Shown: in pieces, positions 1-34,234 of the stretch
Layout: each line of letters begins with the position of its first letter
How positions within the stretch are numbered: the first letter of the stretch is position 1
Virus record (IMG/VR): IMGVR_UViG_3300025889_000462
Location: 1 to 34,234 of that record
DNA: 34,234 nt
From: a virus
Reading direction: 5' to 3' (one strand)
Notes under the pieces: generated by a model
Told to the model about the DNA's origin: nothing
The model's database searches: none
Seen by the model: the letters and a program-made list of their open reading frames with translations, nothing else
Program-made: the position numbers and the translations under genes

Positions 1-593
1 ATGTTCATTCCTGTATTTACTGTATCATAAGTTTCTCTAGACATTTTACCTGATCTTACTAATGGGTCTGGATGAAAATCTAAACCTCTTTCGTATTTAT
101 CTAAATACTTTCCTGACTTAGCTTTTAGCATGCCGCCTTTTCTTTTACCAACAGCACTTGATGCTTTTTCAACATCTTTTTTTGTCATTCTGTCTTGGTT
201 ACCAACTGCGTCTTTAGCTGTTTGAATGTCTTTGGTTGTCATTCTATCAGAATCGTCTTTGTATCTTCTTTGACGATTGCTACTTGAGCCAAGAAAGCCA
301 CCCATTTTGTATCCTGATTTTTTCATCAGTGCAAAATCTGCACCAGTAATTTTACCATCTTTGTTTTTATCTAATTTCTTTTGTTTGCCTTTTAACATAA
401 CTCCTCCACTATTTTTTTTATCAACCTTACCATAATCTTGGTCAAGTTTATTTTTTATTACCTTGGACATAGCTGCTCCAAATCCCAATGCGGATGCTCC
501 CGCTAAACCATAACCTAATCTATCATACTTTTCTTTTTTTCTCTCTCTTGGAGTTTTTCTAAATTTAGGTTCAATAAGTTTAAAATCAGACAT
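1..593 (-). CDS. Hypothetical protein with EF-hand-like loop and tandem repeat (C-terminus cut by window edge)
   Basis: No homologue is recognised with certainty. About 197 residues are visible before the left edge. The N-terminus is basic, followed by a small Gly/Ala-rich hydrophobic stretch (residues 27-42) that could touch a membrane. Residues 75-86 (DKNKDGKITGAD) match the calcium-binding EF-hand/dockerin loop pattern, with Asp rather than Glu in the last position. Residues 116-133 and 134-151 form an 18-residue tandem repeat beginning DRMTxKD and ending AVG. The start overlaps the stop of the preceding gene by one base (TAATG), so translation is probably coupled. Its place after the terminase gene and its Gly-Gly motifs suggest a virion-associated protein, but this is inference. 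Confidence 0.75.
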   Translation of the reverse strand, partial: MSDFKLIEPKFRKTPRERKKEKYDRLGYGLAGASALGFGAAMSKVIKNKLDQDYGKVDKKNSGGVMLKGKQKKLDKNKDGKITGADFALMKKSGYKMGGFLGSSSNRQRRYKDDSDRMTTKDIQTAKDAVGNQDRMTKKDVEKASSAVGKRKGGMLKAKSGKYLDKYERGLDFHPDPLVRSGKMSRETYDTVNTGMN

Positions 594-904
594 TATCTAA
601 CGCCTTTAAATTTCATTCCTGCGATTGCTTTGCCACCACCTCTTACACCGTCAGGTCTGTAAGGGCATGAAGACATTCCCCCTGTACTCATTTTTTTTGG
701 GTTTCCATAAGGCTCAGGTTGATTGTACATTTCTCTATCGAAGATAGGAGATCTATCATTTTGAAAGGAGTCTATCATTTCATTGTCTTCTTTGATAGGA
801 TCTTCTGGAGCAGGTTTATAGATAGTTTTCTGTCTATCCAGCATATCTTTGATCATTGCTTTATTAGCTGCTTTACGCATATTTTTTTCAGACTTATTAG
901 CCAT
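593..904 (-). CDS. Hypothetical phage protein with Gly-rich C-terminal tag
   Basis: A 103-residue protein not recognised as a named family. The N-terminal third is Lys-rich and helical, the middle is acidic and Pro-rich, and the C-terminus is a Gly-rich basic tail (RGGGKAIAGMKFKGVR). Similar GGG...KFKGV tails are, as I recall, common in small proteins of marine podoviruses next to terminase genes. It starts inside the last codons of the terminase gene (8-nt overlap), with GGGAG ten bases upstream of the ATG, and is followed by a TAATG overlap with the next gene. It is therefore the middle member of a terminase-led operon. Function unknown. Confidence 0.8.
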   Translation of the reverse strand: MANKSEKNMRKAANKAMIKDMLDRQKTIYKPAPEDPIKEDNEMIDSFQNDRSPIFDREMYNQPEPYGNPKKMSTGGMSSCPYRPDGVRGGGKAIAGMKFKGVR

Positions 905-2504
905 AATATCTATACTCCCTCTCGATTTTAAATTCTGCAGGTTCGTCCTGGTACGTAGTTACCAATCCGCCTTGACGATATCTTAACATAGCTTGAGTGG
1001 TGCTGTCTACAAAGTCATCATATTGGCCATTCGGAAAAGCAGCACACTCCTCGATCACCTCATTTGCCCAATGTTCATCGGGAGCCCATACCATTCCTGA
1101 TTCAAAGATAGGGGCTACTGCTGCTGCTCTTGTGATTTTATCACGTCCTTTAGACGGAACGAAATCTAACACAGGAATACCCATGCGTCGTAATTCTTGT
1201 ATTAAGGGTTGTCCTGATGCTTTTGCCTCAATAATAATCGATTCTGCTTCCCAATATTTATACCACTCATAGGTTAAATTTTTTAAATCAGGAAAATCAT
1301 ATCTGCCTTTAATAGCATCGAGTAAGATTAAATTATCTTCATATCCTTCAATGGGTTGAAAGACTCCCCATACCGTTATCGCAGAATAGTCTGCTGTTTC
1401 TTTTTTGGAGTATGCAGTATCTAAACTCATGATCACATGTTTCAGAGCCGGTAGCCGTTCCTGTTCCCACTTGTTCCACCATTCTCTTTTTAGGATAGCA
1501 CCTTCTTCTGCGGTAGGATCTTGCATATATTGTGCATTCCAGTTTTTCGGTGACACTGAAGCTTTTACTTTTTCTAACTCTTCTAAAGACCAGTACTCAG
1601 GCCATACAGGATTCCCTGACTCTAATATCGCTGGAAAAGAAATTAATTTCCATTTATCTGCTTTCGGTTCTTTTTGAGCCTTGATGAGCCTTCCTGTTAA
1701 ATCATCCTGTGCCCAACGTGTCATCACCACCACAATCGTTCCTCCAGGTTGCAAACGTTGACGTGGACCCGAGCTATACCATTCGTATGCACGATCCATG
1801 GCTGTATCCGAATACGAATCTTGTTCGGTATGCGGATCGTCGATGATGAGCAAGTCAGCACCTCTACCAGTTATCGAACCACCAACACCGGCTGCAAAAT
1901 ATTCTCCACCATGATTCGTTTCCCAACGTCCCTTTGCTTTGGAGTCCTCACGAAGTTTCACGTCACCAAAGATTTGTTTGTACTCTGGAGAATCCATTAG
2001 ATTACGAACCTTACTTCCGAACCTTCCTGCTAATTCTGCGTTGTGTGATACTTGCATAATTTTTGCTTTTGGATTCTTTCCAATAAACCATGCAGGGAAT
2101 AAATAAGATGCAAATTCAGATTTAGTATGCCTAGGAGGCATATTAACTATGAGCCTCTTATTTGATTTATCGGCAATCTTATGAAACTCTTCCGCTATCA
2201 AAAGATGGTGACCGTCGGGTCCCCTTTTTTGTTTTGGTCTATAGATAAAATCTGGCCATACTTCTTTAACAAAAAATAAAAAATTATCTTGGCATAATTT
2301 AATATACTCAAGTTGTTTCTTAAGGATAACATCCTTTAATTCATCTTCAGTTAAATGACTATAATTATTCATACAGTTTTCATATACACTACGTGGATCA
2401 AACTTGCTTATAGACCCAAACGCAAGTAACATCCTTAGACTATCACGACGCAGGATATTGTGCAATTGTTTCGAATACCTACTAGATGTTGGTACCTCTA
2501 TCAC
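897..2504 (-). CDS. terL: Terminase large subunit
   Basis: This is the packaging motor ATPase and nuclease that cuts concatemeric phage DNA and pumps it into the prohead. The 535 residues show both domains in order. The ATPase domain has Walker A MPPRHTKS (122-129; Thr replaces the more usual Gly), Walker B LLIIDDPH (218-225) and motif III MTRW (261-264). The RNase H-like nuclease domain has Asp362 (MSLDTAY), Glu426 (IIIEAKASG) and the DDFVDS cluster (496-501). Length is normal. The start is GTG at 2504, because the upstream ATG runs straight into TGA; no good SD is visible, so the exact start is uncertain. The small subunit lies about 4 kb upstream, separated by accessory genes. A 25-nt palindrome lies just upstream. 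Confidence 0.97.
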   Translation of the reverse strand: MIEVPTSSRYSKQLHNILRRDSLRMLLAFGSISKFDPRSVYENCMNNYSHLTEDELKDVILKKQLEYIKLCQDNFLFFVKEVWPDFIYRPKQKRGPDGHHLLIAEEFHKIADKSNKRLIVNMPPRHTKSEFASYLFPAWFIGKNPKAKIMQVSHNAELAGRFGSKVRNLMDSPEYKQIFGDVKLREDSKAKGRWETNHGGEYFAAGVGGSITGRGADLLIIDDPHTEQDSYSDTAMDRAYEWYSSGPRQRLQPGGTIVVVMTRWAQDDLTGRLIKAQKEPKADKWKLISFPAILESGNPVWPEYWSLEELEKVKASVSPKNWNAQYMQDPTAEEGAILKREWWNKWEQERLPALKHVIMSLDTAYSKKETADYSAITVWGVFQPIEGYEDNLILLDAIKGRYDFPDLKNLTYEWYKYWEAESIIIEAKASGQPLIQELRRMGIPVLDFVPSKGRDKITRAAAVAPIFESGMVWAPDEHWANEVIEECAAFPNGQYDDFVDSTTQAMLRYRQGGLVTTYQDEPAEFKIEREYRYYG

Positions 2505-2551
2505 ATCAAGGATCGGTGATGATGGTGGTGGAGATGGTAGAAGGTTGAGTT

Positions 2552-2576
2552 GGCTAGGCGACAGTGTCGCCTAGCC
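2552..2576 (-). terminator. Perfect 12-bp hairpin between two genes, terminator-like but no U-tract
   Basis: Two 12-nt arms (GGCTAGGCGACA and its exact complement) are separated by one base. The structure lies 9 nt beyond the stop of the leftward 85-aa gene and 47 nt before the terminase start. A second small hairpin (CAGGG/CCCTG, 2580-2592) covers the stop itself. No run of U follows in the leftward direction, so a factor-dependent terminator, an RNA processing site or a DNA-level site are all possible. Confidence 0.55.
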
Positions 2577-2584
2577 GAACAGGG

Positions 2585-2842
2585 TTACCCTGCTAACTTG
2601 GATACTAGGTGTCCGAACTTGCGTAAGATTTCCTCTTTTAACTCATCAGCTAATCTGTGTCCTTGATTAGTGATAATGAAATTCTCACAAGTACTCATCA
2701 ACACCGAATACATTACCTCGTAGTTTAACTCTTTTACTTGTTGTTGATTTAAATTTAAATCACCTACTTGATTAACTTGGTTGCCCTGTTTAATCTTAGA
2801 TAGGTATTGATTAAGAACTACTAATGAACTGTTATTACTCAT
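2585..2842 (-). CDS. Small hypothetical protein upstream of terL
   Basis: An 85-residue protein of unknown function, rich in Asn, Gln and Leu (NQVNQVGDLNLNQQQ at about residues 21-35), with a predicted helical C-terminal half. The longest reading frame runs to 2899, but the ATG at 2842 has a good SD (GAGGG, 5 nt upstream) and overlaps the stop of the preceding gene by only 8 nt, so it is preferred. It forms a two-gene cassette with the 110-aa gene behind the promoter at 3210-3237 and ends at the hairpin at 2552-2576. Confidence 0.75.
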   Translation of the reverse strand: MSNNSSLVVLNQYLSKIKQGNQVNQVGDLNLNQQQVKELNYEVMYSVLMSTCENFIITNQGHRLADELKEEILRKFGHLVSKLAG

Positions 2843-3167
2843 TGTTGCCCTCAATCGCTTTGTACTCAACATAGTTAAGAGTGTTAGAAAACTTGTCATA
2901 TAAATCTATATGCTGTTCTTTAAATGCTTTCGTTTGAAAGCAATCTCTCGACTTGTTAATGCGTTGAATACCAAACTCATTGCCTTTGATATCATAGGCA
3001 ACAACAAAATTAGATTTTTTCTTTTTAAAGATATCCTCTAATTTTGGTTTGATTAACTCAACTTGCTTTGAGTACTTTTTTATAATCGTTCTTAATTTAA
3101 CATAAGATACGATTTGCTTTTGCTCCATGTCAGATAAGACATTTTGCTTTTTGTTTAGTTTAGTCAT
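2835..3167 (-). CDS. Basic hypothetical protein, first gene of a small cassette
   Basis: 110 residues, Lys-rich, with no recognised family. The N-terminal half looks helical (about residues 10-50), followed by a KKKK stretch and a strand-like segment (SNFVVAYDIKGNEFGIQRI is visible near residue 52). The frame is open to 3227, but the ATG at 3167 has a consensus SD (AAGGAG, 6 nt away) and lies about 36 nt downstream of a sigma70-like promoter start, so it is chosen. The next gene starts within its last codons. Likely an early or accessory phage gene; function unknown. Confidence 0.78.
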   Translation of the reverse strand: MTKLNKKQNVLSDMEQKQIVSYVKLRTIIKKYSKQVELIKPKLEDIFKKKKSNFVVAYDIKGNEFGIQRINKSRDCFQTKAFKEQHIDLYDKFSNTLNYVEYKAIEGNNE

Positions 3168-3209
3168 ATTTACTCCTTTGTTAGTGTTAGAATTTAATGA
3201 CATACTGTA

Positions 3210-3237
3210 TATATAATCATATCCCAACTAATTACAA
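3210..3237 (-). promoter_or_regulatory. Leftward sigma70-like promoter with TAGTTGGGATA motif
   Basis: On the minus strand: -35 TTGTAA (3237-3232), a 16-nt spacer containing TAGTTGGGAT, -10 TATATA (3215-3210). The start would be near 3203, about 36 nt before the ATG at 3167. Nearly the same spacer occurs in the promoters at 4029-4056 and 10621-10648. Confidence 0.7.
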
Positions 3238-3240
3238 TAC

Positions 3241-3360
3241 CTAAATTCATTTTTTTTTATTTTTTTACCAAAGCAATCCCGTGCTGGTGCTGGTGCACCA
3301 GGAAGCAGTTTTATGTAATTAATCCAACGAAAGAAACGACGACGCAACGACGGCGAGAGT
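3241..3360. repeat. Intergenic repeat segment: CTGGTGCACCAG palindrome and ACGA-rich tract
   Basis: This non-coding stretch holds a T-rich tract, two GCTGGT units, the 12-nt perfect palindrome CTGGTGCACCAG (3290-3301) and a purine-rich tract of ACGA/ACGACG units (3325-3359). The same two components recur at 4108-4274 and 5555-5819. No open frame is convincing here. Confidence 0.6.
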
Positions 3361-3389
3361 AACTAGCGTTGGCATTGCCAACGCTAGTT
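3361..3389 (-). terminator. Perfect 14-bp hairpin downstream of the MGMD protein gene
   Basis: Arms AACTAGCGTTGGCA (3361-3374) and its exact complement (3376-3389) are separated by one base. It lies 28 nt beyond the stop at 3417. It resembles the hairpin at 2552-2576 in having a long perfect stem, almost no loop and no U-tract. Probably transcript termination or 3'-end protection between two promoter-led cassettes. Confidence 0.55.
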
Positions 3390-3416
3390 TAAGTAATATG
3401 ATTAGTTTAATGGTGT

Positions 3417-3995
3417 CTAGCATATTCTAAAACCGCCACTAGAACGGCAAAAAGAAATGAAGTTTTTCACATTCTCAACAGAAAAAGGATAACTCGCAAC
3501 ATGCTTAGTCATCTTGTAAATCCTGTTCCACTCATCATGGTCAGCTTTAGGATATTCCGCAGGGACTAATTCTTTCCCTGCTTCTTTCTCCACTTTCTCT
3601 TTTAAGTTTTTAAAAAGAACTTGTAACTTTTGATTGTGTTCTTCACACTCTTTTCTCTCTTGCTCGTAATCGTGGGCAAACGCTTCTGTATGTCCTGTTT
3701 TGATTAAGTGCTCAAGTTGGTCAGCTATTGCATTTGCTTCGGCTTCGCTAACCGTGTGCCCGTCGTTGAAATGCCATTGTTCTGCATCTTCATCAGATAC
3801 GCATTTAGTGTGCTCAATAACATAATCCGCCAACGGTCTCCACCACCACACATTGTTCCTAAAGTAAGTGCCGTCTTGTGCTTCCCATTCTTGATAATCT
3901 TTAGCCCATTGGTCGCCATAGTCATCAGGTGCACCATTTTCAGGTTTTTTAATGTTAGTTTGTTTTGGGTTTAGTCCGTATAAGTCCATGCCCAT
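3417..3995 (-). CDS. Conserved phage protein of the MGMDLYG type
   Basis: 192 residues. The N-terminus MGMDLYGLNP and the motif YFRNNVWWWRPLADY (residues 45-59) are hallmarks of a conserved protein found in many phages and some bacteria, whose function I do not know. A charged helical middle (about 75-140, Glu/Lys-rich) follows, and the C-terminus ends in SGGFRIC. The ATG at 3995 has a perfect SD (AAGGAG) and sits about 27 nt downstream of the predicted start of the promoter at 4029-4056. It is a single-gene cassette bounded by that promoter and the hairpin at 3361-3389, which suggests independent expression. Confidence 0.88.
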   Translation of the reverse strand: MGMDLYGLNPKQTNIKKPENGAPDDYGDQWAKDYQEWEAQDGTYFRNNVWWWRPLADYVIEHTKCVSDEDAEQWHFNDGHTVSEAEANAIADQLEHLIKTGHTEAFAHDYEQERKECEEHNQKLQVLFKNLKEKVEKEAGKELVPAEYPKADHDEWNRIYKMTKHVASYPFSVENVKNFISFCRSSGGFRIC

Positions 3996-4028
3996 TGTGT
4001 TCTCCTTTGTTAAAGTTTAGTTTATGTA

Positions 4029-4056
4029 AATATAATCATATCCCAACTAATTACAA
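4029..4056 (-). promoter_or_regulatory. Leftward sigma70-like promoter with TAGTTGGGATA motif
   Basis: On the minus strand: -35 TTGTAA (4056-4051), a 16-nt spacer identical to that at 3216-3231, and -10 TATATT (4034-4029). It reads into the MGMD protein gene at 3995. Confidence 0.7.
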
Positions 4057-4065
4057 GTCTAAAAA

Positions 4066-4341
4066 TAAAAAAATTTTTATCAGAAGATTTTTCCAAATCC
4101 TCTGGAGCTGGTGCACCAGTCTTCTTCCTATTACCATTTTCTCACAATCCTACCCTTTGAACGAGAACGAGGATAAAAAGTCTTCGCCAGAGCTGCGTAG
4201 CCAGCCAGGATCAATGGTTCATGACCTGCAGTACCTGCCCTATATTCCGAAAACGAGGAACGAGACAAGGACGATCAGGCCAAGAACCAATTTGGGAAAG
4301 GCTAATAGGAACAACATTCCTAAAAGCAAATACATATTTCC
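4066..4341. repeat. 276-bp non-coding region with CTGGTGCACCAG and ACGAG-type repeats
   Basis: It holds a second exact copy of CTGGTGCACCAG (4108-4119), AACGAGAACGAGG (4160-4172) and AAACGAGGAACGAGACAAGG (4251-4270). Rightward frames crossing it (for example 4221-4559) have no SD and no recognisable product and are dismissed. It separates the promoter at 4029-4056 from the end of the 4342-4521 gene. Confidence 0.55.
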
Positions 4342-4521
4342 CTAAGCTTCCTCCACATCAAACGTTCCTCCTTCGCCGTTACCAACCTTCCAGGACTTGG
4401 TATCCCAACCACTATCCTCAAGGTCTTCGCGAGCTTTTTCCAAAGCTGCATCCGGAGATTTGGCTTCAAAGACTTTTTCGAAAACGCTGTGCTCTGAATA
4501 ATAAACGAGATATTTTTTCAT
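4342..4521 (-). CDS. Small acidic phage protein, paralogue-like to its neighbour
   Basis: 59 residues. The N-terminus MKKYLVYYSE followed by FEAKSPDAALEKA matches a broad class of small phage proteins: a short beta-strand, then an EAxSxEEAxEKA helix. Function unknown. The ATG at 4521 has GGAGG nine bases upstream; an in-frame ATG at 4530 abuts that SD and is less likely. The next gene in line (4523-4702) has the same strand-helix layout, so the two may be diverged duplicates. Both sit in the higher-GC accessory segment. Confidence 0.78.
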   Translation of the reverse strand: MKKYLVYYSEHSVFEKVFEAKSPDAALEKAREDLEDSGWDTKSWKVGNGEGGTFDVEEA

Positions 4522-4522
4522 C

Positions 4523-4702
4523 TTACTCATCCTCCTTTTCCAGAACTTCTACCGCTTGACGGTCTACCACCTCTTCATGCTCAACGTCACCCGGAAGTTC
4601 CCATTCCCCATAGTTAGCCTTCTCCAGTGCAGCCTCATCTGAGTCAGCTTCAACAGAGACATGTCGTGCTACAAGATCCGAGACCAAAACTACATACCTC
4701 AT
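4523..4702 (-). CDS. Small acidic phage protein, paralogue-like to its neighbour
   Basis: 59 residues beginning MRYVVLVSDLVARHVSVEA and continuing SDEAALEKANYGEW, the same strand-helix pattern as the 4342-4521 product. The C-terminal third is strongly acidic (DVEHEEVVDRQAVEVLEKED). The frame is open to 4753, but the ATG at 4702 has a strong SD (GGGGGAGG, 7 nt away) and follows the previous stop by one base, so it is preferred. Function unknown. Confidence 0.78.
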   Translation of the reverse strand: MRYVVLVSDLVARHVSVEADSDEAALEKANYGEWELPGDVEHEEVVDRQAVEVLEKEDE

Positions 4703-4703
4703 G

Positions 4704-5150
4704 TTACACCTCCCCCAATATTTCTTTAGCATGTTTGTCACCGCCCGCTGCATCCTTCTGGATCATCTCCTTCATCTCTTGATGCTCACGCTCGCAGTAA
4801 TCGCGAGCGAGGATCTCGACGGCTTGCCATACCATCGCATTCTTGAAGACATCGTTTGTGGTAACATAGCTTTTGCTTGGAGAATATCCAGCAAAAAGAT
4901 CTAGCGCAGATTGCCATCCCGAGTCTTCGGCATAATCCTGACAAAGCTCAAAGATCTCATCCCCATGGATATCGTATAGTTCACAAGTGTCCTTGTAGTA
5001 AGTCAATCCAGGGAAACCGCTGATGCAGCCATGCATGGCTACTTCGTCTGCAGCTAGTCCTGAGTCGGGATCATCAAACCGCGAATTAATTAATTCGCGG
5101 AATGAAATTTTTTCTTCTGTGTTGTATTTATTGGTTGCTTGGTTGTCCAT
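4704..5150 (-). CDS. Conserved hypothetical protein resembling DUF7222
   Basis: 148 residues. The central block GCISGFPGLTYYKDTCELYD (residues 41-60), then HGDEIFELCQDYAEDSG and a C-terminal NAMVWQAVEILARDYCE helix, resemble the plasmid/phage DUF7222 layout (GCxSGxxxxLxYYxDTxxFYDxHxDEI, then WxAxExxA), whose function is unknown. The assignment is from memory and tentative. The ATG at 5150 has AAGGAGGG upstream; the gene overlaps the end of the upstream 106-aa gene by 23 nt. Codons are noticeably richer in G+C than in the rest of the window. A perfect 22-nt palindrome (5079-5100) lies within the coding region at residues 17-24. Confidence 0.75.
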   Translation of the reverse strand: MDNQATNKYNTEEKISFRELINSRFDDPDSGLAADEVAMHGCISGFPGLTYYKDTCELYDIHGDEIFELCQDYAEDSGWQSALDLFAGYSPSKSYVTTNDVFKNAMVWQAVEILARDYCEREHQEMKEMIQKDAAGGDKHAKEILGEV

Positions 5151-5448
5151 GTGTGATGCCCTCCTTATTGGTTTTGTATTTTATCATTTGACTTAAATGT
5201 AGATGTTTCAGTATCTGTGGTGAGTTATCTAATTTTCCAACACCTTTCTTCTGATCACCCTTTGTGATTCGCACCCACATCTTCTCGTGTTTGTTTTTAT
5301 TCTTAAACCATACATACACGTAGTCCCGCATCTTTCTTTGCAGTTCAAGTTTCTTGATCGTGAAGTAGGTTTCTTTTCCGTGTTCAGGGCATGACCAAAT
5401 CATATTCTCGGCCTGCTCCCATTTGTCTGTCTTTGACAGTTTAGGCAT
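5128..5448 (-). CDS. Basic hypothetical protein, first gene of an accessory operon
   Basis: 106 residues, Lys-rich, with no family recognised. The N-terminal part contains WSCPEHGKETYFTIKKL (about residues 18-34), reminiscent of one half of a zinc-binding knuckle, but only one Cys is present, so zinc binding is unlikely alone. Strand-like YVYVWFKNK and MWVRITKGD segments follow. The ATG at 5448 has AAGGAG six bases upstream and lies about 25 nt after the start predicted from the promoter at 5481-5509. It heads the operon 5128-4342. Confidence 0.75.
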   Translation of the reverse strand: MPKLSKTDKWEQAENMIWSCPEHGKETYFTIKKLELQRKMRDYVYVWFKNKNKHEKMWVRITKGDQKKGVGKLDNSPQILKHLHLSQMIKYKTNKEGITHGQPSNQ

Positions 5449-5480
5449 AGTTACTCCTTGTTAGTTGTTTAGTTATTCTA

Positions 5481-5509
5481 CATATAAGAATAGTTGGGAC
5501 ATTCGTCAA
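5481..5509 (-). promoter_or_regulatory. Leftward sigma70-like promoter, TTGACGAAT type, with inverted TAGTTGGGA motif
   Basis: On the minus strand: -35 TTGACG (5509-5504), a 17-nt spacer and -10 TATATG (5486-5481). The spacer contains TCCCAACTA, the reverse complement of the TAGTTGGGA found in the other accessory promoters, so the putative operator is present in opposite orientation. Confidence 0.7.
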
Positions 5510-5768
5510 GTCTTTTTTTAAAAAAATTTTTCCAACCAAAGTGCCATCAGGAAACTTCTGGCGTCCCAGCTCCTTTCTTCTGTAAGAAAGATAGGTAGAT
5601 ATTTATCTTCAAACGAGAACGAGAGCTGAAGTTCTCTGAAGGAAGTTTCTGGCACCAGTGCTTCTGGGACCGGTGATCCTGATTAGTTATATAGGAAAAA
5701 CGAGAACGAGAGCGAGAAACGAGGACGAGATCCTCTGACGCTGCCTGGCATCCCAGCTTCTGGTGCAG
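5510..5768. repeat. Non-coding region with ACGAG-type and CTGGCRTCCCAGC-type repeats
   Basis: A 16-nt unit occurs as CTGGCGTCCCAGCTCC (5558-5573) and CTGGCATCCCAGCTTC (5745-5760). AAACGAGAACGAGAG lies at 5611-5625 and a longer run of ACGAGA/GCGAGA units at 5696-5730. A related ACGAGAAACGACG run (5797-5819) lies within the 3' end of the VRR-NUC gene. No convincing gene is present. Confidence 0.6.
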
Positions 5769-6164
5769 TTACCGGGATCCGGTAAGGTTTAATAAGGAAA
5801 CGAGAAACGACGACGGGAGATCCTTCAACGAGATTACCGTATCGGGAACCAGGGTTCGTGGATCAGTGAACACGGTGCGAGGTCTGTAGAGTTTAAGGAC
5901 GCTCTCCGAGAGGGGTCTATTGCAGATAATGACAATGCCACCATGTTTAATATAGTTGTTTATCCAAGCAATTTGCCATTTAGACAGGGGCGGATACTTG
6001 CTGGGGCTTGCCTTTAATTCTAACCAAAAAGCAGTGCCTTGATGACAGCAATGTACGTCGGGTATTCCGTTAACAGTTCTACTTTCTATTCTTGTGAAAT
6101 GTAAATTTTTCAAGCATTTTTTGAGGCGTTGCCACAACAGAGCTTCTGGAGTTCTTGCTACCAT
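5769..6164 (-). CDS. VRR-NUC-type endonuclease
   Basis: 131 residues with the PD-(D/E)XK nuclease core of the VRR-NUC family, small nucleases often encoded by phages and related to Holliday junction resolvases. Glu27 (TRIES), Asp36 in NGIPDV (32-37), and Glu49 and Lys51 in FWLELKAS are in the expected order, followed by LSKWQIAWI (60-68) with the usual Gln. It probably cleaves branched or damaged DNA during replication or packaging. The ATG at 6164 lies 86 nt inside the upstream peptidase gene, in another frame, with only a weak AAGAG-type SD. The last codons run through a repeat (5797-5819), suggesting that the C-terminus was remodelled. Confidence 0.9.
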   Translation of the reverse strand: MVARTPEALLWQRLKKCLKNLHFTRIESRTVNGIPDVHCCHQGTAFWLELKASPSKYPPLSKWQIAWINNYIKHGGIVIICNRPLSESVLKLYRPRTVFTDPRTLVPDTVISLKDLPSSFLVSLLNLTGSR

Positions 6165-6519
6165 TCTTGCTCTTTAAACCTTTTTTTATTAACGTCAAGA
6201 TTTTAGGATTGTCACGGAATATTTGACATAACTGATTGCTTAAAATGTTCACCACATTCTCCTCTATCTTGTCGTCCTCAAGAGCAGCTCCATCATCTTT
6301 CAAGCCACCATACCACACAGCAGCGTGTACTATTTCATGTAAAAGTGTATTGGCTAACGCAGTATCAGATTGGTCATCTGCTAATGTAATCATAGCATCT
6401 TTGGACTCAAACATTCCAAAGTTTTCATCTTTGAATTTAGCATCGCTGGAAACAACCAACGACACATCTTCAAAACTAATCTTTATCTTCTTCGGTAGTG
6501 ATTTTAATAGTTCCGACAT
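6079..6519 (-). CDS. Zinc metallopeptidase-like protein (HExxH)
   Basis: 146 residues. LLHEIVHAA (59-67) provides the zinc-binding HExxH motif (His61, Glu62, His65); a Glu at about 86-87 (KIEENVVN) could be the third ligand. The arrangement resembles SprT-like or ImmA-like phage peptidases, but the exact family is not certain. The C-terminal Ser/Lys-rich tail (from about residue 115) overlaps the nuclease gene. The ATG at 6519 has no clear SD and lies 53 nt beyond the small terminase gene. Possible roles, all inferred, are processing a virion protein or degrading a host factor. Confidence 0.8.
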   Translation of the reverse strand: MSELLKSLPKKIKISFEDVSLVVSSDAKFKDENFGMFESKDAMITLADDQSDTALANTLLHEIVHAAVWYGGLKDDGAALEDDKIEENVVNILSNQLCQIFRDNPKILTLIKKGLKSKNGSKNSRSSVVATPQKMLEKFTFHKNRK

Positions 6520-6572
6520 TTGTGCTTATATTGCCACCATGTACTCTATGAAACTCTGTCCAAAAATTATCT

Positions 6573-7079
6573 TCAGTCCACTTGCTCAATTTCGATCGTT
6601 TTCGCATTGTGACCGTCGATTTTTTTCGAGAGCTCTTCAAGTTTTTTCTCGAGTTCATCGCGACTCATCCCTTCCATTCCTGTTACGGTTATTTGTTTTT
6701 GATCTACAAATAGATTTGCTATTTGCCCAGAGCGATACTCAGCATTAATCGCAGCAGCGAATTGTTCTTTCTTCATTGCCGCATTTGCCATGTATTCGAA
6801 TCTTTTATGACGTCTTAATTTATCAGAATATTTTTTTTCTTCTTGTTCTTTCAATTTGTCTATCAACATACAAACATGAGGACTAATTTTACGATTAGTA
6901 AGTCTGGAACCGATAGCAGCAGCAGTTGTATCAGTCATTTCTTTGTCCTTATCTCCAAAAACTTCCTTGACGATTGCAGTCTTTGACATCGTTCCCCAAT
7001 TTTCAATATACATCTTCACAAACATTTCTTGTTTGGGAGTTACATCATCAATCGTTAATAAGTGTCTTGCTTTAGGCAT
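6573..7079 (-). CDS. terS: Terminase small subunit-like protein
   Basis: 168 residues. The N-terminal part (LTIDDVTPKQEMFVKMYIEN, residues 7-26) is the PKQ..FV..Y pattern that opens phage small terminases, followed by a helical DNA-binding region with SRLTNRKISPHV. A long central helix and a C-terminal oligomerisation-like coiled coil (SRDELEKKLEELSKKID) follow. The small subunit recognises the packaging site and recruits the large subunit. The frame is open to 7115, but the ATG at 7079 overlaps the previous stop in a TAATG junction and is chosen. The large subunit gene is about 4 kb downstream rather than adjacent. Confidence 0.82.
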   Translation of the reverse strand: MPKARHLLTIDDVTPKQEMFVKMYIENWGTMSKTAIVKEVFGDKDKEMTDTTAAAIGSRLTNRKISPHVCMLIDKLKEQEEKKYSDKLRRHKRFEYMANAAMKKEQFAAAINAEYRSGQIANLFVDQKQITVTGMEGMSRDELEKKLEELSKKIDGHNAKTIEIEQVD

Positions 7080-7351
7080 TATACTAAGCCACCATACTTG
7101 TATTTCTTTTTCCAACCAACAAAAATTTCTGGCTTGCTAAAACCTTTCCAACTTTCAGATCCTCCTGGAAAATCTACTTTGCCCATATCAAAAGATTTAC
7201 CAATGTCGAAAGATATTTCACTACCACCCTCCGTTGTATAAGTTGCACCTATTTTACCATGCGCAGATTTAGCATCCACATCAACTCCTTTTGCAGGTTT
7301 AGATGAAATTGTACGACCTTGTGCGGAAATGTTCAATTTAGCTTTGCCCAT
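7079..7351 (-). CDS. Hypothetical Gly/Ser-rich protein upstream of terS
   Basis: 90 residues of unknown function. The sequence is Gly- and Ser-rich with alternating strand-like segments (FDIGKSFDMGKVDF) and ends in KYGGLV, a C-terminal pattern that, as I recall, is frequent in proteins near marine podovirus terminases. The ATG at 7351 has AAGGAAAATT directly upstream. It opens the leftward operon containing the terminase small subunit, peptidase and nuclease. Its promoter should lie in the 7360-7440 region, where a pseudo-palindrome at 7387-7400 could be an operator; no clean -35/-10 pair was found. Confidence 0.75.
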   Translation of the reverse strand: MGKAKLNISAQGRTISSKPAKGVDVDAKSAHGKIGATYTTEGGSEISFDIGKSFDMGKVDFPGGSESWKGFSKPEIFVGWKKKYKYGGLV

Positions 7352-7380
7352 AATTTTCCTTATATAGATTTTTACAACAA

Positions 7381-7535
7381 CTATATACTACTCAAGTAGT
7401 TTTCAAAAGCCGATCCCAGAAGAAGTGTATAGAGGTACGTTATTAGTGTACCTAGGTACATTAGCAGGTACATGTAAAAAAGTACTTAAGTAGTTGATAT
7501 TATTATATTATTCGTTAGAGGTACGTTAGGTACAC
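7381..7535. promoter_or_regulatory. Cluster of GTAC-centred palindromes and repeated operator-like sites
   Basis: Seven GTAC tetramers occur between 7435 and 7533. They include the 14-nt palindrome TGTACCTAGGTACA (7447-7460), TACATGTA (7469-7476) and AAGTACTT (7480-7487). TAGAGGTACGTTA is repeated exactly at 7430-7442 and 7516-7528. The pseudo-palindrome ACTACTTGAGTAGT (minus strand, 7387-7400) recurs as ACTACTTAAGTACT (7481-7494). A T-rich tract follows at 7540-7568. This looks like a regulator-binding region or replication origin. Confidence 0.5.
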
Positions 7536-7598
7536 TATATTCTGGTTTGTTTTTATTTTTTTTATTTCTGTCGTAATAATCTATATAGGAGAAAAAAT

Positions 7599-7627
7599 TT
7601 GACAATTCCGTAGCACTTTGATAAACA
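7599..7627 (+). promoter_or_regulatory. Rightward sigma70-like promoter for candidate small RNA
   Basis: Consensus -35 TTGACA (7599-7604), 17-nt spacer, and -10 TAAACA (7622-7627) preceded by TG at the extended -10 position. The predicted start, near 7634, coincides with the first base of an inverted repeat. Confidence 0.5.
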
Positions 7628-7633
7628 AGTCTT

Positions 7634-7733
7634 GGCAATCGAAATCCTTTTTTGTTTTCATAATCGATTGCCTCTTTCCTTTCAACAAATGGAGATTATT
7701 ATGACATGGATTCGGAGGCTAAGCCTCCATTTT
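7634..7733 (+). ncRNA. Candidate rightward small RNA (about 100 nt)
   Basis: It lies downstream of the promoter at 7599-7627. The first nine bases GGCAATCGA (7634-7642) pair perfectly with TCGATTGCC (7664-7672) around a 21-nt T-rich loop, and the 3' end is the GC-rich hairpin GGAGGCTAAGCCTCC (7714-7728) followed by ATTTTG. A GGAGA then ATG at 7691-7703 could start a 23-codon leader ORF running through the terminator hairpin, so an attenuator is an alternative. No known RNA family is recognised. Confidence 0.4.
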
Positions 7734-7745
7734 GTGTCTAACCCC

Positions 7746-7774
7746 TTGACGAATACCATATCTAGTACTATATA
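7746..7774 (+). promoter_or_regulatory. Strong rightward sigma70-like promoter
   Basis: -35 TTGACG (7746-7751), 17-nt spacer, -10 TATATA (7769-7774). The start would be near 7781. The first nine bases, TTGACGAAT, are shared with the leftward promoters at 5481-5509 and 20401-20429. No protein gene lies downstream on this strand before a terminator. Confidence 0.7.
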
Positions 7775-7780
7775 GGATAT

Positions 7781-7859
7781 TGTTTAGTTTAATCGACAAG
7801 AAGTCGATACTCTTTGTTAGAGTGAAAATAGCTCCTAGCCCCCTAGGGGCTATTTTTTT
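7781..7859 (+). ncRNA. Candidate rightward three-hairpin small RNA (about 78 nt)
   Basis: Between the promoter at 7746-7774 and a strong terminator, the transcript would fold into three consecutive hairpins: ATCGAC/GTCGAT (7792-7808, loop AAGAA), ACTCT/AGAGT (7809-7823, loop TTGTT) and the terminator stem (7825-7856). There is no SD or credible ORF. It is antiparallel to all nearby genes and its 3' end overlaps the end of the 7850-8278 gene by a few bases. No known RNA family is recognised; a regulatory RNA is inferred. Confidence 0.6.
7825..7859 (+). terminator. Strong intrinsic terminator, probably bidirectional
   Basis: A 14-bp stem (AAAATAGCTCCTAG with CTAGGGGCTATTTT, one G-U pair) closes a CCCC loop, and T7853-T7859 form the rightward U-tract. 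Read leftward, the same stem ends in ATTTTC and overlaps the TAG stop of the 7850-8278 gene, so it may stop transcription from both sides. Confidence 0.8.
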
Positions 7860-8278
7860 AACTCCTCTATCTTGCTCTTTACCCATTTAATTCTGGCCAT
7901 GATCCGTGATCGTTGTTCCTTGGTTAAAGTACCTCTATACACCCTATAACATGCCCTGTATTCGAGCCATAAACGCTGTATACGCGTAAACTTCACTGAC
8001 CCCTGGTCACGGAGCCATTGATACCTATCTTTGACAAATTCTGGGTCTATTTCGGCATAATAACAAACCTGCTCAAAATCCTTAGATTTACCTAACAACC
8101 ACGTATGAGCTTCCTTTTTCCTGTAAGCATCAATCTTGTTCAACGAATCACTAGAAACATCCTCAAATGCCACCACAATAACCGCTCGCCACAATCTCAC
8201 CTCGCTCGGCACCTTCTCCTCGAGAAGATGCTTCGCAAGGTTAATGCCCATAAGTTTTAATAAGTTTAACGAGTACAT
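7850..8278 (-). CDS. Conserved hypothetical phage protein
   Basis: 142 residues. The pattern LWRAVIVVAFED, then AHTWLLG, then DFEQVCYYAEIDPEFVKDR (about residues 29-87) is shared by a conserved phage protein of unknown function that I recall from various phages (WRAVxxxAxxDA, AxxWL, DFxxVCxxAGxDPxxV). The C-terminal third is basic and helical. Two starts are possible: ATG 8278, or ATG 8251, which overlaps the previous stop by only 11 nt; neither has a good SD. The stop lies in the terminator stem at 7825-7859. Confidence 0.82.
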   Translation of the reverse strand: MYSLNLLKLMGINLAKHLLEEKVPSEVRLWRAVIVVAFEDVSSDSLNKIDAYRKKEAHTWLLGKSKDFEQVCYYAEIDPEFVKDRYQWLRDQGSVKFTRIQRLWLEYRACYRVYRGTLTKEQRSRIMARIKWVKSKIEELKK

Positions 8279-8447
8279 CTCTGTAATACCGGATAATTTT
8301 AGGATTCATTTTTTTCTCCAAGGTAAATTCATAGTCTTGGAATACCGTATCAATAAAATCATTGCGTTCCATCGCAGATAATTGCTTGATATCTTTCTGA
8401 TTAACGGAAGGTAGGTCTTTTATAAATTCGTCAAAATCATCATCCAT
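8241..8447 (-). CDS. Small acidic hypothetical protein
   Basis: 68 residues. The N-terminus is very acidic (MDDDFDEFIKDL), followed by a helical body with MERNDFIDTVFQDYEF. No family is recognised. It has no clear SD; the 3' arm of an inverted repeat (8452-8459) lies immediately upstream of the ATG and may influence translation. It precedes the 7850-8278 gene with a short overlap. Confidence 0.7.
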   Translation of the reverse strand: MDDDFDEFIKDLPSVNQKDIKQLSAMERNDFIDTVFQDYEFTLEKKMNPKIIRYYRDVLVKLIKTYGH

Positions 8448-8451
8448 AAGC

Positions 8452-8506
8452 TATGTCAGCAACATTCAGAAGACATGGATATATAAGGGAGAAAGCTACT
8501 GACATA
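8452..8506 (-). repeat. Inverted repeat TATGTCAG/CTGACATA in an intercistronic gap
   Basis: Perfect 8-nt arms (8452-8459 and 8499-8506) enclose 39 nt. In the leftward transcript the structure would lie between the stop at 8509 and the ATG at 8447. It has no U-tract; RNA processing or translational control are possibilities. Confidence 0.4.
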
Positions 8507-8508
8507 AT

Positions 8509-8745
8509 TTATTTGACAATATGTAAGCCTAAACGACTTCTTTTCATTTTCCGACCCTCATTCCAAGAGTCTTCAAATAAATCAATCATTTGACCCATCC
8601 CAGCACCAAAATCATTACCCATATGTAATTGGAACATTACCGTAGTAATCTCCTCATACTTTTTTTTATCAGGACACATCTGTGCAAGTTCTGTCAACAC
8701 ATCTTGCAATTTAGAAGTTACCTGTACTTGGGTCTTCTCAGCCAC
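8509..8745 (-). CDS. Small hypothetical protein (GTG start)
   Basis: 78 residues of unknown function. Predicted mostly helical, with CPDKKKYEEI and a Gly/Met-rich segment (MGNDFGAGMGQMIDLF, about residues 42-57), ending in a basic tail. The start is GTG at 8745, supported by AAAGGA seven to eight bases upstream. It is the first gene after the promoter at 8849-8878, with about 100 nt of leader containing a hairpin. Confidence 0.72.
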   Translation of the reverse strand: MAEKTQVQVTSKLQDVLTELAQMCPDKKKYEEITTVMFQLHMGNDFGAGMGQMIDLFEDSWNEGRKMKRSRLGLHIVK

Positions 8746-8803
8746 AAATTTCCTTTGGTTAAAAGTTAAATTTAATAGTTAAGATTAGTGATTCGTGGGA
8801 CAT

Positions 8804-8823
8804 AAGCTGATTTGCCTCAGCTT
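8804..8823 (-). terminator. Hairpin in the leader between operon end and GTG gene
   Basis: Arms AAGCTGA (8804-8810) and TCAGCTT (8817-8823) with a six-base loop. It lies downstream of the 8858 stop and of the promoter at 8849-8878, so it could be a terminator/attenuator for the ParB-side operon or a leader structure. Weak T-run only. Confidence 0.35.
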
Positions 8824-8848
8824 TTCATCGGGTGCTTAGGATGATTTG

Positions 8849-8878
8849 TTTATACTACTATTTAGAGGACTGTGTCAA
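8849..8878 (-). promoter_or_regulatory. Leftward sigma70-like promoter inside the end of a small gene
   Basis: On the minus strand: consensus -35 TTGACA (8878-8873), 18-nt spacer, -10 TATAAA (8854-8849). It overlaps the last codons of the 55-aa gene and would transcribe the GTG-start gene at 8745 and the genes beyond. Confidence 0.55.
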
Positions 8879-9025
8879 ATCTTTTTCTTTAATCATTTTA
8901 CTATTTCCATATTCATCTTTTTGAATAACCCATAGATCGTTACCATCAAAATAATAACCATCAATACTAAATCTTGTTTTTCCTCTTACCTTACCGTATC
9001 TTGCTACTGTTGTTCTTGCTCTCAT
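8858..9025 (-). CDS. 55-aa hypothetical protein
   Basis: The frame begins MRARTTVARYGKVRGK, continues with a strand-rich middle (RFSIDGYYFDGNDLWVIQ) and ends in a charged tail. It resembles a small basic N-terminus on a beta-hairpin fold; no family is recognised. The ATG at 9025 has a consensus SD (GGAGG, 5 nt away) and overlaps the stop of the 33-aa membrane gene (ATGA). Strong translation signals and tight packing make it credible despite its size. Confidence 0.7.
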   Translation of the reverse strand: MRARTTVARYGKVRGKTRFSIDGYYFDGNDLWVIQKDEYGNSKMIKEKDLTQSSK

Positions 9026-9123
9026 TTGTTCCTCCAATAATTAAATAAATACCAAAGTAAAAAGGCAGTTCCTCCTACATAAACTGCCTCCATACCTAAA
9101 AAGAATAATTCTCTTTCACTCAC
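9022..9123 (-). CDS. 33-aa single-span membrane microprotein
   Basis: GTG start at 9123 overlaps the TGA stop of the upstream RHH-like gene (GTGA), and its own TGA overlaps the next ATG (ATGA). The product has a short polar N-terminus (SERELFFLGMEA) and one predicted membrane helix (YVGGTAFLLWYLFNYW), ending RNK. There is no SD; expression would rely on translational coupling. Membrane microproteins of this sort can be holins, holin modulators or host-interaction peptides; which one cannot be told. Confidence 0.5.
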   Translation of the reverse strand: MSERELFFLGMEAVYVGGTAFLLWYLFNYWRNK

Positions 9124-9332
9124 TTTTGTTTCAGTTTAAAGCCTTGGGCAAGTAAATCTGACCAAACTTTATCTGGAGCCTTATTCTTTTTCTTAGCTAA
9201 CGTAGTCACCATTTCATGTACTAATTTTGAAATCATAGCACCTGGTTTTCGGTAGCCGTGTTTACACAACGCTTGCAGCACATAATAACTTTCCTTATCT
9301 ACTGCAACCGACTTCCATTTCTCGATGTTCAT
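9120..9332 (-). CDS. Ribbon-helix-helix-like DNA-binding protein
   Basis: 70 residues. The N-terminus WKSVAVDKESYYVLQAL has the RHH layout of a beta-strand followed by a helix starting at DKES. The turn RKPGAMISKLVHEMV then matches the second helix of Arc/MetJ-type repressors. A Lys-rich segment and short tail follow. Such proteins bind operators as dimers, so this is the best candidate in the window for binding the repeated promoter motifs. It lies 2 nt after the ParB-like gene and has no strong SD, suggesting coupled translation. Fold-level assignment only. Confidence 0.65.
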   Translation of the reverse strand: MNIEKWKSVAVDKESYYVLQALCKHGYRKPGAMISKLVHEMVTTLAKKKNKAPDKVWSDLLAQGFKLKQK

Positions 9333-9334
9333 GG

Positions 9335-10180
9335 TTATTTTTTCTTTCTGTTGTATTGATTATATCCTGCAGCACGTCTTGCAAGTTCCTTTTCAGTCAC
9401 CTCTACGTACCCTCGATCTTCTACCCATCGTTGGAATTTAATCGGTTTATGTCTTCCTTTCAATTGGAAATTATAAACCTGTTCAAACACCTTAATCATC
9501 GTAGTTCGATCGGATGCATTAAGAATTTTACCCCCATTCGTTTTAATGGCATGTAAAAATCTTGCAAACTCAAAATCAGGATGTTTGTAGAAAATTAAAA
9601 ACACATTTAGGAAAGTTCGTTGCTTAGCAACTTTACCTAACACTCCTACAAGTTTTTGGAAATCCTCCCCAAAACGTTGCGCCCAACCAAAATCCGTAAC
9701 TTTATATTTACCGGATTTAAAATCAGCGGACAAAGTACTATCACGATTGACTCGTCTAGCACCTGCTACAATCGCAACTTCAAGTCCTAATTCATACTTC
9801 GTTGTTAAATGTTTTAACAATTGGTAATCCTTTTGATTTGCGTGTGGACGATCATGCCAAAAATTTAAGTAACCTTCTAACGTCCAATTTTTTCTATCGG
9901 AATTTAATCTAGTTACATCTAGGTCGTTACCGTTATCGACAATATAAAATCGAACCGGTCTTCCTAATTGTTTACAGGCAAGAATACGATGCTGTCCGTC
10001 GAGTACTTTATAACTAGAAGTGACTCGAATGGGATCATCTAAATGACGTTCTTCCATTTTTTCTGCAAGCTTCTCAGCCCAATTTTCATTTACGACACGA
10101 TTTCCTTTTACATTTTTAAAAAGATCGTAGTCCGTTGTTTCAAAGACTTTGCCTTTGATTTCTTTTACTGCATTACTCAT
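9335..10180 (-). CDS. ParB/sulfiredoxin-like domain protein
   Basis: 281 residues. The N-terminal domain (about 15-90) has the ParB-like order: NVKGNRVVNENWAEKLAEKM, then PIRVTSSYKVLDGQHRILA, with the diagnostic DGQHR at residues 61-65, followed by FYIVDNG. In phages this fold occurs in DNA-binding, CTP-binding or nuclease proteins. The C-terminal part (about 100-281) is helical and basic with no recognised domain. The frame is open to 10192, but the ATG at 10180 has a consensus SD (GGAGG, 5 nt away). It precedes the RHH-like gene, recalling partition-type gene pairs, though no ParA was seen. Confidence 0.82.
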   Translation of the reverse strand: MSNAVKEIKGKVFETTDYDLFKNVKGNRVVNENWAEKLAEKMEERHLDDPIRVTSSYKVLDGQHRILACKQLGRPVRFYIVDNGNDLDVTRLNSDRKNWTLEGYLNFWHDRPHANQKDYQLLKHLTTKYELGLEVAIVAGARRVNRDSTLSADFKSGKYKVTDFGWAQRFGEDFQKLVGVLGKVAKQRTFLNVFLIFYKHPDFEFARFLHAIKTNGGKILNASDRTTMIKVFEQVYNFQLKGRHKPIKFQRWVEDRGYVEVTEKELARRAAGYNQYNRKKK

Positions 10181-10194
10181 GTTTACCTCCATTG

Positions 10195-10311
10195 TTAGTG
10201 TTTAGTTAATGCAAAATAAATTACTCCTAGTAATACCAGGAATAGTTTAGGCGGAATGATTACAATTAATAATGCAATCAGTCCGATAAAAAAACGATCG
10301 ATGATAGCCAT
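10195..10311 (-). CDS. 38-aa membrane microprotein
   Basis: The ATG at 10311 overlaps the stop of the previous gene (TAATG). The product is almost entirely hydrophobic: DRFFIGLIALLIVIIPPKLF followed by LVLLGVIYFALTKH, that is one long or two short membrane helices around a PP kink. No SD is visible, so coupling to the upstream gene is likely. It could be a holin-like or membrane-tethering peptide; function unknown. Confidence 0.55.
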   Translation of the reverse strand: MAIIDRFFIGLIALLIVIIPPKLFLVLLGVIYFALTKH

Positions 10312-10595
10312 TAGTTCGGCCTCGCAATCGCTTCTTGTTTGTCGCGCTGCTCTTGTCGGCAGTGCAACTCATCCATGATTAGTTGTTCGGCAAAGCCTTC
10401 ACTAATCGGGGATATCCTGTCTTCATTAATAATGACTTCAAGATTTGTTAATCGTAATTTTGCATCAATCCATGTGGGATCGCTTGCATCAATCGGATTA
10501 CCTCGATAGTCAAATTCATGAAGTTTGGATAAGATGTTATCTACTTCAGCAACCATCATACGAAAAGCTTCTGAAAGAGATTTTGTTTTTACCAT
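10311..10595 (-). CDS. Hypothetical helical protein, first gene of leftward operon
   Basis: 94 residues, no family recognised. The N-terminal half is a long amphipathic helix (SEAFRMMVAEVDNILSKLHE), followed by a charged region and a Gln/Arg-rich C-terminus. The frame is open to 10631, but the predicted transcription start of the promoter at 10621-10648 is near 10614, so ATG 10595 (or 10613, almost leaderless) is more plausible. The SD before 10595 is weak (AGAAG). It heads the operon that includes the 38-aa membrane peptide, ParB-like and RHH-like genes. Confidence 0.65.
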   Translation of the reverse strand: MVKTKSLSEAFRMMVAEVDNILSKLHEFDYRGNPIDASDPTWIDAKLRLTNLEVIINEDRISPISEGFAEQLIMDELHCRQEQRDKQEAIARPN

Positions 10596-10620
10596 GCTTC
10601 TGTTTTTTATCATGTGATTA

Positions 10621-10648
10621 TATATAAACATATCCCAATTAATTGCAA
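10621..10648 (-). promoter_or_regulatory. Leftward sigma70-like promoter with TTGGGATA motif
   Basis: On the minus strand: -35 TTGCAA (10648-10643), a 16-nt spacer containing TTAATTGGGATATG, and -10 TATATA (10626-10621). The spacer matches those at 3216-3231 and 4035-4050 with few changes. It is divergent from the rightward gene at 10685. Confidence 0.65.
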
Positions 10649-10684
10649 GTGATATTTTTAAAAAAATTCGTGTTATGATTCTAT

Positions 10685-10918
10685 ATGTTAGAATTATTTG
10701 CAGTTTATGGAATGTTATGTGTTTTTGATCCTAATGCTGAATCAGGGCGAAATTGTATGAATTTCTGGGAAGATCCTATTGTGCACCACACAAAAGAAAA
10801 ATGTATAGAAAAATCAAGAGAAATGGGCCAAAACATTGAGGAAAAGTTCGCAAAAGAAGGCTTGCAAATACAAGAATTAACCATATGGTGTGTTCCTACA
10901 AAACATCAAAAATCATAA
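10685..10918 (+). CDS. Small Cys-containing hypothetical protein
   Basis: 77 residues. The hydrophobic N-terminus (MLELFAVYGMLCVF) could be a short membrane anchor or weak signal sequence. It is followed by Cys24, Cys39 and a C-terminal IWCVPTK. The spacing of cysteines around a KEKCIEKSREMGQNI helix is a pattern I recall from small phage proteins of unknown function. No SD is present; a -10-like TATGAT (10674-10679) ends only 5 nt before the ATG, so a leaderless transcript is possible. It is the first gene of a short rightward group surrounded by leftward genes. Confidence 0.7.
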   Translation: MLELFAVYGMLCVFDPNAESGRNCMNFWEDPIVHHTKEKCIEKSREMGQNIEEKFAKEGLQIQELTIWCVPTKHQKS

Positions 10919-10958
10919 AGTATTGATTTTACGTGAAAAACTATGTTAAGATATTCCC

Positions 10959-11189
10959 ATGACAGCTTATAGGTTTCAGGCTCGATACTTAGGAAAATAT
11001 TTTTCTGAAGTTGTGCATGCACCTACTGCTGAAGATGCTGGATTAGGATTTGCAAAATTAATTGCAGATGGAAAAATCCAAGCAAAACCGGAGGGGGTTT
11101 ATACACCAAATCGCCTCTATGTAACATATGAGGAAATAGATGAGCAAAGCACATCAAATCCTGGCCAAGAAGATAAGCTTGGAAAGTAA
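10959..11189 (+). CDS. Small hypothetical protein
   Basis: 76 residues, no family recognised. The start MTAYRFQARYLGKYFSEVV followed by APTAEDAGLGFAKLIADGKI resembles the strand-then-AEDA-helix layout of small phage proteins. The C-terminal tail is polar. No SD precedes the ATG; TAAGAT lies 6-12 nt upstream, so this gene may also be leaderless with its own promoter. The last 50 nt overlap the next gene. Confidence 0.65.
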   Translation: MTAYRFQARYLGKYFSEVVHAPTAEDAGLGFAKLIADGKIQAKPEGVYTPNRLYVTYEEIDEQSTSNPGQEDKLGK

Positions 11190-11352
11190 ATGGAACCAAT
11201 TATTTTTAGAAAATAATGGGTGCACCGTTGAAATGAATCAGATCCAAAATCAGATTAGAAACTGTAGAAGAGAATTGATTGAAATTAGCAATCAATTTCA
11301 TGGATACAATGATTTTGTAAAAAGATCTGACGAATTAAGTTACGCTTCTTAA
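11140..11352 (+). CDS. Small coiled-coil hypothetical protein
   Basis: 70 residues, largely one amphipathic helix (KISLESKWNQLFLENNGC, then MNQIQNQIRNCRRELIEI), suggesting a coiled-coil dimer. No family is recognised. The ATG at 11140 is preceded by GAGGAAATAG, a good SD, unlike the two genes before it. It overlaps the upstream gene by 50 nt in another frame, so translation is likely coupled. Confidence 0.65.
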   Translation: MSKAHQILAKKISLESKWNQLFLENNGCTVEMNQIQNQIRNCRRELIEISNQFHGYNDFVKRSDELSYAS

Positions 11353-11399
11353 GTAGGAAGTAACATTTCTGTTTTTCAATTTTTTGATTAGGATACCTA

Positions 11400-11417
11400 T
11401 CGCTTTATTTAAAGCGA
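11400..11417 (+). terminator. Weak hairpin between convergent genes
   Basis: TCGCTTT (11400-11406) pairs with AAAGCGA (11411-11417) across a four-base loop. It lies 48 nt beyond the rightward stop and overlaps the final codons of the leftward 51-aa gene. Short A/T runs flank it on both sides, so weak bidirectional termination is plausible. Confidence 0.4.
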
Positions 11418-11560
11418 AAAGGATTTTCAAATATAGTTGGATATTTTAACCACAATTTTTGTTGTACATCCATTCCATAATATACGTTGATAGGGGTAGT
11501 CATCGCACATACTAAAATTACAAAACTTGTAATGACAATAATTAATAAATAATTTTTCAT
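11405..11560 (-). CDS. 51-aa protein with N-terminal membrane segment
   Basis: The product begins MKNYLLIIVITSFVILVCAM, a positively charged start followed by a 16-18 residue hydrophobic helix, then a polar tail (TTPINVYYGMDVQQ...). It could be a membrane-anchored peptide or have a cleaved signal; the ILVC sequence is not a good lipobox because the residue before Cys is Val. The ATG at 11560 lies 2 nt after the DNA polymerase stop, so it is the last gene of the replication operon. Function unknown. Confidence 0.6.
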   Translation of the reverse strand: MKNYLLIIVITSFVILVCAMTTPINVYYGMDVQQKLWLKYPTIFENPFRFK

Positions 11561-11562
11561 GC

Positions 11563-13431
11563 TCATTCTTTTGCTTCACCCCAGGAAGGTCCTAAAGCTA
11601 TATCTACTTTAAAAGGTACTTTTAAACCTTCAATACAATTTTCCATTATCTCTTTTACTTGTTGTGTATCTTTCTCTTCGTTAATACTAAAACAAAGTTC
11701 ATCATGAATTTGTAATAAAGGCATATAACCTGCTTTACAACATTCAATCATAGCTACTTTAGATTGATCTGCAGCAGATCCTTGAATTAATCTGTTCAGT
11801 GCTTTGTAAGTTCCTGATCTTCTAATATTATTTCCATAATGAGCTTTTGCTTCTTCGTATGGCATTGATTTGTGCATATCCCACGTGTTAGGTTCCCACG
11901 TGTTGAAACGACACTTACGACCTTTTAGTGTTCGTATAAAACCAAACTTAGCTGCTGAGTTCATAACTTCGGTGGCCAATTTTTTAACAAATGGAACACG
12001 TTGATCATATTGCTGAAGTAATTGCATTGCTTTATCTTTGGAAATTCCTAATTCTTTCGATAATTTATTTTTCCCCATACCGTAAAATATTCCAAGGTTT
12101 ATAGTTTTGGCCGCGGTTCGTGATATGCCTGCCATGTCTGCTACTAATTGATGAAAGTCAGCTGCCTCATCCTGATACGCTTGGATAAACTCCTCTGCTC
12201 CTGTAAATCCTTTATCTACGGCTGCTGCGTAATGAGCTACGAGTCTTGGTTCTTGTTGAGAATAATCAAAACTACCCCACTGTCTTCCTTCTTCCGGTAA
12301 GAATAAACTTCTAATTTTATTGCCAAATTCTTTATTTCGAGCCGGTATTTGCTGTAAATTCATATTCGAATAACTAAGTCTACCAGAAACAGTTCCACCT
12401 CCCTCTGATTTTAATTGATGAATCTCTGAATGAATACGACCTTTATGAGTAAATCGTTCAATACTATCTAAAAAAGTAGAGTGAAATTTATTAATCTCTC
12501 TTACATTACGAATAAGTTTAGAAATACTATGTTCAGAATTTTCTAACCAATTAGATGTAAAGCTAGGCTCCTGGGACTTTTCTGTTAAGGGATATTCAAT
12601 TCCTAATTTATCATAAATTTTAGCAACCGATCTTGCAGCCCATATATCTACGGACATGCCTGTCATATCTTTAATCGTTTTTAAAATTTTATTTTCCTCA
12701 GATATAAAGTCTTTTCTTAATCCTTTTATCTTTTCTAAATTTACACGCATGCCTCTCATACGCATTTCAATTAAATTAGGTAACAACTCTTTTTCTAGTT
12801 CCCAAACTTCTTGTAAATTTTCTCGTATAATAATAGGTTTAAAATGGTTCCAAAGTTTATAAGTAAGTGCAGCATCTTGTTCTGCATATTGTCCAACATA
12901 ACCTGCAGGCATCTTCCACATATCTGCTTTTGGATCGATACCCCATTCCTTTGCTCGTTCTTTTAAATAGACTTCAGATTTTATTTCCCCTAAATAATCT
13001 GCAGCTAACGCATTTAAAGAATAACTCCATCTGTTTTCATCCACGATTGCCGCTGCAATCATGGTATCAATAATCTCTCCTCTTATTTCAAAACCATTTA
13101 TTTTTAACCAACCTACATCGTAAGCTGCATTATGAAATATTTTAGGACAAGGTAACTTTAATATGTCTTGTATGAATGCTGTAGTAATTGCTTCATCCAT
13201 ATTACCACCTGCATCATGTCTTATAGGAAAATACCATTGCTTACCTGCTGTAGCCACAGCAAAACCTACAATGTATCCATCAAACCTAGGCCATCCTGGT
13301 CCAAGTGTTTTTATGTTCGGATCTTTTGTTTCTAAGTCAATTGCAATTGCATCTGCATGAGTAAGATCAGGATACTCAGAAGGACAACACCAATCTGATT
13401 CCTGGTATTGAAAGTTAAGCTGGTGTGTCAT
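11563..13431 (-). CDS. polA: Family A DNA polymerase with 3'-5' exonuclease domain
   Basis: This is the phage replicative DNA polymerase, 622 residues, of the Pol I/T7 gp5 type. The exonuclease domain has IDLETKD (Asp32, Glu34), HNAAYDVGWL (Asp105) and YAEQDAALTY (Tyr182, Asp186), so proofreading is probably active. The polymerase domain has motif A SFDYSQQEPR (Asp389), motif B RTAAKTINLGIFYG (438-451; Lys442, Tyr450) and motif C LQIHDEL (Asp577, Glu578). Leu446 occupies the position of E. coli Pol I Phe762. There is no 5'-nuclease domain, as usual for phage enzymes. The ATG at 13431 has GGAGA upstream and overlaps the methyltransferase gene by 17 nt. Confidence 0.97.
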   Translation of the reverse strand: MTHQLNFQYQESDWCCPSEYPDLTHADAIAIDLETKDPNIKTLGPGWPRFDGYIVGFAVATAGKQWYFPIRHDAGGNMDEAITTAFIQDILKLPCPKIFHNAAYDVGWLKINGFEIRGEIIDTMIAAAIVDENRWSYSLNALAADYLGEIKSEVYLKERAKEWGIDPKADMWKMPAGYVGQYAEQDAALTYKLWNHFKPIIIRENLQEVWELEKELLPNLIEMRMRGMRVNLEKIKGLRKDFISEENKILKTIKDMTGMSVDIWAARSVAKIYDKLGIEYPLTEKSQEPSFTSNWLENSEHSISKLIRNVREINKFHSTFLDSIERFTHKGRIHSEIHQLKSEGGGTVSGRLSYSNMNLQQIPARNKEFGNKIRSLFLPEEGRQWGSFDYSQQEPRLVAHYAAAVDKGFTGAEEFIQAYQDEAADFHQLVADMAGISRTAAKTINLGIFYGMGKNKLSKELGISKDKAMQLLQQYDQRVPFVKKLATEVMNSAAKFGFIRTLKGRKCRFNTWEPNTWDMHKSMPYEEAKAHYGNNIRRSGTYKALNRLIQGSAADQSKVAMIECCKAGYMPLLQIHDELCFSINEEKDTQQVKEIMENCIEGLKVPFKVDIALGPSWGEAKE

Positions 13432-14107
13432 TTGGATCTCCGTTTGCGTAATATATTTTACTATTTTCCAAAGTAGATAACTTCGGTAATGTTGTATTTA
13501 TAAATATTATATCCATTGCCATTAATTTACAATTAATAAATAAAGATTCACAATCAAAAACTTTAAAATTATTATTTGCCATGTAATTTATATAATGTTC
13601 AAATAATGGAGCTCCAATGTTATTAGCATGCACAGGGCATTCTAGCTGCACAAATTTTGTTTTTTGAAACAAATCCATAGATCCTTCAATAATTTCTAAT
13701 TCTGCCCCTTGTACATCCATTTTAATAACATCATAAGATTGATCGGGAACAATATATTTTAGTGGTTTAGTCATTACTTTTTCTTTTTCAAATTTTACAT
13801 TTGAATTTTCTTCATATAATGAATTACCAGTACTTGCGTCTGATAAACTAATATTAAATTCTCTTTCCTCTACTTTTTGAGCAACAGCCTCTTTGTAATA
13901 AGTTCCTAAAATTTCTAGTTTTTCTCTATATTTATCATTAAAATCTATTAAATAATAATTAGCACTTGGGTAAATTAATTTTAACCTAGAAGTCCAGGAT
14001 CCTTGGTAACAACCCACATCAATGACGTTATTTATTTGAACATTAAATTCTTTTAATCTTTTGTAAAAATTTAAATATACTTCAATCGGTTTCTTTGCTT
14101 CCTTCAT
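13415..14107 (-). CDS. FkbM-family SAM-dependent methyltransferase (second copy)
   Basis: 230 residues. A SAM-binding motif I, NNVIDVGCYQGSW (26-38), and the FkbM-type post-motif DVIKMDVQGAELEIIEG (126-142) are clear; QLECP follows. FkbM enzymes usually O-methylate sugars or polyketides, so this may modify a glycan or another small molecule; the substrate cannot be read from the sequence. The frame could start at TTG 14116, but ATG 14107 is preferred. It overlaps both neighbours, between the other FkbM gene and DNA polymerase. The two FkbM proteins are clearly different in sequence, so they are not a recent duplication. Confidence 0.88.
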   Translation of the reverse strand: MKEAKKPIEVYLNFYKRLKEFNVQINNVIDVGCYQGSWTSRLKLIYPSANYYLIDFNDKYREKLEILGTYYKEAVAQKVEEREFNISLSDASTGNSLYEENSNVKFEKEKVMTKPLKYIVPDQSYDVIKMDVQGAELEIIEGSMDLFQKTKFVQLECPVHANNIGAPLFEHYINYMANNNFKVFDCESLFINCKLMAMDIIFINTTLPKLSTLENSKIYYANGDPNDTPA

Positions 14108-14804
14108 ATTCTCCAATCATCATTTGATTTTGAAAAACCATATCATTTGTTTTATTTTTATACCTATCTATTACATCTTTAAATTTATAATTGGGTAGTA
14201 AATTAAACATTTCTTGTTTATCGTGGTCTCCATCAAATTCAATTAATATTGCAGGTTTAGTTCTTTTAATAAAGTTCAATCCTCCTTTTAAAACATCTAA
14301 TTCAGATCCTTCTGCATCTATTTTTAACAAATCACATTTAGTTAAAAAATTAAATTTATTATCTAATTTAATTTCTAGTATAGGATATCCCCATGGTTTA
14401 TTTAATCCTCTAACAGTCATAGCTCCTGTATTAAAACCACAAAAATTTGTTTCGTTATATATTAGTTCTTCTATAGGAACGATTGCATCATTGTTTCCAA
14501 TAATTTCTAAAAAATTAGTTACATTAAAACATTCATTGTGAATTAAATTATAAGATAATAATTGATTTAAAAATCTTTGTATTTCAAAAGTGTACACATG
14601 TTTACATATTTTAGCCATTTCTACAGTATGAGTTCCTACATGCGCTCCTACTTCAATTACAATAGATTCTTTGTTTAAAATACTTTTATAAGCTTTGTAT
14701 ACATTAGTTTCCCATTCTCCATTAACTTTAATAATATCTTTAATATACGAATCACATTTTGGAATTAAAATAGAATGCCCAAAGTTTATTACTTTATCGA
14801 TCAT
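14082..14804 (-). CDS. FkbM-family SAM-dependent methyltransferase (first copy)
   Basis: 240 residues. SAM motif I IVIEVGAHVGTHTVEMA (48-64), then DLLKIDAEGSELDVLKGG (158-175) and ILIEFDGDH (187-195) give the standard FkbM order. It is a probable O-methyltransferase acting on a hydroxyl of a sugar or similar acceptor. ATG 14804 overlaps the stop of the PAPS-reductase-like gene in ATGA and has AAGGG nine bases upstream, so it is preferred to ATG 14813. The gene is very AT-rich, even for this window. With the next gene it forms a tandem FkbM pair embedded in the replication operon. Confidence 0.9.
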   Translation of the reverse strand: MIDKVINFGHSILIPKCDSYIKDIIKVNGEWETNVYKAYKSILNKESIVIEVGAHVGTHTVEMAKICKHVYTFEIQRFLNQLLSYNLIHNECFNVTNFLEIIGNNDAIVPIEELIYNETNFCGFNTGAMTVRGLNKPWGYPILEIKLDNKFNFLTKCDLLKIDAEGSELDVLKGGLNFIKRTKPAILIEFDGDHDKQEMFNLLPNYKFKDVIDRYKNKTNDMVFQNQMMIGEYEGSKETD

Positions 14805-15664
14805 ACTCCACACATCCCTTCACATTCTAAATTAAATAAATCAGGATGGTTATCTTTAGGATCTAAATCAACTTCATCTAAAGGTTTGCATTTTCTATGA
14901 ACAAAGTTTTTAACTTTTGGATTATGCATACGCATCTCTTTATCAAATTGAACAGCATCTGCAAACTCTTTTGGTCTATTTTTTTTCATATCTATCCAAA
15001 ATGCATCATCATGGAAGGGACATCCAATACAAGCAGACTTTGCCGGGCGTTTATAATTTTTATTGTCATACCATTTTAAACAATCCTCCCGGGACATTTT
15101 TTTCTCTATCAAAGGCCATCGGTTACATTGCCACCAAAATCGTGATGGCTTCATTCTCATAATTTCATCTGTAGATATTCCTACCCAAACTTCTACCCAT
15201 TGATCTTTTTTCATTTTTTGTCTTGGCTTGTAACCCATGAGCTCTCTAATCTTTTTAGCAATAGGAGTAATTTTATATTCTCTTGTACATTGTCTTCGTC
15301 CCATTCCTTTTTTACCTTCATCATTTAACGTATAAAAAGGTGCAGAGGCAAATTGATTACCACCTGGTCCAAGAGCCGTGAGTATGTCTTCGCGAATATT
15401 TCCTTTCATACAAGTATGCAAAGGTATGCTGACATTGTTCTTTAACCATTCTAGATGTTCATATACAGTCGGAGGTTCCCAACCGGTGTCTGCAAAAATC
15501 ATAGCATCAGGTTTTACATCAAAAGCTCCTTCATGAGCCATCAATGCAAGTGTGGAAGATTGCACACCAGCTCCTAATGATAAAATTCTCATGGTAGGTT
15601 CACCAATAAATTTAGTTTCATCAGCCCCTGCTACGAGTCTGAAGTCATTTTTACTAATACTCAT
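14801..15664 (-). CDS. PAPS reductase-like (adenine nucleotide alpha hydrolase) protein
   Basis: 287 residues. The PP-loop SLGAGVQSST (29-38), followed by MIFADTGWEPPTVYEHLEWL, identifies the PP-loop ATP pyrophosphatase/PAPS reductase superfamily, which activates substrates by adenylation or handles sulfonucleotides. RRQCTREYKI (123-132) and the pair SACIGCPFHDD (210-220), with Cys126, Cys212 and Cys215, could bind an iron-sulfur cluster or zinc; more Cys lie at the C-terminus (ECEGMCGV). Phage members are typically of unknown substrate: tRNA or DNA thiolation, or base modification, are possible. The start overlaps the DUF3310 stop (ATGA); MRIL at residue 25 is an alternative start. Confidence 0.88.
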   Translation of the reverse strand: MSISKNDFRLVAGADETKFIGEPTMRILSLGAGVQSSTLALMAHEGAFDVKPDAMIFADTGWEPPTVYEHLEWLKNNVSIPLHTCMKGNIREDILTALGPGGNQFASAPFYTLNDEGKKGMGRRQCTREYKITPIAKKIRELMGYKPRQKMKKDQWVEVWVGISTDEIMRMKPSRFWWQCNRWPLIEKKMSREDCLKWYDNKNYKRPAKSACIGCPFHDDAFWIDMKKNRPKEFADAVQFDKEMRMHNPKVKNFVHRKCKPLDEVDLDPKDNHPDLFNLECEGMCGV

Positions 15665-15900
15665 GATTTATTATTACGTAATCGTTCTATTTCTAATTCA
15701 CAATAATGAATAATTTTTTTTAAATCTTCAATTCCATTTTTCTTTTGGTATCTCACAACATACTTAATTACATTCCCTTGAAAAAAATTTAAATTGTTTT
15801 CCATAACAAAATGAAAAGGTTGTATCTTTATTTTATAATGATCTCCTCCTTCTTGTCTTTCAGAAGGAAATACTTTTTCTAAATCAGATTTAGTGGACAT
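15661..15900 (-). CDS. DUF3310 protein
   Basis: 79 residues with the complete DUF3310 pattern: GGDHYKIKIQPFHFVMENNL (18-37), FFQGNVIKYVVRYQKKNGIE and DLKKIIHYCELEIE. DUF3310 proteins are small, common in phages and usually found in nucleotide-metabolism or replication regions; a nucleotide-binding or kinase-like role has been proposed but is not established. The ATG at 15900 overlaps the helicase gene by 11 nt, and its stop overlaps the next start (ATGA). Confidence 0.93.
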   Translation of the reverse strand: MSTKSDLEKVFPSERQEGGDHYKIKIQPFHFVMENNLNFFQGNVIKYVVRYQKKNGIEDLKKIIHYCELEIERLRNNKS

Positions 15901-17494
15901 AATTATCTTTATAGTTATTATAAATCTTTCCTAATGGAAAGTGATATTTGTGGTCTGTATTGATAAGGTGTAACGATTGTTTCGCTCTCGTCACACCTGT
16001 ATACCAAACTCTTAGTTCTTTAACTTTTTCTTCTTTGTTCTTTTTTTCAAAGTGGGACGGCCAATTGGCTTTAGAACAAATGACGACGTGGTCGGCTTCA
16101 GAGCCTTTAACACTGTGTATTGTATCAACAATGATTCTCGCTTTCTGGTCTAAGTTTATGTTGTTTTCCATACATTTTAAGAAATATCTTTTTTCAGAAT
16201 CCTTAATTTTTATGGTTAATCCATCCATCCAATCACTTTTCGGCTGTTGTAGACCTGCACGCAGCTGAAGTTCATCGTAATTAAATGGCTGATTCGGATG
16301 TGCAAAGCTCCATTTCTGGCTATCCGCTGACCGGTAGCCGTGATCAATGTTGGATATAAAAGTGTACATGGTGCATGCTTCTTCTCTTGTTAACGATCCA
16401 CCTTGCATCAACTTCTGCCAATAATTGATAGCTTGCCACTGTTGCACATTGAATGATTTATGTCCTTGGGTATTTTCATATACTAAACCCATATCGTACA
16501 ATTCTTTTTCTACTTCTTTTTTTACATCATGTATTCTTGCTAAAACCATCCAAGTTCCTTTCATTTCAAAGGGAACCTTTTTAACAGACATATATTTTTG
16601 TATATCACCCTCTACATTATTGGGAGAAAATATCTTCTCTTCTCTATGTCCTTCCGCAGCTAACATCATTAACTGTGAAAAATAATGTATTCGTTTAGGT
16701 ATTCTTCGTGATAATTCTAATACTTTCTTTTTACCTGGAAAGTGAATGAAAAAATCGACTTCAGCTCCATTCCATTCATAAATAGCTTGGTCATCATCTC
16801 CAGCTAAATAAACTTTTTCAGCTTGTTCCGCTAGTTTTAAAACAACGTCCCATTGTAATGGAGTTAGATCTTGAGCTTCATCAATCATAAGCACTTTAAA
16901 TTTAGGAACCGTTCCTTCGTCTACAAACTTCTGCAGCATGTCCGTAAAATCTAGACGATCATTTTGCCTTACACCAGGAGAAGATTCAAAGCTTTTAAAA
17001 TTTTCATATGCAGCAATAATAGAAACAAACTGTGGAAGTCTTACATGTTTTCTTGATTGTTGTTTATATAAAGCAATTGGATCCTGTTTCATATTTCGAG
17101 CTCTATCATAAACTTGCAAAGACCAATTATTAAAAACTTTTTGATCTTCCATACCATGTAAGTAATTAAGTTTAATCGTTCCGTAATCTGAATGAAATTG
17201 AAGCATATCTTCTTTTGGATCTAAGACCGGTATATGTGAGAATTGAGAGCGTGCAAAACTATGTATAGTAGAAAAATAAGGAAAGTCATCAGGCTTATAC
17301 CCAGGAAGACTCCCTGCAATTCTTTCAATCGTTTCATCCACCGCTTTATTCGTAAACGAAAAGTACGCGATTTCATGTGGTGATACACCTCTACGAAGAA
17401 AGTATTTAATCCTGCGTAGTAGTTGAAACGTCTTTCCAGTTCCAGGAGGTCCGAATATTTTAATTGTTTTCCCATGGAGCTTTTGCTTTAACAT
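15890..17494 (-). CDS. UvrD/Rep-like superfamily 1 helicase
   Basis: 534 residues. Walker A FGPPGTGKT (14-22), motif Ia/Ib region with FTNKAVDE and FSTIHSFA, motif II LMIDEAQDLTPLQW (202-215), motif III AGDDDQAIYEWNGA (231-244) and motif VI VWYTGVTRAKQSLHLI near the C-terminus give the SF1A layout. It is expected to translocate 3'-5' on ssDNA and unwind DNA, either at the phage fork or in recombination. The frame is open to 17641, but ATG 17494 has GAGG seven bases upstream and starts just before the Walker A region, so the upstream extension is rejected. It overlaps the primase gene by 35 nt. Confidence 0.95.
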   Translation of the reverse strand: MLKQKLHGKTIKIFGPPGTGKTFQLLRRIKYFLRRGVSPHEIAYFSFTNKAVDETIERIAGSLPGYKPDDFPYFSTIHSFARSQFSHIPVLDPKEDMLQFHSDYGTIKLNYLHGMEDQKVFNNWSLQVYDRARNMKQDPIALYKQQSRKHVRLPQFVSIIAAYENFKSFESSPGVRQNDRLDFTDMLQKFVDEGTVPKFKVLMIDEAQDLTPLQWDVVLKLAEQAEKVYLAGDDDQAIYEWNGAEVDFFIHFPGKKKVLELSRRIPKRIHYFSQLMMLAAEGHREEKIFSPNNVEGDIQKYMSVKKVPFEMKGTWMVLARIHDVKKEVEKELYDMGLVYENTQGHKSFNVQQWQAINYWQKLMQGGSLTREEACTMYTFISNIDHGYRSADSQKWSFAHPNQPFNYDELQLRAGLQQPKSDWMDGLTIKIKDSEKRYFLKCMENNINLDQKARIIVDTIHSVKGSEADHVVICSKANWPSHFEKKNKEEKVKELRVWYTGVTRAKQSLHLINTDHKYHFPLGKIYNNYKDNYVH

Positions 17495-19052
17495 GTTTAA
17501 CCTCTTTGTTTGTGTATTCTGGAAGTCTTGGCATTGCAACGATCCAATGTCTTGTTTGATGTCCTTCATGCTTTTTCTTTGGCTCTGCCCCTCCCGTCTG
17601 CAGGAATGTACTACATTCTCTATTAGACCAATTGTTACCAAGCTTTTTCATAAATCTTAGGAACGTTTCTGTTTTGAATCTAAGTTCCTTTGCCTGGTGT
17701 TTGTCCTCATGATCAAGCCATATGTAACCATTATCTATTTGATTGAAATCAGCATGGCTTTCTGAGTCCTCTATGAATTGTACCATACGACTATTAAAGA
17801 TGTCATCTTTCTCTTCAATATGGTCATAACCTTCTATATCTATCTTATTTTTAATTAATTCTTCTTTAAAATCACTCCAAGGATCCGGATTTTGTTTACT
17901 TGCTTTGAGATTTCTCCATACAATATCAGCAGCTAGCAGCTTTGCCCCAAATAATTGCTGAGAATATAATTCTTTATTATCCAATTTTATATTTGTACCA
18001 TTAACAGGTAGGACCCAATAAGGTTCAGGGTATACATTATATTTTTGTAATCTTCCAACTTCAGGCATCGCTTCATTAGGATTAATTCCAAACTTACATC
18101 CAACACATTTTTGTCTATTACAATGTGCTTTAGCAATAGATGTTTGACACTTATATTTATAATCTGTTTTTGTATGTTGTTTAATTAAAGTGTTTAACTC
18201 TTTTGGGTCTAATGGGGGCTCACCAATCATACGATTAAGTTCTCTGAAATGCTCTGGCCAATAATCCTCATCCGGATTTATTTTTTTACACATTACAGCA
18301 ACATTAAACATCGCATCATTTCTTCCTTCACCTTCTTCTACCCCGTTCTTTAAAAAACTTACAACACATGGAGGGTAACCTAACTTATCAAATTCTTGTT
18401 GATCTATTTTTAATTCATCAAATTGTTTTGGGGTAACTCTATATTGAGTTACAAAATTATATAAATCATTTAAGGGAACACCCATACCATTATCGTATAA
18501 TGCCATACGAGTAGTTCTTGCTGCATGTTGATAAGGTAAGTTTACAAAATTACCTTTGCTTTTATCTTCCCACTTCTCAGGAGTTAGATCGACCTGATCT
18601 TGAGCAGGAAATATATCTGTTGTAGTTCCAGCAACTCCAAGATCCGCTGCATAGTCATTTAATAATCTTCTCATTTTAAATGCTGGTACAGAACCATCAA
18701 TGTGTAATACTAAATGTAATCCATTTGATTTTGATCGGTAAGGAACTAAGGGATATTTTCTTTCTCTTACCGTTTTAATTAATTCTTTGTGATTTAAATT
18801 ATAAACATCTACATCAATGACTCCCCATGAACATGTAGAATCATCTTTAATAGGAACCGTTCCTATGTGCCGTGTGCCGTTAATGTGTGCACGGAAATCT
18901 TCTATCGTAACTGGTTTTTTATTTATCCAGCTATCGTATTCTCTTTTACCGTTGGGTTTTGTCTTTTCCGTTGCTTTCGACTCACCATAATATGTTGTAC
19001 TGCCCTGGAACAGTTCCATGAACTGTTCCAGAGTTGTTGCTTCCGTGGACAT
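17460..19052 (-). CDS. Archaeo-eukaryotic-type primase-polymerase
   Basis: 530 residues. The N-terminal domain has the AEP signature: the catalytic pair WGVIDVDVYN (Asp80, Asp82), then YRSKSNGLHLVLHID with the SxxxH-type motif (Ser109, His113), and TTDIFPAQD with a probable third acidic residue. A GRNDAMFNVAVMC segment (243-255) resembles PriCT-type C-terminal primase regions. Four cysteines (302, 311, 316, 319; C-x8-C-x4-C-x2-C) could bind zinc or an Fe-S cluster. The C-terminal 200 residues have no recognised domain; there is no fused helicase. It probably makes primers for the phage polymerase. The start overlaps the upstream stop (TAATG). Confidence 0.88.
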   Translation of the reverse strand: MSTEATTLEQFMELFQGSTTYYGESKATEKTKPNGKREYDSWINKKPVTIEDFRAHINGTRHIGTVPIKDDSTCSWGVIDVDVYNLNHKELIKTVRERKYPLVPYRSKSNGLHLVLHIDGSVPAFKMRRLLNDYAADLGVAGTTTDIFPAQDQVDLTPEKWEDKSKGNFVNLPYQHAARTTRMALYDNGMGVPLNDLYNFVTQYRVTPKQFDELKIDQQEFDKLGYPPCVVSFLKNGVEEGEGRNDAMFNVAVMCKKINPDEDYWPEHFRELNRMIGEPPLDPKELNTLIKQHTKTDYKYKCQTSIAKAHCNRQKCVGCKFGINPNEAMPEVGRLQKYNVYPEPYWVLPVNGTNIKLDNKELYSQQLFGAKLLAADIVWRNLKASKQNPDPWSDFKEELIKNKIDIEGYDHIEEKDDIFNSRMVQFIEDSESHADFNQIDNGYIWLDHEDKHQAKELRFKTETFLRFMKKLGNNWSNRECSTFLQTGGAEPKKKHEGHQTRHWIVAMPRLPEYTNKEVKHVKAKAPWENN

Positions 19053-19837
19053 TAAAACGGAGCTTTTTCAGTATTAACTTCAGTTGAGTGATTAACTTTT
19101 ACTGAGCCTACATTACATGATTTATAAAACTCATGTGCAGCACTTAAGACCTCTTGATTAGGTACTTGACCCATATGTTCAATTTCCCAACCGTACCAAG
19201 ATCCAAGATTATTTTTTTCCAATTGCGTTCTAAGTTTATACATTTGCGTAAACATAGCAGGTTGGAATAAAGAACCATCTTTTTTTCTAGATCTTACAGA
19301 CATCATCATAGAGTTCCACTTTTTAGATTTTTTTCTTTGAGTGGACTTCATTGTAATTAATGCTGTCTCGGTTGGTCTATCATTTTCAACTAGCAAAACA
19401 TAATGTGAAGCAGTTTCTTCTACATAGTTTCCATTTTCTAATCTATCTTTATTAGAATCGTCCCTAGTTGTTTTAGACATAATATCAGAGTCAGATGCAT
19501 GTATTGCTGCAGGTGCTCCTGATCCTTCTGTACCTCTGTCTCTCCACTCGATATACTCTAACTTATAAAAGCATGGCACAACTGCGATACCTTTATCATA
19601 AAGTCTATCGGTTACAGTATTATAAATCATACCAGGCTTTGCTGCTTCGATATAATTCGCATCACCCATTGTAACCTGTGGTGAAAGTTGTCCTAAAATT
19701 TTTAGGAAAGGTAATGCTAAATCTTTTGTTGACATGTTTTCAAAACCTGCCTCTGCAAAAGATTCTATGTTGATTGCAGCAATTTCTGATGTTGGTTTCT
19801 TTATTACTGCATTCGTTTTTACTTGCTCTTTAGACAT
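19052..19837 (-). CDS. Conserved replication-region protein, possibly ssDNA-binding
   Basis: 261 residues. The segment MSTKDLALPFLKILGQLSPQ (35-54) followed by PGMIYNTVTDRLYDKGIAVVPCFYKLEYIEW is a pattern I recall from a conserved phage protein placed next to primases and exonucleases; a role as ssDNA-binding or annealing protein is suspected from context only. A Ser/Lys/Met-rich stretch (STQRKKSKKWNSMMMSVRSR) could contact nucleic acid. No catalytic motif is visible. The ATG at 19837 has AAGGAGG upstream, the strongest SD in the operon, consistent with high expression. Confidence 0.7.
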   Translation of the reverse strand: MSKEQVKTNAVIKKPTSEIAAINIESFAEAGFENMSTKDLALPFLKILGQLSPQVTMGDANYIEAAKPGMIYNTVTDRLYDKGIAVVPCFYKLEYIEWRDRGTEGSGAPAAIHASDSDIMSKTTRDDSNKDRLENGNYVEETASHYVLLVENDRPTETALITMKSTQRKKSKKWNSMMMSVRSRKKDGSLFQPAMFTQMYKLRTQLEKNNLGSWYGWEIEHMGQVPNQEVLSAAHEFYKSCNVGSVKVNHSTEVNTEKAPF

Positions 19838-19846
19838 GCGTCCTCC

Positions 19847-20383
19847 TTATTTTTTCGTTATTTTTGTTTTATTTGAGACATACACTCCAAACAAATCCAT
19901 TGGAAGTTCTTTTCCATCCTCGATTTGTTCTCGTGCAAATGCTTTTAAAGTCATAGGTTCAACTTTTTCTTTTTTATCATAGTTGAATCCATTCTCTTCG
20001 CATACTTGTATAAGTCTCGATACAAGATTATCCTGGCCCTTATTGAACGAAGCGGTGACAGTGTTTTTGATCATATCGCCGTGGCCTTTTTGTCTTAACC
20101 ACTGATATGCCTCGTCTGTACGGGTCGCTGGAATTTTAGCAGATATCATAGGTTTTACTTCAACAGTAGAACCATCCTCTAATTTAATCATAGAGACACC
20201 TAGTTCGGTCATGATTTCTGGGATCTTATTTTCTTCTAACTCACGAACTTTTTCTTTCAAGTTTTTTAATTCGATCTCTTTGAGTTCGAAAATTTCTTGA
20301 AGGTTTTGAAGTTCATTACAAGCAGAAGAAAGTTTCTTAATTGATGCATCATTTACATCAACTGATACTTTTTCTATATCCAT
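19847..20383 (-). CDS. Coiled-coil protein, first gene of the replication operon
   Basis: 178 residues. An N-terminal coiled coil (about 25-60, LKEIELKNLKEKVRELEE) leads into a small folded domain with MIKLEDGSTVEVKPMISAKI and AYQWLRQKGHGDMIKNTV. The type is common as the first gene of marine phage replication modules, as I recall, and its function is unknown to me; Gam-like DNA-end protection is only a guess from the coiled-coil layout. The frame is open to 20422, but ATG 20383 has AGGAGG five bases upstream. It follows the promoter at 20401-20429. Confidence 0.75.
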   Translation of the reverse strand: MDIEKVSVDVNDASIKKLSSACNELQNLQEIFELKEIELKNLKEKVRELEENKIPEIMTELGVSMIKLEDGSTVEVKPMISAKIPATRTDEAYQWLRQKGHGDMIKNTVTASFNKGQDNLVSRLIQVCEENGFNYDKKEKVEPMTLKAFAREQIEDGKELPMDLFGVYVSNKTKITKK

Positions 20384-20400
20384 GTTTCCTCCTGATTTGC

Positions 20401-20429
20401 CATGTAAAGATATTTGTTGCATTCGTCAA
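20401..20429 (-). promoter_or_regulatory. Leftward promoter of the replication operon, TTGACGAAT type
   Basis: On the minus strand: -35 TTGACG (20429-20424), 17-nt spacer starting AATGCAAC, -10 TACATG (20406-20401). It would start the transcript just ahead of the SD for ATG 20383. It is divergent from the SNF2 gene at 20456. Confidence 0.55.
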
Positions 20430-20455
20430 GCAAATAGTTTAACAACCGATTTGAC

Positions 20456-21883
20456 ATGGACTACAAGTTTAAAACTAAACCTTATAAACATCAAATTGAT
20501 GCTTTAAATAAAGCTGCTCATCAGGTTGAATGGGCTTACTTTATGGATATGGGTACCGGTAAAACAAAAACGACAATTGATAATATCGGTATATTATACC
20601 AGCAAAGAAAGATAAATTCAGCTCTAGTTGTAGCTCCTAAGTCAGTCTATCTTAACTGGGAACAAGAAATAAAAACCCATTTGCCTGATGATATAAAAAG
20701 AAATATTCATTGTTGGAATGTTTCTAAAACAACAAAGTGGAATCCTTTCAAGGAAAAATTAGTTGGTTCTTGTAGTTTCTTATTAATGAATGTTGAGTCG
20801 TTATCAACTAAACGTGGAGTAGATGCTGCAGCTAATTTTTTAAAAATAAATCAACATGCTTTGTTTGCTATAGATGAAGCAACAACAATAAAGAACCCAA
20901 GAGCAAAACGAACAAAACATATTTTAGCACTGTCCACACTATCCAAATACCGCCGAATATTGACAGGATCCCCAGTAACAAAATCTCCATTAGACCTATA
21001 TACACAATGTGCATTTCTAAACAAGGGTTTATTAGGATATGATTCGTATTATGCTTTTAGAGCACGTTATGCTGTCATGCATACTATTTATACTAATGCT
21101 AATACTCAAGTACAAATACCAAAATATTATTGTAATCTAGGAGAACTAGAAACTAAACTAAAAGCTTTTTCTACAAGAATAAGAAAAGATCAATGTTTAG
21201 ATATACCTCCTAAAATATATAAACAAAGGTATGTGCATTTATCTTACGAACAACAAAAAGTTTATGATTCGTTAAGGAAAAATGCTTTAGCTATATTAGA
21301 AGATTCTACTGTATCTTATACAAATAAATTAACAGAAATATTAAGATTACATCAATTGTGTAACGGCTTTCTTAAAAATGATGATGGTTTAATTACTGAA
21401 TTTAAAAATCCTAAATTAGAAGAACTAGATTTAATTATAGATGAAGTAAGTGGTAAAATGATTATATGGGCTAACTATGTTAAAAATATTGAAGACATAT
21501 CCTCTCATTTATTAAAACGATTTGGTAAAGGTTCTGTAGTATCTATGTATGGTGCTACTGATTTAGCATCTAGACAGAATGCTGTTAAATTTTTTCAAAA
21601 TGCTCCCGAATGTAGATTTTTTGTAGCTAACCCACAAACTGGTGGTCATGGTCTAACATTAACTAAAGCTGAATATGTTGTTTATTATTCTAATAACTAC
21701 AACTTAGAATTGAGATGGCAATCTGAAGATAGAGCTCATCGAATAGGTCAAACTAAAAATGTAACTTATATTGATTTAATTATGAAAGATACTGTTGATC
21801 AACGCATTGTGGAGGCGTTGGATAAAAAAATGGATATTTCTGCTCAGACCATGGGTGAAGAAATAAAAAAATGGTTGCAATAA
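20456..21883 (+). CDS. SNF2-type superfamily 2 helicase
   Basis: 475 residues. Walker A MGTGKTKTT (32-40), motif Ia VVAPKSVYLNWEQEI (58-72), motif II AIDEAT (138-143) with KNPRAKRTK, motif III LTGSPVTKSPLDLY (169-182) and motif VI QSEDRAHRIGQ (422-432) are all intact. It is an ATP-driven dsDNA translocase/remodeller, compact as in other phages, and may clear proteins, reanneal strands or drive recombination. It is the only large rightward gene in the window. No SD precedes the ATG at 20456, and a TAGTTT lies about 16-21 nt upstream, so its mRNA leader is very short or absent. Confidence 0.95.
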   Translation: MDYKFKTKPYKHQIDALNKAAHQVEWAYFMDMGTGKTKTTIDNIGILYQQRKINSALVVAPKSVYLNWEQEIKTHLPDDIKRNIHCWNVSKTTKWNPFKEKLVGSCSFLLMNVESLSTKRGVDAAANFLKINQHALFAIDEATTIKNPRAKRTKHILALSTLSKYRRILTGSPVTKSPLDLYTQCAFLNKGLLGYDSYYAFRARYAVMHTIYTNANTQVQIPKYYCNLGELETKLKAFSTRIRKDQCLDIPPKIYKQRYVHLSYEQQKVYDSLRKNALAILEDSTVSYTNKLTEILRLHQLCNGFLKNDDGLITEFKNPKLEELDLIIDEVSGKMIIWANYVKNIEDISSHLLKRFGKGSVVSMYGATDLASRQNAVKFFQNAPECRFFVANPQTGGHGLTLTKAEYVVYYSNNYNLELRWQSEDRAHRIGQTKNVTYIDLIMKDTVDQRIVEALDKKMDISAQTMGEEIKKWLQ

Positions 21884-21904
21884 TTTTTAAAAAATAATAA
21901 ATTC

Positions 21905-22023
21905 AAACTGTAAAAATACAGTTTTAGCAATGTGGCTAAAACTACTATAACGATCAAACTAAAGTTTGATGGTTGTGTGTTCTTGAGGACAGCCCAGCGA
22001 ACAATTACCTCTCACTGGGCTGT
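21905..22023. ncRNA. Four-hairpin intergenic segment between convergent genes
   Basis: Consecutive perfect stems: AAACTGTA/TACAGTTT (21905-21924), TTTTAGC/GCTAAAA (21922-21941), ATCAAACT/AGTTTGAT (21953-21970) and ACAGCCCAG/CTGGGCTGT (21989-22023, 17-nt loop). The first two share three bases and so compete. No ORF is present. It could be the structured 3' end of the SNF2 mRNA, a bidirectional termination region, or a separate RNA; no U-tract marks a classical terminator. Confidence 0.45.
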
Positions 22024-22037
22024 ACCCCCTTTATAAA

Positions 22038-22184
22038 TTATTCTTCGTCTTCTTCGTCATCAAAAGAATCTTCATCCTCTTGATCCGCTGGTTCCATTTC
22101 CCAGACTTTGTCTCTAGCTTTTTGTAGATCTTCTTCAATTCTATCTAGGATGTCCTCGATAGTTTCTTCTTTTTTCTTAGGCAT
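22038..22184 (-). CDS. 48-aa highly acidic protein
   Basis: The product starts MPKKKEETIEDILDRIEEDL, is helical, and ends in an Asp/Glu run (DEDSFDDEEDEE). No family is recognised; acidic C-terminal tails occur in DNA mimics and chaperone-like proteins, but nothing more can be said. The ATG at 22184 has GGGGAG eight bases upstream. That SD is the 3' arm of a 13-of-14-bp hairpin (22192-22228), so translation is probably conditional. It is the last leftward gene before the convergent SNF2 gene. Confidence 0.7.
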   Translation of the reverse strand: MPKKKEETIEDILDRIEEDLQKARDKVWEMEPADQEDEDSFDDEEDEE

Positions 22185-22191
22185 GTGTACT

Positions 22192-22228
22192 CTCCCCTTG
22201 GTTAGATCTGAATGCTAACCCAGGGGAG
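22192..22228 (-). promoter_or_regulatory. RBS-sequestering hairpin upstream of the acidic protein
   Basis: In the leftward transcript, CTCCCCTGGGTTAG (22228-22215) pairs with CTAACCAAGGGGAG (22205-22192) at 13 of 14 positions around a nine-base loop. The 3' arm contains the complete SD GGGGAG for the ATG at 22184. It may be an RNA thermometer, a protein- or RNA-controlled switch, or a terminator without U-tract. The upstream gene is Hsp20. Confidence 0.65.
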
Positions 22229-22258
22229 GTAATAAATATAGATAGAGCCTCGAATTAA

Positions 22259-22300
22259 TTAATTAATAAATTCAAGTTCTTCTTGAGTGTAAGGCCACAT
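22259..22300 (-). CDS. 13-codon micro-ORF after Hsp20
   Basis: ATG at 22300 overlaps the Hsp20 stop (TAATG) and encodes MWPYTQEELEFIN before TAA. The WPYTxEE start is reminiscent of the N-terminus of small marine phage proteins, so this may be a true micropeptide, a translational-coupling element or the remnant of a longer gene. There is no SD. Low confidence. Confidence 0.3.
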   Translation of the reverse strand: MWPYTQEELEFIN

Positions 22301-22722
22301 TATTTTACTTTAATGTCCTTGATCGCTATTTCTTTTGGTTCTTCAACACCAAACTTAACAGTTAATACACCGTCTTGCATTTCAGCTTCATCTACAACAA
22401 CATCATTTCTTAATTGAAATTGTTTAAAGAATTTTCTAGCTGCAAGTCCTTTTTCAATGTATTCTTTTTCTGCGTCATCTATTTGACCAGAAACAGTTAA
22501 TACACCGTCTTTGTATTGAACTTTTACATTCTTTTTATTAAATCCAGCAAGACCTAATTCAATTCCGTATTCACCTTTTCCGTATTTTACTACGTTGTAA
22601 AATGGAAACGATTGTACTTTTGATAAATTCATAAATATATCATCAAACGAATCACCGAAAATTTTGTTGGATTTTTCCCAAAGTTCGCTTTGGAATTTGT
22701 TATATAAATCTAAACCTGTCAT
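22300..22722 (-). CDS. hsp20: Small heat shock protein (Hsp20/alpha-crystallin)
   Basis: 140 residues with the alpha-crystallin domain at about 42-135: FYNVVKYGKGEYGIELGLAG, the NVKVQYKDGVLTVSGQ strand region, GLAARKFFKQFQL and a second DGVLTVKFGVEEP. This is the IbpA-like holdase arrangement, which binds unfolding proteins; phage copies may assist virion assembly or protect phage enzymes. The C-terminus lacks a classical IxI motif as IxI, but IAIKDIKVK is present and may serve. The ATG at 22722 has a perfect SD (AAGGAGG). A 12-nt palindrome lies just upstream (22756-22767). Confidence 0.95.
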   Translation of the reverse strand: MTGLDLYNKFQSELWEKSNKIFGDSFDDIFMNLSKVQSFPFYNVVKYGKGEYGIELGLAGFNKKNVKVQYKDGVLTVSGQIDDAEKEYIEKGLAARKFFKQFQLRNDVVVDEAEMQDGVLTVKFGVEEPKEIAIKDIKVK

Positions 22723-22746
22723 ATTATCCTCCTTAGTTAAGCAAGT

Positions 22747-22776
22747 TTAATAGGCCAACATATGTTGCACCTGCAA
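22747..22776 (-). promoter_or_regulatory. Possible hsp20 promoter with 12-nt palindromic operator
   Basis: On the minus strand: TTGCAG (22776-22771), 18-nt spacer, TATTAA (22752-22747). The spacer contains the perfect palindrome CAACATATGTTG (22756-22767). It would transcribe hsp20 and the acidic protein gene. The match is only fair, but the palindrome position fits a repressor site. Confidence 0.4.
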
Positions 22777-22780
22777 AGTA

Positions 22781-23482
22781 TTATATAGTAAGTTTCTTAA
22801 ATTGTTCAAGTCTTTCTAGAAATTTTTCTGAATATTCTGCCAAATCACGCTCTCTAAGCTTAAATTCCTGATATTTGAGGTCTCGGGTACAGATAGTTAT
22901 TAAACCCTGTTCTATGGGCCCGTAATGCTCTTTATGAGCTAAATAATAAGCTCCTAGCTGTAATTTATAATCTTCCACCCATTCTTCCTTTTTTGGCTTA
23001 TTTGCTTGTTTAAAATCAATAATAGTAGGTAAATCATTGTGTAATGCTATACAATCAGTAGTTCCTGCATATTCATGTTTATATGCTAAGGATATCTCAT
23101 TACCCCACACTTCTTGTAAAGGCTCTAAATTTTGTAATATTTTATGTGCCATGAGCCGTGGTTTTTGAGCCTGTGGATCTAAGTTAACGTATCCAGAACC
23201 GTCTAAATATTTTTCTAATACTAAGTGCATTTCAGTTCCAATGGCACTTGCTTCTCTTACTATTTTATTTGCAGCATCTTCCCCAATACGTTCACGCCAT
23301 TTTTTTAATCCTTCATCATCTTTTGTTTTTGATAAAATTGTCGTAACACTAGGTACTTTTTTCTCATCAACTAAATACTTACGAGTTGTTTCAGTAAATC
23401 TATTGTATTTTTTATAAGGATATTTTTTAATCCGTTGAAGCTCTAGTAGCTTTAAGCCACTTTCTGATTTTTCTAATTTCAT
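22781..23482 (-). CDS. PD-(D/E)XK exonuclease, RecB/Cas4-like
   Basis: 233 residues. VPSVTTILSKTKDDEGLKKW opens the domain, followed by GTEMHLVLEKYL (82-93, His86), GNEISLAYKHEYAGTTDCIA (127-146; Glu129, Asp143), TIIDFKQANKP (153-163; Asp156, Lys158) and YKLQLGAYY (Gln175). This order of His, Asp, Asp-x-Lys and Gln is that of phage exonucleases in the RecB/Cas4 superfamily, which degrade host DNA or resect ends for recombination. No Fe-S cysteine cluster is present, unlike true Cas4. The ATG at 23482 has no clear SD and follows the XhlA-like gene closely. Confidence 0.92.
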   Translation of the reverse strand: MKLEKSESGLKLLELQRIKKYPYKKYNRFTETTRKYLVDEKKVPSVTTILSKTKDDEGLKKWRERIGEDAANKIVREASAIGTEMHLVLEKYLDGSGYVNLDPQAQKPRLMAHKILQNLEPLQEVWGNEISLAYKHEYAGTTDCIALHNDLPTIIDFKQANKPKKEEWVEDYKLQLGAYYLAHKEHYGPIEQGLITICTRDLKYQEFKLRERDLAEYSEKFLERLEQFKKLTI

Positions 23483-23493
23483 ATTTAAGTATA

Positions 23494-23670
23494 TTACTTA
23501 AATGGATTCATAAGTACAGCCATAATTATAGCAAATGCTGCCCCAAGCATATATTTTTCTAATCTAGCCATTCTTTCTTTTAATTCTTTTATTTGAGCAA
23601 AAGTTTGTTTCTGCATAATTCTGCAGAGTTTTTCATGATCTTCTATTTTTTGCATTGCAGATCTAGGCAT
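23494..23670 (-). CDS. 58-aa XhlA-like coiled-coil/membrane protein
   Basis: The product has a helical, charged N-terminal half (KQTFAQIKELKERMARLEKY) followed by one membrane helix (MLGAAFAIIMAVLMNPFK). This coiled coil plus C-terminal TM layout is that of XhlA/haemolysin-type phage lysis accessory proteins and some holin partners; the assignment is by architecture. The ATG at 23670 has a strong SD (GAGGAG) and overlaps the stop of the large virion protein by 8 nt. No endolysin was recognised next to it in the window. Confidence 0.65.
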   Translation of the reverse strand: MPRSAMQKIEDHEKLCRIMQKQTFAQIKELKERMARLEKYMLGAAFAIIMAVLMNPFK

Positions 23671-26600
23671 TTCTTCTCCTCATTGCTAAATTTAAAATTT
23701 CATCTTGAGGAAATAATGCTTGAGCAAGATCCGCTTGTTGCATACTACCAGGTTGTTGTGGAGCTTGTCCTGTTTGTTGTGCAAGTTGTATATCTTGATC
23801 AACTGTTTGTTGAGCTGTATCTTCAGGTTTTTTAAAATAATCAATGGTATCTTGTTCTGCTGTTTTTTCAGAATTAATAAATTCTACACCTTGAACAATA
23901 TCTGCTTCAGGTGTTCCTTTTGGAATAAAATCATTTACAAACATTCCTTTAATAACTTTTTCAGGAACTTTATCTTCATAGTTTTGTTCGTTAGGCACCT
24001 GAAATGGTTGTTGAGATAAATATTTAGTTATTTCTTCTGGGGCTACTTTTTGTAAATCTAGATTAGGATTGTCTTTAGATTCTGGTATCATGTAATTTAA
24101 GAATCTCGCAGCCGCATCTCTTTTTCTAGTTAATCCAGCTGCAGTTAATGAAGGCGTAAGTTTTCTGTAAATACCTGACTTAGCAGAATAAGTTTGACCT
24201 GCTACAGTAATTTTACCTGTTTTAGCAATTTGCAACATTTCATCTGGTAACAAAGCATCATTCATTAATCGTAAAGCTACTGGATCCGCTAATACATTTC
24301 CAAATTGTCTAGCAAGTAACATAAATACCAATGGTGCAAATGGATTAACAGCAAAAGCACCTGCTCCAATTACAAGTCCTCCAGCTACAGATCCTAATGA
24401 TCCAAGCATAAATCTTCTTTGAATGAAGGTAGAAGAATCCGATAGTGGTACATCAGATACAGCTTTCATATAATTTGTAAAATTCATTAATGAATTATAA
24501 TGATCTTTACCTACCATGTTGTATAGTTTTAATCTTGAAAGTTCATCAGTTGCACCTTCAATACCTAAATTTTTCATAAACTTATTAATATTAAATTGTG
24601 CAAAATCATCTGGAGCAAATCTAATTTCAGATATATTAAATTGACCTTTTCCTTTTACTATATCATCTACAGATAATCCTTTTTCCATGTAATAAGGATC
24701 TTTAGCTGCATTTTTAATAAAATCATCAGCATACTCTACTCCTTCTCTAATGAAAGGATCTGCTTCTAATGCATTAAATATACTTTTTGCACCAGGTGTT
24801 TGTGCAGTATCAAAAGATTTTAAAAATGTGTTAAAAAAATATCTATTGACCCCTGCTTTATATAAAAATCTTCCGTTGGCTGTTGTCTTTTGTCCAAGTT
24901 GAGGATTATCTACAGCTCCAATTAATCTTTTAAATTCGTTTACTGCATCTGGATTTGAACCTAGAAACACATCTTTTTCTAAACTTTTAAAAAAAGACGT
25001 TCTACCTACTTCACTTGTACCTAAAATATTATACAAAGCTTTTTGAGTGAACATATTTTTATCTGCTTTTGCCATAGCTCTTGTTAAACCACCTTTGCTA
25101 TAAACAGTCATAATATTTGAAAATGTTCTATTTGCATGTGCTAATTGATTTACAGCTTTTCCTGTTCTATCAATAATATCTTTTATATAAGCATCTCCAT
25201 TTGCTTTGTTTGCGTAAGCCATTTCTCTTGTGACTGGATCTGAATATGCTCCAGCAATTTTTTCGTATTGTTCTCTTATACCTACATCTTTTAATAATGC
25301 AGCTTCATGTAAATTTTGGCCCATCATTGCAAGATCGTTTTCACTTGCTTCCCAAATTTGTTTTACTGCTATGTTTCCAGTTTTTAAATTAGTTGTTTCC
25401 ATAGCTCGATTAAGCATTTCTTTCATACCTTTATATTGTTGTAAGGTTAAATTACCTTCAGGTATAGAATTAATAAATCTGTAAAATTGAAAAACAGGAT
25501 CTCCTCTTGTTGTAAGTTCTTCCACTCCTTTTAAATTTTCTTGTAATAGCTCTCTGTTAAATTTAGGATAACTAGCTTCTAGTTGATCTAGCATTTCATT
25601 TGCAACTCTTCTTGTATTGGTTAATGAAACAACCGCAGGGTTCCCTGCAGCTAAAGCATAGCTGTTAAATTTATTATAAGCACTATTGATCAAATTAACA
25701 TTTTCTTTAAATACTAAATTCATTTGATCCAACATACCATGACCAAGAACCGATGTTCTTATTAATGGTGAGTAAGACATCAAATCCATTAAATAAGATT
25801 TACCCATAGCTTGTTCTACGTTTTGAAATGCTTTGTATCCAACAGAAGATACACCAGGAAATACACCAACTGTTTTAAAATAGTTTTGTGCTATAGGACC
25901 TAAAAATCCTGTAGAGTTCATTGCAGCTATTAATGGAATAGGTAATCCTTTATCTCTTGCAAAGTTTGCAAGTTCTTTTGCTTTATCACCTCTTAAACCA
26001 AATAATTTAGATAATGGTTTTCCAAATACTCCTCCAATAATAGGACCTAATAATGCAGCTCCTGAGTTCCATAATGCTGCGTTCTTCATTGCTTCAAATG
26101 CATTTAAAGTAATATCTTGATCAATTTCTTTTTTATCAATATTACCTAAATCTTCTGTCATTGCTGCTACGATTTCATTACCTACAGCTTCGTTAGTTAA
26201 ATCATATGCCATAGAACCAACTCCAGCTCCCACAGTACCTCCTGCAATACTAGCAAGTTCCATTTGACCTAATGGAGAACGTACAACTCTTTCTGGTAGA
26301 TCAGCTACACTTGCGAGTCTACTCATTACACCTTTTGTAAATTTCATACTGTCAGGTAACTGTTGAGCAGCTTTACCAAATGTTAATGTTTGTCTATTTA
26401 ATAATTTACCTGCTTTTGCAGCTTTAAGAATATTACCTCTCATTAAAACTAATGGAACAATAGATCCAACTAAATCTCCAGCTAATTCTGCACCTGGTCT
26501 TCCGCTAAAAAAACCTTCGTCACCTTCAGCTAATAGTTGAGCTCTAAGTGGATCTTCCTCTATCTGTCTTACTCTTGCAATATTAAACGCAGCTTCGGTT

Positions 26601-26752
26601 CTTTTTTCTAAAAGGTCATCCATTTTAGGGCCTTTGAGAGCACCTCTATCAATTAATTCATCTAGGATGGCTCTTTGTTCATCACTAAAAGTTTCTACCT
26701 CTAAAGTATTGTTATCAATTTGTTTTTGTAAGTTAGGTATATCTAAAGCCAT
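23663..26752 (-). CDS. Large virion protein, probably internal/ejection protein
   Basis: 1029 residues. No enzyme motif is recognised. There are several Gly/Ala-rich hydrophobic segments: GDLVGSIVPLVLMRGN (about 91-106), SIAGGTVGAGVGSMAYDL (about 168-185) and, near 790-830, FMLGSLGSVAGGLVIGAGAF followed by PFAPLVFMLL. The last 80 residues are Gln-rich and disordered-looking (QQTVDQDIQLAQQTGQAPQQ). Size, membrane-active segments and position after two other large proteins recall T7 gp15/gp16-type proteins that are injected to form a DNA translocation channel. The ATG at 26752 lies 2 nt from the previous stop with a weak AAAGGT SD. Confidence 0.8.
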   Translation of the reverse strand: MALDIPNLQKQIDNNTLEVETFSDEQRAILDELIDRGALKGPKMDDLLEKRTEAAFNIARVRQIEEDPLRAQLLAEGDEGFFSGRPGAELAGDLVGSIVPLVLMRGNILKAAKAGKLLNRQTLTFGKAAQQLPDSMKFTKGVMSRLASVADLPERVVRSPLGQMELASIAGGTVGAGVGSMAYDLTNEAVGNEIVAAMTEDLGNIDKKEIDQDITLNAFEAMKNAALWNSGAALLGPIIGGVFGKPLSKLFGLRGDKAKELANFARDKGLPIPLIAAMNSTGFLGPIAQNYFKTVGVFPGVSSVGYKAFQNVEQAMGKSYLMDLMSYSPLIRTSVLGHGMLDQMNLVFKENVNLINSAYNKFNSYALAAGNPAVVSLTNTRRVANEMLDQLEASYPKFNRELLQENLKGVEELTTRGDPVFQFYRFINSIPEGNLTLQQYKGMKEMLNRAMETTNLKTGNIAVKQIWEASENDLAMMGQNLHEAALLKDVGIREQYEKIAGAYSDPVTREMAYANKANGDAYIKDIIDRTGKAVNQLAHANRTFSNIMTVYSKGGLTRAMAKADKNMFTQKALYNILGTSEVGRTSFFKSLEKDVFLGSNPDAVNEFKRLIGAVDNPQLGQKTTANGRFLYKAGVNRYFFNTFLKSFDTAQTPGAKSIFNALEADPFIREGVEYADDFIKNAAKDPYYMEKGLSVDDIVKGKGQFNISEIRFAPDDFAQFNINKFMKNLGIEGATDELSRLKLYNMVGKDHYNSLMNFTNYMKAVSDVPLSDSSTFIQRRFMLGSLGSVAGGLVIGAGAFAVNPFAPLVFMLLARQFGNVLADPVALRLMNDALLPDEMLQIAKTGKITVAGQTYSAKSGIYRKLTPSLTAAGLTRKRDAAARFLNYMIPESKDNPNLDLQKVAPEEITKYLSQQPFQVPNEQNYEDKVPEKVIKGMFVNDFIPKGTPEADIVQGVEFINSEKTAEQDTIDYFKKPEDTAQQTVDQDIQLAQQTGQAPQQPGSMQQADLAQALFPQDEILNLAMRRRNA

Positions 26753-26754
26753 GG

Positions 26755-29058
26755 TTAAATACCTTTATTAAATTTTTTAATTAAATCTTCTTGTGAGTCT
26801 TCTTTTAAAGATTTTTTATATTGTTCATATAATCTTTCTTTTGCTTTAGGGTTGTATCTTAATTGTTGTTCAAAAGTACTCATGAAAGTTTCTAAGACAC
26901 CAGCCTCTCTTAATCTTCTCTTCGTATCATTTAAGTCAGTAATTAAGTTATCTTCTAAGGCTTTTAATTTACTTAAGACTGTTTTATCACCACCAAAGAT
27001 AGGGAAGATACCCACAACTTTATCAGCAGCATCTACATCTCGACCTGTTAATCGGTCTGAATCTTTAAATGAGTTTGCTAACGCATAAGTTAAAGTAACT
27101 TCAGCAACCGCTAGTTTTTCTAACTCTTCATCAGTTACTTTTTCTCCTTCTGCAGCAAAAGTAGTTTTAAATCTTTTCTTAGCTTTTTCTTTTAAACTAT
27201 CGTAGTTATATTTCTTTTTAAGTTCATTAGCTCTTTCTTTAGTAAAATACCCATCCTCTAAACCTCTATCAATTGCTCCGAAGAAATCTTTTGTATATGT
27301 ATCTGCTTTACTTGATAATGCTTCATAGTCGCCGCCAAAACCTAAACTTTCAGCTGCAGATCCTAAACGTGATTTAATTAAATTAAGTTTACCACCAACA
27401 CCCGCTGCACCTTTTTTAGTTGTAATAATACTAACCGCATCATTTAAAATGTTTAGTGATTTTGTTTCTTGAGAAAGTTTTCTTCTCAACTTCATTGTGT
27501 TTTCATTAAATGCATTAGCTGCAGGTAATGATTGAACATAGTTTAATCCTTGTTTACCTAAAGCTTCACTAGCTTCGTCTATGCCTACATAACCGCCAGG
27601 TGTTTTAATTTGCACTGTACCATTCTTTAATCTTCTACCTTCGTAGTTATATAAATTACCGTCTTTATCAGCTAATTGAACATGCTCTACACTTGCATCA
27701 ATCATTTTAGCTCCTTTAGCAAGTGCTGACATTTCAGCTGCAGCTGCATCTAAAGCATCACCCATTAATTTATTTTCTATTTCATTTTCTTTTAATTTCA
27801 TAACAGCATAATTACTTACTGCTGGATTTAATGCATTACCAAATACTTCTAATGCTCCGCCTAATCCTGATTTAGTAGTCGTACCACTCATCAAACCAGA
27901 TGCTAATTGTGCTAAAAATACTAAGTTAGCATTAGATGGAGAACGTCCTTCTCTTAATTGTTCTGCAATCTGTCTTGCTCTTGTAATCATATCGGTTGTA
28001 TAAACCTGGCCGTTGACCGTGGTTTGTTTTTTTGGTACCCCGGTTGTTGTAGCTACACCTTTACCATCTCCTAATTTTTTTGGTTCCTCTTTTTTAGGTT
28101 TAATAGCTCCTTCACTCATCTCCACTGTTTTTTGCTGACTGATAGGGGCTATCTTTGGATCTTTAAAAAAGTTAGGTGTATTTTGTGCATAGAATCCATC
28201 ATCTTGTACTGCTCTTTGTGCATCCGCTGGATTTTGAACACCATTATAAACAGATAATAAAATATTACCTGCTTTAGTTGTAGATATACCTGTTAACTTA
28301 GATAAATCTTGAGCTTCTTTTTGTGCTTTTTTAATTTTTTGTTCATTAGACATATTTCTTACGTTTTCTTCTTCGCTCAAACCATATCCAGAGAAGTAAT
28401 CTTCACCCATAGACATCTCATAATTTTGATTTGTATCTAAAGAAGTAAGTTGTTGTATCTGTCTTTCTTTATCTGCAGCAAGTTTTCTTTGTGCTTCTTT
28501 TTCTCTTATATCTTTTAACGCATAATAACTTTGAGGCATGAAGTTTGAGACGTTTCCAAATCTTGTTTCATACGTATTAGTATCTCTATTTAATTTTCCA
28601 TCTAAAATATATTTATTTGCTAAACTGCCTAGACCAGATATTACTCCAGCACCTCTTGTCACTGGATTAAATAAACCTGCTAAAGAACCTATCGTAGACG
28701 TGGTTTCTCCAAGACCTGCGCCTTTACCAAGATTATATAAACCTTGTTGTGCTATTACGTCTGTACCTAAATTTCCAACTCCTCTATAAAATTTAGGACT
28801 TGTGACATCCAAATACTCAGCACCTTTTGCTACATAACCTAATCCTTTTTGAAACATGCCTGGACCTTGTGGTGTGTAAGGACCTTGTCCTGGAATGGTT
28901 ACAGGTACTCTATTTGGATTATATACTGCAGAACCTCCTACAGGTTGTCCTACCATTATCCCTACTTGAGCTCGTATAGGTTTTAGATCACCTTTTTTTA
29001 ATGCAGCGTTTCTAAATAACGGTCTATTTAATACTTTATTAAACTTGTTTCTGTCCAC
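26755..29058 (-). CDS. Large virion protein, probably internal/ejection protein
   Basis: 767 residues, GTG start at 29058 supported by AAGGAG six bases upstream. The N-terminal 170 residues are Gly/Pro-rich with hydrophobic patches (GQGPYTPQGPGMFQKGLGYV). The middle is Lys/Gln/Glu-rich and the C-terminal 300 residues are helical and charged (KERANELKKKYNYDSLKEKA). No catalytic motif is recognised. Position in a block of three large proteins ahead of lysis-like and exonuclease genes suggests an internal virion or tail-tip protein. It overlaps the end of the 348-aa gene by 20 nt. Confidence 0.75.
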   Translation of the reverse strand: MDRNKFNKVLNRPLFRNAALKKGDLKPIRAQVGIMVGQPVGGSAVYNPNRVPVTIPGQGPYTPQGPGMFQKGLGYVAKGAEYLDVTSPKFYRGVGNLGTDVIAQQGLYNLGKGAGLGETTSTIGSLAGLFNPVTRGAGVISGLGSLANKYILDGKLNRDTNTYETRFGNVSNFMPQSYYALKDIREKEAQRKLAADKERQIQQLTSLDTNQNYEMSMGEDYFSGYGLSEEENVRNMSNEQKIKKAQKEAQDLSKLTGISTTKAGNILLSVYNGVQNPADAQRAVQDDGFYAQNTPNFFKDPKIAPISQQKTVEMSEGAIKPKKEEPKKLGDGKGVATTTGVPKKQTTVNGQVYTTDMITRARQIAEQLREGRSPSNANLVFLAQLASGLMSGTTTKSGLGGALEVFGNALNPAVSNYAVMKLKENEIENKLMGDALDAAAAEMSALAKGAKMIDASVEHVQLADKDGNLYNYEGRRLKNGTVQIKTPGGYVGIDEASEALGKQGLNYVQSLPAANAFNENTMKLRRKLSQETKSLNILNDAVSIITTKKGAAGVGGKLNLIKSRLGSAAESLGFGGDYEALSSKADTYTKDFFGAIDRGLEDGYFTKERANELKKKYNYDSLKEKAKKRFKTTFAAEGEKVTDEELEKLAVAEVTLTYALANSFKDSDRLTGRDVDAADKVVGIFPIFGGDKTVLSKLKALEDNLITDLNDTKRRLREAGVLETFMSTFEQQLRYNPKAKERLYEQYKKSLKEDSQEDLIKKFNKGI

Positions 29059-30085
29059 CTGTCACTCCTTGGTAAGCTGCAAAGGCACCAATACCGGTTC
29101 CAATGGATTGTGCCAAAGGACTTGTTTGAGGAGCAGTTGCAGTAGTTATACCTGACTGTGATGTAGGTCCAGCAGCATAAATATTTTTTAAGAACTCTAA
29201 TCTTTGGTATGGTTCGTATTGCTGTTGTAGTGTTGATTGTCTTTGAGCATCTAATGTAGCTTGAGCAAGTTGTCTTTGTACTCCACCAGCAGCCATTAAT
29301 TGACTAATATCATTTCCAGCCATTGTTTGTTGAGTTACTCCAAGAGCTCCTAATTGTTGAGCACCTTGTAATCCAAGTTGTTGTTGGTTTTGTGCTGCTT
29401 GTAAAGCTGTGCCAAATCCTTGTTGTTGAGCTAAACCCATTTTTTCTAAAGTTCTACCTTGTAGTTCTGCTCTTTGAACACCTTCTCTACCACCACCAAA
29501 AGCTCCTGACAGAATTGCTTGATCTGCAATTCCTTGTTGCATAATTTGCCCTTGTCTTGCAATTTCTCCTGTAACATATTGTTGATAAGGATTTAAAAAT
29601 TGAGAAATGTTAGGTCCTGCTAAAGCTGTTTGAGCAGCATTAATTCCTGATTGCACTGTAGGAGCACCTACTCCTGTTACTCCAGCTGCTTGCATACCTC
29701 TTGATTCTAATCCGCCAAGTCCCGCAATTTGCATTGCAGGTAATTTTTCAGGAGTTCTAGTAAGATCATAAGCAAGATCCATTAATTCTAACTTACGTTC
29801 TTCAATACCTGGTGCTTCTCTTACAAAAGAAGTAGTAGTAGAAGGAGCAGATCCACCACCGCCTCCACCACCAAAATATTGTTTTAATCCTGTTTCAGGG
29901 TTGATAGTTCCTGAACCCCCAAACATTTTTAATATTCTAGCCTCAAATTTATTAATGTGGGCTAGTTCAGTGTCTCCTTTAACACCTTTACCGGATATAT
30001 CTTCATATAAAAATTTAAATAGTTCTACTTTATCTTTAGTAGATAATTTATTTTTTATTTCATTTATTAGGTTACTAGAATTCAT
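29039..30085 (-). CDS. Gln/Ala/Gly-rich virion protein
   Basis: 348 residues. After a helical N-terminus comes a run of seven glycines (residues 72-78), then a long low-complexity helical region with NISQFLNPYQQYVTGEIARQ and SGAFGGGREGVQRAELQ. The NPY-QQ-V/SGAFGG-R pattern is one I recall from a widespread phage virion protein, comparable in role to T7 gp14 (ejection protein). The Gln-rich middle (QQLGLQGAQQLGALGVTQQ) predicts extended coiled helices. The ATG at 30085 overlaps the acetyltransferase stop (ATGA). Confidence 0.78.
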   Translation of the reverse strand: MNSSNLINEIKNKLSTKDKVELFKFLYEDISGKGVKGDTELAHINKFEARILKMFGGSGTINPETGLKQYFGGGGGGGSAPSTTTSFVREAPGIEERKLELMDLAYDLTRTPEKLPAMQIAGLGGLESRGMQAAGVTGVGAPTVQSGINAAQTALAGPNISQFLNPYQQYVTGEIARQGQIMQQGIADQAILSGAFGGGREGVQRAELQGRTLEKMGLAQQQGFGTALQAAQNQQQLGLQGAQQLGALGVTQQTMAGNDISQLMAAGGVQRQLAQATLDAQRQSTLQQQYEPYQRLEFLKNIYAAGPTSQSGITTATAPQTSPLAQSIGTGIGAFAAYQGVTGGQKQV

Positions 30086-30498
30086 AACTTTTTCTCCAAT
30101 TGGACGTGTGTTTTATGGAATCCTCTTGATTTGAGTATTCTTTCCCAACCTGGTCTTGCGAAAATTTCCATCTTCTTACAGCCTTCTGATTTAGCCCATT
30201 CGCATATCTGATCCATGTAGCTAAACCAACGCTCATATTGCTCACCAGTCGTAATCCTAAGATCGCACACTTTAAAATTAGGGTACTGACGAATTTCTGT
30301 GATACATACACAAATGACTTTGTTATCTTCTCCATCGACAGCCATCCATAATTGCATATGACCGCCTTCAAGAAATTCCAGTATGTCTTTCGCATCGTAT
30401 CCTCCGTGTTCCCTACATGCTGCATCGACTAATTTTTCTGCTAATGGCCATACTTTTTTTACCTGGTCTTTAGTGAAGTTTATTAGTTCTGTTTGCAT
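30082..30498 (-). CDS. GNAT-like acetyltransferase
   Basis: 138 residues. The order LWMAVDGEDNKVICVCITEI (strands 2-4), then CDLRITTGEQYERWFSYMDQ, ICEWAKSEGCKKMEIFARPG and WERILKSRGF fits the GNAT fold, with the typical ending strand-GF. The acetyl-CoA loop motif Q/RxxGxG/A is not well conserved, so activity is uncertain. Phages with this type often carry it between virion genes; it may modify a virion or host protein. It overlaps the upstream Gly-rich gene by 29 nt and the next start in ATGA. No SD was seen. Confidence 0.75.
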   Translation of the reverse strand: MQTELINFTKDQVKKVWPLAEKLVDAACREHGGYDAKDILEFLEGGHMQLWMAVDGEDNKVICVCITEIRQYPNFKVCDLRITTGEQYERWFSYMDQICEWAKSEGCKKMEIFARPGWERILKSRGFHKTHVQLEKKL

Positions 30499-31567
30499 TT
30501 AATAAGTCAAATATTCTTTTAAACCTTGCTTGTTGTTCATAAAAATATTTGGCACCTTTTTCTCTCATTTCTTTTTCATTTTTAGGATTTGCACCTGCAA
30601 GAATACCGGCACCTAATACACCATCAGTTCTTGTAACAAATTCTCCGTCAGCTAATTGAGCTAACATAGTATCTTCATCTTTACTTCCGTTTCCGGTTCC
30701 ATCTTCAATATAGCCACTAGCTCTTTTATAATTGTTAGAATCGTTTTCATCATGAGTTAATTTAGACGGAAGATAATTAATTCCTCCTGTAGCAAAAGAA
30801 GCTAAACCACCTTCAGCATATTTTTTTGGATAAAATGTTTGTTCTGTAAATGCATAAGGTTGTCGTGTAGGATATAATGTTTCAGGTGTTTCCTGCATCG
30901 CTACTTCTACTACTTGTCCTGTTACAGGATCAATTCTTTGCATTCCTCCTCTTGCCTCTCTTAACTCTGGATAATTAATATTATAAGAAGGAGCATACAT
31001 GGTTGTTGGTTGTGCTTTAAATGCACCTGTAGCATATAATAGTGCAGGTACACCAAATAAGGTAGCACCTTTTGCAATTTTATTTATATCATATTCATTG
31101 CCTGTTTTAAAAAGTCCTGTTATTTTATCCATAACGCCTGCATCTTTATTTGCGTTATTTATTTGTTTTGCAACATTAAATTCTTTTCCTGTTGTATAAA
31201 GATCATCTATGCTCTCAGCATCTGAAGGTACTGTTTTAATTCCAGTATTTGTTGCTCGTGGTATTGGAATGAGTGGCTCATCAACACCTGGTATTTTATA
31301 TTGACTCGCTAAAGACATAGCTAATGCGGGAGGTACTCCTAATTTTTTTCCAATTCTTCCAGCAACACCTTGTTTAACGGATTGTGTAAGTAATTGTTGT
31401 AAACCTTGTTTTGTACCCATACTTTCAATCGCTGCTGCAGGTGTCAGAAAAGAAAGACCGCCAGATAAAAGACCTTGTCTAAAAGCGTCTTTAGTATCCA
31501 TACCCGCAAGTTTACTGCCTAAAAAGCCAGCTCCTCCTGATATCAAAGCAAATGTTATTGGATCCAT
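30470..31567 (-). CDS. Virion protein with Gly-rich GEFV-type C-terminal domain
   Basis: 365 residues. The N-terminus is Gly/Ala-rich and hydrophobic (MDPITFALISGGAGFLGSKL). Residues about 245-345 carry GGLASFATGGINYLP, DGTGNGSKDEDTMLAQLADG, GEFVTRTDGVLGAGILAGAN and MREKGAKYFYEQQ. This is the widespread phage motif DGPGTGTSDSIPAxLSDGEFV...GAGxGDxxxGAxxMY found in virion-associated proteins of unknown role. The C-terminus is basic. The ATG at 31567 has only a weak TAGG SD. It lies between the glycosyltransferases and the internal virion protein genes. Confidence 0.8.
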   Translation of the reverse strand: MDPITFALISGGAGFLGSKLAGMDTKDAFRQGLLSGGLSFLTPAAAIESMGTKQGLQQLLTQSVKQGVAGRIGKKLGVPPALAMSLASQYKIPGVDEPLIPIPRATNTGIKTVPSDAESIDDLYTTGKEFNVAKQINNANKDAGVMDKITGLFKTGNEYDINKIAKGATLFGVPALLYATGAFKAQPTTMYAPSYNINYPELREARGGMQRIDPVTGQVVEVAMQETPETLYPTRQPYAFTEQTFYPKKYAEGGLASFATGGINYLPSKLTHDENDSNNYKRASGYIEDGTGNGSKDEDTMLAQLADGEFVTRTDGVLGAGILAGANPKNEKEMREKGAKYFYEQQARFKRIFDLLNANRTNKLH

Positions 31568-31599
31568 AATTTATTAATACCTATTTTCCTGATTTTATC

Positions 31600-32427
31600 T
31601 TATTTATCAGGGAGTATCAACTCATCAAGAAATCTTCCTGTATATTGGTGCTCTCCTACATGGGTAATGTAGTCACTGATCCAAGCATGGCATTTACCAC
31701 CTATATCTTTCCATCTTTTACAGAAAGCAAAGTCTTCTCCTAAATAAGTATGTTTTTCAGGGTCAAACAAGGTATCAAAGAAATTCCACATATGAGTTAA
31801 TGTTTCACTCTTACCATTAACCACTTGTTTTTGATCGATTGACATATGGGGATAAGCATCTATCATTTTATTAAATACAGATCTTTTTATCATCATAAAT
31901 CCAGTAGGAGAATGGGTAACTTCAATAACACCTTTTTGTATATGAATAGACTTTGGATCTGCTACTTTAAATGGATATCTATAAAATGATTTATTCCTTA
32001 AATCTTCAACTGTTTTAATTTTACCTTCTTTAATTCTATCTAATCCTTTTTCCCAACACATATCTTTTAATGGATAAGGAATAGAAATAACATCTTTATC
32101 TGCCTCAAGTAGTCTTCCCGCCGCTCCTCCATTAAATGAAATATCAGAATCAATAAACAATAAATGAGTAAATTCTTTTTTCTTTAAAAACTCTGCAACA
32201 CACATATTTCTTCCTGATGTCACAAGAGAACATTTCATTATTTGAAATCCAATTTTAACTTTATTATAAAAACACCATTTTTGTAATTCTAATAAAGCTT
32301 GTGTATAATGTATGCTGCAATCACTATGCACAGGAGTTGCAACCATAATTGCATATTTACTTAAATTTGTTTCTGGTGCCGTTGGTCGTTGTTCTTTATC
32401 AAACCATATCGGTTCATGATTTTGCAT
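31600..32427 (-). CDS. GT-A-type glycosyltransferase-like protein
   Basis: 275 residues. The fold reads as GT-A: KYAIMVATPVHSDCSIHYTQ, then HLLFIDSDISFNGGAAGRLL with the metal-binding DSD (93-95), GFMMIKRSVFNKM and, near the end, YLGEDFAFCKRWKDIGGKCH followed by DYITHVGEHQYTG. The GEDFAFCKR segment matches the acceptor-site ED motif of family 2-like enzymes. Probably transfers a sugar to a phage or host glycan or protein. The ATG at 32427 has GGAG upstream and overlaps the next glycosyltransferase gene by 14 nt. Confidence 0.85.
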   Translation of the reverse strand: MQNHEPIWFDKEQRPTAPETNLSKYAIMVATPVHSDCSIHYTQALLELQKWCFYNKVKIGFQIMKCSLVTSGRNMCVAEFLKKKEFTHLLFIDSDISFNGGAAGRLLEADKDVISIPYPLKDMCWEKGLDRIKEGKIKTVEDLRNKSFYRYPFKVADPKSIHIQKGVIEVTHSPTGFMMIKRSVFNKMIDAYPHMSIDQKQVVNGKSETLTHMWNFFDTLFDPEKHTYLGEDFAFCKRWKDIGGKCHAWISDYITHVGEHQYTGRFLDELILPDK

Positions 32428-33343
32428 TTGATGCTCCTGTTAAAAAGTTAGTCCACTCATGACTTCTGTTTTTCCAATTATAGAATTTTTCGTAAAATTT
32501 TTGTTGTGATGTTAACAGTTCTTGCATTCCTGGTTCATGTAATTGGTTTACAATACCTTCTATTGCATAAGCAAAATGTTGTGCTAACATTTTATAATCA
32601 CTTTGATATTGAACATAAAGAGGCCATTCTGAACAAGTTTCGTATAGTGCTCCGTAGTTTGTAACAATTCCATATAAGCCATTTGCTAATGCTTCAATAG
32701 CAGATATACATGAGGTTTCTTCCCAAATATTAGGATAAACATAAAGATGATAATTAGTAATATTTTTTAAAATTGTTTCATTACTAGCAAATCCAAGATA
32801 ATTAACATTTTTAATTTGTCTTGCTTGTTCAAATAATGGTTCATACAAATCTTTATGTGCTTCATCAAAAGTAGATCCGTAAATTTGAGTAGAAGAATAT
32901 ACATCACAAGTAATTAAAGGATTTTTAATCAATTGCATTGCTCCTAATAAGACATTTAATCCTCTCCAAGGTGTGGAGGTAAATAACATTTTTACAGGTT
33001 GTCCTTTTTGATATACAGCTCTTCCATGAAATTGATCTACCGCATTTTTAATTACAGTGCATTTATGAGCAGGTAATTTAAACACCATTCTGTATTTTTC
33101 CGCACACCAATGACTATTAAATACGTACCAATCATATTTATCGTGGTTAGATTTATCTTTCATCCACGGAGCTACATTAGGTTGATCGTATGAATTTTGT
33201 ATCCAAAGTATGTTAATTTTGTTTTTTGATAATGGTTCTTTTTCAGGAACCGAAGTTGTGATTTGAAAATTATTTAATAATTTATTATCTACGTATTTAT
33301 ACAGTAGATTATACTGTAGTTCCGTACCGCCGATAGGTTTCAT
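32414..33343 (-). CDS. GT-B (group 1/GT4-like) glycosyltransferase
   Basis: 309 residues. IGGTELQYNLL near the N-terminus is the donor/acceptor loop typical of group 1 enzymes, although the usual preceding strand is short. YVYPNIWEETSCISAIEALA (201-220) contains the E-x7-E motif (Glu209, Glu217), followed by GLYGIVTNYGALYET. It is shorter than typical GT4 enzymes (about 350-400) at the N-terminus. It probably glycosylates together with the GT-A neighbour. The ATG at 33343 has a weak AAGAAG SD. Virion or tail proteins just upstream are possible targets. Confidence 0.87.
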   Translation of the reverse strand: MKPIGGTELQYNLLYKYVDNKLLNNFQITTSVPEKEPLSKNKINILWIQNSYDQPNVAPWMKDKSNHDKYDWYVFNSHWCAEKYRMVFKLPAHKCTVIKNAVDQFHGRAVYQKGQPVKMLFTSTPWRGLNVLLGAMQLIKNPLITCDVYSSTQIYGSTFDEAHKDLYEPLFEQARQIKNVNYLGFASNETILKNITNYHLYVYPNIWEETSCISAIEALANGLYGIVTNYGALYETCSEWPLYVQYQSDYKMLAQHFAYAIEGIVNQLHEPGMQELLTSQQKFYEKFYNWKNRSHEWTNFLTGASNAKS

Positions 33344-33346
33344 GCA

Positions 33347-33547
33347 CTACTTCTTTATAGTATCACCTTTGGTATGTAAAGAAGCAACTGTAATTTCTAA
33401 ATCTTGTCTAAAATCATCTGCTGTTGTATCTGTAACTGGATTTGCTACATCTGCATCAAATGCAGCTTTATTTTCGTACACAACACCAGTTCTTTTATTT
33501 TTAACAATTTCTTTTGCAATTGCTGGTATTTTTGTTATTTCATTCAT
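33347..33547 (-). CDS. Small hypothetical virion-region protein
   Basis: 66 residues: MNEITKIPAIAKEIVKNKRT, then GVVYENKAAFDADVANPVTD and TTADDFRQDLEITVASL. The block KNKRTGxVYxxxxxAxxDVxxPxTDTT is one I recall from small conserved phage proteins near tail genes; function unknown. The ATG at 33547 overlaps the stop of the basic 45-aa gene (ATGA) and has AAGGA nine bases upstream. Confidence 0.75.
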   Translation of the reverse strand: MNEITKIPAIAKEIVKNKRTGVVYENKAAFDADVANPVTDTTADDFRQDLEITVASLHTKGDTIKK

Positions 33548-33681
33548 CTTGGTTTTCCTTGGCCTCTTCTTGGTTTCTTTGTATAACTTTTATTTGGTCT
33601 TTTGGCAACCCTTCCTGGTCTTTTTTTTCTTTTCTTTTTAATAAAATTATTAACACCAAAACCTTTTGCTTTTTTAGCCAT
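33544..33681 (-). CDS. 45-aa very basic protein
   Basis: Composed mostly of Lys and Arg with Gly/Pro (NNFIKKKRKKRPGRVAKRPN, then KSYTKKPRRGQGKPR). Small KR-rich proteins with the RPGRxAKxPNKxYxKKPxRGQG pattern recur, as I recall, beside tail genes in marine podoviruses. The composition suggests nucleic-acid or DNA-core binding inside the virion, which is inference. The ATG at 33681 overlaps the previous stop by 8 nt, and its stop overlaps the next start. Confidence 0.68.
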   Translation of the reverse strand: MAKKAKGFGVNNFIKKKRKKRPGRVAKRPNKSYTKKPRRGQGKPR

Positions 33682-34012
33682 TTTGATCGTCCCTTGATAT
33701 TTCTAGTATAGAACATACTGCAGTTACATTTGTAGTGTCTGAGGTTTGTGCTAATAAAGAATCATTTTCCTCTAGAATAATAGGTCCTTTTGCAAAGTTA
33801 CAAATGGTGGGTCCTGAAATAACTCCGTGAGCAATTCGATAAGTAGTTAAACCACTGTTATCTAAAATAAAGAAATCTACATTTTTACTTCCACCTGTAT
33901 TTGTAACTTGCATATTTTGAATAACTGCACGTCCGTTGGACGGTGCTGTGTATACTGATACAGCAGCAGTTGTTGTAGGTGCGTAGAATGCGTTTTTATA
34001 AAAATTAGCCAT
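33674..34012 (-). CDS. Small beta-rich virion protein
   Basis: 112 residues: MANFYKNAFYAPTTTAAVSV, then YTAPSNGRAVIQNMQVTNTG and SGPTICNFAKGPIILEENDS. The arrangement of short strands with a polar, charged C-terminus is that of a beta-sandwich decoration or tail protein; the MANFYKNAF start recurs in marine phages, as I recall, without a proven role. The ATG at 34012 overlaps the previous gene by 8 nt. Confidence 0.75.
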   Translation of the reverse strand: MANFYKNAFYAPTTTAAVSVYTAPSNGRAVIQNMQVTNTGGSKNVDFFILDNSGLTTYRIAHGVISGPTICNFAKGPIILEENDSLLAQTSDTTNVTAVCSILEISRDDQNG

Positions 34013-34234
34013 TTGTTAAATCTACCCATTTTAATGTACCACAGACATCATCTCCATTAGATGCACCTTTAGCACATAGTGTTATTGTATCAGAAACTCC
34101 AGCAATCGTTTGACCTATTTGATATTGAAAGTTAAATCCGTCTTGTGCAAAAGCTAAACTATTGGCACCTTTACCAGATAAATAAGCTTGCCCAATCACA
34201 GTTCCACCTGTTATTGTTTTTGTTCCTGTTAAAT
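34005..34234 (-). CDS. Beta-rich virion-like protein, N-terminus cut by the right edge
   Basis: The frame is open to the window edge, so the GTG at 34199 is not taken as the start. At least 75 residues are visible: LTGTKTITGGTVIGQAYLSG, then FAQDGFNFQYQIGQTIAGVS and CAKGASNGDDVCGTLKWVDL. Repeated Thr/Gly strand motifs suggest a fibre, decoration or adhesin-type virion protein. No homologue is recognised. Confidence 0.7.
   Translation of the reverse strand, partial: LTGTKTITGGTVIGQAYLSGKGANSLAFAQDGFNFQYQIGQTIAGVSDTITLCAKGASNGDDVCGTLKWVDLTNG

Follow-up and report, generated by a model that had tools for sequence, protein, structure and literature searches.

Does the largest gap between open reading frames (ORFs) in this pelagiphage record hold a gene for a small RNA, and if so, how might that RNA act? 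The window, i.e., the whole stretch of DNA analyzed here, is a 34,234-base record of a virus that infects marine SAR11 bacteria, an HTVC023P-type pelagiphage contig; the large terminase subunit shares 71% identity with its counterpart in Pelagibacter phage HTVC023P. The gap lies between the ORFs at 7351 and 7850. All genes neighboring it are leftward, while the predicted RNA unit is rightward and is located at the boundary between the early and late leftward genes. Gene order around the RNA region is kept in contigs retrieved by terminase. The first-pass annotation, made without database searches, had described the gap as unique in size and the unit as opposite to the nearby genes, and both descriptions held.

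The predicted RNA unit and its nearest relatives

The unit starts with the −35 element TTGACG (7746-7751, + strand), which was read directly and is followed after a 17-nt spacer by the −10 element TATATA (7769-7774, +). The same −35 word and spacing are present in five other contigs (L161, L008, L159, L160, and L162), and GGA comes next after the −10 element in all six sequences. TTGACG-N17-TATATAG occurs exactly once in the window's 34 kb. With 9 of 12 consensus positions and without the final T of the −10 element, the promoter is missed by a stricter promoter scan, and the earlier wording "near-consensus" was too strong. The predicted small RNA of about 79 nt (7781-7859, +), with its start inferred from the −10 element and its end placed at the end of the T7 tract at 7859, agrees with the ~78 nt proposed initially.

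The sequence 7781-7859 folds into three hairpins at −30.5 kcal/mol compared with −14.2 ± 2.7 for shuffled sequences (z = −6.1; 0 of 200 shuffles as good). Hairpin 1 (AUCGAC/GUCGAU; 7792-7808, +) and hairpin 2 (ACUCU/AGAGU; 7809-7823, +), both taken from the fold, give a weaker signal on their own (7781-7823; z = −2.6; 5 of 200 shuffles as good), and most of the significance of the fold is therefore owed to the terminator. The latter (7824-7859, +) has a stem of 15 pairs in the fold, two of them G.U, a loop of 4, and a U-tract at 7853-7859; its hairpin covers 7824-7857. Seven U follow the stem on the rightward strand, whereas the leftward strand has an A.C mismatch in the stem and only four U. 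Terminator-like sites in 5000-11000 numbered 8 compared with 3.3 ± 1.9 in shuffles. Thus, direct reading and the fold bear out the claim of a rightward promoter, three hairpins, and a U7 terminator. A tRNA search of the region found none, a search of 4,227 Rfam families at the gathering threshold and at relaxed E-values gave nothing convincing, direct DNA similarity search in phage records returned nothing for the RNA region, and the exact terminator sequence was not found in viral contigs.

The unit runs toward the leftward early block and meets its last gene (7850-8278, −) at the 3′ end. The terminator T-tract lies over the final codons of that gene (KK and stop), and the predicted RNA and the gene share about 10 nt (7850-7859). 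The gene encodes a 142-aa protein without an assigned function. The protein had no match in Pfam or PHROG, its AlphaFold2 model is all-helical (pLDDT 94.6), and a fold search against the PDB gave no match at E ≤ 0.001; lacking a fold or family match, it offers no firm functional hint. We note that a single-sequence scan with this gene found no relatives, and that an alignment query was required to find those used below.

Only one near relative covering the RNA region was found, and further searching added none. This contig, L161, encodes proteins that are mostly 86-100% identical to those of the window and has the same promoter and hairpin 1; being identical, hairpin 1 carries no covariation information. 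Hairpin 2 has lost its closing pair in L161, leaving four pairs, and is without covariation support. The terminator stem reads AUAGCCCUUG...CAAGGGCUAU in L161 and AUAGCUCCUAG...CUAGGGGCUAU in the window. Aligned from the common UAGC/GCUA base, three pairs differ by two-sided changes and one by a one-sided change, all are still paired, and the T7 tract is kept. The one-sided change, from U.G to C-G, leaves a pair in both sequences only on the rightward strand. A second lineage (L008, L159, L160, and L162), in which the homologues of gene 7850-8278 are about 51-53% identical, has TTGACG-N17-TATATAGGA with a different spacer sequence and its own hairpin. On comparing L159 with the remaining three contigs, GGGGGAUA/UAUCCCCC of this hairpin is seen to become GGGGGUUA/UAACCCCC, with pairing retained. 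The promoter, the stems, the terminator, the conserved place and strand, and covariation in relatives are shown by sequence. Stem conservation and the absence of a conserved ORF across the hairpins had been proposed as checks on the RNA: L161 retains the promoter and hairpins with compensatory terminator changes, the second lineage retains the promoter, and no such ORF occurred.

The gap is not fully gene-less. It includes a 24-codon ORF (7701-7775, +; MTWIRRLSLHFVSNPLTNTISSTI) with a Shine-Dalgarno-like GGAG site upstream, as well as a second, upstream terminator-like hairpin. The first 12 bases of the ORF, ATGACATGGATT, and the GC-rich hairpin just 3′ of them are kept in L008, L159, L160, L161, and L162, in which the peptide continues differently; the ORF is possibly a tiny peptide gene with a terminator at its end. 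Tentatively, a second rightward unit of the window's subclade lies at 7599-7733 (+), with TTGACA (7599-7604), 17 nt, TAAACA (7622-7627), and the hairpin GGAGGC/GCCUCC (7714-7728, +) with a T-rich tail. Beside the RNA unit, a control region (7352-7600, no strand assigned) contains divergent copies of ATAATCTATATAG at 7360-7372 (−) and 7576-7588 (+) that bracket short direct and inverted repeats (7430-7537). The gaps of relatives contain the ATAATCTATATAG pair as well, one member of which directly precedes the small terminase gene, and the pair may represent divergent promoters. Short repeats occupy the same place in the gaps of L022, L027, L029, L039, and L048 with phage-specific sequence: the repeat word is AGGTACRTTA in the window and GGGACACCAT or GATACACCAT in relatives. 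These differences look as if the specificity of a binding protein had shifted in parallel, a possibility only.

Predicted rightward RNAs in the wider HTVC023P-type group

Most of the contigs fetched by terminase have a different but comparable rightward arrangement in the space past the homologue of gene 7850-8278. Its promoter consists of TTGTCC or TTGACC, 17 nt, and TATANT or TACANT, and the RNA comprises, in this order, a variable 5′ hairpin, a long stem of the CCUGGGGG/CCCCCAGG type with the loop GCUCUCU, and the 3′ motif GACCACCAUGACUA. A pattern scan returned 77 stretches, 40 of which are AT-rich and constitute the wider family; the high-GC matches were dismissed as chance. At pattern-found loci with the homologue of gene 7850-8278, the RNA is convergent with that gene in 37 of 37 and lies −1 to 26 nt from its end in 34 of 37. 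In L044, L151, and L092, the RNA is 1261, 1261, and 175 nt from the gene, respectively, with the motifs retained.

Because the pattern scan selects for the motif, 80 loci picked solely by the protein of gene 7850-8278 served as an unbiased test. The covariance model R1, built from 24 distinct elements, matched the opposite strand past the homologue in 76 of the 80 loci at E < 1 and in 71 at E ≤ 0.02. Some of these contigs had also given training sequences, and the 76 matches represent 54 distinct aligned rows; matches outside the training set include L043 (1e-10), L028 (5e-8), and the cultured phage HTVC023P (0.0012). In HTVC023P, the predicted RNA of about 100 nt is placed on the minus strand of MN698239.1, near 10681-10781. 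By eye only, the four R1-negative loci contain rightward promoter-like and hairpin-like words. Of 53 distinct RNAs, 39 have an upstream promoter score that reaches the 95% level of shuffled sequences.

In 67 elements taken together, 655 stem pairs are Watson-Crick, 104 are G.U, and 2 are A.C, and most positions are occupied by several types of pair. The stem search by design favors pairs and G.U, and controls were therefore needed. A sequence's own arms scored 15.3 compared with 10.4 ± 3.6 for arms swapped between sequences, and the score dropped to 13.3 if A.C, the wobble of the other strand, was allowed in place of G.U; stems obtained with neither wobble favored contained 16 G.U and zero A.C pairs. 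Together with these controls, the excess of G.U over A.C argues that the structure forms in the rightward RNA. Among phages whose neighboring proteins are only about 40% identical, the loop and tail hardly change, in contrast to the variable stem and 5′ hairpin. The family pattern was absent from one genome per species in 84,980 prokaryote species, and a DNA similarity search in phage records with a family member gave chance matches only. We also considered GAGAGC...ATG on the gene strand as a ribosome site for a small ORF and rejected this candidate, as the ATG is missing in several members.

Other variants were observed among these contigs. Just past the gene homologue, L312 has a rightward ACTCTTAGTTAGTAGAGT followed by CCTGGGGTTATTTTTT, which resemble hairpin 2 and the terminator end of the window, and has no R1 match. 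At the same place, L371 and L381 keep GCTCTCTTGCCCCCGAGG and end in eight T, with the left stem arm seemingly absent; this version is possibly an intermediate between the wider family and the terminator-ended forms. In L012, at about 4000-4150, we noticed by eye a rightward GTGACA, 17 nt, TATAAT, and a hairpin AAAAGCAGG...CCTGCTTTTTT beside different neighboring genes.

Is the window's RNA a member of this family? It meets the family's position, as a rightward unit that faces the 3′ end of gene 7850-8278, and the promoter feature, a σ70-type sequence directly upstream with 17-nt spacing. Compared with the wider family, it has a true U-tract terminator; common to both are the place, strand, kind of promoter, hairpins, and convergent gene. 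R1 gave no match in the window with default filters and, with filters off, matches at chance level only (at most 8.5 bits), and neither the loop GCUCUCU nor the 3′ motif is present in 7781-7859. Hairpin 2, ACUCUUUGUUAGAGU in the window and GCUCUUUGUUAGAG in L161, is similar to the family loop GCUCUCUUUGU of L029 and L034, and the L161 version contains GCUCUUUGU, which is similar to the same loop. This likeness may hint at common descent and proves nothing. Since position, strand, and promoter agree but the sequence and R1 do not, we refer to the window's RNA as a positional counterpart and not as a proven family member.

The conserved position is the strongest evidence for an RNA gene. We consider it very likely that a real rightward RNA is made from the unit at 7781-7859. 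The first-pass proposal of a stand-alone regulatory RNA is supported, while transcription and a regulatory role are still inferred in the absence of expression data.

A putative mechanism and its rivals

Our working reading is that the unit encodes a regulatory RNA similar to lambda OOP, placed where the early genes give way to the late ones. From the σ70-type promoter, host RNA polymerase would begin transcription near 7781 and halt at the terminator at 7824-7859. The RNA would bind leftward early transcripts that extend to, or beyond, the end of gene 7850-8278; the pairing would favor decay of the early mRNA, and this decay would help to keep early and late expression apart. For the reading as a whole, in which transcription, timing, and pairing partner are all inferred, we see the odds as slightly below even. 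Against it stand the short overlap with the coding sequence, the absence of the family motifs from the window's RNA, and the reliance on one close relative.

The short overlap, together with the RNAs that are displaced from the gene in three loci with the motifs kept, makes a role in trans a serious rival, one that we hold to be somewhat less likely than the OOP-like reading. In this alternative, the exposed GCUCUCU loop and the tail GACCACCAUGACUA of the wider family bind host or phage RNA or protein, the convergent gene is a mere neighbor, and the window's version is a fast-diverged relative or a replacement. The near invariance of loop and tail beside proteins that are only about 40% identical supports it, and the retention of both motifs in L044, L151, and L092 fits it better than the OOP-like reading; the similarity of GCUCUUUGU in L161 to the loop GCUCUCUUUGU is suggestive only. 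On the other hand, no target emerged: the tail complement showed no enrichment relative to control in 15 SAR11 genomes, rRNA loci have only 7-mers in common with it, and its occurrences in phage loci are essentially confined to the element and a terminase coding stretch. In addition, the window's RNA lacks the tail. A bolder version, which we hold to be less likely than not, remains possible. HTVC023P-type pelagiphages would have a new family of trans-acting RNAs that capture a host component in infected cells by means of an invariant loop and 3′ tail, and in the lineage of the window this RNA would have been replaced or remodeled into a shorter terminated form with its promoter at the same place.

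Alternatively, the hairpin could be mainly a terminator or boundary of the leftward early block, with the rightward promoter-like sequence incidental and no RNA gene present. The hairpin lies directly past the stop codon of the leftward gene and could work both ways. However, we regard this explanation as unlikely: read leftward, the stem has the A.C mismatch and four rather than seven U; the U.G to C-G change in L161 preserves a pair in both sequences on the rightward strand alone; two lineages retain the promoter; and the wobble pairs of the wider family are on the rightward strand.

Two further explanations appear very unlikely. The first takes the wider-family RNA as a leader, i.e., as the 5′ untranslated region of an mRNA with its start codon at the AUG of GACCACCAUGAC. 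In L044 (4703-5302, −), L132, and L151, a 199-aa ORF on the RNA's strand does have the AUG of the conserved 3′ motif as its first codon, with a match to PHROG 2954 (annotated "ferrochelatase") and only a weak one to the 2OG-Fe(II) oxygenase family; however, in other members the frame stops after 2-15 codons without a common peptide, no Shine-Dalgarno sequence precedes the AUG, and the window's unit ends in a terminator. According to the second, transcription from the promoter opens or primes an origin at the neighboring repeats, as might be suggested by the phage-specific short direct and inverted repeats just upstream and by lambda pO, which neighbors the lambda origin and has a part in controlling replication (PMC12197685), but transcription heads away from the repeats, an origin has not been demonstrated here, and OOP RNA is not the replication primer (PMC12197685).

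In the open-access literature searched, text searches of the two papers on the HTVC023P-type group and its transcriptome returned no non-coding RNA, a silence that is no proof of novelty. An RNA gene conserved at the early/late boundary, also in cultured HTVC023P, offers a concrete starting point for studying how pelagiphages control their genes, and the loop and tail, being conserved, are directly usable as bait for the RNA's partner.

Comparison with known phage RNAs

Lambda OOP RNA, after which we named the OOP-like reading, is an antisense RNA whose leftward transcript runs from pO to tO, the latter lying within the 3′ end of cII (PMC12197685, PMC5869508). The predicted RNA of the window resembles it as a short RNA with its own promoter and terminator that faces an early gene at its 3′ end and terminates inside that end, and in both cases the promoter adjoins a repeat-bearing control region (PMC5869508, PMC12197685). 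The two differ in that OOP overlaps cII by 52 bases (PMC5869508) compared with about 10 nt in the window; moreover, we found no sequence relation, and the window's neighboring gene is not recognizably cII. Repression of the OOP type, through RNase III-dependent mRNA decay, is invoked for the window's RNA by analogy only, without data. P22 sar and lambda aQ serve as functional parallels only; both are phage antisense RNAs and reduce the amount of a regulator (PMC12197685). Cyanophage CfrI of S-PM2 has another host and another gene and sits between psbA and a homing endonuclease gene (PMC12197685), but, like the RNA predicted here, it is small, antisense, and located where a gene ends, at the 3′ end of psbA, in a marine lytic phage, and it is present in several cyanophages (PMC12197685).
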